From Prosthecobacter sp. SYSU 5D2 (GTDB taxonomy: Bacteria > Verrucomicrobiota > Verrucomicrobiia > Verrucomicrobiales > Verrucomicrobiaceae): a DNA stretch of 64,000 bases. A program made the position numbers and the translations under genes. The notes under the pieces were generated by a model. It was not told where the DNA came from. It saw only the letters and a program-made list of their open reading frames with translations, and ran no database searches. Below, one piece after another: positions 1-64,000 of this stretch; positions within the stretch are counted from its first letter, which is position 1; every line of letters begins with the position of its first letter. The DNA lies in NCBI RefSeq assembly GCF_039655865.1, contig NZ_JBBYXL010000003.1, forward strand, positions 124,001 to 188,000, in the 5' to 3' direction.

Positions 1-36
1 GATTTCCTTGTTAAAAATGGAGGAATCAATGGCAGC

Positions 37-1746
37 TCACAGCTTCTGCTTCTCACCGCCCAGCACCTGGCCGTCTTTCAGCAGACGGGCGCGCAGCTTT
101 TCATAGTCCACCTTTTGCACCGGCACCTGGTCATCAATTGCCATGACGGCGGCGGTCGCAGCACTCTGGCTGGTGACCATGAAAACAGGCTCCATGCGGA
201 TGCTTGCAAAGGCGACGTGGCTGCAACTCAGAGCAAAGGTGACGAACAAGTTTTCACACTCGCTCTGACGGGGCACAATGGCGTCGTAGCCGATAGCATA
301 AGGCGGCGCGCCATCGCGACCGGAGGCGATCTTTCCCTCGCGGGTGACGACGCCATCCTTCACAATACGCCGGATCTCATGCACGTCGGTGCCGTAGCTG
401 CCCAGCCCCACGGACTTGGGCGCGACCTGACGGCCAAAGGTGTGGTGCTGGGTAAGAACCAGGTCGCTGATCATGCGCCGGGCTTGGCGAACATAGATCT
501 GATGAGGCCAGCCGCCATTGTCGGTGAATTCATCCTTGGGCAGACCGAAGCGCTTCATGTCCTTGCGCACTTTCTCAGGCACGCGTGCATCCGTGGCCAG
601 GAAATACAGCAGGCCGCGATGGTAGTTCTCATGCTCTTTGGCGATCTCGTCGCGCCGGGCATACGTGGCCTCAGGCCATTCGTGACTTGCCCCTGGCATG
701 TTGCCGCCAAAGGTGGCCGTATTAAAATCCCACTTCTGGTTAGGCAAAGCGTCGTGTTTGGAAAACCAGCGCAGGTCCATGTCATCGCCATTGGCCAGGC
801 AGGCTTCAATGAACCGGGCCACAATCTCATAACGTTTCGGATCATAGTCCGGCGGCGGGGCAATGGCGATGCTGTTGGCCGGATCCACACTCAGGCAAAG
901 GCGGAAACAATAGGCCTGTACACCTGGTGCAGGTTCTCCAGGCGTCCCCGGTTCGCCTTCCTGGATCAACGGCAGCAAGCCGCTCTTGGGATCTCCTTTC
1001 ACTACATAAGGATCCAACGGAAAATCACGGTCCCACACGCCCTGTCCACCGGCCACACGCCCCGTCTCCCCAGGCACCAGGTGGCCAGTGCGAGGTTTGT
1101 ATTTCTCGTCGTAATAAATGCCGTTGTAGGTCTCGCCATATTTGGCATTGCCCTCACGCATCAGCGTGTAGCTCACCCCCGCTTTCGCCATCAGGTCACC
1201 TTCATAAGTGGTGTCCAGGAACATCTTCGCCCGGAAAATGGTTCCGTCTTCGGTCACGAACTCTGTGATGCGAGCGCCTTCCTTGGTCACCTTGGCCAGC
1301 CTTGCTTTGAAGTAAACTTTCACCCCGGCTTCCTTGGCCATATGCGTATAAACTTCCTCCGCCTTGTGCGGCTCGATGGCATAGGCACCGCCTGTGGCCG
1401 GGCCGCCGCCGACAGGTATAAAGACCTTGTCCCAGGCGAGTTCGACGCCCACGGTCGCAGCCAGCTTGGTGAAGTATTCGCGGGAGATGCCGCCCACGCT
1501 GCGAGGATCACCAATGTCCACCGCGCTAAGACCGCCGGAGGTCATGCCGCCCAGATGCCTGCCCGGTTCGGCAATGACCACGCTTTTCCCCATACGGGCC
1601 ACTTGCACCGCCGCCGCCACACCGCCGCTGGTGCCGCCATAAACGCAGACATCGGCTTCAATGACTTCTGCCGAAAAGGCCGGTTGGAAAGTGAGGGCAA
1701 GGCCAAAGGCTGCCGTACCAATAGATCGCAAAAGGAAGGTGTACAT
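37..1746 (-). CDS. Secreted FAD-dependent oxidoreductase
   Basis: A 569-residue protein with an N-terminal signal peptide (about residues 1-25, ending near FSA). It is followed directly by a Rossmann dinucleotide-binding motif, VYGGTSGGVAAAVQVAR, and a GGMTSGGL segment. This is the layout of the FAD_oxidored family (PF12831), found in planctomycetes and verrucomicrobia, often near carbohydrate-degrading enzymes and sometimes labelled xanthan-lyase-like. The substrate is unknown. The ATG at 1746 is directly before the signal peptide. The stop is near the window edge, so downstream partners cannot be seen. The family call is good; the reaction is not known. Confidence 0.85.
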   Translation of the reverse strand: MYTFLLRSIGTAAFGLALTFQPAFSAEVIEADVCVYGGTSGGVAAAVQVARMGKSVVIAEPGRHLGGMTSGGLSAVDIGDPRSVGGISREYFTKLAATVGVELAWDKVFIPVGGGPATGGAYAIEPHKAEEVYTHMAKEAGVKVYFKARLAKVTKEGARITEFVTEDGTIFRAKMFLDTTYEGDLMAKAGVSYTLMREGNAKYGETYNGIYYDEKYKPRTGHLVPGETGRVAGGQGVWDRDFPLDPYVVKGDPKSGLLPLIQEGEPGTPGEPAPGVQAYCFRLCLSVDPANSIAIAPPPDYDPKRYEIVARFIEACLANGDDMDLRWFSKHDALPNQKWDFNTATFGGNMPGASHEWPEATYARRDEIAKEHENYHRGLLYFLATDARVPEKVRKDMKRFGLPKDEFTDNGGWPHQIYVRQARRMISDLVLTQHHTFGRQVAPKSVGLGSYGTDVHEIRRIVKDGVVTREGKIASGRDGAPPYAIGYDAIVPRQSECENLFVTFALSCSHVAFASIRMEPVFMVTSQSAATAAVMAIDDQVPVQKVDYEKLRARLLKDGQVLGGEKQKL

Positions 1747-1818
1747 GGTGGAAATAAGAAGACGAAGCTCCCACTCACCAACTTGCTGGTCAGGTTATCC
1801 TACCAGTTCCTCGTTAGC

Positions 1819-2274
1819 CTATTCTTTTCTTAGCACACCATCGCTGAGGATCTTGGCGCGCAGACCGCCGTCTCCTTTCATGGCCTCTTCAGCGCCCTCG
1901 GCAAAGGCCTGGTTCATCCAGTAGCAAGGCGCGCTTTCCTGGGTGCCTAAAAACCGCACGCCCTGGATCTCAAACTCCTGCCCGATGAGCGCATTCAGAT
2001 CCGCTCCTTTGGTGATGATGTTGCGCCGGAAAACGGAAGGCTCCACACCCATCACCTGGAACTGCTCGCACAGGCGCTCATAGACCTCGTGGGCAAAGAA
2101 GGTGACCTGTCCTTTGTAGTCCTCCTTGAATCCAAAAAAACGGTCCCCCTTCAGACCCTGGCTGGCAACGCATTCAATCGAGTCCACCTCGATCATCGGG
2201 GCCTGCCCGGCAGGCCGGCCGTGATGGCCGAAGAAGTTGTGCTCCGGGGAGATGTAAAGATGGAGGATCTGCAT
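1819..2274 (-). CDS. MOSC domain-containing protein
   Basis: A 151-residue cytoplasmic protein that is a single MOSC domain. Visible hallmarks are the GLKGDRFFG loop (about residues 40-48) and the late conserved Cys in ESAPCYWMNQAF (about residue 117), the sulfur-carrying cysteine of the family. MOSC proteins act in molybdenum cofactor sulfuration or in Moco-dependent reduction of N-hydroxylated compounds. Standalone MOSC proteins of this size are common and uncharacterised. It diverges from the Gfo/Idh/MocA gene across an 85-bp gap holding an inverted repeat. moeA lies elsewhere in the window, so a Moco pathway is present. Confidence 0.85.
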   Translation of the reverse strand: MQILHLYISPEHNFFGHHGRPAGQAPMIEVDSIECVASQGLKGDRFFGFKEDYKGQVTFFAHEVYERLCEQFQVMGVEPSVFRRNIITKGADLNALIGQEFEIQGVRFLGTQESAPCYWMNQAFAEGAEEAMKGDGGLRAKILSDGVLRKE

Positions 2275-2281
2275 GCCACAA

Positions 2282-2351
2282 TGTCATGCAGATGAGCAGA
2301 CACGCCAAGCTGGAATCTATCCCTTTGCACGGAGCGCAAGCCTGCATGACA
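2282..2351. promoter_or_regulatory. Inverted repeat in divergent promoter region
   Basis: TGTCATGCAG (2282-2291) and its exact reverse complement CTGCATGACA (2342-2351) flank 50 bp between the divergent MOSC and oxidoreductase genes. The placement suggests a shared operator, but no regulator is adjacent and the arms could also be two separate half-sites. Confidence 0.4.
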
Positions 2352-2359
2352 AATGATCC

Positions 2360-3388
2360 ATGAATGAAGAAAAGACCCTCCGCATCGGCATTGTAGGCGC
2401 AGGCGGCATTGTGAAGCAGCGGCATCTGCCAGGCCTGCGTGCCCTGCCAAATATCCAGATCACGGCGGTGGCGAATTCCACCCTGGCCAGTGCAGAAGCC
2501 TTCTGCCGCGACTTCGCACCGGAGGCGAAACCCATCGCCCGCTGGGAGGATGTGGTGGACAATGAAAACGTGGACATTGTGTGGATCGGCGCTCATCCGT
2601 ACATGCACCATGATGTGACGGACTTTGGACTGCAATGCGGCAAGCATGTCTTCACCCAGGCACGCATGGCGGCCACGCTGCAGGAGGCGGAGCACATGTG
2701 GGAAAGGGCACAGAGCTGCCCGGACCTGGTGACAGCCATCTGCCCTCCACCCCAGGGGATGAAAAGCGGCGAGATGGTGAAAAAGCTGCTGGCGGACGGT
2801 GCCATCGGCACGCCGCATCAAGCACTCCTGCACAGCTTTAACGGCGCATGGCTGGACGCCAGCCAGCCTGCGCACTGGCGCCAGCGCACGGAGACGAGCG
2901 GCATCCAGATCCTGACCCTGGGCATCTACACGGAGGTTTTGCAAAAATGGTTAGGCCACATCACCGAAGTTGAGGCGCGTGGAAATATCGTCATCCCGGA
3001 GCGGCAGGGTTACACCGTGGAGACACCGGACTTTGTCAACGTCCTGGCCAGGTTCCGCAGCGGCCTGGAGGCCACGATGATGTTCAGCGGCGTGGCCGCC
3101 CATGCACCGACGGACAGACTGTGGTTATTTGGCACAGAAGGCACCCTGAGTTATGATTTCACCACCGAAGAAGTCTCCCTGGGCAAACGGGGCGGCGGGC
3201 TTGAGGTAGTGCCTGTGCCTTATGACATGCAGCGTGAATGGACCGTGGAGCGTGATTTTATCCAGGCCGTACGTGATCCTCAGGCACCGCGTCCGAAGCC
3301 CGACTTCACCGAAGGCGTCTGCTACATGCGTGTGGTAGAGGCGGTGTGGGAGGCCATGGAAACACGCGCTGCGGTGAAGTGCGCGTGA
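2360..3388 (+). CDS. Gfo/Idh/MocA family oxidoreductase
   Basis: A 342-residue NAD(P)-dependent oxidoreductase. The N-terminal Rossmann motif is GAGGIVKQRHLPGL (residues 13-26) and the C-terminal half looks like the usual alpha/beta substrate domain. Members oxidise or reduce sugars, inositols and related polyols. The catalytic EKP motif after GKHV is here Q100-A101-R102, so the usual catalytic lysine is an arginine. That points to altered chemistry or a non-catalytic, sugar-binding role. No signal peptide is present. The next gene converges with a 12-bp gap. Confidence 0.85.
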   Translation: MNEEKTLRIGIVGAGGIVKQRHLPGLRALPNIQITAVANSTLASAEAFCRDFAPEAKPIARWEDVVDNENVDIVWIGAHPYMHHDVTDFGLQCGKHVFTQARMAATLQEAEHMWERAQSCPDLVTAICPPPQGMKSGEMVKKLLADGAIGTPHQALLHSFNGAWLDASQPAHWRQRTETSGIQILTLGIYTEVLQKWLGHITEVEARGNIVIPERQGYTVETPDFVNVLARFRSGLEATMMFSGVAAHAPTDRLWLFGTEGTLSYDFTTEEVSLGKRGGGLEVVPVPYDMQREWTVERDFIQAVRDPQAPRPKPDFTEGVCYMRVVEAVWEAMETRAAVKCA

Positions 3389-3400
3389 TCGAAAGGATCC

Positions 3401-3970
3401 TCATAGCCCCTGCGGATGCCGGTTGATGAAACCGGACGTCGGGCGTGCAGTGGAACGCCAGCGTGGCCCCTCCCCCGTTTGTGTTCCCGAGGTGTCGAAC
3501 CGCAATCCGCAGACGGACATGAAAACATGGTTCCCCGGTTTCACAAAAAGAGACACATAACGCCCCGCGCCTGGCTTTCCATATCCGGCAAATCCCCGTG
3601 AATTCAAAGGTCGCACCAGCAGACCCGTGCGGTAGAGAATGTGGGAGATGGAGCCGGAGCAGTCAAACCCGTCATCATAGAGCTGCTTGTGACCGCCGCC
3701 CCATTTGTAGGGCTTGTCCACAAGCTGGTTGGCATAATACACCAAGTGATGCAGCACCGGCGGATGATAAGTCGTGGCACGGGCATGACGCCCGTCAAAA
3801 ATCAAAGGCGGGACCTGCGTGTAATAATAAACCCCAGCGCCGCCTCCGGCGACCGCCAGCGCGCCTAGTCCGGTCGTCTTCAACCAGTCCCGACGTCCCA
3901 TGTTTTTCAGGGCATTTGCCTCCAGTGTATTTTCTAAGGACTCAGGAATGAAATCTTGAGGTTCATGCAT
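3401..3970 (-). CDS. NlpC/P60-like cysteine peptidase, exported
   Basis: A 189-residue protein. An RRDWLKTTGLGALAV segment (about residues 26-40) is a Tat-like signal or membrane anchor preceded by about 25 cytoplasmic-type residues. The mature part has YKWGGGH and DCSGSISHILYRTG, the nucleophile region of NlpC/P60 peptidoglycan endopeptidases (Cys104), and a candidate His148 in GNHVFMS. Such enzymes cut peptide stems in peptidoglycan. The domain is short, and nothing is fused to it. An amidase gene lies two genes upstream on the same strand, giving a cell-wall theme. Substrate specificity cannot be read. Confidence 0.75.
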   Translation of the reverse strand: MHEPQDFIPESLENTLEANALKNMGRRDWLKTTGLGALAVAGGGAGVYYYTQVPPLIFDGRHARATTYHPPVLHHLVYYANQLVDKPYKWGGGHKQLYDDGFDCSGSISHILYRTGLLVRPLNSRGFAGYGKPGAGRYVSLFVKPGNHVFMSVCGLRFDTSGTQTGEGPRWRSTARPTSGFINRHPQGL

Positions 3971-4006
3971 GGTGCAAAGTTACTCTCAATACCCAAAATG
4001 CCAAGC

Positions 4007-4927
4007 CTACTTTCTCGAAAGACGGTAAAGCGGTACAGGCAGTTGCTCAGAGGTGAACCAGAGAGAAGCACCGTCCTCATCATAGCACACCGCTTCCATC
4101 TGTTTCGTCAGCGGCGGCTGGATGATCCTGGCGGGTGCTGCCAGTGACTGAGCCAGGGAGGCTTTTTTGCTGAGTTTCCATTCGTGCAAGTAACTGTAAG
4201 TGCCGATGACCAGCCAGCTGCCGTCCGGGGAAAAATCAGCAGCGGTAGCCATGCAGGCCATGCCGGGGCGTTTCCCTTCCCTCGGGCGGGATGGGAAATT
4301 CAGATCAGCCATCTTGATCAGCTTCATCGCCTGGCCGGAGATGCGGTCCTCTGGCACACGGTAAAGGGCGCAGCGGCCATCCTCCGTCTTGGTCACAATG
4401 AAGAGATGGCGGTTCAGCGGATGCATCATCAGGCACTCCGCGTTATGCCGCCCATCAGGATAGCTCACGTGCCAGGTTTCCGGCTCGGCGGACAGGACTT
4501 CCTTTTCAGCATCTTCAGGCAGGTCCGGCTCCGGGATGCGATAGATCTGGATGCTGGCGCGGCGCTTCAGATTGTCTCCGATGTCCCCGATGAACAGGCA
4601 GGGCTGTCCCTTTTCATCAGGACCTTGGGTGATATCCTCCCAGTCAAAATTAGCTGCCGTCGGCACACGCACCTTGGCCACCGTTTCCCCTTTCTGGTTG
4701 ATGGCAAACAGGCAGGGCTCGCCACCGGAATCATTATGTGTCCAAAAAATACCGGGATGCCGCAGACTGCGTGCGATGCCACTGCTTTCAGCAATGCGCT
4801 TGTCAGCCAGCACAGCCACCTTTTCTGCCGTGGGCACTTCCACCTCCACCTGGGCAGCGGCAGGGAGGGCCAGCAGGCCAAGGATAGCGGTGAGGACCAG
4901 CGTCTTCATAGCCGTGAAAGCGGACAT
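4007..4927 (-). CDS. Secreted hypothetical protein, propeller-like
   Basis: A 306-residue protein with a clear signal peptide ending near PAAAQ. The body has recurring beta-strand-like segments such as GIFWTHNDSGGEP, WEDITQGPDE, CLFIGDIGDN and WLVIGTYSYLHEW. These resemble beta-propeller proteins that compare stored values, but I cannot assign a family. ATG 4927 lies 5 bp after the stop of the upstream amidase gene. An internal ATG at 4909 starts directly at the signal peptide and is equally plausible. The tight spacing suggests co-transcription with the amidase. Function unknown. Confidence 0.7.
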   Translation of the reverse strand: MSAFTAMKTLVLTAILGLLALPAAAQVEVEVPTAEKVAVLADKRIAESSGIARSLRHPGIFWTHNDSGGEPCLFAINQKGETVAKVRVPTAANFDWEDITQGPDEKGQPCLFIGDIGDNLKRRASIQIYRIPEPDLPEDAEKEVLSAEPETWHVSYPDGRHNAECLMMHPLNRHLFIVTKTEDGRCALYRVPEDRISGQAMKLIKMADLNFPSRPREGKRPGMACMATAADFSPDGSWLVIGTYSYLHEWKLSKKASLAQSLAAPARIIQPPLTKQMEAVCYDEDGASLWFTSEQLPVPLYRLSRK

Positions 4928-4932
4928 TCAAA

Positions 4933-5679
4933 TTAACCCAGAGAGCGTGCCGGACCTGGCACCAGGCGGTTATAATGCAGCTGCACACGCCTCAGGTACC
5001 ACTGCCAGGTGGGGCCGGGACGGCCGCGATCCAGCAGGAAATGCGGGCAGTTTTTGTGGGGATCCTTGATGCTGGGGCTGATGCGCGGCCAGTGATAGTG
5101 CGGCACCACATGTTTCAGCGGGATGCCGTAAGTGTACATCAAGTAAGCGGAAAGACGGGCCGTTTTGTCAATGGTCAGCGCAATGTCATTGCCCCGGTGC
5201 TCGCACATCTCGATGCCGATGCTGTAGTTGTTCCCAGGGCCGTCAAAGTCGGCGTGCTCCCCCTGCTCCCGGCAGGGCAGATGCTGGATGGCCACATTGG
5301 ACTGCGTGGTAAAATGCCAGGTCAGGAAGCCGATCCGGTTGCCCCCAGGACGCTTGGTCGCACGCAAGGCTCCCCTCTTCAGGGCCAGGGCGTGGTTATA
5401 CGCGTTGCCGGTGTAATTTTGCGTACTGTGAATGGTGATGTACCGGGGTGTCATGGGCCGGTATTTATATCGGCCCACTTTGCCCGGCGGGATCAGGTCC
5501 GTTTGCAAACCCACCTCCCGCAGCAACTGCTCAGGGGTCACGCGCCCGAGCGCCCTGTCATTGTAACGGGCTTCCCACATGGCGGTTTTGGAGCGCCCGG
5601 CGGGAGATCCGCAGGCGGCAAAGAGGACGACGGCCAGAATCCCGAGAGGGAGGGCCAGTAGAGCACTGCCTTTATTCAT
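4933..5679 (-). CDS. N-acetylmuramoyl-L-alanine amidase, lipoprotein
   Basis: A 248-residue protein from ATG 5679. The N-terminus is a lipoprotein signal with lipobox-like LFAAC (about residues 19-23). The body is an Amidase_2 (PGRP-like) domain: ITIHSTQNYTG supplies the first zinc His, HFTTQSNVAIQHLP the middle part, and VPHYHW plus the late PHKNCPHF the remaining His/Cys ligand region. The family cleaves the bond between MurNAc and L-Ala in peptidoglycan. A longer frame reaches 5847, but it would overlap the divergent glycosyltransferase, and 5679 is the start that gives a lipoprotein signal. Confidence 0.85.
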   Translation of the reverse strand: MNKGSALLALPLGILAVVLFAACGSPAGRSKTAMWEARYNDRALGRVTPEQLLREVGLQTDLIPPGKVGRYKYRPMTPRYITIHSTQNYTGNAYNHALALKRGALRATKRPGGNRIGFLTWHFTTQSNVAIQHLPCREQGEHADFDGPGNNYSIGIEMCEHRGNDIALTIDKTARLSAYLMYTYGIPLKHVVPHYHWPRISPSIKDPHKNCPHFLLDRGRPGPTWQWYLRRVQLHYNRLVPGPARSLG

Positions 5680-5777
5680 GAGAGCAGTATGATGGATGAA
5701 GCGAAGTTTGCCAGTCATGAGTCTAGCAGCCTGACATTTAGTTTGAGTTCCTCCAATTTTCAGCCAGCCATAGACTT

Positions 5778-6869
5778 GTGATTCTTGTCCTGACAGCAGG
5801 CTTTGGCGATGGGCACAACACCGCCGCATTTTCCACCTCCGAAGCACTGCGCCGTTTGTGCCCAGGGGAGGAGGTCCAGACTTGCGACCTTGTCAGCGAG
5901 GTGCAGCCACGCATCGCCACCCTGCTGAAAAACTTGTACCAGCAGGCCATCACGCACTTTCCCAGTGGCTGGCGCATGGTGTACCACATGCTGGAAAAGT
6001 CCGATGTGGACCCTCAGGACAGCGCCTGGCTGGCCCCGCTGGTGCGCGGCCTGCGGGAAAAAATCACGACCCTGCAACCAAGGCTTATTATCAGCACCTA
6101 CCCGCTGTATGCGGCACTGATGGATGCCCTGCGCAAGCAGGACGGTGAAGTACCAAAACTGGTCACCATCATCACCGATTCCATCAGCGTGCACCGCATC
6201 TGGCTGATGCAACCAAGCGACCTCTACTGCGTGGCCGATGCCGAAACCCGGGAAGTGGTCATGAAACTGGGCATTCCGCACGAGAAAGTCCACATCACCG
6301 GTTTCCCCGTCAGTCTTCAATTCACCGAAACATTGCCCGAGGAGGCCATCCGTCCTGGAGTACAGCGCATTCTCTACCTGCCCTCCACCACCGCCCGCCA
6401 CGTCAGGATGACGCTGGCCTCCCTGAAGCCGCTGCTGCAAAAGGGCGTGCAACTGACCATCCCCGTGGGCAAGCACAGCTCGCGTTTATATCATGTGCTG
6501 CGCAAGTTCACCGATGAAATGCCAGACGCCCCCGTGGAGATCATCGGCTGGACAGACCGCATCCCCGAACTGCTGCGCACGCACGATGTGGTCATCTGCA
6601 AAGCTGGCGGTGCCATTTTGCATGAAGTGCTGGCAGCCCGCATCCCGGCGGTGATTGACTATGTAGTCCCCGGCCAGGAGGAAGGGAACGCGGAGATGCT
6701 GCTCTCCCGCCATTGCGCCTACCGCTCCCAAACGGCCAGTGAAACCGGCGAATGTGTGGCCAGGATCCTTGAGAATGGCGGCAAAATCGGACGCCAGATG
6801 CACGCTAACATGCTGCCTATCAGTGTGCCGGATGCAGCCATGCGCGCAGCAAAAGCCGCCCTGGAATGA
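5778..6869 (+). CDS. MGDG-synthase-like glycosyltransferase
   Basis: A 363-residue cytoplasmic or membrane-peripheral glycosyltransferase with a GTG start. The opening LTAGFGDGHNTAA is the nucleotide-sugar/lipid acceptor loop of MGDG synthases and processive diacylglycerol glucosyltransferases. A MurG-like C-terminal donor site follows, with ICKAGGAILHEVLAARIP and a later PGQEEGNAE. These enzymes add sugars to diacylglycerol or a similar lipid. It diverges from the amidase gene with about 100 bp between the starts, and converges on the sulfatase gene. The exact acceptor is not readable. Confidence 0.85.
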   Translation: MILVLTAGFGDGHNTAAFSTSEALRRLCPGEEVQTCDLVSEVQPRIATLLKNLYQQAITHFPSGWRMVYHMLEKSDVDPQDSAWLAPLVRGLREKITTLQPRLIISTYPLYAALMDALRKQDGEVPKLVTIITDSISVHRIWLMQPSDLYCVADAETREVVMKLGIPHEKVHITGFPVSLQFTETLPEEAIRPGVQRILYLPSTTARHVRMTLASLKPLLQKGVQLTIPVGKHSSRLYHVLRKFTDEMPDAPVEIIGWTDRIPELLRTHDVVICKAGGAILHEVLAARIPAVIDYVVPGQEEGNAEMLLSRHCAYRSQTASETGECVARILENGGKIGRQMHANMLPISVPDAAMRAAKAALE

Positions 6870-6893
6870 CGGCCGTGAACTGATTGCATTGGG

Positions 6894-8468
6894 TTATAAA
6901 TCATCCCCTTGCACTTCTCTGAGCAGCCGGCTCAGCCGCGCGACAATCTCCGGTTGTTCCGCATGCACATTCTTCGTCTCTGCGGGATCTGTCTCCAGGT
7001 TGTAGAGCTGCCCCGTCGGCCCGCCTTCTTTTGCCGGGTCCAGGACCTTCGGATGGCTGAACCCGCCAGATCCCCGGTGCGGCACCAGTTTCCACGGTCC
7101 CTGCCGGATGCCAAACACCCCGCTCATTGAATGGTGAATGGCAAACTCACGCAGCGGCTTATCCGGTTTTTCTTTTAGCAACGCAGGCAGGATGTCCCGG
7201 CTGTCCTCCCCGGCCCCGGCAGGCAGGTCCACACCTATGATCGCCGCCGCTGTCGCCAGCAGGTCCGTCAGCTCCACCAGCTCAGCACTCACCGTCCCGG
7301 CAGGGGTTTTGCCCGGCCAGCGCACCACGAAGGGCACCCGGTGCCCGCCTTCCCAGATGTCCGCCTTCGTTCCGCGCAGATGCGCATTCCCCTGGTGACC
7401 ATATTCCTGGATATGCGCCCCCCGCCCGCGTACCTTGTAATGCTTCACATCGTCCGCTTCCTTCGCCTCCCAATAATGATACAGCCCGCCATTGTCGGAG
7501 GTGAAAAGCACCAGCGTATTCTCCGCCAGCCCGGTACGGTCCAGCGTCTCCAGCAAAGCTCCCAAAAAGGCGTCAGTCTCCACGACAAAGTCCCCATAGT
7601 CCCCGGCCTGGCTTTTGCCCTTGTACTCCGTATTTGTCACCACCGGCAGATGCGGCGAGGTCAGCGGCGCATACAGAAAAAAAGGCTTCTTGTCCGCCGC
7701 TGCCGCCCTTTCTTCAATGAATGCCACAGCTTCACCCGCCAGCCTCGGCATTACCCCATGGATGGTGAAATCCGGCGACCTCACCCCTTCATCCACCGCC
7801 ATGAAATTGGTGTCGCGCATGCGCTCCTGATTCAACACGGGCAGCCTCAGCGCACGGTCATTCACCAGATAACAAAAGGGCGACATGTTCAGCGAGGCGG
7901 AGATACCAAAATAATGGTCAAACCCCACTGCCACGGGTCCGCCCGTGAAGGGCTTCGTAAAATCCACCTCAAACCCGGCGCGCGGTGGCTCCCGGCGGTC
8001 CAGCGGCACTGCCGGGACCGGCTGGCCATTCTTGTCCGTCCATTGCATGCCCAGATGCCACTTGCCGATGCATGCCGTACGATACCCCTGCTCTTTCAGC
8101 AGGCTCGCCACCGTCACCTGCCCTGGCTCAATAAGCGGCGGGTCAAAGCCGTCCAGCACCCGGTACTTAAGCCGCGTGCGCCAGCAGTAGCGCCCCGTCA
8201 GCAGACCGTAGCGCGTTGGTGTACACACCGCCGAAGGCGTATGCGCATCGGTAAACCGCATCCCTTCCAGCGCCAGGCGGTCCACATGCGGGGTCTGGAT
8301 CTTCGAAGCCGGATTGTTGCAGGAAACATCCCCAAACCCCAGATCATCCGCCAAAACCACAATGATGTTAGGCCGCCGTTCTATACCATAGGCAGCCGTA
8401 TTAATAATCAGTGAAAACACCCCCATCAATCCCGTTTTGATCCAGTTTCGACAATTTAAGCGCATCAT
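6894..8468 (-). CDS. Secreted sulfatase
   Basis: A 524-residue arylsulfatase-family enzyme with a signal peptide (to about residue 29). PNIIVVLADDLGFGD gives the two metal Asp residues. Cys82 in CTPTRYGLLTGR is the CxPxR site converted to formylglycine by a maturase. GKWHLG, a substrate/metal segment, and FTSDNGG, the second metal site, follow. It removes sulfate esters from sulfated polysaccharides or other molecules outside the cytoplasm. The family is greatly expanded in Planctomycetes and Verrucomicrobia. No dedicated maturase is adjacent. Confidence 0.93.
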   Translation of the reverse strand: MMRLNCRNWIKTGLMGVFSLIINTAAYGIERRPNIIVVLADDLGFGDVSCNNPASKIQTPHVDRLALEGMRFTDAHTPSAVCTPTRYGLLTGRYCWRTRLKYRVLDGFDPPLIEPGQVTVASLLKEQGYRTACIGKWHLGMQWTDKNGQPVPAVPLDRREPPRAGFEVDFTKPFTGGPVAVGFDHYFGISASLNMSPFCYLVNDRALRLPVLNQERMRDTNFMAVDEGVRSPDFTIHGVMPRLAGEAVAFIEERAAAADKKPFFLYAPLTSPHLPVVTNTEYKGKSQAGDYGDFVVETDAFLGALLETLDRTGLAENTLVLFTSDNGGLYHYWEAKEADDVKHYKVRGRGAHIQEYGHQGNAHLRGTKADIWEGGHRVPFVVRWPGKTPAGTVSAELVELTDLLATAAAIIGVDLPAGAGEDSRDILPALLKEKPDKPLREFAIHHSMSGVFGIRQGPWKLVPHRGSGGFSHPKVLDPAKEGGPTGQLYNLETDPAETKNVHAEQPEIVARLSRLLREVQGDDL

Positions 8469-8566
8469 TCCCTTTCAGACGATTCATCCACAGTACTTCT
8501 GTCACTCACCGGAATTTCCCGGCTCATTTACCCCCCATTGAGCATACCCCCTGCTCCTGATGTCCA

Positions 8567-10225
8567 ATGAATCATCTTCTCATGCCATCACTCCAAACAC
8601 GCCCCGCTGATGGCAAGCTCTCCAAGCGCTGTGCTTTCTTCCTCTTCATCCTCATGGGATGTGGGACCGCCTCCAGTGCCACCTACCATGTGAGCAGCAC
8701 CGGCCTCGATACTCATCCTGGCACCACCCAAGCCCCTTTCCGTGAGATCCGCAAAGCCCTCGCTGTCATCTCCCCAGGGGATACTGTCATCGTCGCAGAC
8801 GGGACGTATAAAGGTTTCAATGCAGTCGGCATCGGCTCTGCCGATACCGTCACCACCATCATCGCCCCCGGACGCCAGGCCGAGATCCTCAAAACCACCG
8901 ACCGTGGCATTAACGACCCAAACAACATCGTCGTCTGGCAATGCACAAATGTCGTCTTTGACGGATTCCGTTCCTTCAATGCCACCCGTGCTGGTATGCG
9001 CATCATCGAATGCTCACACGTCACCGTCCGCAATTGCGTTTTTGGCGACAATCAGTACTGGGGCATCGTCACCAGTTTCAGCGATGATTTGCTCATCGAA
9101 GACAACGACTGTTATGGCAGCCTGAAGGAGCATGGCATCTACGTGGCCAACAGCGGCGACCGCCCCATCGTGCGGCGTAACAAACTGCATGACAACGTCG
9201 CCTCCGGCCTCCGCTCCAACGGAGACATTTTCCAGGGCGGCGACGGCATCATCACCGGAGCTGTATATGAGGGGAACATCATTTATAACAATGGTGAGAT
9301 CGGTGGGGCCGCCATGAACCTGGACGGCCTCCAGGACGGCATCATCCGCAACAATCTGATCTTTGACAATCTCTCCACCGGCATCGCCATATTCAAAGGC
9401 GGCGGTGCCGAAGGTCCCAAAGGCATGAAGGTGCTGAACAACACCATCATCCTCCCCGCCACCGCCCGCTACAACCTGCGCATTACCGATGTCATCGGCC
9501 CCATCCTGGTCCGCAACAACGTCCTCTACAATGCCAACACCGCCAAAGGCCCCTTCTCCTGGAACACCCCCGAAGATGCCGCCTGGACCGACAGCGACTA
9601 CAATGCCTTTGGCGGCGGCCGTTTTGTATCCACGGATGGCGAGATTTCCCGCATCTCCATGGATACTTGGAGGGCTTCTGGAAACGAACCCCATTCCCTG
9701 CCCTCCGTCGCCCTCGGCAGCCTCTTTGTAGATGAACCGGGGCGCGACTACCGGCTGAAAGCAGCATCACCCCTGATTGATACCGGCACGCCTCTCCCAG
9801 AGGTCCCTACCGACATTCTCGGCACCGCGCGTCCCCTGGGTTCGGCACATGACATCGGTGCCTATGAATACGGCGCCTATTCGTCCTGGAAAGCAAATCA
9901 GGAATTTCCTCCCGATACCCCGATTGATTGGGATTCAGACGAGGACGGCATTCCCCTCCTCCTGGAATACGCCCTGGACATGGACCCCATGAAGGACTCC
10001 AGCCCGGACCTCCCCACTGCCACTCTTACAAATGACCGCCTGCAGCTCGTTTACCCTCTCATACGCACCGATCTTATCTATGCCGTCGAGACAAGCCCCG
10101 ACCTCCTATCCTGGACCACCGTGGGCGTTGATCAGGGCATCCCAGGCTCCACCGTCACCGCCTCCGTGCCACATGGGGAAGAACCCGAACGCCAGTTTCT
10201 GCGGCTCCAAGTCTGGCTGCCATGA
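8567..10225 (+). CDS. Secreted right-handed beta-helix protein
   Basis: A 552-residue protein with a signal peptide (MGCGTASSA region). It then has YHVSSTGLDTHPGT and SPGDTVIVADGTYKG, the opening of DUF1565-type parallel beta-helix proteins. The middle is a ladder of strands rich in N-N-V/I, for example VLNNTII and VRNNVLYN. The C-terminus ends in an Asp-rich DWDSDEDGIP segment followed by a domain seen at the ends of secreted verrucomicrobial proteins. Relatives are polysaccharide lyases or adhesins. No catalytic residues can be assigned, so lyase activity is only possible. Its stop overlaps the next start by 4 bp. Confidence 0.85.
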   Translation: MNHLLMPSLQTRPADGKLSKRCAFFLFILMGCGTASSATYHVSSTGLDTHPGTTQAPFREIRKALAVISPGDTVIVADGTYKGFNAVGIGSADTVTTIIAPGRQAEILKTTDRGINDPNNIVVWQCTNVVFDGFRSFNATRAGMRIIECSHVTVRNCVFGDNQYWGIVTSFSDDLLIEDNDCYGSLKEHGIYVANSGDRPIVRRNKLHDNVASGLRSNGDIFQGGDGIITGAVYEGNIIYNNGEIGGAAMNLDGLQDGIIRNNLIFDNLSTGIAIFKGGGAEGPKGMKVLNNTIILPATARYNLRITDVIGPILVRNNVLYNANTAKGPFSWNTPEDAAWTDSDYNAFGGGRFVSTDGEISRISMDTWRASGNEPHSLPSVALGSLFVDEPGRDYRLKAASPLIDTGTPLPEVPTDILGTARPLGSAHDIGAYEYGAYSSWKANQEFPPDTPIDWDSDEDGIPLLLEYALDMDPMKDSSPDLPTATLTNDRLQLVYPLIRTDLIYAVETSPDLLSWTTVGVDQGIPGSTVTASVPHGEEPERQFLRLQVWLP

Positions 10226-11115
10226 TCGCCTCCAACCAGCCGGCCACTCCTGACGATGTCGCCCGTCATTACGACCAGCTGGACCGTTTTTACCGCCAGA
10301 TCTGGGGTGACCACGTCCACCACGGTCTTTGGCTGACGGGCCGCGAAACCAGCGAGCAGGCCACCCGTAATCTGCTGAATGCTGTCGTTTCCAAGCTTCA
10401 TCTGACTCCCGGCATGGAGCTTTGTGATGTGGGCTGCGGCTACGGTCATAGCGCCCGCATCATCGCCAGCGAGCAGCAGGTCAAAGTCACCGGTCTCACC
10501 ATCTCCCCCGCCCAGCAAAGCTACGCTGCCAGCGCCACCCCACCCGGCTTGCCAGCCACCTTCCTGCTCGAAGACTGGCTGCACAACAAACGTCCCGCTG
10601 CCGCTTACGATGCCCTCATGGCCATCGAAAGCACCGAGCACATGGCCGACAAAGCCCGCGTTTTTAGCGAAGCTGCCCGCGTTCTCAAGCCCGGCGGCCG
10701 CCTGGTCATCTGCGCCTGGCTGGCCCATGAAACGCTGAAGCCCTGGCATCACCGCCACCTCATCGAGCCCATCTGCCGGGAGGGCCGCATGCCCGGCCTC
10801 GGCACCCAGTCCGAATACTCTCATTGGATGACCGCCGCTGGCTTTCACATCGAAGAGGCCCGTGACGTCTCAAAGCAGGTCGCCCGCACCTGGCCCATCT
10901 GCGCCTGGCGTTTTATCCTCGGCACCCTCCGCCGCCCCACCTACATCCGCTTCCTCCTCGATCCCAAAAACGACAACCGCATCTTCGCCCTCACCATGCT
11001 CCGCCTCTGGCTCGCCTACCACACCGGTGCCATGCGCTATGTGATTTTTTCGGCCTTCCTTCAAACATCCAGCAAGGCTCATGCAAAAAATGCCAGCTTG
11101 CAGGTTTCACCATGA
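10222..11115 (+). CDS. Class I SAM-dependent methyltransferase
   Basis: A 297-residue methyltransferase with the SAM motif CDVGCGYGHSA (about residues 72-82), the acidic GLTISPAQ that follows, and a motif III region AARVLKPGGRLVICAW. The N-terminal HYDQLDRFYRQIWGDHVHHGLW resembles sterol, tocopherol and cyclopropane-fatty-acid-type methyltransferases that act on lipids or quinones. The start overlaps the stop of the beta-helix gene by 4 bp (ATGA), so translation is probably coupled, although the two functions have no obvious link. The substrate is unknown. Confidence 0.85.
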   Translation: MIASNQPATPDDVARHYDQLDRFYRQIWGDHVHHGLWLTGRETSEQATRNLLNAVVSKLHLTPGMELCDVGCGYGHSARIIASEQQVKVTGLTISPAQQSYAASATPPGLPATFLLEDWLHNKRPAAAYDALMAIESTEHMADKARVFSEAARVLKPGGRLVICAWLAHETLKPWHHRHLIEPICREGRMPGLGTQSEYSHWMTAAGFHIEEARDVSKQVARTWPICAWRFILGTLRRPTYIRFLLDPKNDNRIFALTMLRLWLAYHTGAMRYVIFSAFLQTSSKAHAKNASLQVSP

Positions 11116-11131
11116 AACGTAATCTGTTACC

Positions 11132-11389
11132 ATGAGCATTCAGGCTGCTTTTCAGCGCGGGGTCACCCCGTTATTGCAAATTCTGCTACCCGGCAAGGAA
11201 AACGCCGTGCTTTCCATCCAGCCGGATCCGGCTTTGACCCGGCGAATCGAGCACCTGGCCAGCCTGTCCACCGAAGGTAGCCTGACACCTGAGGAAGCCG
11301 AGGAATACGAAGGCTACGTCAAGGCCAACAAGTTCGTTGCGATCCTTCGCCGTCAGGCACGCAATCTCAGCCGTCAGTTGGCCAAGTGA
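11132..11389 (+). CDS. Small conserved protein preceding HNH nuclease
   Basis: An 85-residue, mainly helical protein with no signal or membrane segment. The C-terminal half carries LTPEEAEEYEGYV and AILRRQARNLSRQL, a pattern I recall from short proteins encoded directly before HNH endonucleases of the RCEYC type. Its TGA overlaps a GTG that would start the HNH frame (GTGA). That coupling supports a partner or immunity-like role, but no function is established. Confidence 0.65.
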   Translation: MSIQAAFQRGVTPLLQILLPGKENAVLSIQPDPALTRRIEHLASLSTEGSLTPEEAEEYEGYVKANKFVAILRRQARNLSRQLAK

Positions 11390-11790
11390 CGGAGGCCGTC
11401 AAGATTTAGGTAAGAAGTCGTGCGCGCAACCGCTGCGAATACTGCCTCCTGCATCAAGACGACTCTCCGCTTGCATTGCTTCACATCGAGCATATCCGAC
11501 CGAAGAAACATGGCGGTTCTGACAGCCCCGACAATCTATGCCTTGCCTGCATTGACTGCAACCTGCGCAAAGGCAGCAACCTCACTGGCATAGACCCACA
11601 ATCCGAAAAGATCACCGAACTTTTCAATCCCCGCCAGGATACATGGGAAGATCATTTTGAATGGGACGGAGTCCACCTCAAGGGCAAGTCCGCCATTGCC
11701 AGAACCACAATCCGGGTGCTCGACATGAATTCGGACGACCGGCTTGACTTGAGGCTCAGCGGCGAAGAGTTCCCTTCTGAAACTGACTGA
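11386..11790 (+). pseudogene. HNH endonuclease, frame broken near the start
   Basis: From GTG 11386 the frame reads MTEAVKI and then TAG at 11407-11409. It continues open as VRSRARNRCEYC to the stop at 11790. The body is an HNH domain: RCEYC and LACIDCNLRKGSNL zinc Cys pairs, HIEHIRPKKHGGSD with the catalytic His, then ITELFNPRQDTWEDHF. The family normally begins with a T-E-x-V-x-x-L-V-R-x-R-A-like stretch and then RCEYC, so the stop falls inside the conserved N-terminus. The first usable start after it is TTG 11476, which would remove the first Cys pair. A nonsense mutation, a pair of indels or a sequencing error are all possible. Confidence 0.6.
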
Positions 11791-11795
11791 TAAAA

Positions 11796-11830
11796 GAAAA
11801 CGTGGAGCCAGTTGCCGGACTCCACGCTTC
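11796..11830 (-). terminator. Intrinsic terminator after dhaL
   Basis: CGTGGAG (11801-11807) pairs with CTCCACG (11820-11826). On the minus strand the stem is followed by a T-rich run, TTTTCTTTTA. It sits just past the dhaL stop and would end the aldolase-dhaL transcript. Confidence 0.65.
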
Positions 11831-11851
11831 AATTTTACACAATCCTTTTTG

Positions 11852-12481
11852 TTAGTCCGCCTTCACAAAGGCCAGCATGGTTTTTAGCATGATGGTCACG
11901 GAAAGCGCACCGGCATCCGGGAAGCCCAGGCAGGCTTCGCCAAGAGTCTTGGCGCGGCCAAACTGGGCGATCATCGCCTTGCTGGCTTCCACGCCGGATT
12001 CCGCAGCGGCAACGACGGCCGTAAGGGCTTCCGGCAGCGGCTGTCCAGTCACTTCCTTGGCCTTGTCAGCCGCAGGAGCCAGGGCATCAATCATGGTCTT
12101 GTCACCCGGCTTGGCACCGCCCCGCTTCATCACGCCTTCCAGCGCGGCTTGCAGGAACAGGGACAGGCCTTCGGCATCCAGGAACTCGCGATCTTTGACT
12201 GCCTTGCCACCGGCCCGATAGACCGTGCCGAAGAGGGCGCCAGAGGCACCGCCCATGCTGCTCATCATGGCGTTGCCCGTGGTTGCAAACACCTGCTCCA
12301 CACTGGCGGCATCCAGGGGCTCAAGCTGCGCTTTCACCGCTTCCATACCGCGCTTCATGCCCAGGCCATGATCCCCATCGCCGAGGTCACGGTCCGCCTG
12401 GGAGAGCATGGGCTCCGCCTCAATGATGGCATCCGCCACCTGCAGCATCATCAGCCGCACTTGATTGGGTTTCAGTTCCAT
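11852..12481 (-). CDS. dhaL: Dihydroxyacetone kinase subunit DhaL
   Basis: A 209-residue helical DhaL/Dak2 domain. The ADP/Mg-binding acidic cluster DRDLGDGDHGLGMKRG (about residues 30-45) is intact, followed by SSMGGASGALFGT and the late KPGDKTMIDAL. DhaL normally works with DhaK, passing phosphate from ADP-bound cofactor, or ATP in other kinases, to dihydroxyacetone. No dhaK or dhaM is visible. It lies 18 bp after an lsrF-like aldolase in a two-gene operon opposite an AraC regulator. The substrate may therefore be a different ketose or triose, or DhaK may lie elsewhere. Confidence 0.9.
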   Translation of the reverse strand: MELKPNQVRLMMLQVADAIIEAEPMLSQADRDLGDGDHGLGMKRGMEAVKAQLEPLDAASVEQVFATTGNAMMSSMGGASGALFGTVYRAGGKAVKDREFLDAEGLSLFLQAALEGVMKRGGAKPGDKTMIDALAPAADKAKEVTGQPLPEALTAVVAAAESGVEASKAMIAQFGRAKTLGEACLGFPDAGALSVTIMLKTMLAFVKAD

Positions 12482-12499
12482 AAGAGGTCAGGCTTGGGC

Positions 12500-13462
12500 T
12501 TACTTCGTGCCGCGTGCTTTGAGGTCGTTGTAGAGATCATGAGCCTGCTCAGGCGTCAGGTTCTCATGCACCACACCGCGCACCGCCTGCATCATGCTGA
12601 TCGGGGCATCGCTCTGGAAGATGTTGCGGCCCATGTCCACACCGTTGGCACCCTGCTGGATCGCATTGTAGCACATCTTCAGCGCGTCCAGCTCAGGCAG
12701 CTTCTTGCCACCGGCGATCACGATCGGCACAGGGCAGCAGGAGGTCACAGTTTCGAAGTCTTCATCTGTGTAATAGCACTTCACCACATTCGCACCCAGC
12801 TCCGCCATGATGCGGGTGGCCAGGCGGAAATACTGTGCGGTGCGTGCCATCGCACGGCCCACAGCGGTCACGCCCATGACGGCGATGCCATAGCGGCTAG
12901 CTGCATCCACCAGATCCGTCAGGTTCTTCAGGCTCTGGCGCTCATAGGCGCTGCCGATGAAGACCTGCACGGCCAGCACGCTGGCGTTCAGGCGGATGGC
13001 CTCTTCGATGTTCAGCGCGGTGCTCTCATTGGAAAGCGGCTCAAAACCGGGGCGGCCAAATTTGATCTTCTTGCCGTCCAGTTCGCCTTCCCATTCTTCA
13101 AAGGGGCTCACCATGGAGGTGCCGCCGCTGGCTCGCAGGGCGATGGCCTTCTGCGTGGAGGCCGGGATGACGCTGCGCTGGATGCCACGGGTCAGCATGA
13201 GGCAGTCTGCATACGGCTCCAGGGGCAGGATGGTCTGGTCCACACGCTCCAGGCCGGTCGTCGGGCCCTGGAAGTAACCGTGGTCAAAGGCCAGCATCAC
13301 GGTGCGGCCGTCCTTCGGATTGAAAACCTGGCTCAGGCGGTTCTTCAGACCCCAGTCATACTGGTGGGAGCCTTTGAGGAAAAAGCCCGGGGCTTCCTGG
13401 GGCACATGGGTGAAGTATTCCTTCTCTTTCTTGTCTGCTGCGCTGGTGCTGATGTCGGCCAT
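12500..13462 (-). CDS. lsrF: LsrF-like class I aldolase/thiolase
   Basis: A 320-residue DeoC/LacD-type TIM-barrel enzyme. The signature FDHGYFQGP (about residues 59-67) is the motif I associate with LsrF, which cleaves phosphorylated autoinducer-2 product (3-hydroxy-5-phosphonooxypentane-2,4-dione). The Schiff-base lysine candidate is in ANVVKCYYT, and GGKK plus [10 protein letters not shown] form the phosphate-binding end. No other lsr genes are present. With dhaL downstream it more likely serves a sugar-phosphate cleavage route. The gene symbol reflects family resemblance, not proven activity. Confidence 0.75.
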
Positions 13463-13497
13463 AGTAGTATCTGGTTGGAATTAAACGGGCATGCATG

Positions 13498-13538
13498 CTA
13501 GCCATCGAGGCCTTGTCATCCATACCATGAATGGCTAG
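13498..13538. promoter_or_regulatory. Inverted repeat between aldolase and AraC gene
   Basis: CTAGCCAT (13498-13505) and ATGGCTAG (13531-13538) form a perfect dyad with a 25-bp spacer in the 102-bp divergent intergenic region. The position fits an operator for the adjacent AraC regulator; the assignment is inferred from location only. Confidence 0.4.
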
Positions 13539-13564
13539 ACTTGTGTCGAATTTCGCAATCTGCA

Positions 13565-14383
13565 ATGGAAAAACCCGTTCTCAGCCTCGTCCCGCCCGGG
13601 GCAGCCCATCGTGTGGTGGGAAACCGCGCCGTCGCCCTCCCCGGCGTCACCGTGGACATCCTCACCACCCGCAAGATCGAGCTGGAGCAATGGGAGCTGC
13701 GCCGTTTTCATGATCCTTATTGGCGACTCTACTGGCCATTGATCGCCGGTGGCATTGTCGAAATCGTCGGCCAGGAAACCGCCCTCATTCCAGGCAACGT
13801 TTACCTCATTCCCCCGCACACCACCTTCAGCACCCGCACCTCCCAGCCCTTTGCCAAATGGTATGCCCATTTCAATCTCGGCCCCCTCGCGGACCGCGCC
13901 GCGCCCGGCATTTATGCCTTCCCCATCACCGCAGACATGCGCCAGATCATGCAAAAGCTGACGCTCCCGGCCAGTGAAAAAATCCGCTTTCCCTGGCTCT
14001 CCATCCTTTGGGTCGTGGAGGCCGTACAGTGCCTGCCCTCCAGCGTCTGGGACCAGCAGCGCCTGGACGCCCGTGTGCTCACCGCCATGGAGTTCATGAA
14101 CACCCACCTCAGCCTCAAGCTGACGGCGGAGCAGATCGCCCGATACGCCGGCCTTAGCGTCCGCAATTTGAACCACCTCTTCCAGCAGGAGCTTCAGCAG
14201 GCCCCCATGCGAGTGCTGCTGGACTACCGCCTGGATGAAGCCTGCCGTCTGCTGCGCCATGGGGACGCCAGCATCGATGAAATCGCCGAGCAATGCGGTC
14301 TCATCAACCGTCACTACCTCAGCCGCATGATGCGCCAGTACCGCAACACCTCCCCCGCCGCGTATCGCAACGAAATGCTCTGA
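13565..14383 (+). CDS. AraC family transcriptional regulator
   Basis: A 272-residue protein from ATG 13565; an upstream in-frame TTG at 13541 is less likely. The N-terminal half is a cupin-like sensing domain (IPPHTTFSTRTSQPFAKW). The C-terminal 100 residues hold two helix-turn-helix motifs: LTAEQIARYAGLSVRNLNHL and SIDEIAEQCGLINRHYLSR. It is divergent from the lsrF-like/dhaL operon and is the natural candidate to control it in response to the sugar or its phosphate. No membrane segment is present. Confidence 0.88.
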   Translation: MEKPVLSLVPPGAAHRVVGNRAVALPGVTVDILTTRKIELEQWELRRFHDPYWRLYWPLIAGGIVEIVGQETALIPGNVYLIPPHTTFSTRTSQPFAKWYAHFNLGPLADRAAPGIYAFPITADMRQIMQKLTLPASEKIRFPWLSILWVVEAVQCLPSSVWDQQRLDARVLTAMEFMNTHLSLKLTAEQIARYAGLSVRNLNHLFQQELQQAPMRVLLDYRLDEACRLLRHGDASIDEIAEQCGLINRHYLSRMMRQYRNTSPAAYRNEML

Positions 14384-14447
14384 CCGGTCGCGCGCAACTT
14401 TCCTGGCCTAACCGTGTTTCATGCTCCTGAGATACCCCGTTCCAGCC

Positions 14448-16955
14448 ATGAAGATCCTCTTCTGCTCACTCCCTCTTTTCTGCCTTTCCCTCCACGCGGC
14501 GGATCTTACAGCAGATGCCCACGCCGGCATCCCTGCAGACAAGCTGGCATTCTTTGAAAAGAACATCCGCCCCGTGCTGGTGGAGCACTGCTACAAATGC
14601 CACTCGGCGGAATCAGAAAAGATCAAAGGCGGCCTCACTCTGGATACCAAACAGGGCACTCTTCTTGGAGGCGAATCCGGCCATCCCGGCGTCACTCCCG
14701 GCAGCCTTTCTGAGAGCTCGCTCTATGAAGCCATCACCTGGGCCAATGACGACATGCAGATGCCGCCGAAGGACAAGCTGCCTGACGAGGTCATCGCCAA
14801 CTTTCGCAAATGGATCGAGATGGGCGCACCGGATCCTCGCGACCAGACCATCCCCAATGTGGCCGGTGGGCGGCGCGAAATCAACATGCAGGAAGGCCGC
14901 CAGCACTGGGCTTTCCAAAAACCCAAAAGCACCGTCGTCCCCGATCTGAAAGACGAAAACTGGGCCCGCTCCACCATTGACCAGTGGATCCAGGCAGGCT
15001 TTGAAAACGCCGGTATTCAGCCCATGCCGGATGCAGACCGCCGTACCCTCATCCGCCGCATCTCCTTTGACCTTACCGGCCTGCCACCCACCCCGGATGA
15101 AGTGGAAACCTTTGTCCAAGACACCTCCCCGGAGGCCATCAAACGCGTTATTGAGCAGTATCTGGATTCGCCCCGATTTGGCGAGCGCTGGGGCCGTCAC
15201 TGGCTGGACGTGGCCCGGTATGCCGAAAGCAGCGGCAAAGAGGTCAACCTCCTCTACCCTCATGCCTGGCGCTATCGCGACTACGTCATTGACGCCTTCA
15301 ACCGAGACAAACCCTATGACCAGTTTTTGAAAGAGCAGATCGCCGGGGATCTCATGCGCTCTGACAACAAACGTGACCAGGCCGAAAAGATCGTCGCCAC
15401 CGGCTTCCTGGCCATTGGTTCCAAGGGCCACAACAACCGCGATGTGCGCCAGTTCAACATGGATCTCGTGGATGAGCAGATAGACGCCTTGTCGCAATCC
15501 ATGTTAGGCCTTACCCTCGCCTGCGCCCGCTGTCACGACCACAAGTTTGATCCAGTCACCCAGCGCGACTATTACGCCCTGGCCGGCATCTTTCTCAGCA
15601 GCGAGACGCTCTACGGCACCCACCGCCAGCTTCAAAATAACAACCCCGGCACCCTCATCGAGCTGGACCCCGCCGCCGGCCAGCTCTCCGCCCTGGCCAG
15701 CATCTCCCCCTCAGAGGTCGGCCAGCTCAAGCGCCGCTCCGAGGAGGCTGAAGCCGCCGCCGCAGAAATGCAGCGCGATGCCCTGGCCCAGCGCATGCAG
15801 GACCGCGACAGCAACGCCGCCGCCAGCTTTCTCCGTGTGCGGGCAGCCCGTGACCGGGCAGAGACGGTGAAAGCGGATCTGGAGCAATTTCTGGATGACG
15901 GCACCCCGCGCACGCTCGCCATGGGCGTGCTGGACCGCAGCCGTCCTATCAACAGTCCGCTGCTCGTTCGGGGCGATATCAAGCAAGCCGGCGACATCGT
16001 CCCTCGCGGTCTCGTCGAAGTGCTCTGCGCTGAAGGTGAACCCCGCAATATCAGTACCGGCAGCGGTCGTCTGGACCTTGCGTGGTTCATCGCCTCCAAG
16101 GACAATCCTCTCACTGCCCGTGTGATGGCCAACCGCATCTGGCTCAAGCTCATGGGCAGCGGCCTCGTCACCTCGCCGGATAACTTCGGCATCATGGGCC
16201 AGAAACCCACCCACCCGGAGCTTCTCGATCATCTGGCCATTTCCTTCATGAACAACGGCTGGTCGGTCAAATCTCTCATCCGGGAAATCATGTTCACCCG
16301 CACGTATCAAATGAGTTCCACTTACCATGCGCAAAACTTTGCCGTGGATCCGGACAATACATACCGCTGGCGCATGAACCAGCGCCGCCTGGATGCCGAG
16401 GCCATTCGTGATGCCATGCTCGCCGTCTCCGGCACGCTCAATCTCTATCCCGTTGACGGCTCCCCCGTCGCCCGCGCCCCGGAAGGCCGCGAAGGCATCT
16501 TCACCCTCGCCCGTGACCTGAGCACCCAGCCATACAACTACCGCAGCATCTACCTGCCCATCATCCGCGACCAGATCCCGGAAATCCTCAGCGTCTTCGA
16601 CTTCCCCGATGCCAGCCTGGTCAATGGCGAGCGTGACAACACCAACGTCCCCGGCCAGAGCCTGTTCCTCATGAACAACCCACAATCCATCAGCGCGGCC
16701 GATGCTTTCGCCGCCCGCCTCGCCAAGCATGAGGGCAGCCCCATGGACCGTCTCATTTACGCCTACCAGCTCGCCTTTTCCCGCTCTCCCACGGAGGACG
16801 AATTGGCCGCCATCAGAAGTTTCTGGACCCGCTTCCCCCAGCAGGCCGCCGGAGACAAAAGCACGCCTGAAGCACGCTCTCAGGCCCAGTACGCCGCCCT
16901 GTCTGCCTTTTGCCAAAGCCTCATGGCCAGCGCCGAATTCCGTTATTTAAACTGA
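14448..16955 (+). CDS. PSD1 cytochrome c / DUF1549-DUF1553 protein
   Basis: An 835-residue exported protein starting at ATG 14448 with a signal peptide ending near HAAD. A heme-type CYKCH motif (Cys48, Cys51, His52) opens the PSD1 domain. DUF1549 follows (FDLTGLPPTP, FGERWGRHWLDVARYAES), with a second CARCH site (Cys359, Cys362, His363). The C-terminal DUF1553 contains NRIWLKLMG and QSLFLMNNPQ. This architecture is a hallmark of Planctomycetes and Verrucomicrobia and almost always precedes a DUF1501 gene, as here, 31 bp downstream. The pair is thought to be periplasmic redox or substrate-processing machinery, but no activity is established. Confidence 0.92.
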   Translation: MKILFCSLPLFCLSLHAADLTADAHAGIPADKLAFFEKNIRPVLVEHCYKCHSAESEKIKGGLTLDTKQGTLLGGESGHPGVTPGSLSESSLYEAITWANDDMQMPPKDKLPDEVIANFRKWIEMGAPDPRDQTIPNVAGGRREINMQEGRQHWAFQKPKSTVVPDLKDENWARSTIDQWIQAGFENAGIQPMPDADRRTLIRRISFDLTGLPPTPDEVETFVQDTSPEAIKRVIEQYLDSPRFGERWGRHWLDVARYAESSGKEVNLLYPHAWRYRDYVIDAFNRDKPYDQFLKEQIAGDLMRSDNKRDQAEKIVATGFLAIGSKGHNNRDVRQFNMDLVDEQIDALSQSMLGLTLACARCHDHKFDPVTQRDYYALAGIFLSSETLYGTHRQLQNNNPGTLIELDPAAGQLSALASISPSEVGQLKRRSEEAEAAAAEMQRDALAQRMQDRDSNAAASFLRVRAARDRAETVKADLEQFLDDGTPRTLAMGVLDRSRPINSPLLVRGDIKQAGDIVPRGLVEVLCAEGEPRNISTGSGRLDLAWFIASKDNPLTARVMANRIWLKLMGSGLVTSPDNFGIMGQKPTHPELLDHLAISFMNNGWSVKSLIREIMFTRTYQMSSTYHAQNFAVDPDNTYRWRMNQRRLDAEAIRDAMLAVSGTLNLYPVDGSPVARAPEGREGIFTLARDLSTQPYNYRSIYLPIIRDQIPEILSVFDFPDASLVNGERDNTNVPGQSLFLMNNPQSISAADAFAARLAKHEGSPMDRLIYAYQLAFSRSPTEDELAAIRSFWTRFPQQAAGDKSTPEARSQAQYAALSAFCQSLMASAEFRYLN

Positions 16956-16986
16956 TCCTTTGTCAAACCCTCTGCCCTCTCACGCC

Positions 16987-18399
16987 ATGGATACTCCTTC
17001 CAGCCGCCGTCAATTTCTCAAAACCACCTCCAGCGGTTTCGGCTACCTGGCCTTTGCCGCCCTGGCCCAGCAGCAGGCCCTCCGTGCTGGCTCGCCTCTG
17101 GCACCGAAAAACCCGCACCTGCTGCCCAAGGCCAAACACGTCATCTTCCTCTGCATGCAGGGTGCTCCCTCGCATGTGGACCTGCTGGATTACAAACCCA
17201 AACTGGGCACCGATACTGGCAAAAGCGCCCCCTCCATCGCCGGGCGTTACGGCCAGGCAAAACTCATGGGCTCCCCTTGGAAATTCAACCGCCATGGCAA
17301 AAGCGGCCTCTGGGTTTCCGAGCTCCTGCCCAACCTGGCCAAACACGCCGATGACCTCTGCGTCATCAATTCCATGGCCACCGACCTGCCCGCCCACCCG
17401 CAGGCCTTTACCCAGCTCCACACCGGAACCACACAGTTTGTTAGGCCGTCACTCGGATCCTGGGCACTTTATGGCCTGGGCACGCAGAATGAAAACCTCC
17501 CCGGTTTCATCACCATCAATCCTCCTGGCAATGCCACCCGCAGCTACGGCAGCGCCTTTCTGCCCGCCATTTACCAGGGCACCAAGATCGGCGGCAACGG
17601 CCTCCCTGGTGGCGGTGCCTTCGCCCGCCGTATGGGCGGTGGCATGGAGCAGGCCAGCATCGCCAACATCAAAAACAGCCGCTACAACACCGAAGCCCAG
17701 CGCACGCAGCTTGACCTCGTCCAGTCCCTGAACCAGTCCCGCATGGCCCAGGATGGCGGCGTCAGCGCCGAGGTGGAAGGCGTCATCGAGTCCTACGAAC
17801 TCGCCTTCCGCATGCAGGCGGAGGTGCCAAAAGTGCTAGACCTGTCCAAGGAAACCGCCGCCACCAAGAACCTCTATGGCATCGGCAATGACAGCACGGA
17901 CACCTTTGGCAAGCAGTGCCTCATGGCCCGCAAGCTCGTCGAAGCCGGCGTTCGTTTCATCGAGATCACCCACGGCAACTGGGACCAGCATTTCAATCTC
18001 AAAGCTGCGCTGGAGCGCAACTGTGAGGCCATTGACCATCCCGTGGCCGGCCTCCTGCAAGACCTCAAACTGCGCGGCCTGCTCAAGGACACCCTCGTCA
18101 TCTGGGGCGGCGAATTTGGCCGCACACCTCACAGCCAGGGTGATGATGGGCGCGACCACAACCACAAAGGCTTCACCATGTGGATGGCCGGGGGCGGCGT
18201 CAAGGGCGGCATGAACTACGGCAAGACGGATGAATACGGCTACGAGGCGGTCGAAAACAAAATGCACATCCACGACTGGCACGCCACCGTCCTGCACCTC
18301 CTGGGCCTGGACCACGAAAAACTCACCTACCGCTACGCTGGCCGCGATTTCCGCCTGACGGATGTGTATGGCAGCGTGGCCAGTGAGATCATCTCTTGA
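16987..18399 (+). CDS. DUF1501 protein, Tat-exported
   Basis: A 470-residue protein from ATG 16987. A Tat signal, SSRRQFLKTT, sits at residues 5-14. The body belongs to the alkaline-phosphatase-like DUF1501 family: FLCMQGAPSHVDLLDYKPKL near the front, and late LVIWGGEFGRTPHSQG, HNHKGFTMWMAGGGVKGG and DWHATVLHLLGL, resembling the metal sites of the sulfatase/phosphatase fold. It follows the PSD1 gene in a probable operon. The reaction is unknown; related proteins have been linked to polymer breakdown only by genomic context. Confidence 0.9.
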   Translation: MDTPSSRRQFLKTTSSGFGYLAFAALAQQQALRAGSPLAPKNPHLLPKAKHVIFLCMQGAPSHVDLLDYKPKLGTDTGKSAPSIAGRYGQAKLMGSPWKFNRHGKSGLWVSELLPNLAKHADDLCVINSMATDLPAHPQAFTQLHTGTTQFVRPSLGSWALYGLGTQNENLPGFITINPPGNATRSYGSAFLPAIYQGTKIGGNGLPGGGAFARRMGGGMEQASIANIKNSRYNTEAQRTQLDLVQSLNQSRMAQDGGVSAEVEGVIESYELAFRMQAEVPKVLDLSKETAATKNLYGIGNDSTDTFGKQCLMARKLVEAGVRFIEITHGNWDQHFNLKAALERNCEAIDHPVAGLLQDLKLRGLLKDTLVIWGGEFGRTPHSQGDDGRDHNHKGFTMWMAGGGVKGGMNYGKTDEYGYEAVENKMHIHDWHATVLHLLGLDHEKLTYRYAGRDFRLTDVYGSVASEIIS

Positions 18400-18506
18400 C
18401 CACCGTTTTCCGCTTAGGAAATATTATTTAAGGATACCTCTTCGTTTCCACCTTGAGAAACCGTACCTCTTTGACTCAGGTCATTTCCAGCGCATCATGA
18501 CCGTCT

Positions 18507-19538
18507 GTGAAGAAGACGAAAAAGGCTGCCATCAACTGGGGATGCTTCAAGGCGCTGCTGCTGCTTATCCTAGCTGCTGGCCTCGTCCTATGGCTGTGCG
18601 GAGTCTGGTTTTTTAACCTCGACAGCAACCTCGTCGCCCTCAGCGTACGGGATTCCAAGGAGCCACTTCTTATTCGGGGTTCGGGCGGCCAGTGGAAAGA
18701 AGCACCCAAAATCACCGCTGCCGAGATCAGCCAGGGCCTCATCGAGCGCCATTCCGAGCAGGGCATGAAATGGTCCACGCTTAAAGTCAGCCGTGAAGGT
18801 GGCACCGCCGCGAAAGCAGCCCATAAAATTCTCGGTGCCGAGGTCCATGTCATCACCTTCTCCCCGGACCATTTCGAGTTCATGACGAGCTACGAAAAGC
18901 AGCCCAAATTTGCCGTCACCACCGCCGCCAAACGCATGGAGGCGGACAACCTCTGGTTCTCCATCACCGCGAATTTCCGCGACCCCAAGGGCAAGCCCCT
19001 CGGCTGGGTCTGGCATGAGGGCGTACAGGTGAATCCCTCCTTCCCCGAATGGAGCGGCTGCTTTTTTGTCAAAGGCGGTCTCCCTTACTTCGGCCCCAAA
19101 TCCCTGCTCGATGACATTCCAGGCCCCATTGAGGAGGGCACCCAGGGTTACCCTTCGGTGATGAAGAACCACACCACCTTCTCCTATGTCTCCATGAAGC
19201 CCGACAAATTTTTCGACGGCTCCAAAATCAGCTACCGCTCCCTGGCCGGCATGAAAAAGGACGGAACTATCGTCTTCATCGTCTCCGGTGACGGTGGCGT
19301 GATGAACGTCGCCGAAGTCAGTGAGATCGCCCGCAAGCTGGAGGTCCAGCACGCCACCCTCCTGGATGGCGGTCGCGCCCTGCAATACAGCATCCGCACC
19401 GAAGACGGCCCCTGGCACTTCGCCGCGCTGAACACGACGCTGGAATTCAAACATCGCTGGCTGGAGCAGCAGCTTTCCCCTGTCTTCATCGGCGTCCGCC
19501 GCCGTGCGCCGAACATCATCTACATGCCCGCCAGGTAG
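18507..19538 (+). CDS. Phosphodiester glycosidase-like membrane protein
   Basis: A 343-residue protein with a GTG start. One N-terminal membrane segment (ALLLLILAAGLVLWLCGVWF, about residues 16-35) anchors it. The outer part resembles the NAGPA/DUF2233 phosphodiester glycosidase family (PF09992): TANFRDPKGKPLGWV, a central GCFFVKGG, IVFIVSGDGGVMNVAE and the late TLLDGGRALQYS. Such proteins remove terminal sugars from phosphodiester-linked glycans or take part in exopolysaccharide handling. It stands between the DUF1501 and GT2 genes. The fold call is moderate and the substrate unknown. Confidence 0.7.
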   Translation: MKKTKKAAINWGCFKALLLLILAAGLVLWLCGVWFFNLDSNLVALSVRDSKEPLLIRGSGGQWKEAPKITAAEISQGLIERHSEQGMKWSTLKVSREGGTAAKAAHKILGAEVHVITFSPDHFEFMTSYEKQPKFAVTTAAKRMEADNLWFSITANFRDPKGKPLGWVWHEGVQVNPSFPEWSGCFFVKGGLPYFGPKSLLDDIPGPIEEGTQGYPSVMKNHTTFSYVSMKPDKFFDGSKISYRSLAGMKKDGTIVFIVSGDGGVMNVAEVSEIARKLEVQHATLLDGGRALQYSIRTEDGPWHFAALNTTLEFKHRWLEQQLSPVFIGVRRRAPNIIYMPAR

Positions 19539-19626
19539 CTCGGTTCTTTTATCTGCTCCCGCAAGCAGGTCAAATCTCCGCTTGCCACCGGGGACAGGCT
19601 TGGGATGGATGAAGGCTGCCCGAATC

Positions 19627-20325
19627 ATGCCTTCGTCACCTGCCATTTCCGTCGTCGTCCCCCTTTATAACGAGGAGGGAAACGTCGTCGAACTCCAGAC
19701 CCAGATCGCTGCCGCGCTGGCCGGCATGGATTATGAACTGGTCCTGGTAGATGACGGCAGCACCGATGCCACCGTCACCCGGGTCCGGCGCGATGACCGT
19801 GTCCGCGTCATTGAGTTTGCCCAGAACGCCGGCCAGAGCGCCGCCATGCATGCCGGTATCCATCAGTCCCGGGGCGACATCATCGTCACCCTGGATGGTG
19901 ACCTCCAGAACGACCCCGCCGATATCCCCGCCATGATTGCTAAGCTGGGCGAAGGTTACGACCTCGTCTGCGGCTACCGTGCCAAGCGCAAAGATACCCC
20001 CTTCAAGCGCCTGCAAAGCCGCATCGCCAACGGTGTCCGCTCCCGTTTCATTGGCGACCATGTGCGCGATACCGGCTGCACCCTCAAGGTCATGCGCCGC
20101 GACTGCCGGGAGGCCCTGCTGCTGTTCAACGGCATGCACCGCTTCATCCCCGCCCTCATTCGCAACATGGATTTCCGTGTCACCGAGATGCCCGTCAATC
20201 ACCGCCCCCGCGTCAGTGGAGTCAGCAAATACGGCTTCGGCAACCGAGCCTGGCGTGCCACCTGCGACATGTTCGGCGTCCGCTGGCTCAACAGCCGCCG
20301 GACGCGCTACCGCATCAAGGACTGA
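19627..20325 (+). CDS. Family 2 glycosyltransferase
   Basis: About 232 residues from ATG 19627; ATG 19609 is an alternative. ISVVVPLYNEEGNV opens the GT2 fold, LVDDGSTD is the nucleotide-sugar site, and TLDGDLQNDPADIP carries the DxD-type metal motif. This is the dolichol-phosphate-mannose/undecaprenyl-phosphate sugar transferase subgroup, which ends with VNHRPRVSGVSKYG. Unlike many relatives it has no C-terminal membrane segments, so it probably acts at the inner face of the membrane with a lipid carrier. Confidence 0.88.
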   Translation: MPSSPAISVVVPLYNEEGNVVELQTQIAAALAGMDYELVLVDDGSTDATVTRVRRDDRVRVIEFAQNAGQSAAMHAGIHQSRGDIIVTLDGDLQNDPADIPAMIAKLGEGYDLVCGYRAKRKDTPFKRLQSRIANGVRSRFIGDHVRDTGCTLKVMRRDCREALLLFNGMHRFIPALIRNMDFRVTEMPVNHRPRVSGVSKYGFGNRAWRATCDMFGVRWLNSRRTRYRIKD

Positions 20326-20468
20326 AAGTGGCTCGCACTGTCCCCAATGCGAAAAGCCGCGTAGAAACTCACAATAATTCCGCGATAACCCAGCTGCTGT
20401 CGAAGCTCTTTGGGGTATTCCACCTCGGTGACCCCAGCGTTCCCGCACTGGTGACAGTGCAGACCTTT

Positions 20469-22793
20469 TCACGGTCTCAGCCAGCGCACCAAAAACTCCA
20501 TCCTCAACCGCGTCCCATACGGCGTCTCTGCCGCACTGTGCCCCGTGCCCATGATAGGCATGTAGTCAAAGGTCTTGCCCGCCTTTTGCAGCGCATTCAC
20601 CACTTGGGTCGTGCTGGAAGGGTCCACATTGGTGTCCAGCTCCCCCACGATCAGGAGCAGCCGCCCTTGCAGCTTGCGCGCATCCTCCACATTGGAGCTC
20701 CGCGCGTAACTCTTGTCCACCGGCCAGCCCATCCACTGCTCATTCCACCAGATCTTGTCCATCCGGTTGTCATGGCAGCCGCAGTCCGCCACCGCCACCT
20801 GGTAAAAATCGTGGTGGTCCAGCAGCGCCCGCATCGCGCTCTGGCCGCCTGCACTGCCGCCATAGATGCCTACTCGTTTTAGATCCATCCAGGGACGGGT
20901 CGCCGCAGCCGCCTTCATCCAGGCCATGCGGTCCGGGAAGCCCGCATCCTTCAAGTTCTTCCAGCACACATCATGAAACACCTTCCCCCGATGGTTGGTC
21001 CCCATCCCGTCCGCCTGCACGACAATGAAACCCAGTTCCGCCAGTTCGTGCTGCCTGTGTAAAACCCCAAACTCCTTGGGTGAAAAGGCCCCGTGCGGAC
21101 CTGCATACACCTGCTCCACCACCGGATAAGACTTCGCCGGGTCAAAGAACGACGGCTTGACCATCACTCCGTGAATGTCCGTCTTCTCGTCCCGGCCCTT
21201 GGCCACAAAACGCTCCGGCATCTGCCACCCCGCCGCCAGCAATGCACGCACATCCGCCTTCTCCAGCACGCAAACCAGATCCCCGTCCTCGCTCCGACGC
21301 AGCTCCGTGACCGGTGGCTGGTCCGCCCGCGACCAGGTATCAATGTAATACTTTTTGTTCGGCGACCACTGGATGCGGTGCTGCCCGTCCCCTTCCGTCA
21401 ACCGTTTAAAACCCGTCCCGTCCAGGTTAACCCGGCACAGGTGCTCATGGTATGGGTCCTCCCCCTCCCGGAGGCCGGATGCCAGGAACCACACCTGGCG
21501 CTTCACCTCATCCACATGATCCACCTTTCTCATCACCCAGGCTCCCTGTGTGACCTGGTTTTTTACCGTCCCGGTCCGCACATCATAAAGCCATAGATGG
21601 CACCATCCGTCACGTTCACTCGTCCACAACAGTTCACCGGTTTTCTCCAGCCAGTGCCGCCAGGTCTTGCTCGTATGATCAATAAAAGTCCTGTTCGTCT
21701 CTTCCACCACTGTCCGGGCAGCTCCGGTCCGCGAATTCACGCCGACGATGCGGTAGCGCTGATGCCCACGCTCATTGTAATCCAAGTAAAACTCTCCGCT
21801 GTCCTCCGCCCACCGGATGTCAAAGTGATGCCTTTGGATGAACGGATTTTCAAATAGCGCGCCACCCACCTTCACCACGGCAAACCCCTCCCCTTCCCGC
21901 CGCACAATCAATGGACTCGGTTTCGGCAGATCATCTCCCGGTTTGGGATATTCAAATTCCATCCGCTCTGGCTGCAACCGGCCCTTGGGCGATGACTCCA
22001 CAATCGTCACCTTCCTTTTTGTCACCGGCTTCCCCGCACAGAGCACAAAGGCGGATGAATCCGGCGCCCAGGTGATGCCTTCATATACCCACAGTCCCTC
22101 GCCCATCCCCATCCCCATCTCCACCTGCAACGCCTCTCCCGCTGGCAGCGGCCGCACCATCACCCGCCCCCGCTCCACCACGGCGCTCCATTTCCCGTCT
22201 GGTGACCGGCCGCGGGGCACCTTCGCTTCCCCGCCATTTTTAAAAACTGGTGACGCACCATCAATCTCCACCTCCAGATCATAGGGCTTGGCCGTCACTA
22301 CCGCTATCGGGCGGTCATTCTGGCCTTTCATCAGCCACACGTGGCCCGCATACGTGTTCTGAGTGAAAACCCCTCCAGGCTGTACCTCGCCATAGTCGCG
22401 CTCCTCGCCATCCGCATTCACCCATACCATCTTCACCGGCTCCCTCACTTTGTTTTCAAAACTGATTCGCGTCTCCGCCCCTCCCGCCGTCGAGGCATGC
22501 CGCTTCTCTTCGCTTTGTGACGTCTTCATTTTCCCCTGCCCTGGCAGCCCACCGCCCTTCGAGGCCGGCCCGGCCAGGCGCTCCCCCTTCAATGCATTCA
22601 CCTGCACCAGTTCATACTGCAACGGACCTGTGCGCACCCGGTACCAAAAGCGATCATCATCCAACCATACCGGGTCCACCTCATCACGAAACACCTTGTT
22701 AGACCAACCTTTCCCCATCTTCAGTGCCTCATCTATCGTGAGAGCATAAGCCGGAAAGGTGAGGACAAAGGCAACGAGGAAAAGCAGTTTCAT
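20469..22793 (-). CDS. S9 family prolyl oligopeptidase (DPP-IV type)
   Basis: A 774-residue secreted peptidase with a signal peptide (to about residue 18). The first 500 residues form a DPP-IV-like beta-propeller (WAPDSSAFVLCAG, KTWRHWLEKTGELLWTSERD). The C-terminal alpha/beta hydrolase has YGGSAGG (Ser about 647), GELDTNVDP (Asp about 720) and GTGHS (His about 752). It should cleave short peptides, often after proline. A 143-bp gap, lacking any gene but with a small GCACTG/CAGTGC hairpin at 20446-20461, separates it from the convergent GT2 gene. Confidence 0.92.
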   Translation of the reverse strand: MKLLFLVAFVLTFPAYALTIDEALKMGKGWSNKVFRDEVDPVWLDDDRFWYRVRTGPLQYELVQVNALKGERLAGPASKGGGLPGQGKMKTSQSEEKRHASTAGGAETRISFENKVREPVKMVWVNADGEERDYGEVQPGGVFTQNTYAGHVWLMKGQNDRPIAVVTAKPYDLEVEIDGASPVFKNGGEAKVPRGRSPDGKWSAVVERGRVMVRPLPAGEALQVEMGMGMGEGLWVYEGITWAPDSSAFVLCAGKPVTKRKVTIVESSPKGRLQPERMEFEYPKPGDDLPKPSPLIVRREGEGFAVVKVGGALFENPFIQRHHFDIRWAEDSGEFYLDYNERGHQRYRIVGVNSRTGAARTVVEETNRTFIDHTSKTWRHWLEKTGELLWTSERDGWCHLWLYDVRTGTVKNQVTQGAWVMRKVDHVDEVKRQVWFLASGLREGEDPYHEHLCRVNLDGTGFKRLTEGDGQHRIQWSPNKKYYIDTWSRADQPPVTELRRSEDGDLVCVLEKADVRALLAAGWQMPERFVAKGRDEKTDIHGVMVKPSFFDPAKSYPVVEQVYAGPHGAFSPKEFGVLHRQHELAELGFIVVQADGMGTNHRGKVFHDVCWKNLKDAGFPDRMAWMKAAAATRPWMDLKRVGIYGGSAGGQSAMRALLDHHDFYQVAVADCGCHDNRMDKIWWNEQWMGWPVDKSYARSSNVEDARKLQGRLLLIVGELDTNVDPSSTTQVVNALQKAGKTFDYMPIMGTGHSAAETPYGTRLRMEFLVRWLRP

Positions 22794-22851
22794 GAAGGAC
22801 CCTGATCAAACGCCCTTCACATCCCTTTCCTTGGCTGTAAATAATGCACCT

Positions 22852-24630
22852 TTAGCGGAACACCACATCCACCCCCATGGCGCTCTTCGACGCAAAACCC
22901 GGTATCCAATGCGGCCTCCGCGCTGCGATGAAGCGGTAGATCAACGACAGCGCACTCAGGATGATCAGCCGGTCCACCACCCGGTAACCCCGCTGTCGCC
23001 GCATGAGAAACTTCACCGCCCAGCCCAGATGGCGCGGATTCAGCAGCAGTGGCTTGAAGTCCGTCTTCACCCGATAACGCGCACGCAACCCGCGTTTGTT
23101 ATACTTGGCCTTATACGCCCGTTTTGCTTCCTGGATACGCTCCTCAATGCCCGCCGCATCATCGGCAAAGTAGTATTCCCGTGCCAGCGCCAGCAGGCCA
23201 AAGGTATCCTTCATATACACAATGTCCGCCACTGGCACGCCTGCGCGCTCCGCCAGCGGCAGCATCCGCTCCAGATTGTCCATGCACCGCTGCGCACTCC
23301 TCAGCGCCCCGTCCGCATCCCGGACAAAGTAGCGCAGCAGCTTGCGGATGCTGTGGCTGACAAACAGGTTCCCCCAGTAAACCGTCAGTACCGGCGGGAT
23401 GCGCACCCGCCGGAAGAACAGCTTCTGCTGCGCAAACTCCTCCACATACAGCAGTTCGCGTACACATTCATCCGCCAGCCGCAGCAGTTCTAAAAGCGCA
23501 TCCGCATCCCCCAGCCGCCGCTGCGTGGCAAAGGCCCTCACCGCATCCTCCACCAGCATGCCATCCTTAACTATCCGGATGGTGACGTAGGTGTTCAGGT
23601 CGTTCCACAGTGCCTCTGGATCAATAAAAGCCAGTCTGCGAAACGGTACCCAGCCCCCTGTCTGGCACCACACCATGCAGCCGATGACATTCTGCGCCTG
23701 CTTCAGCTCCCGCGCATACCGCTCATACATCCAGCCCACAAAGCTCGGGTACTCCCCGCAGCCCTCGTATTCACGCCGCGTTTGCAGTTCCACAATTTTC
23801 GCCAGCGGGGTGCGAAAGAAGTTCCGGTTCAGTGGCAAATATCGGAAAAAATCCGTCTCCCCATATTTCATCGAGACCACCAAAGATTTGCTCGTGATAC
23901 CCCTGAACGTCTCCGCAAAGGTTCCCCGATGCCACATCAGATCCCCGATTGGGTACGCCCCCACCGTCCAGGTGCGGAAGATCAGCCGCCGCCCATGCTT
24001 CTCAAAAACCGGCAGCAGCGCCTGCAAAAACACCCGCGCATCCGCCGGGGTGCGGATCACCAGCTGGCTGCGGAAGTCATCATGCACATCCTTCCCGTCT
24101 GATTCCCCGATGCGTACAATCACCCCCGCCACCTCGGGGAAATCCGTCAGAAACCGGTCCATCAGCCCCTTCAGATAGTCATTCACACTCACCCCCTCAA
24201 TGGCCAGCCGCTTCAGCAGCCCTGGTGTGGCGGAAAACACATCCATCGTCACATGCACCTTCAGACCCGCTCCGCCCAGCACCTGAAAACAATTTCTCAT
24301 CTCGCTGCGATACCGCGCTATCCGCCGCCTCACCTCCGGCTCAATCCACTCGTGGTCCGCCAGATGCGCCACATCATCAATGGAGGCCGCATTGAAGCCC
24401 CAGCTGGCCGCCTGCCGGCCAATGACATTAAGCTCCCGGCACACCGTCTCCCACCACGTCGCCCCCTGCCTGCCCGCATGATCCCAGGGTATTTTGGACC
24501 AGTTGATCACACGCCGGTCATAGCCCCGGAAAAAGGGGCCAATGGTATCAATGAGAAGCAGTTCAGTCACAAAAATTGGATCCTGCACTTTGCAGGCAGA
24601 ACCCCAAAAGACTCGTGACAATTTCGTCAC
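22852..24630 (-). CDS. Cytoplasmic GH67-like TIM-barrel protein
   Basis: A 592-residue protein without signal peptide or membrane segments; GTG start 2 bp after the stop of the upstream GTPase gene. The central part reads like the alpha-glucuronidase (GH67) barrel: GVIVRIGESDGKD (Glu176, general-acid position), SLVVSMKYGETDFF (Asp260) and IVELQTRREYEGC (Glu288, the two bases). These three match, by memory, the order and spacing of GH67 catalytic residues. The C-terminal half, about 250 residues, is helical and unrecognised. It might hydrolyse imported glucuronate-bearing oligosaccharides; activity is inference. A GTG at the VTELLL position is an alternative start. Confidence 0.55.
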   Translation of the reverse strand: MTKLSRVFWGSACKVQDPIFVTELLLIDTIGPFFRGYDRRVINWSKIPWDHAGRQGATWWETVCRELNVIGRQAASWGFNAASIDDVAHLADHEWIEPEVRRRIARYRSEMRNCFQVLGGAGLKVHVTMDVFSATPGLLKRLAIEGVSVNDYLKGLMDRFLTDFPEVAGVIVRIGESDGKDVHDDFRSQLVIRTPADARVFLQALLPVFEKHGRRLIFRTWTVGAYPIGDLMWHRGTFAETFRGITSKSLVVSMKYGETDFFRYLPLNRNFFRTPLAKIVELQTRREYEGCGEYPSFVGWMYERYARELKQAQNVIGCMVWCQTGGWVPFRRLAFIDPEALWNDLNTYVTIRIVKDGMLVEDAVRAFATQRRLGDADALLELLRLADECVRELLYVEEFAQQKLFFRRVRIPPVLTVYWGNLFVSHSIRKLLRYFVRDADGALRSAQRCMDNLERMLPLAERAGVPVADIVYMKDTFGLLALAREYYFADDAAGIEERIQEAKRAYKAKYNKRGLRARYRVKTDFKPLLLNPRHLGWAVKFLMRRQRGYRVVDRLIILSALSLIYRFIAARRPHWIPGFASKSAMGVDVVFR

Positions 24631-24632
24631 TC

Positions 24633-26357
24633 TCAGTGGGTCAATTCCCGCTGGAATGCATGAAACGAATCTGTCAGCGCCTGCAACCGCTCCGTCTGTC
24701 CCAGCAGCTGCCGCTCCCGCTCATTGGCTTCCAGTTGCGCCGGTTCCAGCATCGGCAGAAAACGTGAAAACAGACTCTCCACATCGCTCTGCACCTGCGT
24801 CAGCAGCATGTCCCTCAGTTTCATCGTGGAGCTTTCCAGACGGTCCACCAGCTCCCCACGCGTCCGGTTCAGTGCCGACTGTGCGATCAGGAGAGCAAAA
24901 CCCAGCAGCAGCATTCCACCACCGGCTGACACCGCCGCTCCCATCGGCCCGTCAAAGAACCAGGCCGCCCCCACCGCTGCCAGCACAGGCAGCAGCAGCC
25001 AGGGAACCCAGCGCGCCCGCTTGCGCGCCTTCTCCAGTCCCGGTTCGATGGCCTCATCCAGCTTCAGCCCCAGCACAAAACGCCGGATGGTGCTGTCAAT
25101 GTGCACCGCAAACAGCCGCCTCAGCTCCGGGTCCGCCTCCGTCGGCAGCTCCACATCCGCCGGGAACAGCGTCCCCCGTCCCTGCGAGTGCAAAAAGCGG
25201 TCATATTGCAGGCAGTCCTCCTCCAAAATGATGCCCACCTGCCGCCACCGGTCCCCGCTTCGTTGTTGCAGGTCCTGGAACAAACGGTGGTCCAGGCTCT
25301 CCGGCTTCGTCTCCTCCTCCACCAGCGCCGGATCCTTGGAAAAGGCCTGCCGCGTCGCCAGCACATCATCCGCCAGACCCGCCACCCGCACACAGGCCTC
25401 GTGGTAGTCCCGCTCCGTTGCATCCAGCGCCGGCAGGATCTTCTTCATCGTCCGGTCCACCTGCATCTCCCGCTCTGTTAAAAACTCCTGCACCAGCGCC
25501 GCCGAATGCTGTGCATGCTGCGTGGCCTGGGCCACATGCTCACGCAGGTTCGTGAGCAGCTGGCGCGCCAGCCGCACCGTGCTTGACAGCTTGTTCAGCC
25601 TCGCCGCGTTCTTTCCCACCAGAAGGGAAATGTGGTCCTCTAGCCGCTGAAAGCCGCTCTCCTCCAGCAGCTCCGCCCCGCCTACCGGCGCATTCCGCGC
25701 CTGATAAGCTAGCTTGGCCGACACGGGAAACAGCGGAAAATCCTGCGCATACCGCTGCCGCGAAAGCTGCCCCATGTAATCCGTGATCACCTGGATTTCC
25801 TCCGGGCTGCGGAGATCACACTGCTGCAGCACAAACACCACGTTACGCATCCAGTGCTTGTGCACTTTGTCCAGAAACTGCCACGCCGATGCCCCCCAGG
25901 GATTCATCGCGCTGAACACAAAAATCACCAGGTCTGCAATCGGCACAAACCGCTCCGTGATCTCCTGATGCTCGTTCTCGATCGAGTTCGTGCCCGGCGT
26001 ATCCACAATGTGGAAATCCCGCAGCAGCTCGCTTGGCAGGTGCACCTCATCCAGCGTTGGCGTTACCGGCACCACCTGCTGCACCGGCCCGTGCTTGAAA
26101 AACAGAATCTTGTCCGTCGTCGGCATCACCCCTGTTCGGGAAAAATCCTGCCCGAACAGTGCATTCAAAAACGTGGACTTCCCCACATTCACCTCTCCCA
26201 CCACGACAAAAACAAACGGCTCCTTCAGGCTCGCGATCAGATTTTCCGCAATGGCGATGGACTCCGTATCCCCGCCCACATCACGGATCACCTCCGCGAG
26301 CGCATGCAACTCCGTGCTCAGACGGGTGCGCAACTGGAAGTACTCGTCGCCGATCAT
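24633..26357 (-). CDS. Dynamin-like GTPase, membrane-associated
   Basis: About 574 residues from ATG 26357; an upstream TTG at 26399 is possible. A GTPase domain has G1 GEVNVGKST (residues 54-62), G2 PTTDK, G3 DTPG (119-122) and a G4 reading QQCD instead of TKxD. Long helices follow, then a paired hydrophobic segment near the C-terminus (WLLLPVLAAVGAAWFF and a second stretch ending LLIAQSAL) and a last helical region. This is the bacterial dynamin-like layout, implying nucleotide-driven membrane remodelling or binding. Two bp separate it from the downstream GH67-like gene, so the two are co-transcribed. Confidence 0.85.
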   Translation of the reverse strand: MIGDEYFQLRTRLSTELHALAEVIRDVGGDTESIAIAENLIASLKEPFVFVVVGEVNVGKSTFLNALFGQDFSRTGVMPTTDKILFFKHGPVQQVVPVTPTLDEVHLPSELLRDFHIVDTPGTNSIENEHQEITERFVPIADLVIFVFSAMNPWGASAWQFLDKVHKHWMRNVVFVLQQCDLRSPEEIQVITDYMGQLSRQRYAQDFPLFPVSAKLAYQARNAPVGGAELLEESGFQRLEDHISLLVGKNAARLNKLSSTVRLARQLLTNLREHVAQATQHAQHSAALVQEFLTEREMQVDRTMKKILPALDATERDYHEACVRVAGLADDVLATRQAFSKDPALVEEETKPESLDHRLFQDLQQRSGDRWRQVGIILEEDCLQYDRFLHSQGRGTLFPADVELPTEADPELRRLFAVHIDSTIRRFVLGLKLDEAIEPGLEKARKRARWVPWLLLPVLAAVGAAWFFDGPMGAAVSAGGGMLLLGFALLIAQSALNRTRGELVDRLESSTMKLRDMLLTQVQSDVESLFSRFLPMLEPAQLEANERERQLLGQTERLQALTDSFHAFQRELTH

Positions 26358-26491
26358 GGTAGGGTGGATTTCAGAAAAAGAGGGGGAATTTCCGGACAAA
26401 GCATCATTTCAACGACCAACACACACCGGTGCGGGTGCAGCCACTCTGTTCCAGAACCCTGAACCCTCCAGCCAAAAAACACACCACCCGG

Positions 26492-27373
26492 TCACTGTGG
26501 GATCGGCAGTGGCGTCGGATCATTCTCATCCACCGCCATCGCCGGGCGGATCACCACGCCCACGGGCATGTTCGCCTTCTCCATGTTTAGGAGCTGGCTC
26601 ACCGTCACAAACTGATACCCCTTGGCCAGAAGCTGGTCAAACATCCCGGGCATCGCCTGGATCGTCGGCGGGTGAATGTCATGCGCCAGCATGATCGCGC
26701 CCGGATGCGCCCCGTTCACCAGCCGGCTCGTCACCACAGATACCCCCGGCCTGCGCCAGTCCTGCGGATCCACCGACCACATGATCGTTGAATACCCAAA
26801 CTCCGAGAACATCAGCTGCTTGATCCGCGTATTGATCGCCCCATACGGCGGCCGGATCAGTTGTGGCCGATAGTTCGCCACGGACACCAGCGCATCCTCG
26901 CTCTGCTGCAGTTCCGAGCGGATCTGCGCATCGCTCCGGCTCGTCAGGCTTGCGTGCGTCCAAGTATGGTTCGCCACCTCATGCCCTTCCGCGATCATCC
27001 GCTTGATGATGGCCGGATACATCTTCACCTGCTTGCCGATCACAAAAAACGTACACTTGATGTTCCGCTCCTTCAGGATGTCCAGCAGCTTCGGCGTCAG
27101 CGACGGATGCGGCCCGTCGTCAAAGGTCATCGCCACCACCTTCTCCGTGATGTTCACCTGCGAGTAGCTGATCTTCGCCCCCGCCGGTGGCACCGTCGGC
27201 ATCGTGGACGGATTGTTCATCCGCTTGGCCAGCGGATTGTCCAAGATCACCGGATCCCGGTTCTCTTCCATTAGAGTTGCCCTCCGCACCTCCGCCAGAT
27301 CCTCCGACTTATTGTCCGGGGAACTGCAGCCGGAGCTGCCCATGAGGATGCCGAGCCAGATACTGAGATACAT
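26492..27373 (-). CDS. Polysaccharide deacetylase, lipoprotein
   Basis: A 293-residue protein from ATG 27373; GTG 27388 is an alternative. A short signal with lipobox-like GSSGC anchors it. The NodB homology domain carries MTFDDGPHPSL (catalytic base and metal Asp), EVANHTWTHASL (two metal His), RPPYGAIN, and later IMLAHDIHPPT. These enzymes remove N-acetyl groups from chitooligosaccharides or peptidoglycan. All metal-binding motifs are intact, so activity is likely. About 120 bp with no feature separates it from recR. Confidence 0.92.
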   Translation of the reverse strand: MYLSIWLGILMGSSGCSSPDNKSEDLAEVRRATLMEENRDPVILDNPLAKRMNNPSTMPTVPPAGAKISYSQVNITEKVVAMTFDDGPHPSLTPKLLDILKERNIKCTFFVIGKQVKMYPAIIKRMIAEGHEVANHTWTHASLTSRSDAQIRSELQQSEDALVSVANYRPQLIRPPYGAINTRIKQLMFSEFGYSTIMWSVDPQDWRRPGVSVVTSRLVNGAHPGAIMLAHDIHPPTIQAMPGMFDQLLAKGYQFVTVSQLLNMEKANMPVGVVIRPAMAVDENDPTPLPIPQ

Positions 27374-27507
27374 GCGTTGAGAAATCACGGGGGCGAGATT
27401 AGTTCAGCCCAGCATTTAAGAAAGCATGAAGTTTGTGGAAAACCAAACTTTCCCCCAAACCCGCTCCCCCTGCTCCGCGCCCCAAGCTCCACGCTTCCCC
27501 CCGCCCC

Positions 27508-28113
27508 TCACACCCGCCGCCGCCCTTGCAGTGCCTGGTACAGCGTCAGCTCATCCACATGGTCCAGACCGCCGCCTGCCGGCATACCCTGCGCAAGGCG
27601 TGACACTGCCACCCCCTCCGCCCGGAGCAGATCTCCCACATAACTCGCCGTCGCCTCCCCCTCCACATCACTCCCCACCGCCAGGATCACCTCCTCCACA
27701 TTCAGCCCCCGCACCCGCCCCATCAGCGCTTCAATCCGCAGATCCTCCGGCGTCACATTGTCCAGCGGCGACAGCTTCCCGCCCAGCACATGATACAGCC
27801 CGGTGAAGGCCCCGCTCCGCTCCAGCCTCAGCACATCCGCCGCCTGCTCCACCACACAAATCAGCGCATGGTTCCGCTTCGGGCTCTCACACAGTACGCA
27901 GGCCTCCTCCCGCTCGATAAAAAACCCGCACTGGTCACACGCCACCACCCGCTCCCCCAGGTCCCGCAGCCCGTCCATCAGCGGCTCCACCCGGGTCCCG
28001 TCCTGCATCAGCCACAGCACCACCCGCTCCGCACTCCGCGGCCCGAGCCCCGGCAACGCACGGATCTGCGCAATCAGACGCTGAAGCGGCGGCGGATAAT
28101 CAAGAGCAGGCAT
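27508..28113 (-). CDS. recR: Recombination mediator protein RecR
   Basis: A 201-residue protein from ATG 28113, the usual RecR length. A helix-hairpin-helix LPGLGPRSAERVVLW is near the N-terminus. The C4 zinc finger CDQC...CVLC is intact, and the Toprim domain runs from ALICVVEQAADVLRLE through AVGSDVEGEATASYV, ending with the RecR tail LTLYQALQGRR. RecR works with RecF/RecO to load RecA at gapped DNA. In many bacteria recR lies in a dnaX-ybaB-recR operon; here dnaX-ybaB lies about 25 kb away. Confidence 0.96.
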   Translation of the reverse strand: MPALDYPPPLQRLIAQIRALPGLGPRSAERVVLWLMQDGTRVEPLMDGLRDLGERVVACDQCGFFIEREEACVLCESPKRNHALICVVEQAADVLRLERSGAFTGLYHVLGGKLSPLDNVTPEDLRIEALMGRVRGLNVEEVILAVGSDVEGEATASYVGDLLRAEGVAVSRLAQGMPAGGGLDHVDELTLYQALQGRRRV

Positions 28114-28469
28114 GGCAGGACAAAATAAACAAACAAACGAGCAAGTCTCCCCATTGCTCACCCATCCCCGCCCCCTCGCCAAGCCAAATCCCATCTCACC
28201 GCTGATTTTGAGCCCCCCTCTTCATCCAGCCCCTGTTCCAAACCTTCATCCTCTCTGACAGTCTCTGATATTAATGCTTATTGCCGAGCATTAGTGGTTT
28301 AATAATCCCCTCACCTTCAAATAAGCTTTTCCCCTCATCCCCGCTCCTTGCTCCATCCCTCTCCCAGCATGGATCATTCCGGCAAAAGCATTTCAGGCTT
28401 GTCACCTCTGCGGGACTTTCTTAGCCTCCCTCCGTTGAGCATCCCACATCAACGTCCCAACCCAGTACC
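28114..28469. other. Intergenic region with a small dyad
   Basis: A 356-bp gap between recR and the divergent sugar dehydrogenase gene. No coding frame is supported. The only structure seen is TAATGCT (28272-28278) facing AGCATTA (28287-28293) in a locally AT-rich patch, a possible operator or promoter-proximal site for the gene starting at 28470. Confidence 0.45.
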
Positions 28470-29840
28470 ATGAAATTCAAACCCGCTCTCTTTACCCTCA
28501 TCGCCCTGCTTGCCAGCGCCAGCTTTGCCGCAGAAACCAAGCCTGCCCAGCCCGGCGGCAAGCTCCCTGGCAATGTCGCCATCTCCCTGGTCAAGGTCGC
28601 CGACGATCTGGTGGATCCCGTCAGTGTCGCCGCCCCTGATGATGGCACCGGCCGTATCTTCGTCGTTGAGCGCCCAGGTGTCATCCAGATCATCAAGGAC
28701 GGCAAAAAGGCCAAGCGCCCCTTCCTGGACCTCAAGGACAAGACCATCTCATCCTTCCTGGAGCTGGGCATGTACAGCATGGCTTTCCACCCCGATTTCA
28801 AAACCAACGGCAAGGTGTACATCGCCTATGCCGACCTCTGGTTTAACGGCGCGACCATGATCGCCGAATACACCGTCTCCAAGAGCAATCCCGACCGCCT
28901 GGATCCCGAAAGCGTGCGGATCATCATGCAGATAGATTTCCCCTACTGCAATCATCACGGCGGCCAGATCGCCTTCGGCCCCGACGGTTATCTTTACATC
29001 GGCGTCGGCGACGGCGGCTGGGAGGGCGATGTCATCAACGCCGGCCAGGATCTGCATACCTGGTTAGGCAAAATGCTCCGCATTGACATCAACCAGAGCA
29101 GCACCGACCGCGCCTACGGCATCCCGAAGGACAATCCCTTCATCACCCCCCTCCAGCAGATGACCCTCTTCGGCGTCAGCGAAGAGGCCTTCTCCAAAGT
29201 CCGCCCCCGCGCCAAGCCCGAGATCTGGTCCTACGGCCTTCGTAACCCCTGGACCTTCAGCTTCGACTCGAAGACCGGCGACATGTACATCGCCGACATC
29301 GGCCAGAACCACTGGGAAGAGATCAACATGCAGCCTGCCAGCAGCAAAGGCGGCGAAAACTACGGCTGGAAGTTCATGTGCGGCAGCCATCCCTTCCCCA
29401 TGATCCTGAAGAAGAACCCCGACGGCAGCGAGACCTCTGTGGATCCCGAGAACTATCCCGTAGTTGGTGTCATGCCCATCGCCGAATACAGCCACGTGGA
29501 CCAGGGCATCTGCGTCATCAACCTGGGCGTTTATCGCGGCAAAGAATACCCGGAACTCGATGGCGTTTATTTCTCCGCCGACTGGGGCAGCGGCAAAGTC
29601 TGGGGCATGAAACAGGTGGACGGCACCTGGCAGATGCAGGAGCTGCTGGACCTCGCCGATGGCATCCGCCCCACCGGCAGCGGCACCGGCCCTGACGGAG
29701 CCATCTACCTCACTCACGCCACCGCCAACTACGGCGGCCCCGTGGACCCCTACACCAGCGAGCGTGGTGCAGTGTGGAAAATCGTCCCCACCGCCAAAGT
29801 CCCCAAAGACGCCCTCACCGCGCCTCTGGGTGCCAAATAA
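28470..29840 (+). CDS. Secreted PQQ-type sugar dehydrogenase
   Basis: A 456-residue protein with signal peptide (ends near SFAAE). It is a GSDH-type beta-propeller (glucose/sorbosone dehydrogenase fold): DDGTGRIFVVERPG, YNHHGGQ-like YCNHHGGQIAFGPDGYLYIGVGDGG, GLRNPWTFSFDSKTGDMYIADIG and the late DGAIYLTH. The family oxidises aldoses in the periplasm with PQQ and passes electrons to a carrier. The next gene encodes a copper protein that could be the acceptor. Many verrucomicrobial relatives are uncharacterised, so the substrate is open. Confidence 0.88.
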   Translation: MKFKPALFTLIALLASASFAAETKPAQPGGKLPGNVAISLVKVADDLVDPVSVAAPDDGTGRIFVVERPGVIQIIKDGKKAKRPFLDLKDKTISSFLELGMYSMAFHPDFKTNGKVYIAYADLWFNGATMIAEYTVSKSNPDRLDPESVRIIMQIDFPYCNHHGGQIAFGPDGYLYIGVGDGGWEGDVINAGQDLHTWLGKMLRIDINQSSTDRAYGIPKDNPFITPLQQMTLFGVSEEAFSKVRPRAKPEIWSYGLRNPWTFSFDSKTGDMYIADIGQNHWEEINMQPASSKGGENYGWKFMCGSHPFPMILKKNPDGSETSVDPENYPVVGVMPIAEYSHVDQGICVINLGVYRGKEYPELDGVYFSADWGSGKVWGMKQVDGTWQMQELLDLADGIRPTGSGTGPDGAIYLTHATANYGGPVDPYTSERGAVWKIVPTAKVPKDALTAPLGAK

Positions 29841-29904
29841 CACGTCGTTGATTTTTACAGGCTTTGGCCGCCCGTGCGGTCAAAGCCTCCTTTAAATCCG
29901 CTCA

Positions 29905-30504
29905 ATGCCCCCCTTCACCATGCTACGCCCCTTTCTATTGTCTCTGCTCAGCCTCACCAGTCTGGTCTTCGCCCAAACGCCCCCTCCTGCTCATGACCAT
30001 GGGGCGATGGAAATCCCTGGTCTGAAAAAAGAACTCTTTGCTGGCATCACTCCCGAGGACCTTCTCAAGCCCGGCACCGAGCCGAAGAGCGTCAAGGTCA
30101 AGCTCGTGGCCACTTTCAATGCCGTGAACTATGGCATGAACTTCAACGGCTATTCCCATGGCAAGGCCGTCCTCACCATTCCCACCGGCTGGAAGGTGGA
30201 CGTCACCTTCATCAACCCCAGCCCCATCCCTCACAGCGCCATCGTCACCGAGCAGGCTGAAACCAAAAAGCTGCAGGTTCCGGAACCTTACTTCGAAGGC
30301 GGAGCTACCCCCAAACACCTGACCGGCATGACCATGGGACAGGCCGATTTCAGCTTCACTCCCGATGAAGCCGGCGAGTTCGCCCTCGCCTGCGGTTTCC
30401 CCGCCCACGCCGTCGCCGGTCATTGGATCAGCCTCATCGTCAGCGACGATGCAACCGTACCTACCTTAAAGTTAGGTGAGCAGGGCGCCGTGGAAGTGAA
30501 GTAA
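29905..30504 (+). CDS. Sulfocyanin-like cupredoxin, exported
   Basis: A 199-residue exported protein (signal to about residue 23, VFAQ). The cupredoxin part has INPSPIPHSAIV (His110) and the Cu loop CGFPAHAVAGHW with Cys163, His168 and His173. In sulfocyanins the last position of this loop (Cys-x4-His-x4-Met) is Met; here it is His. This makes an all-nitrogen plus thiolate site likely, or a type-2-like site. It follows the sugar dehydrogenase by 64 bp, and the two may act as donor and carrier. ATG 29920 is an alternative start. Confidence 0.75.
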   Translation: MPPFTMLRPFLLSLLSLTSLVFAQTPPPAHDHGAMEIPGLKKELFAGITPEDLLKPGTEPKSVKVKLVATFNAVNYGMNFNGYSHGKAVLTIPTGWKVDVTFINPSPIPHSAIVTEQAETKKLQVPEPYFEGGATPKHLTGMTMGQADFSFTPDEAGEFALACGFPAHAVAGHWISLIVSDDATVPTLKLGEQGAVEVK

Positions 30505-30509
30505 AATTT

Positions 30510-30552
30510 ATGCGTATTGCATGAAACGCCTTTAGCTTCATGCAATACGCAT
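30510..30552. terminator. Perfect 16-bp hairpin after cupredoxin gene
   Basis: ATGCGTATTGCATGAA (30510-30525) and its exact complement (30537-30552) enclose an 11-bp loop, starting 5 bp after the cupredoxin stop. No T-run follows, so it may be a terminator of unusual type, an mRNA-stabilising hairpin or a protein-binding site. Confidence 0.5.
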
Positions 30553-30670
30553 CCTTCCAGTGCATTTCGCCCTCCGAAGTCCTTGAGCATCAAGGATTTA
30601 TTGCACATTCCATTGACGGCACAGGATGTGCAGAGTCTCGTTGGAGTTGGTCCATAAATTGCACCCCTCC

Positions 30671-31699
30671 ATGAAACCTATCCTCTGTTTCCTTGCTGCT
30701 CTGTCGCTGCATTCAACCCTCCAAGCCCAGGAGATCGATCCCAACCGATTTGGGACTTTGTCGTTCTACTTTGAGAACGACCTCTTCGCCCGGACGGATG
30801 AGAATTATACCAATGGCACCCGCATCAGCTGGACCTCCCCTGCCCTGCGCAAGTTCGGTGACGATGCCACCATTGGGGGCATGGCCGGATACTTCGACAA
30901 CTTCGGTTGGACCGGCAATTCCGACTTTGAGCGCAATGTGGCCATCAGCCTTGGCCAGAGCATGTTTACTCCGCGGGACGTGGATGCGTTTAACCTGGTG
31001 GATGACGAGCGTCCGTATGCCGGCTGGTTATACGTCGGCATGGGCATCATCTGGAAGAACCACAAGGTCAAGAATACCCTGGCTCTGAACATCGGCGTGG
31101 TCGGCCCCTGGTCCTACGCTGAAGAAACCCAGCGCCTGGTCCATGAAGCCCGCAACCAGAGCTTCCCCAACGGCTGGGACAACCAGATCGGTAACGAGAT
31201 CGGTGTCAATGCCTCCTACGAACGCATGTGGCGCATCCGCGACCGCAAGGACTTTCACGGCTGGGACTGGGACATCCTGCCCTATGCCGGCGCAACACTC
31301 GGCAATGTCATGACCCACGCCACCCTCGGCACCGAACTCCGCTTCGGATACAACCTTCCCGATGACTTTGGCACCGGAGCGATCACCGAGGCCGCCACCA
31401 CCCCGACCGCGATTGAGAACCCCTACACCGCCAAGTCCTGGGCCCGCCGCTTTGGCTTCCATTTCTTCATTCGTGGTGAAGGCCGTGCCGTCGCCCGCAA
31501 CATCTTCCTGGACGGGAATACCTTCCGCGACAGCCACTCTGTGGACAAGTATCCCCTGGTTGGCGACCTCTCCGCCGGTATCGGTATGAACTGGAAGAAT
31601 ACCAAGCTCAGCTATGCATATATCTACCGGACCAAGGAATTCCGAGGCCAGGACAATGCCCAGATCTTTGGCTCTGTGACTCTGAGCTTCAATTTCTAA
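30671..31699 (+). CDS. LpxR-like lipid A 3'-O-deacylase family protein
   Basis: A 342-residue protein from ATG 30671 with a signal peptide (ends LQAQ). It matches the LpxR/DUF2219 outer-membrane barrel family: LSFYFENDLFARTDENYTNG (the Asn/Asp-rich active-site start), DERPYAGWLYVG, and a terminal strand ending SVTLSFNF with a final aromatic residue for BAM insertion. Members remove the 3'-linked acyl chain of lipid A. The NDxF and YTNGxR blocks are present, so a lipid-modifying role is likely. Confidence 0.88.
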   Translation: MKPILCFLAALSLHSTLQAQEIDPNRFGTLSFYFENDLFARTDENYTNGTRISWTSPALRKFGDDATIGGMAGYFDNFGWTGNSDFERNVAISLGQSMFTPRDVDAFNLVDDERPYAGWLYVGMGIIWKNHKVKNTLALNIGVVGPWSYAEETQRLVHEARNQSFPNGWDNQIGNEIGVNASYERMWRIRDRKDFHGWDWDILPYAGATLGNVMTHATLGTELRFGYNLPDDFGTGAITEAATTPTAIENPYTAKSWARRFGFHFFIRGEGRAVARNIFLDGNTFRDSHSVDKYPLVGDLSAGIGMNWKNTKLSYAYIYRTKEFRGQDNAQIFGSVTLSFNF

Positions 31700-31721
31700 G
31701 ACGACTCCAAATATCGAACTG

Positions 31722-31757
31722 AAGAAGGGTGGACCGCAAGGTTCACCCTTCTTTTTT
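31722..31757. terminator. Bidirectional terminator with GCAA tetraloop
   Basis: AAGAAGGGTG (31722-31731) pairs with CACCCTTCTT (31744-31753). Further inner pairs close on a GCAA loop (31736-31739), giving a stem of about 16 bp. A T-run follows on the plus strand and A's precede it, so it can end the LpxR-like gene and the minus-strand membrane protein whose stop lies within the stem. Confidence 0.8.
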
Positions 31758-32168
31758 GGCCTCAACCACCGGCTCCGGGACTGACACATCGGCGACCATG
31801 AGAGCCACCAGGCAGGCCACCCACGCGGCCAGCAGACCGCTGAAAGGTTCAAACAGCACGCCGCTCCAGGCCAGGGCCACAGTCAGACTGAGGGTCAGAT
31901 AGGAGAAGCCTAACAAAAAGGCAAACTTCTGCCACATGGCCTGCATGGCCAGTCCGAGCCAGGCGCTCAGAAAGGCAAAGACCGTGTAGTAGCCGTATTG
32001 AAGAAGAAGGCTGCTCTTTAATCCGCCCTCCGGCACGACCACCAGGCGGGGAAGCTGCTCCCCTAACCAGCGGGCCATGTCAGGAAACAGGCCAAACTGG
32101 TACAAGGCAAGCATGGGCACACAAACAAGGATGCCGATAAACATGAAGGTGACGCGATGGCGGTCCAT
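31743..32168 (-). CDS. Small four-helix membrane protein
   Basis: A 141-residue protein with four hydrophobic stretches at about residues 7-25, 53-72, 80-100 and 105-125 and a short charged tail. I do not recognise the family. The ATG at 32168 lies 4 bp after the stop of the ClpX-like ATPase, so the two are almost certainly co-transcribed. A membrane substrate, adaptor or anchor for the ATPase is one reading; there is no direct evidence. Confidence 0.7.
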   Translation of the reverse strand: MDRHRVTFMFIGILVCVPMLALYQFGLFPDMARWLGEQLPRLVVVPEGGLKSSLLLQYGYYTVFAFLSAWLGLAMQAMWQKFAFLLGFSYLTLSLTVALAWSGVLFEPFSGLLAAWVACLVALMVADVSVPEPVVEAKKEG

Positions 32169-32172
32169 AGGA

Positions 32173-33792
32173 TCAGGAGACGGGAGATTCAGGCTGGCGG
32201 TAGGAGGCGACAACAAGCTCGCTCAGAAAACGGTCCGGATGTTCCACGGACTCCTGGTCTATATGGAAGGCCTTCTGGCCGGAGCTGCGGGAGACAAGCT
32301 GGAGACCAAAGGGATAGTCTTTGAACAGACGGTCACAGAGTTCCTGAATGCCGCAGCCTTCACGCTCCGCGCGGTTGACCAGGGCACGGACCGCCTCGGT
32401 ATCAAAGACAAGCTCCAGGCCATGCTCAATGGAGAAGTGACTGGCAAAGCGATGCACAATCTCCGCCCGGGAATCCGTGCTGAAGCTCTGGGCATCCTGT
32501 CGGCAGCGTTCCAGTGCAGCGGCGGGATCCTTCACCAGGGTTCCGTTGACGATCAGGTCAGGCAGAGCCAGGCTGGGCAGCTCAAACTTAAAGTCACGCA
32601 ACACTTTTTCCCATGCGGTGACGAGACCGCGCGCACCGGTCTTTTCCTCTGCGGCCCGCTCAGCCACGGCTCTCAGTGCATCATCTTCAAAGACCGTGCG
32701 GACGCCATAGGCGTGGAACTCGCGCTCATACTGGCGGATGAGACTGCCCTCGCTATTCTTCATGATCTGGAAGAGATCATCAGCGTTGAGGGTGTCGCAG
32801 AAGACACGCACAGGGAGACGACCAATGAACTCAGCCTCGAATCCGTAATCAATGAAGTCCTTGGTCCTGGCCTCGCGGAGCATGTCATCCGTACGGGGTT
32901 TTTCCGTGACCATGGCACCGAAGCCGATAGCGGCCTTGGCCTGGCGTTTTTCGATGATCTTTTCCAGCCCTGAGAAAGCGCCGCTGACGATGAAGAGGAT
33001 GTTGCGGGTATTGACGACCTCACGGCCCGTGCGGCCTTTGCGGGTATCAAACATCATTTGCATCTGGCTGCGCATATCATTGGGCGCATAGAGGGAGACT
33101 TCGGTCTCCTCCATCAGCTTGAGCAGGGCCGTCTGGACGCCGCGCCCACTGACATCACGACCTATCCGGCCTTCACCGCCAGTGGCCAGCTTGTCAATTT
33201 CATCCAGGTAAATGATGCCGTGCTGCGCAAGCTGGACATTGCCATTGGCCTTGGCAACGAGGTCACGGACCAGATCGTCCACATCAGCCCCGACGTATCC
33301 GGTCTCGCTAAACTTGGTGGCATCGGCCTTTACAAACGGGACACCGATGAGATCAGCGATGTGCTTGACCAGATAGGTCTTGCCGACGCCGGTCGGACCG
33401 GTGATCAGGACATTCTGCTTGGTGAACTCCAGTGGGGAGGCCCCAGCCTGCTTCTTGTGCTCCCGCAGCATGCGGGCGTGGTTGTAGTGGTCGCAGACGG
33501 CGGTGGCGAGGACTTTTTTTGCCTCGTCCTGGCGGATCACAAAACGGTCCAGATAAGCTTTGATATCAGCGGGTTTGTAACGGAAATCGTATGATGGGGC
33601 AGGCTCCTCCGGCGGCGGCTGGGCCTCTGCGGATTCTTCCTCCGCCACGGAACGCATCCCGGGCTCCACGCGTGAAAAGACGACCTGGCCACCGAGGCTG
33701 TTCTTGATGAAGTCCTCAAGCTTGCGCGTGATCTCGTCCGGCGACGGCGGCTGCTTGGGGGCTTCTGGAGGGTCCTGGGGGGTGTCAGTCAT
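32173..33792 (-). CDS. ClpX-like AAA+ unfoldase with second lid-like domain
   Basis: A 539-residue ClpX-family ATPase from ATG 33792. The N-terminal zinc domain of ClpX is absent, replaced by about 70 acidic/Pro-rich residues. The core is intact: Walker A GPTGVGKT (132-139), GYVGAD pore loop (165-170), Walker B IIYLDEID (193-200), the ClpP-docking IGF (289-291), EFIGRLP (321-327) and sensor-2 GARGL (386-390). After the normal end there are about 130 extra residues. Residues 455-500 resemble the lid again, but with GIQEL in place of GARGL. Unfolding of substrates for ClpP is possible; specificity is probably different from ClpX. Confidence 0.88.
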   Translation of the reverse strand: MTDTPQDPPEAPKQPPSPDEITRKLEDFIKNSLGGQVVFSRVEPGMRSVAEEESAEAQPPPEEPAPSYDFRYKPADIKAYLDRFVIRQDEAKKVLATAVCDHYNHARMLREHKKQAGASPLEFTKQNVLITGPTGVGKTYLVKHIADLIGVPFVKADATKFSETGYVGADVDDLVRDLVAKANGNVQLAQHGIIYLDEIDKLATGGEGRIGRDVSGRGVQTALLKLMEETEVSLYAPNDMRSQMQMMFDTRKGRTGREVVNTRNILFIVSGAFSGLEKIIEKRQAKAAIGFGAMVTEKPRTDDMLREARTKDFIDYGFEAEFIGRLPVRVFCDTLNADDLFQIMKNSEGSLIRQYEREFHAYGVRTVFEDDALRAVAERAAEEKTGARGLVTAWEKVLRDFKFELPSLALPDLIVNGTLVKDPAAALERCRQDAQSFSTDSRAEIVHRFASHFSIEHGLELVFDTEAVRALVNRAEREGCGIQELCDRLFKDYPFGLQLVSRSSGQKAFHIDQESVEHPDRFLSELVVASYRQPESPVS

Positions 33793-33898
33793 GGTTTGTG
33801 GAATTGTTCCCGATACGGAGGCGAAAGACAATGGCTTTATGGACATTCGACTTTGGTCGTGGCGCAGACGCCATGATTATGGCATTAAAGCCTGACAT

Positions 33899-35137
33899 AT
33901 GGCTCTTTCGATCCTGGACGTTTTCAACCGCTACCGTTTGGCGGGCGGGGAGGAATTCGCAGTGGAGCGTATCCGCGCCATGCTGGCCACCCGCCATCAG
34001 GTGCATAGCTGCCGGTTCGCCAGCGAGGAGTGGCTGAGACCTGATGCCCCTGGGAGGTTGAGCCAGGGCTGGCGCTTTTTCTACAATCCGGCGAGCCGCC
34101 GACGTTTTGAATCGGCGGTGGAGGAAAGCGGGGCTGATCTGGCAGTATTTCATAACCTGTTTCCGGTGGGGTCTCCGGCCATCTACCATGCGGCCAGCCG
34201 CAAGGGCATCCCGGTGGTCCAGTTTCTCCACAATTACCGCCCTTTTGCAGTTGGCAGTCTATATTCGCGGGGCATGCTGCAAACGGACTCATTATACGGG
34301 AACCACTGGCAGGCGGTACGTGACGGTGTGTGGATGAATTCCCGCGTACGCACGCTGATGATGGCGACACTTCAGAAAATGCTGCATCGCAGCGGGTGGC
34401 TGGGCAGCGTGAAAAAGTGGATCGCCATTTCGGATTTCATGAGAGAGCGGCTGATCGAGGCCGGAGCGGTGGCTCCCGACCGCATTGTGACACTCAGGCA
34501 TGCGTGGGACTGCCTGCCGCAGGCACCTGAGAAACAAGATGCGGGCTATTACCTATTTCTGGGGCGGCTGATCGAAGAGAAAGGGCTGCCGACGCTTCTG
34601 GATGCCTGGGACATGCTGCAGGCACAACTGGGCAAAGCCACGCCGCGACTGCACATTGCAGGTGAAGGGCCGATGGCGGAACAGGTGAGACAGCATGCAC
34701 GCACGAACCCTTTTATCTGTGCCCTGGGAAATGTAGGCGGGGAAACCAAGACCGACCAGTTGCTGCGCTGCCGGGCGGTGGTGGTGCCATCCGTCTGGTG
34801 GGAGCCATTGGGGCTGGTCACATATGAGGCTTATGATTATGCCAAGCCGGTATTGGCAGCAAGCTCAGGCGGGCTGACGGAAACAGTCCAACATAGCCGC
34901 ACAGGATTTCTGCATGTGCCTGGAGACGCGGCGGGGCTGGTGCAGGATGTGCTGAACCTGGAGGCCATGTCCGTCACCCAACGGATGGCGCTGGGAAATA
35001 GCGGAAGGCACTGGCTGCGGCAGGAAACTGACCCGACACGATGGCTGCGCAAGTTTGATGAAATTGCGGGGGAGGTCATTGCTCCTCGTCAGGCAGAGCT
35101 CCGGATAAAACAGGAGGCGCTGCGAGGAGCTCGATGA
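33899..35137 (+). CDS. Family 4 glycosyltransferase
   Basis: A 412-residue GT4 (GT-B fold) protein. The N-terminal acceptor half has FNRYRLAGGEEF, and the donor half has YYLFLGRLIEEKGLPTLLDAW, LHIAGEGP and the late WWEPLGLVTYEAYDYAKPVLAASSGG with the conserved E-x7-E. It should add a sugar to a lipid-linked or surface glycan. The 3' end overlaps the convergent surface-protein gene by 62 bp. No signal peptide is present. Confidence 0.9.
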   Translation: MALSILDVFNRYRLAGGEEFAVERIRAMLATRHQVHSCRFASEEWLRPDAPGRLSQGWRFFYNPASRRRFESAVEESGADLAVFHNLFPVGSPAIYHAASRKGIPVVQFLHNYRPFAVGSLYSRGMLQTDSLYGNHWQAVRDGVWMNSRVRTLMMATLQKMLHRSGWLGSVKKWIAISDFMRERLIEAGAVAPDRIVTLRHAWDCLPQAPEKQDAGYYLFLGRLIEEKGLPTLLDAWDMLQAQLGKATPRLHIAGEGPMAEQVRQHARTNPFICALGNVGGETKTDQLLRCRAVVVPSVWWEPLGLVTYEAYDYAKPVLAASSGGLTETVQHSRTGFLHVPGDAAGLVQDVLNLEAMSVTQRMALGNSGRHWLRQETDPTRWLRKFDEIAGEVIAPRQAELRIKQEALRGAR

Positions 35138-37769
35138 GGCCGCTGTTCTGCGGGGAGGTGGTGACTTTTTCACTGCCTTCCGGAAGCTCAGCCAGGAGGA
35201 AGAAACCGACACGTTCCCAGCTGCCATCTGAGTGGCGGACAAAGGTGCCTTGAAACGGCGTTTTGCGTGTGAGGGATTTGACCTCGTTGGGGAGGGTGAA
35301 AGTGCCGGAGAAGTAACCTGCGGGTTTCGACAGCAGCTTGAAGGTGACCGTGTTCGGATTCGGGTTCGTGTCCGGTGTTTTCGGAGTGGACTTGGGAACA
35401 ATGACGGTCTGTTTTATGCCCGTGTCCTTCTTGTTCATGATGGTAAACGGGAAGGTGTCAATATCATCCACCAGCAGCCCGCCGCCAGAGAAGGTGAGCC
35501 AGGCATTGGCCTGGGTGTCCGAGGTACCGTTGTCGGCAAGACCGGCGACCACGCCGCCAGAGGCAGGGGCCAGATACATGCCCCCGGAGAGGGTGAGGTC
35601 AAAGGCTTCAAACCCATCGCGATAAGCGCGGTCTTTGGATTTGGTCTCAGCAGGCGGCTTCATCCAGCTGACAGCACCCGTAATGCTGTTGAGGACGGTC
35701 GCTGAAGGTGCTTCAGGAATGTCAATCTTGGGAATGCCCACCAGAGAGCTGGTCTTGACGGCAAAAGGACTGAAGATCGGCAAATCCCCCCGTGGACCAA
35801 GGATAGTGGGGACGGTGAAGGACTTGCCATCGGCAGTCCTGCCCACCAAGGTGGCGGTGCCCTTGTCGGTAACTGTCAGGGCCCCGAATCCATCTCCCTG
35901 CGGGATAAGGGGATTACCGATGAATTCAGGCGCATCAGGGAGGCGAAGGCTATAGGTGTAGCTTCCAGTGTATTGCGTAGGCTTGGAGGTCTTGGTCCAG
36001 GTGTTGCGGACGCCGAACACATTGGTGCTTATGTCTTCTGGATTTTTAAGGGTGCCGGTCAACTGGAAGCTCTCGATAGAGCCGTCAGCGATGTCGAAAG
36101 TAAGTTCTGCGATGAGAGTTGGCTGGCCTTTACGGGTGAATTCCAGCTCGGGGATGCCAACGACGGTGACGTCACCGACGTCAGAGATGGTGAGCTTGCC
36201 TTTGGCGGAATAGGCTGTGGAACCGGAAAGGAGCTTGGCCGTGAAAGCGCCTTTGGTGGTAGTGGTGAGATTGAGGCGGCCACCGAAGCCGTCAGCGATT
36301 TCTGGTTTGCGCTCGATTGCGGCCAGGAAGGTGCCGACAGCGGCGGCAGGAACTTCATCAATGGTGATGGTAACAACAACATTGCCGCTGTCGCCGACGC
36401 TGTTTTTGGCAAAGAGGGTCACTTCCTTGTCAGTGAACGCCTTGGTAGGGTAACCGCTGATGACACCGGTGGTTTTGTTCATTTTCAGGCCGCTTGGAAG
36501 TCCTTTGGCCGTGAAGGTAGAGGCATTGCCCTGGGGAGCATTGGCAACCGCCACTTCAAATTCATAATAAGAACCGACGTAACCGGGATCCAGCGTACTG
36601 ATGGCAATGACAGGGGCTTCCGAACCTGGAGGCAGATCTGAGATGGTGATGGTGACGGTGGCAGGTGTGGAAGAGTCCAGTCCATCAAAGGCACGGAAGG
36701 TGAAACTGTCATTGCCGGTCAGACCAGCTGTGGCTGTGTACTCGTAGGTGCCGTCTTCCTCAAGATCCAAAGTACCTTTGGCCGGTGCATCCACTACGAA
36801 GAAGGTCAGAGCATCCAGGTCGGCATCGGTGCCGGTAACGGTGCCGCCGGAGGTCTGGCCACGATTGAGAGAGAGGGTGCCAGCAATGGCAACAGGCGGA
36901 TTGTTATCCACGATGGTCACAGCAACGGTGGCCGGGGCAGAGTAATCCTTGCCGTCATACGCCCGGAAAGTGAAGCTGTCATTGCCGGTCTGGCCTGCAG
37001 TGGAGGTGTACAGGTAGCTGCCATCTTCCTCGATATCCACAGTTCCCTTGGTGGGTTCATCCACGACGAAAAAGGTAAGTGTATCGTCATCGGCATCGGT
37101 GCCTGTAACGGTGCCGGAAGCGGACAGGCCACGGTCAATGGTGAGCGTACCGGCCAAGGCCACAGGCGGCTGATTGGGCGGAACAAAAAACTGGACTTCC
37201 ATTTCCAGTTTGGCGACTGCCCCGTCGCCGAGACCGTAGTCGTGCGTCTGGGCGCTCACAGCGCCTGCAAAGAAGGTGGCATCGGGACGAAGAAAGACGC
37301 TGGCATTCACAGGAGGCCCCTCTTCGGGATCTGCCGGGAAAACGGCGGGCAGTTTGGCCAGAAGAATCTCCGTGGCATCCAGCCGGTTGGCTCCGACGAA
37401 CAGCCAGATGAAAATGGAGCTGCCGGCGAAATCATTTTCGGCGGATGGAGCGGTGCTGAAGGTGATCTGGTTCTCAAATAAACCATTCTGGGCAAAGGAG
37501 GTGACAGGAAAGGGTGTAGCCGCAGAACCGAAAACCTCAAAGGCCTCGACCAGGGCGGTGATATTGCCAGCGGCCAGGAGCGTTTCCACTTCTCCATCGG
37601 AGATGGTCATGCGGCCGATAAATCCTTTGCCCTCAGCGACCAGGGTGCTTTCGCTGCTGGCGATGCCGTGAGCAGCCAGGCCGTTATAATTGGAGACGGT
37701 CAGGGTGGCAGAGCGGGCCAGGGGCACCAGAGACAATGCCAAAGCCAGCGCGAGGAAGATTTTTTTCAT
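35076..37769 (-). CDS. Large secreted surface protein with tandem Ig-like repeats
   Basis: An 897-residue protein from ATG 37769 with a signal peptide (ends ARSA). An N-terminal domain of about 190 residues is unrecognised. Two 90-residue Ig/cadherin-like repeats (tandem-95 style) follow: PPVALAGTLTIDRG...GTDADDDTLTFF and PPVAIAGTLSLNRG...GTDADLDALTFF. A putative-Ig He_PIG-like unit (LPSGLKMNKTTGVISGYPT) comes next, then a beta-rich C-terminus of about 350 residues. A longer open frame upstream to 38096 lacks a signal and overlaps the next gene. It is likely an adhesin or matrix protein, in tandem with the TIGR02597-like gene. Confidence 0.8.
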   Translation of the reverse strand: MKKIFLALALALSLVPLARSATLTVSNYNGLAAHGIASSESTLVAEGKGFIGRMTISDGEVETLLAAGNITALVEAFEVFGSAATPFPVTSFAQNGLFENQITFSTAPSAENDFAGSSIFIWLFVGANRLDATEILLAKLPAVFPADPEEGPPVNASVFLRPDATFFAGAVSAQTHDYGLGDGAVAKLEMEVQFFVPPNQPPVALAGTLTIDRGLSASGTVTGTDADDDTLTFFVVDEPTKGTVDIEEDGSYLYTSTAGQTGNDSFTFRAYDGKDYSAPATVAVTIVDNNPPVAIAGTLSLNRGQTSGGTVTGTDADLDALTFFVVDAPAKGTLDLEEDGTYEYTATAGLTGNDSFTFRAFDGLDSSTPATVTITISDLPPGSEAPVIAISTLDPGYVGSYYEFEVAVANAPQGNASTFTAKGLPSGLKMNKTTGVISGYPTKAFTDKEVTLFAKNSVGDSGNVVVTITIDEVPAAAVGTFLAAIERKPEIADGFGGRLNLTTTTKGAFTAKLLSGSTAYSAKGKLTISDVGDVTVVGIPELEFTRKGQPTLIAELTFDIADGSIESFQLTGTLKNPEDISTNVFGVRNTWTKTSKPTQYTGSYTYSLRLPDAPEFIGNPLIPQGDGFGALTVTDKGTATLVGRTADGKSFTVPTILGPRGDLPIFSPFAVKTSSLVGIPKIDIPEAPSATVLNSITGAVSWMKPPAETKSKDRAYRDGFEAFDLTLSGGMYLAPASGGVVAGLADNGTSDTQANAWLTFSGGGLLVDDIDTFPFTIMNKKDTGIKQTVIVPKSTPKTPDTNPNPNTVTFKLLSKPAGYFSGTFTLPNEVKSLTRKTPFQGTFVRHSDGSWERVGFFLLAELPEGSEKVTTSPQNSGLIELLAAPPVLSGALPDEEQ
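36630..37170 (-). repeat. Two 270-bp in-frame direct repeats
   Basis: Two adjacent units of 270 bp, offset exactly 270 bp (for example CTGTCATTGCCGGTC occurs in both), encode the paired 90-residue Ig-like domains of the surface protein. High but imperfect nucleotide similarity indicates internal duplication of one domain. Confidence 0.75.
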
Positions 37770-37806
37770 ATCAAAAGGAAATTCGACGAAGTGCGCTGGG
37801 ACGGAA

Positions 37807-38844
37807 TCAAAATGCGCCCTGATTGAGCTGAATGCTGACAGGCCCGCCCACACGATGAATGATGTAGGCTCCGTCAGGAAGTGGCACATCTTTCTGATCT
37901 GCCATGCCAGCTCCGATGCGCCGCCAGCCCGTGCCTGCGATGCCGCCGGGAGCGGAATAATAATATTGGATGTAGCCGCCAGCCTGAGCATCCCAGAGCA
38001 GCACACGGTCAGCCTGGACAGAAGTGAGGCCATGGGTAAGGCCTTCTTGAAGACCGGATGTTTCCAGAGTAAGCCCGACTTCAGAGTCAACAGCATTCAC
38101 CGGGCAGAGGTTGGCGACAAAGTTGTTACCCGTCTGAAGGTTGACACGGGTATTGCCTGGTTTGACCTGACCAACGATGACAACCGATTTGGCAGAACGG
38201 GCTGTGATGGCGATGCCGCCTGCAAACTCCAAGGGAACCACGCCCTGATCCGTGGTGAAATCTCCGACAAGGCGCCAGCCGGCGGTGTATTCTCCCTCAC
38301 CGTTGGAATAGAAATACTGGTCAAATCCAACCCCGTTAGGAATCTGGATCAGATCAGCCTGAGCAGGTGCAGCGGCGTCTGTCAGTCCTGCAGAATTGTC
38401 AGCCCCAAAGACATCGGCCAGGGTCCAAAGCTTCCAGATTTTGACAGTGGCACCATCGGCCACGCCTTCCGGGATGGCGTCTGCCAGGACGATTTCGTTG
38501 TCCAGAGCGAAGGTGTCTGTAATGACGCTGGTAAAACCGACCCCGGCATCTCCGTCACTGCCGGAGATCTCAATGGTGTGGGATGGCAGACTGCCGGTGT
38601 TAAACTGGTCGTTGATCAAGGCGACGTTCGGCGCGCCTTGCAGGAAAATGCTGGTGCGGCCCGCATCAATATTGACAAGGCCTTGCATCTCCATGGAAGG
38701 CAGCAGGGCGAAACCCATGAAATTGGTGCCTGGGGTGAGGTTGAGAGTGAGGAATCCCATCACAGGAGTGGTTACCGTTGTCTGGGCGATGGCGGTTGCA
38801 GCCAGCAAGCAGGATGCAGCCAGACAATAAATGCGTTTCATCAT
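37807..38844 (-). CDS. TIGR02597-like secreted protein
   Basis: A 345-residue exported protein (signal ends AIAQ). Early TTPVMGFLTLNLTPGTNFMGFALLP and later repeats such as FDQYFYSN...GWRLVGD and IQYYYSAPGGIAGTGWRRIG are, from memory, the pattern of the TIGR02597 family described in Verrucomicrobium. It looks like duplicated beta domains. It lies 37 bp upstream of the large surface-protein gene, so both are probably expressed together as extracellular or outer-membrane components. Function unknown. Confidence 0.65.
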   Translation of the reverse strand: MMKRIYCLAASCLLAATAIAQTTVTTPVMGFLTLNLTPGTNFMGFALLPSMEMQGLVNIDAGRTSIFLQGAPNVALINDQFNTGSLPSHTIEISGSDGDAGVGFTSVITDTFALDNEIVLADAIPEGVADGATVKIWKLWTLADVFGADNSAGLTDAAAPAQADLIQIPNGVGFDQYFYSNGEGEYTAGWRLVGDFTTDQGVVPLEFAGGIAITARSAKSVVIVGQVKPGNTRVNLQTGNNFVANLCPVNAVDSEVGLTLETSGLQEGLTHGLTSVQADRVLLWDAQAGGYIQYYYSAPGGIAGTGWRRIGAGMADQKDVPLPDGAYIIHRVGGPVSIQLNQGAF

Positions 38845-39155
38845 AATGAGAAAATGGATAGGGAAGCTTGGCCAGGAAATTAATGGAACCTCTTAACATC
38901 TAACCGGTTCGCAAGCAACTTGCGACTGACATTCATGGACTGAAACCTGTTTTTAAACTTCTGTTCAATGAATAATCACCCTGAAAAAGGTTATCCGTTA
39001 CAACTCTAACAATTTATTTTCAGACTGTGAAGCCGAAAAGCGTCATTTCTTTTCCCGTTTGAGGGATTCAAAAACTCATTGAGAGCGATTGAGAAAGAAA
39101 AGAGGCTATGGTTCCGTGTCACAACGTCCCTTTGCTCTCTCCCCCGCACCACCCC
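38845..39155. promoter_or_regulatory. Intergenic promoter region with dyad
   Basis: A 311-bp AT-richer gap between divergent surface-protein and MoxR genes. TCGCAAG (38909-38915) and CTTGCGA (38919-38925) form a tight palindrome about 65 bp upstream of the TIGR02597-like start. No gene fits here. Confidence 0.45.
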
Positions 39156-40157
39156 ATGTCCGATACTGCCGCCGCTGCCGCCTTTGTCTCAGGTTTCAAC
39201 AAACTCAAAACCGCGCTGGGCCGGCGCATTGTGGGCCAGGAGGCGGTGATTGAACAAGTGTTCATCGCCATTGCAGCCGGGGGGCACAGCCTGCTGGAAG
39301 GCGCTCCCGGACTGGCGAAAACGCTGCTGGTGAAATCCCTGGCGGATGCAATGCACCTGGGCTTCCGGCGTATCCAGTTCACCCCGGACCTGATGCCGGC
39401 GGACATCACCGGGACGGAAATCATCCAGGAGGACTCGGAGACGGGACGGCGGAAGCTGGTTTTCCAAAAAGGGCCCATTTTTTCCCAGATCATCCTGGCG
39501 GACGAGATCAACCGTACACCGCCCAAAACACAGGCCGCCCTTCTGGAAGCCATGCAGGAGAAAAGTGTGACCGTGGGCCAGGAGACGTATATTTTGCCGA
39601 AGCCCTTCTTTGTGCTGGCCACCCAAAACCCCATCGAGCAGGAGGGAACCTACCCGCTGCCCGAGGCGCAAAAGGACCGGTTTTTGTTTCTGATCAAAGT
39701 GGACTATCCCTCAAGGGAAGAGGAGCGCGAGGTCATCGCCCGGACCACTGGCGGGGTGCAAGAGGAGATCGAAGCCGTGATCACGGCGGAAGAACTGCAA
39801 TCCGCCCAGGCGCTGGCCAGGAAGGTGCCGGTGCCGGATCATGTGACGGACTTCGTTTTGGACCTGGTCCGGGCGACGCGCCCCAATGAACCCGATGCCC
39901 TGCCCTATGTGAAGGAGATGCTAAGCTGGGGGGCCGGCCCTCGCGCCAGCCAGATGCTTGTGCTGGCAGGCAAAGTTCGTGCACTGCTGCATGGCCGTAC
40001 ACATGTGACCACGGATGACATTGAAGCCCTGGCGATGCCGGCGCTCAGACACCGGCTGGTGCCCACATTCCACGCCGAGGCGGAAGGGGTGACGGTGGAC
40101 ATGATCGTGAAGGAGCTGATCGCGAAGGTCAAAAAAGCGGAGGGCAGGGTGTTGTGA
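39156..40157 (+). CDS. MoxR family AAA+ ATPase
   Basis: A 333-residue ATPase from ATG 39156. Walker A is GAPGLAKT, Walker [23 protein letters not shown], and the sensor segments [21 protein letters not shown] and [13 protein letters not shown] are typical of MoxR. MoxR ATPases act as chaperones that mature or insert metal or cofactor centres in partner proteins with von Willebrand factor A domains. Exactly such partners, DUF58 and BatA-like, follow in the same direction. Confidence 0.93.
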
Positions 40158-40167
40158 GACCCGATTC

Positions 40168-40297
40168 TAGACAGGATTGCAGGATTTCCATGATTTACCG
40201 GAGATAACTTTGAATCTGCTTTGGATGGATCCTCTTCAGTCGGCTAAATGAAAAAATCCGATTTTTGTTAATCCTGAAAATCCTTTAATCCTGTCTA
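40168..40297. repeat. Imperfect inverted repeat of the AATCCTG type
   Basis: Arms of 30 bp (40168-40197 and 40268-40297, 25/30 complementary) contain repeated GGATT/AATCC units around CAGGATT. The pair fills the gap between the MoxR and DUF58 genes and looks like a dispersed non-coding repeat. Confidence 0.65.
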
Positions 40298-40306
40298 AAA
40301 GTCTGA

Positions 40307-41200
40307 ATGGCCACCCTCTCCTCCATCCTCGAAGCTGAAGACATCACCAGTCTGCAGAGCTTGCAGCTCTTTGCACGGACGGTGGTGGAGGGGTTTACGA
40401 CGGGGAACCATGCGTCTCCGCACAAGGGCTTCAGCGTGGAGTTCCGCCAGCACCGACCGTATGTGCAGGGGGATGACATCCGCAGGCTGGACTGGAAGAT
40501 TTTTGGGAGGGCGGACCGGTTTTACATCCGGGAGTTTGATGAGGAGACAAACCTGCGGGCCACGGTGGTGCTGGATGCCAGCGGGTCCATGGGCTACCGG
40601 GGACAGAAGGGGGTGCAAAAATTCGACTATGCGCGCAAGCTGGCTGCGGCGATGGCCTACCTGCTGATGTCGCAACAGGATGCGGTGGGGCTGATCACCT
40701 TTGACAGCAAGATCCGCGAGTTCATCCCCAACCGGACGCGCATCACGCACCTGCATCATTTGCTGGAAACGATGGTGAAAACGGAGCCTGGCAAGGACAC
40801 GGCTCTGGCTCCGGTGCTGGAATCTTTGGCACAACGGCTGAAGCGACGGGGACTGGTCATCTTGATCAGTGACTTCTTCGACGATGCGGCGGCCATCATG
40901 CGGGCCATCGGCGTGCTGAGGAAGAAGGGGCATGAGATCATCGCCATGCAGCTCTGGGATCGCGATGAGCTGGAGTTCCCCTTTGGGCAGTGGTCGCGCT
41001 TTGAAAATCTGGAGAATGCGGAAGAGTCCCTGCTGCTGGATCCTGCAGCCGTGCGCCAGCGCTACATGGAGGTGCTGAAGGACTTTCAGGGAAAGCTCAC
41101 GGAGGGTTTTCGCAAACATCAGGTGGACTACCTGAGCCTGCCGACGGATGAACCGCACGCGGCGGCGCTGAGGAGTTATCTGGCACTGAGGATGAGGTGA
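40307..41200 (+). CDS. DUF58 domain protein
   Basis: A 297-residue protein. FSVEFRQHRPYVQGDDIRRLDWKIFGR is the DUF58 hallmark, followed by a von Willebrand-like region with DASGSMGYRG (MIDAS DxSxS) and a late LVILISDFFDD. These proteins partner MoxR ATPases and are likely cytoplasmic or membrane-bound through partners. The gene is flanked on both sides by intergenic inverted repeats of different types. Confidence 0.92.
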   Translation: MATLSSILEAEDITSLQSLQLFARTVVEGFTTGNHASPHKGFSVEFRQHRPYVQGDDIRRLDWKIFGRADRFYIREFDEETNLRATVVLDASGSMGYRGQKGVQKFDYARKLAAAMAYLLMSQQDAVGLITFDSKIREFIPNRTRITHLHHLLETMVKTEPGKDTALAPVLESLAQRLKRRGLVILISDFFDDAAAIMRAIGVLRKKGHEIIAMQLWDRDELEFPFGQWSRFENLENAEESLLLDPAAVRQRYMEVLKDFQGKLTEGFRKHQVDYLSLPTDEPHAAALRSYLALRMR

Positions 41201-41205
41201 ATGAC

Positions 41206-41342
41206 GAAATCCGAATGACGAATGACGAAAAGTTTTGCCAATATGATGCCGTCTCAGAAGACCATTGAACAGAGGTGCCCTGTGACTTTGGTCTTCATGG
41301 CCATTCGTCATTCCGTCATTCGTCATTCGTCATTCGGATTTC
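41206..41342. repeat. Element bounded by perfect 24-bp inverted repeats
   Basis: Arms at 41206-41229 and 41319-41342 are exact reverse complements over 24 bp and built from tandem GAATGAC units. They enclose 89 bp without coding potential. The element lies between the DUF58 and BatA-like genes and resembles a MITE/REP-type repeat or a long hairpin in the operon mRNA. Confidence 0.75.
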
Positions 41343-41349
41343 CCCTCCC

Positions 41350-43488
41350 ATGACTTTCCTCAACGCTATCCTCCTCGCTGGCGGTGCTGCCTTTCTGGTG
41401 CCGCTGATGATCCATCTGCTAAACCGGCGGCGGGTGCAGACGGTGGCGTGGGGGGCGATGCATCTTTTGCAGGAAGTGATCAAGCAGCGGAAGCGGCGGC
41501 TGAACATTGAGCAGTGGCTGCTGCTGGCGGTGCGCATTGCGATTCCCATCGTGCTGGCGCTGTGCCTGGCGCGACCGGTCTTGACGGCACTGCGGTCGCT
41601 GGGGATCGGTAAGACGTCGCTGGTGATGATGCTGGATGATTCCTTTTCCATGCGGGCTCCGGCAGCGGGGGGATCGCCAGCGGAGCGGGCGCGGGCGGAT
41701 GTGGGGCAGGTGCTGGAGGCGCAGCCCAAGGGATCTGATGCGCAGGTGGTGCTGGCGGGCGGAACGGCGCGGCGGCTGATGGACCAGTCCACCAGCACGC
41801 TGGAGGTCATCCCGCCGCAACTGGCGGAGACGGCCAACCAGGCGGGACCGGTGAAGGTAAATGAGGCGCTGCAAACGGCGGCCGGTGCGCTGGCCCAGGC
41901 TCCGAACGGTGCGCGGGAACTGGCGATCCTCTCCGACTTCCAGGCGAGTGACTGGCAGGGCGCGGCGGACGGTGCGGCATTGCCGGCACTGGAGGCGCTG
42001 CTGAAGCAGGAGCCGAAACCGCAGGTGACCTTTTACCGCCTAACCAGTGATCTGACCGAAAATCTGAGCATCGCCAGTGCGGAGCTGTCCGCCCTGGTGC
42101 TGGCAGAGGGACAGCCGGTGGGGCTGCGAGTGCGGATAGCCAACCATGGTAAACGCGCCTGGCAAGATGTGGCCGTGCATCTGGAAACAGACGGAGCGCG
42201 GCTGCGCACTTCCCGCGTTTCTTTGGCACCGGAAGGGGAGGCGGTGATCAGCTTCACGCATGCCTTTGACAAAGTGGGGGACCATTCCCTGGCGGTGCGG
42301 CTGGAAGGGGACAGCTTCCCGGATGACAATGCTTTTTACTCGGTGGTGCAGGTGCGCAACCAGCTGGATGTGCTGCTGGTGGACGGGGATCCGGCCACGG
42401 AGCCACTGGGCGGGGCGACGGATTTTCTGGAGCTGGCGCTGACGCCGTATCTGTCCGCCGAGGCAACTACATTGAAAGACCTGATCCGCATCACCAAGGT
42501 GGACTCGCGGCGACTGCGGGACAGTGATTATAAGGGCAAGGAGATCATTGTGTTGGCGGATGTGGACCGTCTGCAAGGCAACCGGTTGACGGAGCTGGAC
42601 AAGTTTGTGAAGGCTGGCGGCGGGCTGATCGTCTTTGCCGGTCCGCATTGCGACCTGGACTGGTATAACCGGGAGTTTTACAAAAAGAGCGAGGGCCTAC
42701 TGCCAGTGGGCATCAAAGGTTTGCAACGCGCCAGTGCGGCCTCGCCTGCACGGGTGCTGCAACAGCGGCTGACTCACCCGGCAGTCGTTTATTTTAATGA
42801 TGCACGCGGGGGACGGCTGCAGGATGCGGAGTTCCAAAGCTGGCTGGAATTTGACGTGCCGGAAAATGCGGACACCCAGCCCCTCCTGCAGCTGGACCGG
42901 GGCACGCCTTTGTTCATCGAGAAGGCACGCGAGCGTGGCCGGGTGATCCTCTCGGCGACGACCGCAGATGCCGAGTGGAGCAATCTGCCATTGCAGCCAT
43001 TCTTTGTGCCGCTGATGCAAAGGCTGGTGACGTATCTCGCCACGCAGAGCGCTGTCACGGCCTGGGCCGAAGTGGGAAAACCGCTGCGGCTGGCGCTGCC
43101 CAAGGAGACGGCTGGGCAGACATACACGCTGCAAGGTCCAACCGGGCAGACGCAGGAGCTAAAGGTAAAAGCGGATGGCGAACAGGGCCTGCTGGAATCT
43201 CCCGCCATCACCGCGCCGGGCATCTACCGGCTGACACAGGGCAACCGCACCCGCCTGCTGGCCTACAACCTGGATGCAGCGGAATCCAATCTCGCCGCGC
43301 TGCCTGCGGACCAGGTGAAAAAGCTGGCTGAACGGTATGATGCCGCCTTTGTGGAATCGTTTGATGCCTGGCAGAAACTGGACCGCACGCGACGGCACGG
43401 AAGCGAACTTTGGCAGCCGTTTTTACTAGGGCTGCTGGCGCTGCTGTTCTTTGAGGTGCTGCTACAGCAGAGGATCGCGCGGGGGTGA
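41350..43488 (+). CDS. BatA/VWA membrane protein
   Basis: A 712-residue protein from ATG 41350. N-terminal membrane segments (about residues 5-22 and 58-78) surround a MIHLLNRRR BatA motif. A von Willebrand-like domain with LDDSFSM follows, then long periplasmic beta-rich parts and a C-terminal membrane helix (FLLGLLALLFFEVLL). This is the verrucomicrobial/planctomycete layout of aerotolerance-operon proteins, where a glutamine-amidotransferase-like middle is common. It completes the MoxR-DUF58-BatA operon. Confidence 0.85.
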   Translation: MTFLNAILLAGGAAFLVPLMIHLLNRRRVQTVAWGAMHLLQEVIKQRKRRLNIEQWLLLAVRIAIPIVLALCLARPVLTALRSLGIGKTSLVMMLDDSFSMRAPAAGGSPAERARADVGQVLEAQPKGSDAQVVLAGGTARRLMDQSTSTLEVIPPQLAETANQAGPVKVNEALQTAAGALAQAPNGARELAILSDFQASDWQGAADGAALPALEALLKQEPKPQVTFYRLTSDLTENLSIASAELSALVLAEGQPVGLRVRIANHGKRAWQDVAVHLETDGARLRTSRVSLAPEGEAVISFTHAFDKVGDHSLAVRLEGDSFPDDNAFYSVVQVRNQLDVLLVDGDPATEPLGGATDFLELALTPYLSAEATTLKDLIRITKVDSRRLRDSDYKGKEIIVLADVDRLQGNRLTELDKFVKAGGGLIVFAGPHCDLDWYNREFYKKSEGLLPVGIKGLQRASAASPARVLQQRLTHPAVVYFNDARGGRLQDAEFQSWLEFDVPENADTQPLLQLDRGTPLFIEKARERGRVILSATTADAEWSNLPLQPFFVPLMQRLVTYLATQSAVTAWAEVGKPLRLALPKETAGQTYTLQGPTGQTQELKVKADGEQGLLESPAITAPGIYRLTQGNRTRLLAYNLDAAESNLAALPADQVKKLAERYDAAFVESFDAWQKLDRTRRHGSELWQPFLLGLLALLFFEVLLQQRIARG

Positions 43489-43530
43489 TGGGGAGTTGAT
43501 TTTTTGGATTTTGAGGCTTTGTGTGAGTGC

Positions 43531-43779
43531 ATGACTTCGACCGAACCAGGAAGCCTTTTGCATCGGATCGTGATTGATCCAGAAATTTGCCACGGAAAGC
43601 CCACCATCCGGGGGCTGCGGTATCCGGTGGAATCGGTTCTCGAATACCTGGCCGGCGGCGACAGTTTTGAAGAGGTCCTGGCGGAGTTTTCTGACCTGGA
43701 GCGTGAGGATCTGCTGGCTTGCCTCCAGTTTGCTACACAGTCACTGAAAATGCGAAGCTGGCAGCTCGTCACAGCATGA
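43531..43779 (+). CDS. DUF433 antitoxin
   Basis: An 82-residue protein. HRIVIDPEICHGKPTIRGLRYPVESVLEYLAGGDSFEEVL is the DUF433 fold, a winged-helix-like antitoxin. The TGA overlaps the ATG of the next gene (ATGA). Earlier in-frame TTG at 43504 is rejected in favour of ATG 43531. It should repress its own operon and neutralise the PIN-like partner. Confidence 0.88.
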   Translation: MTSTEPGSLLHRIVIDPEICHGKPTIRGLRYPVESVLEYLAGGDSFEEVLAEFSDLEREDLLACLQFATQSLKMRSWQLVTA

Positions 43780-44129
43780 AATTTCTGATTGATGCACACC
43801 TGCCTCCGAGTCTAAAAATGGTGTTCCAAAAAGCCGGGCAAGACGCTATTCATACCCTGGATCTGCCAAATCAAAACGCCTCAAGAGACAGTCTGTTAAA
43901 CCAGGTTTCTATGGCTGAGCATCGGGTCGTGGTTACCAAATACACCGACTTTTATCATTCGCACCTTTTGCAGGGACGGCCGTGGAAGCTGGTGCTGTTG
44001 AGGACGGGAAACATGGGGCTAAAAGAGACGCGGCAGATGTTTGAGGCGCATTTGCCAGCCATCCTTGATGCGCTCAATGAGTTTACCCTTGTTGAACTCG
44101 ACAGGCAGAAGGTATCTGCGGTTGCTTAA
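43776..44129 (+). CDS. PIN-like (DUF5615) toxin
   Basis: A 117-residue protein opening MKFLIDAHLPPSL with the first acidic residue of the PIN fold. VVVTKYTDFYH gives the second acid position, and the late SAVA ends the chain. DUF5615 proteins are predicted RNases paired with DUF433 antitoxins, as here with a 4-bp overlap. A VapBC-like role in chromosome stabilisation or stress is likely. Confidence 0.88.
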   Translation: MKFLIDAHLPPSLKMVFQKAGQDAIHTLDLPNQNASRDSLLNQVSMAEHRVVVTKYTDFYHSHLLQGRPWKLVLLRTGNMGLKETRQMFEAHLPAILDALNEFTLVELDRQKVSAVA

Positions 44130-44141
44130 AGCAGCCAAAGA

Positions 44142-44828
44142 ATGCTAAAAAAGCGAATGAATAGAAACCGTTCCACTTGGCTCTTCATCACAATGCTCGG
44201 TTTTTCGGCATTGCAGGCGCAAGAAGCGGGGCCGGATCAGGTGGAATTGAGGAAATTGCAGCAGGAGGATCTCAGGGCGCTGGCGAAGCAGGTTGCGCGC
44301 TACGAAATTTATGGAGCAACTCCGAAGGAAGCGATATCGCAACTATGGAAACAAGTTTTGGGGCGTGAGTCAGCACTCCACATCAGGATTCCCTGGGATC
44401 CTGCTAAAGCACTCGTTATTTCGATGGATGTCAAAGACTGTCCAGTTAGCGAAATTCTGAATTATATCGCCGGGCTTTCCGCCTGTGATTGGTCGGTTCG
44501 AGGCTGGGATGAGAGCGGGCTGATGCTGGAGTTTACCCGTAGTGAAGGGATTGATGACACCGGGATGATGCTTTATGCCGAGGCATTTGTTCTCAATGAA
44601 CAGGGGTTGGCCACATTGGGTGTATCCAAGGATGCAGCAGCCCAGGACCTGATTCCGGCGCTTGAATATTACAGCATCCATTTTGATGAGGAGAAGCGCG
44701 GCTATGCCCGTTACCACGGCCAGGATCAAACGTTGTCGGTGTGCGTCATCAAAGATCAACTACCGATGGTGAAGGCAGTGGTGCTGCTTGCGAATGCAGG
44801 CAAATTGCGGCCCTATCAGCGCCCCTGA
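44142..44828 (+). CDS. Exported protein with STN/secretin-like segment
   Basis: A 228-residue protein with a signal peptide (ends LQAQ). The middle, ALVISMDVKDCPVSEILNYI followed by WSVRGWDESGLMLEF, resembles the short N-terminal secretin/TonB (STN) domain. The rest is unrecognised. ATG 44157 is an alternative start. It is 12 bp downstream of the toxin gene, so read-through is possible but functional linkage is doubtful. Its end overlaps the convergent ArsR-like gene by 13 bp. Confidence 0.6.
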   Translation: MLKKRMNRNRSTWLFITMLGFSALQAQEAGPDQVELRKLQQEDLRALAKQVARYEIYGATPKEAISQLWKQVLGRESALHIRIPWDPAKALVISMDVKDCPVSEILNYIAGLSACDWSVRGWDESGLMLEFTRSEGIDDTGMMLYAEAFVLNEQGLATLGVSKDAAAQDLIPALEYYSIHFDEEKRGYARYHGQDQTLSVCVIKDQLPMVKAVVLLANAGKLRPYQRP

Positions 44829-45196
44829 GAGAATGCTGGAGTGACTGTCGCTCCCCCCTCCTGTTCTTTGCGCCAGGCTTTGAGGATTGCATCCAGGAGA
44901 CCGGGGAAGCGGCTGTCGAGTTCTTTGCGTCTCACTCTGCTGGTCAGCTCCACGCCCCGCCGCTCGCTGTAAATGAGGCCGGACTCACGCAGGATGCGGT
45001 AATGCTGGGAGCAGGTGGACTTAGGCATGGAAAAATGCAGCCGGCTGGTGGTCTCCACACAGTTGAGCCCGGCCTCACACTTGCGCAGCTCGGCGACAAT
45101 GCTCATCCGCACCGGATCAGACAGGGCGTGAAGGATGCCTGTGACGGTGATGCTTTCGGGCGAAGGATGGTGGAGCGGTCTGATGGTTTTAATCAT
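44816..45196 (-). CDS. ArsR-type HTH regulator
   Basis: A 126-residue winged-helix regulator from ATG 45196. LSDPVRMSIVAELRKCEAGLNCVETTSRL opens the fold and HFSMPKSTCSQHYRILRESGLIYSERRGVE forms the recognition helix and wing. It is divergent from the OYE gene across 67 bp containing repeated AGTTC/GAACT half-sites. It probably represses that operon until an electrophile, oxidant or metal is sensed; Cys residues in the recognition region are candidates but not proof. Confidence 0.85.
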   Translation of the reverse strand: MIKTIRPLHHPSPESITVTGILHALSDPVRMSIVAELRKCEAGLNCVETTSRLHFSMPKSTCSQHYRILRESGLIYSERRGVELTSRVRRKELDSRFPGLLDAILKAWRKEQEGGATVTPAFSQGR

Positions 45197-45227
45197 ACAC
45201 AAAAATCACTTGCAGTTCAATCATTCT

Positions 45228-45258
45228 TTAGTTCCGTATTAGTGAACTATAGAACTAA
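45228..45258. promoter_or_regulatory. Candidate ArsR operator
   Basis: TTAGTTC (45228-45234) and GAACTAA (45252-45258) form a perfect dyad. An extra GAACT (45244-45248) and AGTTC (45214-45218) add half-sites. They fill the gap between the ArsR-like and OYE genes, immediately upstream of the OYE start at 45264. Confidence 0.6.
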
Positions 45259-45263
45259 CACAT

Positions 45264-46313
45264 ATGTCCTCTCTTTTTGATTCGCTACAACTGGGCGCGC
45301 TGCACCTGCCCAATCGCATTTTTATGGCCCCCCTCACCCGCAGCCGTGCCGGGGTGGAACGCATTCCCAATGCACTTATGGCGGAATATTACCGCCAGAG
45401 GTCAAGCGCGGGTCTGATCCTGAGCGAGGCCACTTCGGTAACGCCCATGGGCGTGGGCTATGCAAACACACCCGGCATCTGGTCGGATGAGCAGGTGGAG
45501 GGCTGGAAGCTGGTGACGAAGACGGTGCACGAAGCTGGGGGGCGCATCTTCTTGCAGCTCTGGCATGTGGGCCGGATGTCGGACCCGATGTTTTTAAACG
45601 GGGAGCTTCCTGTGGCCCCCAGTGCAGTGCGCCCAGCGGGCCATGTGAGCCTGGTGCGTCCAGAGAAGCCGTTTGTTACGCCAAGGCCTCTGGAGCTGAA
45701 GGAGATTCCTGCCGTGATCGAGGCCTATCGCAAGGGGGCGGAAAACGCGCTCAAGGCGGGCTTTGACGGCGTCGAGATTCACGGGGCCAATGGCTATCTG
45801 CCAGACCAGTTTTTGCAGACTAAGACCAACCTGCGCACGGATGAGTATGGCGGGCCGGTGGAAAACCGCGCACGGCTGATGCTGGAGGTCACGGATGCAG
45901 CCATTTCCGTCTGGGGTGCCGACCGGGTGGGCATGCACCTCGCCCCGCGTATGGATGCCCATGACATGGGCGATGACAATCCTGGCGAAACATTTGGTTA
46001 TGTCGCCCGCGAATTGGGCCGGCGGAAGATTGCTTTCATTTGTGCGCGTGAAAAGCAGGGCCCGGACAGCCTGGGGCCCGCACTGAAGAAGGCCTTCGGG
46101 GGGGTGTATGTGGCCAATGAAAAATTCACCCTGGAGACGGGCAATGAAATCATCGCGGCAGGAGATGCGGATGCGGTGGCGTTTGGGGTGCCGTTTATCT
46201 CGAATCCGGACCTGCCAGCACGCTTTGCCAAAAAAGCGGTGCTGAATGAGGCGGACCCGCAGACGTTCTATGCAGACGGGCCGAAGGGTTACACCGATTA
46301 CCCATCGTTATGA
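45264..46313 (+). CDS. Old yellow enzyme family alkene reductase
   Basis: A 349-residue FMN-binding TIM barrel. [15 protein letters not shown] begins the fold, the His-x-x-Asn pair is in [14 protein letters not shown], and [14 protein letters not shown] is the flavin/phosphate segment. The NemA-type subgroup reduces activated alkenes, nitrate esters and electrophiles with NADPH. Its stop overlaps the LLM gene start by 4 bp. A divergent ArsR-like regulator suggests induction by its substrates. Confidence 0.95.
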
Positions 46314-47344
46314 AACACACACACGACTTCCTTTATTCGGTGCTGGATCTGGTGCCCATCGTCCAAGGGAGCACGGCGGCGGAGGCCCTGGCCAGGGCTT
46401 TGGAACTGGCCCAGCATGCTGAGAAGTGGGGCTATCACCGCTACTGGGTGGCGGAGCACCACAACATCCCCGGCGTGGCCAGTGCGGCCACATCGGTGGT
46501 CATTGGTCACCTGGCGGGCGGAACCACCAAAATGCGTGTGGGATCTGGTGGCATCATGCTGCCTAACCATGCGCCGCTGGTGATCGCGGAGCAGTTCGGT
46601 ACGCTGGAGGCGCTGTATCCGGGGCGAATTGACCTGGGGCTGGGGCGGGCTCCGGGCGGAGACCAGACGACTTCGCGCGCGTTGCGCCGGGGTCTGGGCA
46701 GCAGCGGTGACACCTTTCCGGAGGATCTGCGGGAACTGCAAGGTTATCTAGGTACCGTCCAGCCGGGGCAAAAGGTCTGGGCCGTTCCGGGGCAGGATTC
46801 GCATGTGCCCATCTATTTGTTAGGCAGCAGCACGTTCAGCGCCAGCCTGGCAGCGGAGACGGGTCTGCCGTTTGCCTTTGCCTCGCACTTTGCACCGGAG
46901 CTTCTATATCAGGCGCTGAACATTTACCGGACCCGGTTTAAGCCCTCCGTGTTTCTGGACAAGCCGCATGCGATGGTCGGCGTGAACGTCATCGCGGCGG
47001 ATACGGATGAGGAGGCGACGCGCCTGTTCAGTTCCTTGCAGCAAGTGTTTTTGAATCTCATCCGGGGCCGTCCGCGTGAACTGCAGCCGCCCGTGGATGA
47101 CATTAATGATGCCTGGAATCCGGTGGAGGCCGCGCAGGTGGACCGGATGACGAGCTGCTCGGCAGTCGGCGGTCCGGAGACACTGCGGCGGCAGTTGCAA
47201 AATCTGCTGGATGCGGCGGAGGCGGATGAGATCATTGCCACGGCGCATATTTTTGATCCGCAGGCGCGGCTGCGCTCCTTTGAGATCGCGGCGAATGTTT
47301 TCCAGGACATGAATGCCGCACTGCCCTCCCCTGCCCTTTCCTAA
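46310..47344 (+). CDS. LLM class flavin-dependent oxidoreductase
   Basis: A 344-residue luciferase-like protein. [33 protein letters not shown] and [22 protein letters not shown] followed by [13 protein letters not shown] match the MsnO8/SsuD-like group. These are FMN-dependent monooxygenases with unknown substrates in most genomes. The 4-bp ATGA overlap shows coupling to the OYE upstream; the aldo/keto reductase follows by 38 bp. Confidence 0.92.
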
Positions 47345-47382
47345 CTTTCACTTCACCTAAACTCAAACACAGAAATAGGATC

Positions 47383-48417
47383 ATGGAATACAGACAACTT
47401 GGCGGATCAGGCTTCAAAGTACCAGCACTGACCTTTGGCACGGGGACCTTCGGCGGCGGCACGGAGTTCTTCAAAGAATGGGGCGCATCGGATGTTTCCG
47501 AGGCCTCGCGACTGGTGGACATCTGCCTGGAGCATGGGCTGAACATGTTTGATACAGCGGACATTTACTCCATGGGCATGGCAGAGGAGATCCTCGGCGT
47601 GGCCATCAAAGGCCGGCGGGATGAAGTTCTCATTTCCACCAAAGGCACCTTCCGTTTTGGTGAAGGGCCTAACAACGTGGGGTCCTCCCGCTGGCACCTC
47701 ACACGCTCCGTGGAAGCCAGCCTGAAGCGCCTGGGCACGGACTACATCGACCTTTACCAGCTTCACGGATACGATGCCATGACGCCCGTGGAAGAGGTGA
47801 TGAACACCCTGGATCACCTCGTGCGTGCGGGGAAGATCCGGTACATCGGAGTATCCAATTTTTCCGGCTGGCACCTCATGAAAGCCCAGGCCTATGCGGA
47901 CAAGCACGGCCTGACCCGGTATGTGGCCAACCAGACTTATTACTCGCTCATCGGGCGGGATTATGAATGGGAGCTCATGCCCCTCGGTCTGGATCAAAAG
48001 GTGGGCGCGGTGGTGTGGAGTCCGTTGGGCTGGGGGCGGCTGACCGGCAAGATCCGGCGCAATCAGCCACGGCCAGAAACCAGCCGCCTCAATCACAAAC
48101 TCAGCAATCAAATGGGTCCGCAGGTGGACGATGAGTATCTTTACAAAGTGGTGGATGCCCTGGATGAAGTGGCGGCAGAGACCGGCAAAAGCGTGCCGCA
48201 GGTGGCGTTGAACTGGCTGCTTCAAAGGCCGACCGTCTCCACCGTCATCATCGGTGCCCGCACAGAGGAGCAACTGCGACAAAACCTGGGTGCGGTGGGG
48301 TGGAACCTGACTGTGGAGCAGGTGGCCAAGCTGGATGCCGCGAGTGACAAACCGAAGGCCTATCCTTACTGGCACCAGGCGGGATTTGAGGAGAGGAATC
48401 CGTTCCCGGCGGGGTGA
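47383..48417 (+). CDS. Aldo/keto reductase
   Basis: A 344-residue NADPH-dependent TIM barrel. MEYRQLGGSGFKVPALTFGTG opens the fold, DTADIYSMGMAEEILG supplies the Asp and Tyr of the catalytic tetrad, STKG the Lys and DLYQLHGYD the His. SNFSGWHLMKA and the late TVIIGARTEEQL complete the family. It probably reduces aldehydes formed or accepted by the OYE/LLM enzymes. A terminator follows. Confidence 0.94.
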   Translation: MEYRQLGGSGFKVPALTFGTGTFGGGTEFFKEWGASDVSEASRLVDICLEHGLNMFDTADIYSMGMAEEILGVAIKGRRDEVLISTKGTFRFGEGPNNVGSSRWHLTRSVEASLKRLGTDYIDLYQLHGYDAMTPVEEVMNTLDHLVRAGKIRYIGVSNFSGWHLMKAQAYADKHGLTRYVANQTYYSLIGRDYEWELMPLGLDQKVGAVVWSPLGWGRLTGKIRRNQPRPETSRLNHKLSNQMGPQVDDEYLYKVVDALDEVAAETGKSVPQVALNWLLQRPTVSTVIIGARTEEQLRQNLGAVGWNLTVEQVAKLDAASDKPKAYPYWHQAGFEERNPFPAG

Positions 48418-48437
48418 GCCCATGCCGGAATTTGATG

Positions 48438-48466
48438 GCCACGCCTGAAAGGGCGTGGCTTTTTTG
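48438..48466 (+). terminator. Terminator after aldo/keto reductase
   Basis: GCCACGCC (48438-48445) pairs with GGCGTGGC (48452-48459), followed by a T-run. It ends the OYE-LLM-AKR operon. Confidence 0.85.
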
Positions 48467-48490
48467 TTTATGCGCCCCTAACGAGTACCA

Positions 48491-48524
48491 AATAAAACAG
48501 CCGGGGCTTTCGCTCCGGCTGTTT
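48491..48524 (-). terminator. Terminator after rplT
   Basis: AAACAGCCGG (48495-48504) pairs with CCGGCTGTTT (48515-48524). On the minus strand the stem runs into a TTTTATT tract, ending the rpmI-rplT transcript 30 bp past rplT. Confidence 0.8.
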
Positions 48525-48553
48525 CAGGTTTTGGGGATTAAGTTGTCTGGAGA

Positions 48554-48940
48554 TTAAGCGGCAGCTTTGACCTGCTCGTTCTTTTTCTCGATGGCGGCCT
48601 TGGCCTGATTGGCGAGGGCGGCGAAAGCGGCTTCGTCCTGGATGGCGATGTCGGAAAGGACCTTGCGGTCGATTTCGATGCCGGCAAACTTCAGGCCTTC
48701 CATCAGGCGGCTGTAGGTGATGCCGACGTTACGCGCAGCAGCGTTGATACGCTGGATCCACAAGTTGCGGAAGGTGCGCTTGCGGACCTTGCGGTCGCGG
48801 TAGTTATACGTCATCGCCTTGCGGACAGCGTCCTTGGCGTAACGGAAATGGGTGGATCGGAACCCGCGGAAGCCCTTGGCTTTCGCGAGTGTGCGCTTGC
48901 GGCGTTTGCGGCTAGCGGGTGCGTTGGTGGCTCTTGGCAT
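48554..48940 (-). CDS. rplT: 50S ribosomal protein L20
   Basis: A 128-residue basic protein beginning [16 protein letters not shown]. It contains [19 protein letters not shown] and the helical [16 protein letters not shown] of L20, with the usual [23 protein letters not shown] ending and a short Ala/Lys-rich tail. L20 is needed early in 50S assembly and in many bacteria represses its own operon. The gap before it contains three hairpins. Confidence 0.98.
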
Positions 48941-48983
48941 TTTCTATTTCTGTGAACAGGCTGTTGTTAAGGAGACGATGACC

Positions 48984-49053
48984 GGCCTCACCTGATCTGA
49001 GGCCTTCACGTGAGTGAAGCCAGACCGGAGCATCGGGGTCCCGCTAGGGGACC
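48984..49053 (-). promoter_or_regulatory. Three successive hairpins between rpmI and rplT
   Basis: GGCCTCA/TGAGGCC (48984-48990/48998-49004), CTTCAC/GTGAAG (49004-49009/49014-49019) and GGTCCC/GGGACC (49037-49042/49048-49053) stack in 70 bp between rpmI and rplT. This could be an L20 autoregulatory site or an attenuator. The first two share base 49004 and may be alternatives. Confidence 0.5.
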
Positions 49054-49058
49054 GTGGA

Positions 49059-49277
49059 TTAACCGCGATGGGAGAACGGCATGTTGGCCAGGACTCCTGC
49101 TTTATCCACTTCTGCCACAAGGGCGACTTTACCGAGGTTGCGCTTCCGTTTGCGGCTCTTGTTCTGCAAGATGTGGCGCTTGCCTTGTTTGCGGCGAAGC
49201 ACCTTACCTGTTGCAGTTACTTTGAACCGTTTAGAGTAAGCTTTTCTCGTTTTGGCTATACCAGCGTTTTTGGACAT
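49059..49277 (-). CDS. rpmI: 50S ribosomal protein L35
   Basis: A 72-residue basic protein with TRKAYSKRFKVTATGKVLRRKQGKRHIL and NKSRKRKRNLGKVALV, the L35 core. It precedes rplT, with 118 bp between. infC, which normally lies directly upstream, is missing; the next upstream gene is a kinase on the other strand. Confidence 0.97.
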   Translation of the reverse strand: MSKNAGIAKTRKAYSKRFKVTATGKVLRRKQGKRHILQNKSRKRKRNLGKVALVAEVDKAGVLANMPFSHRG

Positions 49278-49437
49278 AGGGGCCGCGAAGGTGGCGGCAA
49301 ATGAATAAACGGCAAGGCTTTTTTAGAGGAAGAGTGAATATCCTGGCAGAAAACGGGCAGTTTTGTCAAAGATGGGCATTCAGGTTGCCAGTTCCGCCGC
49401 CTCCTTTAGGGTCTGCCCCTCCTTTTCTCCCGAATCC

Positions 49438-50442
49438 ATGCTCATTAAAACCAAAGCCTATGCCCGCGCCGGACTGGTGGGCAACCCTTCGGACGGCTAT
49501 TTTGGCAAGACGATCTCGTTCATCATCCGCAACTTCGCGGCGGAAATCACGCTTTTTGAAAGCCCTGAGTTGACGATTGAGCCTAATCAGCGGGATCATT
49601 CCGCATTTTGCAGCATCGAAGAGCTGGTCCGGGATGTGCGGCAGAACGGCTATTACGGAGGGATCCGCCTGTTGAAGGCGAGTGTGAAGCGATTCTTTGA
49701 ATATTGCACGAAAGAAGGCCTGGAACTGCATGGGCGTAATTTCACCCTGCGCTATCACAGCGACGTACCTCCGCAGGTGGGTATGGCAGGAAGCAGCGCG
49801 ATCATCACGGCCTGCTGGCGGGCGCTGATGCAATTTTATCAAGTGGAGATCCCCACTCATATTCTGCCGGGCCTGGTGCTGAGCGTAGAAAATGATGAGC
49901 TTTGCATCCCGGCGGGCCTGCAGGACCGGGTGATCCAGGCCTATGAGGGAGTGGTTTTCATGGATTTCAACCGGGCTTCCATTGAGAAGCTGGGTTATGG
50001 CATTTATGAACCGCTGGACCCGGCCCTGATGCCGCCAGTGTATGTGGCCTATACCTCCAAGCTCAGCGAGGGAACGGAGGTTTTTCACAACGACATCCGG
50101 GGCCGCTGGAACCGGGGCGACCGGGAGATTGTGAGCGCGATGTACCAGTGGGCAAATCTGGCCCAGCGGGTGCGCGACCTGATGCTGGAAAAGCGAGGCC
50201 ACGAGATGGGGCCCCTGCTGAATGAGAACTTTGACCTGCGGCGGCGCTTGTACAAGCTGAGCCAGGGGAATCTGGACATGGTGGATGCAGCGCGGGACTG
50301 CGGAGCAAGTGCCAAATTCACGGGAAGTGGCGGCGCCATCGTGGGCACTTACGAGGATGAGGCGATGTTTGAGCGGCTGAAGGCAGCTCTGGAGCCGATG
50401 CATGTCACGGTGATCAAACCGCAGATTTTACCGGAGACTTGA
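49438..50442 (+). CDS. GHMP kinase, glucuronokinase-like
   Basis: A 334-residue kinase from ATG 49438. RAGLVGNPSDGYFGKTISF is the N-terminal sugar-binding region, PPQVGMAGSSAIITA the ATP-binding GHMP motif, and CGASAKFTGSGGAIVG the late motif 3. The GNPSD start recalls plant glucuronokinases, which make glucuronate 1-phosphate from glucuronate and ATP. A role in uronic acid salvage would fit the GH67-like gene at 24 kb, though the two are not linked. Substrate is inferred. Confidence 0.8.
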   Translation: MLIKTKAYARAGLVGNPSDGYFGKTISFIIRNFAAEITLFESPELTIEPNQRDHSAFCSIEELVRDVRQNGYYGGIRLLKASVKRFFEYCTKEGLELHGRNFTLRYHSDVPPQVGMAGSSAIITACWRALMQFYQVEIPTHILPGLVLSVENDELCIPAGLQDRVIQAYEGVVFMDFNRASIEKLGYGIYEPLDPALMPPVYVAYTSKLSEGTEVFHNDIRGRWNRGDREIVSAMYQWANLAQRVRDLMLEKRGHEMGPLLNENFDLRRRLYKLSQGNLDMVDAARDCGASAKFTGSGGAIVGTYEDEAMFERLKAALEPMHVTVIKPQILPET

Positions 50443-50450
50443 GATACGGA

Positions 50451-51626
50451 TCATAGCAGAACTTCCACGGCAGAGCTTTCTGGCACCTGCTGATCCGGCT
50501 CCAGGCGCAGCAGGGCATTGGCCTGGCTGAGGGCAAAGAGGGCGTGGCTTTGCTGCAGGCCCGTGACCGTGAACTGGCCATTTTTGAGGATTCCACGCAG
50601 GTAGTGCGGGCGGTCGCCGTCGTTATGGAGGGCCTTGGTCGTCATGGCAGGAGTACGGACGAGATCCAACTCCTGGGCTCCCATCCATTTGAGCAGAGCA
50701 GGACGGACGAATAGCTGATAGGTGATGTAGCTGGAAACAGGATTACCGGGCAGGCCGAAGATGCATTTGCCTTCATGCCGGGCGAAGAGGAAGGGCTTGC
50801 CGGGTTTCACTTTGACCCGCCAGAGATCCGGGGTGATGCCGAGGGCGTGCAGGGCGGGTTTGATCTGGTCGTGATCACCCACGGAGACTCCTCCGCTGAG
50901 GAGGATGACATCGTATGAGGCCAGGAGCTGGCGAAGGGTGGCGATGGTGGATTCCAGATCGTCTGCGCAATGGACGGCAGTGGTCTCGTGGATCCCCTGC
51001 CCTGCCAGGAGGGCCTGAAGCATGAGGCCGTTGCTATTGTAAATCTGCCCAGGGGCCAGGGGCTGCCCGGCGGGGACGAGTTCATCCCCGGTGCTCAATA
51101 CGGCGACGCGCGGCGCTCTGTGCACCTGCACGCTGGCAAGGCCTTGGGAGGCAAGCACGCCGAGGCGACCTGGGGTGAATTTTTCCCCCTGGCGCAGGAT
51201 GATCTGGCCAGTGCAGAGATCGGCACCGGCGCGGCGGATGTTTTCGCCAGGAAGCACGGGTTCGCGGCAACGGATGCCATCCCCATCGCGCTCCACATCC
51301 TCCTGCATGATGACGGCATCCGCCCCGGCGGGCATGGGGGCACCGGTGAAAATGCGGATGGCCTCGCCAGGGGCACAGTGAAGCTGGCGGTCTTTTCCGG
51401 CGGGCTGCTCATCGGCCACACGGATAACAGAGTCAGAATCTGTTGTGTCCGCTGCACGCACCGCATAGCCATCCATCATGGAATTGTCGAAGCCAGGCAG
51501 CGGCACGGTGGCAAGAACGTCCGCTGCGGAATAAAGACCCAAGGCATTTAATAAAGGAACCTTTACGGCAGGGCCAGGAGAGATGGCCGCAAGGACGCGG
51601 GTGCGGGCTTCAGTTTCGGAGATCAT
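50451..51626 (-). CDS. moeA: Molybdopterin molybdenumtransferase MoeA
   Basis: A 391-residue protein with the MoeA series: [20 protein letters not shown] near the front, [38 protein letters not shown] and [10 protein letters not shown], then the [12 protein letters not shown] segment and a C-terminal beta domain. It inserts molybdate into adenylated molybdopterin. Its ATG overlaps the stop of the upstream lipoprotein gene by 4 bp. No other Moco synthesis genes are adjacent. Confidence 0.95.
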
Positions 51627-52132
51627 TGCGCCGGTGGCGGGGATTCAGAAGGTGAAGAAAAAGGCAAGGGGGCCAAAGAAGGCAACGTTGGCTGCAAAGG
51701 CGACGGCGGAGAAGCCAGCGGATCCAGGGGGATGGGTGCGATGGCCGGGACGGTGGGGATGGGATCCGGAGCGAAGGGGGTGTTTACAGGCGCATCCCCA
51801 GTAGTGCGATGCATGACAAAACTGCCCACTTTGGGCTGCCCGGATTTGATATCGGCGGTGAGATAGCGGCCTTTGCGCTCTGGTGTGAGCCGGATGGAGG
51901 ACTCGCCACCCGCAGGATCCACGGCGACCAGCTCGGTGCCGGTGGGGAGCAGCGGCGGCTGCTCACACCGGATAAGCACATAACTCTGCTCTGGATTCAC
52001 CATTTCGACGACACCGATGAGCGTAGTCTTTGGTCCAGTGGGGGCGGGCTTTTCTTCTTTCTTAAACAGGCCGCAACCTGGCAGCAGAAGGCCCAGGACC
52101 AGGAAGAAAAGAATGCATTTTGACTGCCTCAT
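51623..52132 (-). CDS. Proline-rich lipoprotein, unknown
   Basis: A 169-residue protein with lipoprotein signal LLLPGC (about residues 15-20). A small beta domain ([44 protein letters not shown]) covers residues 35-110. A Pro/Ser/Ala-rich tail ([20 protein letters not shown]) completes it. Not recognised. Its TGA overlaps moeA (ATGA), so they are translated together. Confidence 0.7.
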
Positions 52133-52231
52133 GGGGTGATCCTAAAGCAGACCGGGGCAGAATGCCAAGATTGCCGAAGAGTTTCGCCAAAATCTGTTCG
52201 CCTCGCCTGCGACACACGCTAGCATTGAGTC

Positions 52232-54259
52232 GTGAGTTATCAGGTCTTCGCCCGCAAGTATCGCCCCAAAACCTTTGCCGACGTGCTCGGCCAGGAACAT
52301 GTTGTCCGCACGCTGCGCAATGCCATCGCGCAGAACCGGCTGGCACACGCCTATCTTTTTGTGGGCCCCCGTGGGACGGGCAAAACCTCCACGGCCCGTA
52401 TCTTTGCCAAAGCACTGAACTGCCCGAATGGCCCCAGCGTGGACTTTGACCCGGAGGATGAGCTGTGCCGGGAGATCGCTGAGGGTCGCAGCCTGGATGT
52501 GCTGGAAATTGACGGTGCCAGCAACAACGGCGTGGACCAGGTGCGAGACCTGCGGGAAAGCGTGAAGTATGCGCCATCCCGCTGCCGCTATAAAATTTAT
52601 TACATTGATGAGGTGCACATGCTGTCCACGGCAGCCTTCAATGCACTGCTGAAGACGCTCGAGGAGCCGCCGGATCATGTGAAGTTTATTTTCGCCACCA
52701 CGGAGGCGAACAAGATCCTGCCGACGATCATCAGCCGCTGCCAGCGCTTTGACCTGCGTCGTATCCCGAACACGATCATCGCCAAGCATCTGCTGCACAT
52801 CGCCATGCTGGAAAAGGTGGATCTGGATGAGAAAGCGGCCTTCGCCATCGCCAAAGGTGCCGATGGAGGGATGCGGGATGCGCAGTCCATGCTGGACCAG
52901 CTTGTGGCCTTCTGCGGTGACAAAATCCGCGAAAATGACGTGCTGGAGATTTTTGGTTTCACCGCCGTGCAATCCGTCAGCCAGATGGTGCAGCACATCC
53001 TGGAAAGCGACACCGTTAACGCCCTCCGCCTGGTCCACGATACGAGCGAAGCCGGCAAGGACCTGGGCCGCATGCTGGGAGATCTGATCCAGCATTTCCG
53101 CACGCTTTTAGTCAGCCAGGCAGATCCAGATGCAGCCGCAGAAGATCTGGAACCGGAAATTGCGGACCAGGTGAGCATCCAGTCGCAAATGGCCAGCACG
53201 GAACAGCTTCTGCGCATTGTGGACGGTCTGGCCGAGGTGGATGCCCGCATGCGCTGGGCCACGAACAAGCGGCTGCACTTTGAGCTGGGCGTGATCCAGG
53301 CCGTGCAGCATTACAATGAGATCAGCATCAGCGATGTGATCGAAGCGCTGGATGGCGGCGGTGCCGCCTCCCTGCCTCGCCCGGCCCCGCGCCCGCAGCC
53401 CACGCCAGTCGCCCGGCGCGCAGCCCCGGTGACCCTGGCAGCGCCAGAACCGATTCAAGCTCCGGTGGCAAAACCACAGCCAGCTCCGGCTCCTGCCCCC
53501 GAGCCAGAACCGACGCTAAAAGTGGCAGTGGCGGAAGCCAGCCCGGAGCCGTCACTGCTGATGGAAGAGCTGGAACCTGAGCCTGCATCGCCACCACCTG
53601 CACCCGATCCTGATCCAGAGCCCGAACCTCCTCCGGCTCCAGCACCCGAACCGCCGCCTGAACCTGAACCGGCCCCCCAAGCTGCGCCCGTTGTCAGGCC
53701 GCAGCCGCTGCCCGAGCCTGCGCCTCCCACCGCCCCCTCCCTGACCAATGAGGAATTCCGACTGGAACTGGTGAATTTGGTGAAGCAAAAGCGACCGCTG
53801 GCCGTGTCCTGGCTGGAGCCAACGACGGTGTTGTCCATGGCTAGGGGGATCATCAAACTGGGCTTCCCCACGAGCGAGAGCCACGCCAAAGAAAGCCTGG
53901 ACCGCGACAACCAGCGCACCTTTTTGGAAGGCCTGGCCAATGAGATCCTTGGCACCCCGATGCGCTTTGAGATGGTGGTGGACCCCAGCTTGAAACCGCC
54001 TCCAGCAGCGGAGCTTTTTGCGGGTTTTGACCTGCCCGTTTCTGCACCACCCACCGCCCCCAAACCCGCCACGGCCCCGGTGCCGGTCTCCGAGCGGGCG
54101 GCCATTTCATCTACAGTGAAGGCAGCCCCGGAAAATGAAGCGCCCCCGGCACCGACGCCGGACAGCATCACCGAAGATTTCCAGAATGATCCGCTGATCA
54201 AAAGCGCCATCGAAAAATTCAAGCTCAAGCTGGCCGCCAGCGGTGCGCCCCAGGCCTGA
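52232..54259 (+). CDS. dnaX: DNA polymerase III tau/gamma subunit
   Basis: A 675-residue AAA+ clamp-loader protein with a GTG start. YRPKTFADVLGQEHV, Walker A GPRGTGKTS, Walker B IYYIDEVHMLS and ATTEANKILPTIISRCQRF are typical. The four-Cys zinc module after Walker A is reduced to ALNC...DELC, losing two cysteines. A long Pro/Ala/Glu-rich linker (residues about 380-500) joins the ATPase to a C-terminal domain that in tau binds polymerase alpha. No frameshift slippery site was seen. It is followed by ybaB. Confidence 0.95.
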   Translation: MSYQVFARKYRPKTFADVLGQEHVVRTLRNAIAQNRLAHAYLFVGPRGTGKTSTARIFAKALNCPNGPSVDFDPEDELCREIAEGRSLDVLEIDGASNNGVDQVRDLRESVKYAPSRCRYKIYYIDEVHMLSTAAFNALLKTLEEPPDHVKFIFATTEANKILPTIISRCQRFDLRRIPNTIIAKHLLHIAMLEKVDLDEKAAFAIAKGADGGMRDAQSMLDQLVAFCGDKIRENDVLEIFGFTAVQSVSQMVQHILESDTVNALRLVHDTSEAGKDLGRMLGDLIQHFRTLLVSQADPDAAAEDLEPEIADQVSIQSQMASTEQLLRIVDGLAEVDARMRWATNKRLHFELGVIQAVQHYNEISISDVIEALDGGGAASLPRPAPRPQPTPVARRAAPVTLAAPEPIQAPVAKPQPAPAPAPEPEPTLKVAVAEASPEPSLLMEELEPEPASPPPAPDPDPEPEPPPAPAPEPPPEPEPAPQAAPVVRPQPLPEPAPPTAPSLTNEEFRLELVNLVKQKRPLAVSWLEPTTVLSMARGIIKLGFPTSESHAKESLDRDNQRTFLEGLANEILGTPMRFEMVVDPSLKPPPAAELFAGFDLPVSAPPTAPKPATAPVPVSERAAISSTVKAAPENEAPPAPTPDSITEDFQNDPLIKSAIEKFKLKLAASGAPQA

Positions 54260-54294
54260 GCCCAGTTTAACCTAACCAACTATTCTTTTATTTC

Positions 54295-54609
54295 ATGAAC
54301 ATCCAGAAGATGATGAAGCAGGTGCAGGACATGCAGAGCCAGATGCAGAAGTCCCAGGCCCAGCTCGGCTCGCAGGTTTTTGAATCAACCGTCGCCGGTG
54401 GCAAGATTGTGGTGACCGCGAACGGTCATGGCGACATCCAGAGCCTGAAGATCGCCAAAGAAGTGGTGGATCCTGAGGATGTGGACATGCTGCAGGACCT
54501 GATCCTTTCCGCCGTGCAACAGGTGCAGAAGAAAGTGAAGGACACCCAGGCTGCCGAGATGAGCAAGATGACCGGTGGGCTTGGCCTGCCGCCCGGACTT
54601 GGGTTTTAA
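54295..54609 (+). CDS. ybaB: YbaB/EbfC nucleoid-associated protein
   Basis: A 104-residue protein with the helical MNIQKMMKQVQDMQSQMQ start, a beta segment GKIVVTANGHGDIQSLKI, and the SKMTGGLGLPPG end. YbaB dimers bind DNA and follow dnaX in many bacteria, as here (35 bp gap). The recR usually third in this cluster is elsewhere. Confidence 0.94.
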   Translation: MNIQKMMKQVQDMQSQMQKSQAQLGSQVFESTVAGGKIVVTANGHGDIQSLKIAKEVVDPEDVDMLQDLILSAVQQVQKKVKDTQAAEMSKMTGGLGLPPGLGF

Positions 54610-54621
54610 GCGCAGTCTTCA

Positions 54622-55911
54622 TTACTCAGCACCCTTGCCATCATACGCCACCCGCCAGATGCGGTTCCCTGAGTCATCGCTGACCAGCAAAGCGCCGTCT
54701 TTGGCGACGGTGACGCCGACGGGGCGGCCCCAGACATCCCCTTCATCGGTAACGAAGCCGGTGAGAAAGTCCACGTATTCGCCAGTAGCCTTGCCATCCT
54801 TTGTGGGGATGTGGATGACTTTATAGCCGGTGCGGCGGCTGCGGTTCCATGAGCCATGCTCGGCGGCGAAGGCGTTGTTACGGTATTCTTCAGGGAACTG
54901 CTTGCCGTCATAAAAGACCATGTCCAGGGAGGCGGAGTGAGCCTGGATAAGGACATCAGGCGTGATGACCTTGTCTTTCAGTTCCGGCTTGGCACCCTGG
55001 TGGCGGGGGTCCTGGTGACCGCCCATGTAGTACCAGGGCCAGCCATAAAAACCGCCTTCGGTCACACGGGTGACATAATCAGGCACGAGGTCGTCACCGA
55101 TGGCATCACGCTCATTGACGGAGGTCCAGAGATCACCCGTGATGGGATGAATGGCCAGACCGACGGGGTTGCGGACACCCCAAGCATAAACGCGCTTGTC
55201 CTGCCCCTCCGGACCAGTTTCAAAAATACGTGCCCGGTCTTCCTCCTCTTTGGTCCAATCCACGTTCGATTTGGAACCGATGGCGATGTAGAGCTTTTTG
55301 CCGTCTTTGGAAAAAACAATGTCGCGGGTCCAATGGCCACCGCCAGTAAGCTGACCACCTTCGGAAAGGGGCACCAGTTCGTCAGGCTTGCCCTCGGCCT
55401 TGGTCTGGCCGTTTTGATAAGGCATACGGACCACTGCATCAGTATTGCCGATGTAGATGTGGGTGGGATTATCTCCGGGAGGATAAAAGGCGATTCCGAA
55501 GGGCTGGTTGAGGCCGTCGGCGAAGACCTCGTTCAGCTCGGGTTTGCCGTCACCATCGGCATCCCGCAAGATGGTGATCTGGTCAGACTTGCTCTCGGCC
55601 ACAAAGATGTCGCCATTTGGCGCGGTGACGATGACACGCGGCTTTTTCAGGTCAGCGGCGAATTCGGTGACGGTAAATCCTTTGGGGGCCTTGGGCCAGG
55701 CACCTTCGGGTTGTTTGACCTCTTTGGGCTTGTTGGTGACGGATTCCTTTTCGTTAGGTGGCGGCAGGTCGCCCACACGGAGATGCCGGCGGACACCCGG
55801 CGCATCGGTAGTCCAGTCGCCCATGGCGGCTTTACCGGTCAGGAGCTCCTGGGCTGAGGAGAGGGTGACGAAGGCTGCGAAGGAGAGCCAGGCAATCTGT
55901 ATCGTTTTCAT
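54622..55911 (-). CDS. Secreted sorbosone dehydrogenase-like protein
   Basis: A 429-residue protein from ATG 55911 with a signal peptide (ends LSSAQ). The GSDH/PQQ propeller is clear: FAADLKKPRVIVTAPNGDIF, NQPFGIAFYPPG, HWTRDIVFSKDGKKLYIAIGSKSN, YAWGVRNPVGLAIHPITGDLW and a final LVSDDSGNRIWRVAY. It should oxidise an aldose or sorbosone-like sugar outside the membrane. A longer frame to 56049 runs into the tRNA-Lys gene and is rejected. Confidence 0.88.
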   Translation of the reverse strand: MKTIQIAWLSFAAFVTLSSAQELLTGKAAMGDWTTDAPGVRRHLRVGDLPPPNEKESVTNKPKEVKQPEGAWPKAPKGFTVTEFAADLKKPRVIVTAPNGDIFVAESKSDQITILRDADGDGKPELNEVFADGLNQPFGIAFYPPGDNPTHIYIGNTDAVVRMPYQNGQTKAEGKPDELVPLSEGGQLTGGGHWTRDIVFSKDGKKLYIAIGSKSNVDWTKEEEDRARIFETGPEGQDKRVYAWGVRNPVGLAIHPITGDLWTSVNERDAIGDDLVPDYVTRVTEGGFYGWPWYYMGGHQDPRHQGAKPELKDKVITPDVLIQAHSASLDMVFYDGKQFPEEYRNNAFAAEHGSWNRSRRTGYKVIHIPTKDGKATGEYVDFLTGFVTDEGDVWGRPVGVTVAKDGALLVSDDSGNRIWRVAYDGKGAE

Positions 55912-55948
55912 CCATCGCATTCGAATGAGGCCTGCCATCTGCGGGCAC

Positions 55949-55981
55949 AAAAAAGCTCCGGCCGGTGAAGGACGCGGAGCA
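55949..55981 (-). terminator. Terminator after tandem tRNA-Lys
   Basis: GCTCCG (55955-55960) pairs with CGGAGC (55975-55980). On the minus strand it runs into a T-run, ending the tRNA-Lys pair. Confidence 0.75.
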
Positions 55982-55988
55982 TTTTTAG

Positions 55989-56063
55989 TGGTGCCCAGGG
56001 AGGGATTCGAACCCACGACCAATTGGTTAAGAGCCAACTGCTCTACCACTGAGCTACCTGGGC
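55989..56063 (-). tRNA. tRNA-Lys(CTT)
   Basis: Read on the minus strand: acceptor GCCCAGG/CCTGGGC, a D arm AGCTCAGTGGTAGAGC, anticodon loop with CTT, TTCGAATC T loop, discriminator A and encoded CCA. 75 nt. Confidence 0.95.
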
Positions 56064-56085
56064 ATTGAAACTGACATCCACAAGG

Positions 56086-56160
56086 TGGTGCGCGGGGTGG
56101 GATTCGAACCCACGACCAATTGGTTAAAAGCCAACTGCTCTACCACTGAGCTACCCGCGC
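56086..56160 (-). tRNA. tRNA-Lys(TTT)
   Basis: Minus strand: acceptor GCGCGGG/CCCGCGC, same D arm and T loop as its neighbour, anticodon TTT, discriminator A and encoded CCA. The 22-bp gap and near-identical arms suggest origin by tandem duplication. Confidence 0.95.
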
Positions 56161-56183
56161 TTGTGGGGCGGATTACCTACCCT

Positions 56184-56888
56184 TTACAGCGCTGTGCGCA
56201 AGCTTGAATTTGCCTGTGAACGGACTTTTTCCACAAAATGCATCAGGTTCCGCCCTGGACGGTCCACCGCAAACGCCTGCCAGCCAGAGTTTTCAGCGCC
56301 CTGGACATCGCAGCGCAGGTCATCACCCACATGCCAGCTTGTGGCGGCATCGGCATTCATGAGATGCAAAGCCGTATCGAACATGCGGGGCTGCGGCTTG
56401 GAAGCACCGACCTCGCTGGAAAGAATGATGTGCTCAAAAAAGCTGTCCAGGCCATGCCCGCTGAGAACGCTGCGCAGTCTCCGGTCAAAGTTGGACAGCA
56501 CGCAGAGGCGGTGATCACGCGACAGATCGGTGAGCGCAGGCAAGACATCATCAAAAACTATCCAGGCATCTGGGCGGGCAAAGTGCGCATAAAGCTCATC
56601 GAACAGCGGATCGAGAGTTGAGTCCGGCACAGCATCATCAGCGGCCAGGGTGAAGACTTCGCCCACCAGCCCCCGCCACCAGGAGCGGTCATCATCGGGT
56701 GAGCGCTGCCCTTCCGGCCAAAAGGGGACATTCAGGCCGCCCCAGACCCTGCGGAAGGCCTGCTTGAGCGCGACTTCCTCCACCACGATGCCGTGCTGGC
56801 TGGCAAATTGGGCATAGGTTTTACCCACCGGCTCCCGAACCTGGATGAGAGTGCCTGCGGCATCGAAGGAAATGAGTGGAAGGAGCAT
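56184..56888 (-). CDS. HAD hydrolase with altered first motif
   Basis: A 234-residue HAD-IA protein. Motif I is SFDAAGTL: Asp9 is kept but the usual second Asp (DxD) is Ala11. VLSNFDRRLRSVL is motif II, SKPQPRMFD motif III and HVGDDLRCDVQGAE motif IV. The loss of the acid/base Asp resembles HDHD3/DREG-2 group members and predicts weak or no phosphatase activity. It is separated from the P-loop ATPase gene upstream by a terminator. Confidence 0.85.
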   Translation of the reverse strand: MLLPLISFDAAGTLIQVREPVGKTYAQFASQHGIVVEEVALKQAFRRVWGGLNVPFWPEGQRSPDDDRSWWRGLVGEVFTLAADDAVPDSTLDPLFDELYAHFARPDAWIVFDDVLPALTDLSRDHRLCVLSNFDRRLRSVLSGHGLDSFFEHIILSSEVGASKPQPRMFDTALHLMNADAATSWHVGDDLRCDVQGAENSGWQAFAVDRPGRNLMHFVEKVRSQANSSLRTAL

Positions 56889-56901
56889 GATCTAAAAGAG
56901 A

Positions 56902-56932
56902 GGAGGCTTGATCCCATAAGAATCAAGCCTCC
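56902..56932 (-). terminator. Terminator after P-loop ATPase gene
   Basis: GGAGGCTTGAT (56902-56912) pairs exactly with ATCAAGCCTCC (56922-56932). On the minus strand it is followed by TCTCTTTTA. It lies just past the ATPase stop. Confidence 0.7.
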
Positions 56933-56954
56933 GTCGCTGAGCAGGGAGCAAATC

Positions 56955-57695
56955 TCAGATGGCGCGTGCTTTAGCGCGGGGTCTTTTGACAGGTTTCGGA
57001 GTGGTAGTAGGACGGAAAGCTTCGCCAAAGAGATATTGGCGAGCGCTGTCCACCTGGCCCATCACGCGGTTCATCCACTTGGTGAAGTCTTTGCCGAAGT
57101 GGTCATCCGCTTCTGGATCCAGCAGTGCCTCATTCAGGCTGGCGTGCTGGCTGCGCAGCTCGATCTCAAGCTGGAAGCCGATCTCGGGAATGTAGAGTTC
57201 CACAGCTTCAAACATGTCCATCACGCGGGCGGCGTAGCTGGTGTCCCAGACCTTGTCATCATCCTCGTAGCTGCTGGTGATGAGATGGGCGATGGTGTAT
57301 TCAGCGTGGTCAGAATAAACCTCGGCGGCTTCCAAGACGGAATCAAAGCTGTCATGCTCGCTGGTGACGGGGATCACCACGGAGAGGCTGACGCTGGCCT
57401 CAGTGAAGACGAGGTCCAACTGTTCCATCTGGTACAGTTTTTCAAAAAATTCCCCCATGCCGGTGGCGATCTCCAGGATGGTGACATGACTCTCATCCAG
57501 GCGGTCCAGAAGACTGTCGGTGGTGAGGGTGGAGGCATCAAAGACCCGGCCAGAGGCGTCCTCGCCAGCATCTTCCACCAGGGAAAGAAGCTGATGGGGG
57601 GCACCATACTGCGTGAGATAACGGGCGCAGCAATGAGCCAGCGTGCTCTTGCCAGTGGAAGGATAGTCGTTCTGGATGAGGATCAGCTTTTTCAT
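56955..57695 (-). CDS. ParA/MinD-like P-loop NTPase, divergent
   Basis: A 246-residue protein. MKKLILIQNDYPSTGKSTLAH is a P-loop, but the first Gly of GxxxxGKS is Asp10 and no ParA KGGxxGKS signature is present. VTILEIATGMGEFF is at the Walker B position. The tail is Lys/Arg/Pro-rich (PKPVKRPRAKARAI). The fold suggests an NTPase switching on a surface or DNA. There is no parB or plasmid partner gene. Unusual variant; function unknown. Confidence 0.65.
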   Translation of the reverse strand: MKKLILIQNDYPSTGKSTLAHCCARYLTQYGAPHQLLSLVEDAGEDASGRVFDASTLTTDSLLDRLDESHVTILEIATGMGEFFEKLYQMEQLDLVFTEASVSLSVVIPVTSEHDSFDSVLEAAEVYSDHAEYTIAHLITSSYEDDDKVWDTSYAARVMDMFEAVELYIPEIGFQLEIELRSQHASLNEALLDPEADDHFGKDFTKWMNRVMGQVDSARQYLFGEAFRPTTTPKPVKRPRAKARAI

Positions 57696-57722
57696 AATTT
57701 AATAAGGATGCATTGATATTTT

Positions 57723-57774
57723 ATGAATTATTCAAATTATTGCAAGCATAATTAACATAATTTCTATAATTCAT
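57723..57774. promoter_or_regulatory. AT-rich divergent promoter region with dyad
   Basis: ATGAATTAT (57723-57731) and ATAATTCAT (57766-57774) form a perfect dyad in a 161-bp, strongly AT-rich gap between the divergent ATPase and methyltransferase genes. Confidence 0.45.
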
Positions 57775-57856
57775 TGGTTTTTGTCGCTGAGTTTCCTGCT
57801 CCAGAAAGGACCTTCCCCGTATGCAAAAGGGATACGCGGCGTTTATGATCAGCGAC

Positions 57857-58537
57857 ATGAAATGCTTTATCTTCCTCTGGGTGCTGAGTGCCGGTCTCTA
57901 TGCACAAACACCCCCACCGCCCCCTGCCCTGCAGGAATACCAGGGCCGGGTGATCGCCCAGACCATGCACTGGCAGGGAGCCGGCTGGCTGATCCGCAAC
58001 AAGCGTGACCGCGAAGAAGCGACGCTGCGGATGCGCGAGGAATTAAAGCTGAAGCCAGGAATGGCCGTGTGTGACATGGGCAGCGGCAATGGCTACCACA
58101 CCCTCCCCATCGCCGAGGCCGTGGGCAAAGACGGCAAGGTCTATGCCGTGGAAGTGCAGCCGGAGATGATCGCCATGCTAAAAAAGCGCGCAGAGGCAAA
58201 AGGCATCACCCACATTGAAAGCATCATTGGTGAGCCGCATGATCCAAAGCTCCCCCCGGCCTCCTGTGACATGATCCTGCTGGTGGATGTGTATCATGAA
58301 TTTTCCCACCCGGAAGAGATGCTGGCCGGAATGCGGCAGGCGCTGAAGCCCGAAGGCGTGATCGTGATGGTGGAATACCGGGCGGAGGATGACAGCGTGC
58401 CGATCAAGCCAGAACACAAGATGACCAAGGAGCAGATCAACAAGGAGCTGACCAGCAATGGCTTTAAACTGGTGCGTGAATTTGATGAACTGCCCTGGCA
58501 GCACATGATGTTTTTCGGCCTGGCGGAAAACCAGTAG
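57857..58537 (+). CDS. Signal-peptide-bearing SAM methyltransferase
   Basis: A 226-residue protein from ATG 57857. A hydrophobic N-terminus, FIFLWVLSAGLYAQ, reads as a signal peptide. A Pro-rich stretch and then YQGRVIAQTMHWQGAGWL lead to a class I SAM domain: VCDMGSGNGYHTLPIAE (motif I), VYAVEVQPEM and MRQALKPEGVIVMVEY. A SAM-dependent enzyme outside the cytoplasm is puzzling, as SAM is not known to be exported. It may be an anchored cytoplasmic enzyme or use another cofactor. Substrate unknown. Confidence 0.8.
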   Translation: MKCFIFLWVLSAGLYAQTPPPPPALQEYQGRVIAQTMHWQGAGWLIRNKRDREEATLRMREELKLKPGMAVCDMGSGNGYHTLPIAEAVGKDGKVYAVEVQPEMIAMLKKRAEAKGITHIESIIGEPHDPKLPPASCDMILLVDVYHEFSHPEEMLAGMRQALKPEGVIVMVEYRAEDDSVPIKPEHKMTKEQINKELTSNGFKLVREFDELPWQHMMFFGLAENQ

Positions 58538-58633
58538 TTCAGTTGGGCTCCAACTGAGGTTCCCGAAACAGTTCCGCATTGGCTAAGGCGTTCCTAAGTT
58601 CTTGAATGCCAGTCCGTTTTAAAGGTTACCACC

Positions 58634-61123
58634 ATGATGAAGCTCCAGTTGCCCAGTCTCGTCGCCTGCCTGTGCCTGGCCAGCCTGCTGCCCGCCCCCG
58701 CCGCAGAGGAATTCGCCTTCTTTGAAAGCAAAATCCGGCCCGTGCTGGTCAAGCACTGCTACGAATGCCACTCCACCGAATCCGGCAAGGCCAAGGGCGG
58801 CCTGCTGGTGGATACCAAGCAGGGCCTTCAAACAGGCGGCGATACCGGCCCTGCCGTGGTGCCGATGGAGGTGAGCAAGAGCTTGCTGCTGATGGCGATC
58901 AAACACGCAGATCCCGACCTGGAAATGCCTCCCAAAAGCCCGCCGCTACCGAAGGCGGTGATTGCGGATTTTGAGACGTGGATCAAAGCCGGCGCCCCTG
59001 ATCCCCGCGAGACCTCTATGCAGGTGGCGGAAAGACCGCCAGTAGATGTGAAGTCCGGACGTGAATTCTGGAGCTACCGCAAACCCCAGCCGCAGCCTGC
59101 ACCTGAGGTGAAGGACAAGGCCTGGGCCAAACGCCCGCTGGACCGCTTCATCCTGGCGCAGTTGGAAAAGAATGACCTGGCCCCTTCCCCGGATGCGAAA
59201 CCTGGCGTGCTGCTGCGGAGGCTGCACTTTGATCTCACGGGCCTGCCTCCGACACCAAAGGAGATGACCACCTTTGCCCAGGGCTGGCGGGATGAGGCAG
59301 GCCGGGAGGCGCTGCTTGAGAAGACCGTGGATGCCTTGTTAAAGAGCCCCCGTTTTGGAGAACGCTGGGGCCGGCACTGGCTGGATGTGGCGCGTTTTGC
59401 CGAATCCAACGGCCGTGAATCCAACCTGACCTTTCCCCATGCCTGGCGCTATCGTGATTATGTCATTGATGCCCTCAATGCAGACAAGCCGTATGACCGC
59501 TTCATTACCGAGCAGATCGCGGGGGATCTTTTGCCTGCCAAGGATGATGCGGAGCGCGCGCAACTGCACATTGCCACCACCTTTCTGGCCATGGGGGCGA
59601 AGGGGCTGAATGAAATGAACTCGCTGCAATTTGCCGCCGACCTGGTGGATGAGCAGCTGGATACTGTCACCCGTGCCATCACGGCCACCTCCGTGGCCTG
59701 CGCCCGCTGTCACGACCATAAAAGCGAACCCTTTAGCATGGAGGATTATTACGCGCTGGCAGGCATCTTTAAGAGCACGAAGACGCATTACGGGAACTGG
59801 ATAGACTCGGAGAACAACAATCCCAGCGATCTCATCCGCCTGCCGGATCTGCCCGGACAGCTCATCCAAAACAAGTCCATCACAGCCGCGAAGGTGAAGG
59901 AACTGAAAGCCAGCCGGGCCAAGCTGGATGCGGAGGAAAAAGCCCAGAACGAATTCATAGCCAAAGCCCGTGAAGAAGGGCGGGACATCGGTGACGAAGG
60001 CTTCAAGCTGCTGGCCACCGCCATCCGCATCTACTGGTCACGGGGCGGCATTGACGGCCAGCTCATGACCGTGGATGACCAGGGCCGGGCGCTGCCGCTG
60101 AGCATGGGGGTGTCGGAAGCACCGAAGGTGCAGGAAGCGATGCTGCTGAACCGGGGGGAGATCACCCAGCCGGTGAAGGCGGTGAAACGCGGTTTTCCCG
60201 AGGTGCTTAAAATCCAGGGCGTGGAACCGGCAGCCAAGCAAAGTGGACGGCTGGAGCTGGCCCAGTGGCTGACCCACCCGGAAAATCCGCTCACCTCGCG
60301 CGTGATCGCGAACCGCATCTGGAAGCACCTCTTCGGCGTGGGCCTGGTGCGCACCACGGACAACCTGGGCTACAGCGGCGAGCGGCCCACGCATCCTGAG
60401 CTGCTGGATTATCTGGCCCTGGAAATGACCCGCCGGGACTGGTCTGTCAAAGCTCTGATACGGGAAGTGGCCCTGTCCCGCAGCTACCGCCAGTCCTCCG
60501 GCTACCGGGAAGCCTGTTTTGAGAAAGACCCGGACAACCGTCTGCTGTGGCGGGCCAACAAACGCAGGCTGGATGCCGAGGTGATCCGGGATTCGATGCT
60601 GGCGGTTTCAGGGGAGCTGGACGTGACCCGACGCCCGGGATCCCTGGTCTCTGAAATCAGCAGCCAGTCGGTCTCTCTGATCGGCTTTAACAAAGCGCTC
60701 CCGGCAGATCTGGACGGCAGCCTGCGGCGCTCCGTTTACCTGCCGGTGCTGCGCGACCACCTGCCGGATGTGCTGGAGCTTTTTGACTTTGCTGAACCCA
60801 GCCTGGTCACGGGTCACCGCGATGTGACCAATGTCCCCATGCAGGCGCTTTACCTGATGAACGGCCCATGGGTGCAGGCCCGCGCCGCAGCCCTGGCCGC
60901 CCGTGTTTCCAAAGAAAAAGCCACCCGGCCTGAACAGTTGCGGAGAGCTTTTACACTGTGTTTTAACCGACCACCAGACCAGGCCGAAACAGAGCTGGCT
61001 GAGACTTTTTTCCAAAAGACCCAAAGCAGTATTGAGGGAGCCCCTGCCGAGGATGAGACCATGATGCTGGCGCTCTACTGCCAGGCCCTGCTGGCCAGTG
61101 CGGAGTTCCGTTATGTGGATTAA
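58634..61123 (+). CDS. PSD1 cytochrome c / DUF1549-DUF1553 protein
   Basis: An 829-residue exported protein, second of its kind here. The CYECH motif (Cys42, Cys45, His46) follows the signal; FDLTGLPPTPKEM, FGERWGRHWLDVARFAESNG and CARCHDHK match DUF1549, and NRIWKHLFGVGL with MNGPWVQAR the DUF1553 part. Unlike the 14-kb copy, no DUF1501 gene follows; the next gene converges with overlapping stops (ttaa). Confidence 0.92.
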   Translation: MMKLQLPSLVACLCLASLLPAPAAEEFAFFESKIRPVLVKHCYECHSTESGKAKGGLLVDTKQGLQTGGDTGPAVVPMEVSKSLLLMAIKHADPDLEMPPKSPPLPKAVIADFETWIKAGAPDPRETSMQVAERPPVDVKSGREFWSYRKPQPQPAPEVKDKAWAKRPLDRFILAQLEKNDLAPSPDAKPGVLLRRLHFDLTGLPPTPKEMTTFAQGWRDEAGREALLEKTVDALLKSPRFGERWGRHWLDVARFAESNGRESNLTFPHAWRYRDYVIDALNADKPYDRFITEQIAGDLLPAKDDAERAQLHIATTFLAMGAKGLNEMNSLQFAADLVDEQLDTVTRAITATSVACARCHDHKSEPFSMEDYYALAGIFKSTKTHYGNWIDSENNNPSDLIRLPDLPGQLIQNKSITAAKVKELKASRAKLDAEEKAQNEFIAKAREEGRDIGDEGFKLLATAIRIYWSRGGIDGQLMTVDDQGRALPLSMGVSEAPKVQEAMLLNRGEITQPVKAVKRGFPEVLKIQGVEPAAKQSGRLELAQWLTHPENPLTSRVIANRIWKHLFGVGLVRTTDNLGYSGERPTHPELLDYLALEMTRRDWSVKALIREVALSRSYRQSSGYREACFEKDPDNRLLWRANKRRLDAEVIRDSMLAVSGELDVTRRPGSLVSEISSQSVSLIGFNKALPADLDGSLRRSVYLPVLRDHLPDVLELFDFAEPSLVTGHRDVTNVPMQALYLMNGPWVQARAAALAARVSKEKATRPEQLRRAFTLCFNRPPDQAETELAETFFQKTQSSIEGAPAEDETMMLALYCQALLASAEFRYVD

Positions 61124-62322
61124 CGCCGGCCTGAATGATCCCGGTCCGGACTCTCGGTACTGGCGCCACCACCGATGAGCTCATTTTCATCCAGGTCATA
61201 ACCCACGACCTCCACCTCTCCCCGGCGGATCTTTTTCTGCGACATGGCCACGGACACCCAGCGGAATTCCTCGCTGTTATCCAGGAGCACTTTGATGACC
61301 ATGGTCAGCGGCACGGCCAGGAACATGCCCAGAGGCCCCCACAACCAGCCCCAGAAAATGGCAGAAAGCACCACCACGAGCGCCGAGATGCCAAAGCGGT
61401 TCCCGAGAAGCTGAGGCTGCACAAAGTTATCGAGGGCAAAGTTGATGCCGCCGTAACCGATGGCAATGCCTATGGCGGTGCCGCCGCCATGCGTCACCAG
61501 CGCTTCAATGATGGCCGGGATGCTGGCGGCGGTGCTGCCCACGGCCGGAATATAGTTGAAAACAAATGCCAGGATGGCCCACAGCAGCGGATATTGCAGA
61601 TCAAAGAACCAGCACCAGGCGCCTGCCATCAGGCCCGTCAAAGCACTGATGAGGGTTTTGACGCCGAGATATTTCTGGATGTCCGTGACACTGCGCAGGA
61701 GACCGCTGAGATCCGGACCGCCGGCCTGCTTCACCGCCACCATGCGGCGGTGCGTACCGGGGGCCTCCATCAGCACAAACATCATCAGGATCAAAATCAT
61801 GACCAGCCCGGCAAAGATGGTCGCCAAGGTCCCGAAGGTGCTGCCCAGCATGGCCCCAATGCGGGACAGCACGTCTTGCTGGTAGGCATAACCAATGATG
61901 TTGTTCCAGTCGAAGAACGTGGTCGTCAGTTCCTTGGCTCCTTCGACGCCATTTTCCTCGAGCCACACGCCAAAATCCGTGATGTAGCGCTGCAGACCTC
62001 GAAGATAACGCGGGAGGTCCGCATTAAAACTGATCAACATCCGCACGGCCAGGGTGATCAGCCCCGCCAGCACGCTCAGGTTCACCAGCAGGGTGATGCC
62101 CAAGGCCACAGGGCCAGGAATGCGATGCCGGGTCAGCCAGCGCATTAACGGAAAACTCAGGACAGCCAGGAAAAAGGCATAGACGACCGGCACCAAAATC
62201 CCCGCCGCCGCCCGCATCCCGGCGATGAGCACGATCAGACAGGCCAGGGTGAGAAGCATCTGCGAGCCTTTACGGCCCCAGTCCACACTCTTATTTTCCT
62301 CAGGCAGGATGGTCATGTCCAT
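61120..62322 (-). CDS. AI-2E family transporter
   Basis: A 400-residue polytopic membrane protein with eight or so hydrophobic helices. The conserved region includes FNYIPAVGSTAASIPAIIEAL, GGINFALDNFVQPQLLGNRFGISALVVVLSAIFWGWLWGPLGMFLAVPLTM, the PF01594 signature. The family exports or exchanges small molecules, with AI-2 or Na+/H+ activity reported for a few members. Tail is charged and acidic. Confidence 0.92.
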   Translation of the reverse strand: MDMTILPEENKSVDWGRKGSQMLLTLACLIVLIAGMRAAAGILVPVVYAFFLAVLSFPLMRWLTRHRIPGPVALGITLLVNLSVLAGLITLAVRMLISFNADLPRYLRGLQRYITDFGVWLEENGVEGAKELTTTFFDWNNIIGYAYQQDVLSRIGAMLGSTFGTLATIFAGLVMILILMMFVLMEAPGTHRRMVAVKQAGGPDLSGLLRSVTDIQKYLGVKTLISALTGLMAGAWCWFFDLQYPLLWAILAFVFNYIPAVGSTAASIPAIIEALVTHGGGTAIGIAIGYGGINFALDNFVQPQLLGNRFGISALVVVLSAIFWGWLWGPLGMFLAVPLTMVIKVLLDNSEEFRWVSVAMSQKKIRRGEVEVVGYDLDENELIGGGASTESPDRDHSGRR

Positions 62323-62499
62323 CCATCCTTGATGATAGGAATCTTCTCAAGAAGAAAGAGGCGGGGGATGCGGCACTGAGACTGTTTCTGAGAAGAAAAA
62401 AGAAAGTCCATTTTCATACAACATCTCAGTTGCAAACATGACAGCCAAACGCCAGTATCCTCTTCCCCAGCCGGACTCCAACGAGTCTCGCTAAAAGGT

Positions 62500-62576
<77 letters not shown>

Positions 62577-62685
62577 CTTCCAGCCTCAAACAGAGGCTTT
62601 ATACGGCCTTCATCTGTCCCTGACGGAGGTTCCTGAAACCTGGCCGACACAGGGTCCGTACCATTGATTACCCCCCACGTATTTG

Positions 62686-63975
62686 ATGCTCCAGAACTCC
62701 ACATCTCCGGCGCTTGGCCGCCGCCAGTTTCTCCGCAGTGCCTCCGCTCTCATCGCCCTGCCAGCCTTGGAAGCTCTCGGTGGCGCGAGCGCTTCGGCCG
62801 CTGCTGCCACGACAGCCGCCCACAAGCCAAAAAACTTTGTCGCCATTGGTTCATATCTGGGCTGGCATCAACCGGCATTCTTCCCCAAATCCGCTGGCAA
62901 GGATTATGCGATGCCGGCGATCTTGCAGCCGATGGAGCCGCATCGAGACAGTTTCACGATTTTCTCCGGCCTGGACCACCGCGCACCCAACGGCCACAAG
63001 GCCTGGTCGAATTTCATTTGCGGCAACTCGCCAGGGTCTTATTCGCTTGACCAGCAGGTCGCAGATCAGGCGGGTGGAAAGACGCGTTTTGCCTCGCTGG
63101 AGCTGGCCACGGGCATGGGTGAAGGGGCCAAGTCCATGAGCTTTACCAAACAGGGAGTGGGCCTGCCGACGACGATCCGGCCAAGTGTGCTCTATCGCCA
63201 GCTCTTTGCCACGCAGGCTTCCCGTGCGCGGACGGAGTATCTGATCAAGAGCGGCCAGAGCTCCCTGGACAGTGTGCTCGATGACGCGAAACGGCTTCAG
63301 GCTGGGCTGCCTCAGCGGGACAAAGACAAGCTGAACGAATACTTTGATTCCTTCCGCAGTGTGGAAAAGAAAATGGCTCGCCAGCTTGCGGCGCTGGACC
63401 AGCCTGTGCCGGAGCCGGATTACAAGCTGCCAAGCTATGACCCCATCACGCCGAACCTGCAGATGGAGGCGGGCACCATCATGTATGATCTGATGACGCT
63501 GGCCCTGGAGACGGAATCCACCCATGTGATCTCGCTTTTCCTGGATGGTCTGGGGCAGGTCTTCGCCATCAATGGCGAGGTGCTGAAGGCGGGTTACCAT
63601 GCGCTGTCGCATCACGGCAATGATCCGGAAATGATCCGCGACCTCATCGCCATCGAGCGGGCGCACATGGAGTGCTTTGCGGGGTTTTTAAAGCAGCTTT
63701 CTGAGAAGAAAAACCCGGAAGGCCGGACGCTGCTGGATGATACGGTGATCCTGGTGGGCACGGGCATGGGAGATGCCAGCCGGCATAGCAATGCCAACCT
63801 GCCAATCCTGGTGGCAGGCGGCGGATTCAAGCACGGCCAGCACATCGCGATTGATGCCAAGGCCAGGGACGCGCCCTTGCTGGGCGACCTGTACATCACC
63901 CTGAAGCAGCGGCTGGGTGTGGAGTCTGACTCCTTTTCAAACGCCTACCGCAATCTCAATCATCTTTTCTCATAA
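62686..63975 (+). CDS. DUF1552 protein, Tat-exported
   Basis: A 429-residue protein from ATG 62686 with a Tat motif, GRRQFLRSASALIALPAL. FVAIGSYLGWHQPAFFP and FTIFSGLDHRAPNGH, then LVGTGMGDASRHSNANLPILVAGGG, match DUF1552, often found near PSD1/DUF1592 genes in Verrucomicrobia and Planctomycetes. It is complete and ends 25 bp before the window edge; the upstream PSD1 gene is separated by the transporter and tRNA. Confidence 0.88.
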   Translation: MLQNSTSPALGRRQFLRSASALIALPALEALGGASASAAAATTAAHKPKNFVAIGSYLGWHQPAFFPKSAGKDYAMPAILQPMEPHRDSFTIFSGLDHRAPNGHKAWSNFICGNSPGSYSLDQQVADQAGGKTRFASLELATGMGEGAKSMSFTKQGVGLPTTIRPSVLYRQLFATQASRARTEYLIKSGQSSLDSVLDDAKRLQAGLPQRDKDKLNEYFDSFRSVEKKMARQLAALDQPVPEPDYKLPSYDPITPNLQMEAGTIMYDLMTLALETESTHVISLFLDGLGQVFAINGEVLKAGYHALSHHGNDPEMIRDLIAIERAHMECFAGFLKQLSEKKNPEGRTLLDDTVILVGTGMGDASRHSNANLPILVAGGGFKHGQHIAIDAKARDAPLLGDLYITLKQRLGVESDSFSNAYRNLNHLFS

Positions 63976-64000
63976 TGCTGTTCCACCCAATGGTGATGCG

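Follow-up and report, generated by a model that had tools for sequence, protein, structure and literature searches.

Accounts of ClpX usually present a single, conserved architecture. The zinc domain of ClpX serves dimerisation and adaptor docking, and its RKH loop reads the ssrA tag. ClpX lids are rigid-body joints that form the ring, and the sensor-2 arginine of AAA+ lids senses nucleotide. In addition, ClpX can remodel proteins without ClpP. We describe here ClpX2, which is encoded in a 64,000-nucleotide stretch of the genome of Prosthecobacter sp. SYSU 5D2 (the window). It is a real and conserved variant of the ClpX architecture that has apparently not been described before; a search of open-licence papers turned up no ClpX with a second lid.

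ClpX2 resembles canonical ClpX of E. coli (b0438) in its AAA+ large domain and lid, Walker A and B motifs, GYVG pore loop, arginine finger, sensor-2 arginine and IGF motif, and the two proteins share about 40% identity over residues 65-430. Unlike canonical ClpX, it has no zinc domain, carries a longer insert at the RKH loop and gains a second lid. Moreover, the canonical sequence DVSGEGVQ reads DVSGRGVQ in 71/71 ClpX2 relatives. HslU likewise has no zinc domain, and its small domain is found among the best structural matches to the second lid. ClpX2 nevertheless differs from HslU by its IGF loop, and the kinship seen between them is that of the shared AAA+ fold only. The closest reported case is ClpX3 of Myxococcus xanthus (MXAN_2743), a divergent extra ClpX with 43.5% identity to E. 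coli ClpX, whose deletion renders cells heat-sensitive (PMC11423568). As judged from its description, ClpX3 resembles ClpX2 in having neither the N-terminal domain nor the RKH motif, whereas the main text of that paper mentions no second lid (PMC11423568).

Motor and ClpP-docking motifs of ClpX2

The open reading frame of clpX2 (32173..33792) runs from 33792 to 32173 on the minus strand and encodes 539 amino acids. An in-frame ATG at 33846 provides an alternative start, which would extend the product to 557 amino acids. The reading frame, its NCBIfam matches and its orthologues mark the product as an AAA+ unfoldase of the ClpX family that has a duplicated lid but no zinc domain. ClpX2 matches the NCBIfam ClpX models with E values of 5e-104 and 7e-98 (TIGR00382 / NF003745) and scores under both equivalog cut-offs (348.4 vs 359 bits; 328.3 vs 370.75 bits). 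It also fails the HslU cut-off (TIGR00390; 182.4 vs 362.45 bits).

The AAA+ large domain (residues 71-332; 32797..33582, minus strand) contains Walker A K138, pore-loop Y166, Walker B D197/E198 and the arginine finger R325. It is followed by the first lid or small AAA+ domain (residues 333-427; 32512..32796, minus strand), which retains the sensor-2 arginine R388 and is supported by a Pfam match to ClpB_D2-small on the segment alone (E 4.9e-6) and by the AlphaFold model. Each of these residues is invariant in 71/71 ClpX2 relatives. The GYVG pore loop is kept according to the alignment with E. coli ClpX. In the IGF ClpP-docking motif (residues 289-291; 32920..32928, minus strand), G290 and F291 are present in 71/71 relatives, and the first position is occupied by I, M or L. 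A sequence-only reading of the window had noted the kept IGF, in line with this conservation, and had placed the first lid at residues 363-405. The lid is indeed located there, but this span covers only the middle of its true extent (about 333-427). With Walker A/B, arginine finger, sensor 2, GYVG and IGF all in place, ClpX2 is best classed by sequence as a ClpX-type AAA+ unfoldase.

Purifying selection acts on all three regions of ClpX2. For the core, dN/dS is about 0.02-0.05, and for the extension 0.1-0.3; with synonymous sites near saturation, these figures are rough. Mean pairwise identity among ClpX2 proteins is 41% in the extension versus 65% in the core, showing that the extension evolves faster.

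The second lid, the N-terminus and the RKH-loop insert

The C-terminal extension (residues 438-532; 32197..32481, minus strand) is a true duplicate of the lid. In hhalign comparisons, it matches lid 1 of the ClpX2 family with a probability of 98.5% over 75 columns (24% identity) and the lid profile of canonical ClpX with 86.4%, while control windows of the profile outside the lid reach 0.0-1.6%, the 1.6% window already overlapping the start of the lid. An HMM built from the extension only and run over 77 whole genomes, with no target region given, matched the extension in 21 genomes. In 11 of these 21, lid 1 of that protein was hit as well, at E 3.5e-7 to 8e-5. None of the matches in the 77 genomes fell outside the ClpX2 family.

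Structural models agree with the sequence comparisons. In the AlphaFold model of the whole protein, the extension has a pLDDT of about 90-95 and a helix-strand-helix-helix-helix-strand order resembling lid 1; modeled alone, it reaches about 90 over the fold. The 50 best PDB entries for the extension model comprise only ClpX and HslU chains, almost always aligned over the small domain. Foldseek assigns probabilities of 0.96-1.00 with E values exceeding 0.009, which is normal for so short a domain, and VIA-align gives Z scores of up to 8.6, mostly with an rmsd of 2.1-2.9 over 75-83 residues. A Z score of about 8 is modest by itself; hence, the identification as a lid rests on how uniformly the hits fall on ClpX and HslU, together with the sequence comparisons. 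A Pfam search with the extension alone returned no match. When the HMMER profile of the extension was compared with PDB sequences, ClpX and HslU appeared at E values of about 0.6, and the best hit was a short DnaK/Hsp70 segment (E 0.004). Kinship with Hsp70 was rejected as a chance match because the hit covers only 42 residues and is absent among the structural matches listed.

The sequence-only reading had recognized a repeat of the lid pattern in the extension and the loss of its sensor-2 arginine, and both observations hold. The second lid shows a conserved F-K-D-Y-x-F-G-L-x-L-I motif, while the GAR motif of sensor 2 is not conserved in it among the 71 relatives. As judged from ClpX biology, a lid without the sensor-2 arginine should not sense nucleotide.

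At the opposite end, alignment with E. coli ClpX and the 71 relatives delimits a region that replaces the zinc-binding domain (residues 1-70; 33583..33792, minus strand). A CxxC zinc motif occurs in the N-terminus of 0/71 relatives, and four cysteines are never present there. In the model, most of this region is disordered, save for a predicted helix at residues 18-33 (33694..33741, minus strand) with the conserved pattern PEEI.RKL.EF.K..FGG. The earlier description of an acidic/proline stretch of 70 residues in place of the zinc domain was thus right about the loss of the domain, but the conserved helix indicates that the stretch is not mere filler. A change that the earlier reading had not listed emerges from the alignment with E. 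coli ClpX: a longer insert (residues 236-261; 33010..33087, minus strand) takes the place of the RKH loop, and RKH is found in the loop region of 0/71 relatives. Since the zinc domain is missing, adaptor docking is not expected for ClpX2, and since the RKH loop is missing, neither is reading of the ssrA tag. By analogy with ClpX, ClpX2 would therefore not process classical ssrA-tagged or adaptor-delivered substrates. The new substrate delivery proposed earlier would fit both losses.

Distribution, ancestry and reduced genomes

The host genome (5.87 Mb, 26 contigs, 99.98% complete) also carries a canonical clpX with zinc domain, located directly downstream of clpP, and ClpX2 is 39% identical to its product over residues 65-430. 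In a tree of the core regions of ClpX2, of canonical ClpX from the same groups and of E. coli ClpX, ClpX2 forms a single clade opposite canonical ClpX with a support of 100. ClpX2 is thus an old paralogue distinct from canonical ClpX and not a recent local duplication. The sequence-only reading of an alternative Clp unfoldase that carries a second lid-like domain is supported by the separate clade, the additional canonical clpX, the kept motor residues and the AAA+ lid fold. An extension unrelated to the lid, or clpX2 as the only clpX, would have spoken against it, and neither was found.

Relatives sharing the extension are numerous across Verrucomicrobiota and Poribacteria. The nearest named ones belong to the Verrucomicrobiaceae, including Prosthecobacter. 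Within the genus of the window, 31/35 genomes encode ClpX2 with the extension (one split over two contigs), and three of the four genomes without it are 52-81% complete. The corresponding numbers are about 114/384 for Verrucomicrobiota (counted by hand, a few partial) and 80/85 for Poribacteria (one in two pieces). A scan of GTDB genomes yielded at least 562 relatives, the best 80 of which are, judged by their titles, all from Verrucomicrobiota or Poribacteria. ClpX2 has been lost in some lineages, for instance in a genus of the same order that is represented by many genomes (g2). With regard to carriage by mobile elements, the best phage ClpX relatives align to the ClpX2 core only, and no plasmid record covered 80% of the ClpX2 query.

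One genome encodes full-length ClpX2, canonical ClpX and an extra ClpX2-like copy of 391 amino acids (L174; G174:C42:151307-152422) without second lid and without IGF. This short form sits on a long branch, and the tree is compatible with either an ancestral or a reduced state.

In all but one of the ClpX2 genomes tested, ClpP was found. The exception (G103) is a draft in which the adjoining canonical clpX is missing from the assembly as well. A dedicated second ClpP for ClpX2 was considered and deemed unneeded because tiny genomes with ClpX2 have a single ClpP. In the host, matches to PF00574 include ClpP-like domains in two proteins of 445-450 amino acids (L004 and L005; G000:C4:183338-183859 and 346239-346676). 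The start of both resembles a signal peptide, and a long charged stretch that looks helical precedes the ClpP-like domain; they are possible exported ClpP-like proteins.

ClpX2 is the ClpX retained in two tiny genomes, where it replaces canonical ClpX. These single-contig genomes (L227 and L228; 915,884 and 917,278 bp) keep clpP and clpX2, in the order clpX2-recR-lipA, and have no canonical clpX, whereas a 2.5-Mb genome from their genus encodes both ClpX2 and canonical ClpX. The IGF motif of their ClpX2 reads VGF. Both genomes retain two large Hsp100-type ATPases (831-872 amino acids), and thus ClpX2 need not be the sole partner of ClpP there.

The adjoining membrane gene and possible roles of ClpX2

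A gene for a membrane protein of 141 amino acids (31743..32168, minus strand) begins 4 bp past the clpX2 stop on the same strand, as the sequence-only reading had stated, and is kept in close relatives. Locus comparison shows that the protein is homologous to the membrane part of cyclase-like proteins of 430-450 amino acids encoded beside clpX2 in relatives. Over most relatives, the counterparts range from 415 to 450 amino acids and comprise the membrane part, which is 37-50% identical to the window's protein in nearer kin, and a further region. A class III cyclase match (PF00211) lies above the cut-off in one of the longer genes (L108; E 4e-10) and below it in another (L121; E 3e-4), and the other long forms show none. 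The long forms at L055 2650-4011, L121 1827-3080 and L108 5577-6842 appear to be membrane-anchored and class III cyclase-like, and by eye some seem to be without the usual metal-binding aspartates. The 141-aa gene is a cyclase-like gene truncated in the lineage of the window.

The membrane or cyclase-like gene adjoins clpX2 at 48/104 loci with a readable downstream gene and is often followed by recR and lipA (both named by eye from their sequences). It is not found beside clpX2 in Poribacteria, which have other neighbours, or in the two tiny genomes. The constant adjacency that the earlier reading had proposed to check is not observed. Neighbouring genes in the window encode an outer-membrane protein of the LpxR family of lipid A deacylases (30626-31699, plus strand), a GT4-type glycosyltransferase (33899-35137, plus strand) and a large cadherin/Ig-like surface protein (35076-38096, minus strand).

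ClpX2 would form a ClpX-like hexamer, dock on the ordinary ClpP of the cell via its IGF loops, and unfold and thread proteins by ATP hydrolysis. We consider it fairly probable that ClpX2 serves as an alternative unfoldase docking on ClpP and that substrates enter it differently, the second lid and the N-terminal helix providing a recruiting or ring-stabilising surface. As an added surface on the ring, the two elements might recruit particular substrates or adaptors; alternatively, they might stabilise the hexamer in place of zinc-domain dimers. A mainly structural role of the second lid is a serious though not the leading possibility. Here, it would lie against the adjacent subunit or the outer face of the ring and stabilise the hexamer in lieu of zinc-domain dimers, with no part in the choice of substrate. 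The joint function of ClpX lids in general, the fold kept at high model confidence and the conserved hydrophobic/aromatic motif are consistent with such a role, but the concurrent changes in the RKH loop and the N-terminal domain would be needless for it. It is unlikely that ClpX2 is a remodelling chaperone independent of ClpP. ClpX is able to act in this way and the short relative L174, which has no extension, has lost the IGF, but the motif is kept in essentially all full-length members, and ClpP accompanies ClpX2 in all genomes tested save the draft G103, even where canonical ClpX has been lost.

Still less likely is the delivery of membrane proteins to ClpP with the aid of the adjoining, putatively co-transcribed membrane protein, in keeping with the earlier suggestion of an action at the membrane. 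The close spacing on the same strand, maintained in close relatives, holds and would agree with it. However, what adjoins clpX2 is a cyclase-like gene, truncated here, of a clpX2-cyclase-recR-lipA run, and the pair is found at fewer than half of the readable loci and is not seen in Poribacteria or the tiny genomes. Adjacency thus reflects a regional gene order and lends little weight to membrane delivery. That ClpX2 is a redundant or decaying copy of ClpX, as scores under the equivalog cut-offs and losses such as that in g2 could suggest, is highly improbable, since it is contradicted by the invariant catalytic residues, purifying selection and retention in two highly reduced genomes.

The reading as an alternative ClpP-docking unfoldase may be extended, more tentatively, to a separate and old class of ClpP partners. 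In this class, the duplicated lid would replace the zinc domain as recruiter or ring stabiliser, ClpX2 would have its own adaptors and degrons, and it would have taken over all duties of ClpX in at least one lineage with reduced genomes. A second class of ClpX with a duplicated lid that spans two phyla and can outlast canonical ClpX in reduced genomes would be a natural experiment for telling the parts of ClpX that work with ClpP requires from those that only select substrates. Moreover, the annotation "ClpX" stands for two different proteins in Verrucomicrobiota and Poribacteria, and calls of its presence or absence in these phyla may therefore be wrong.
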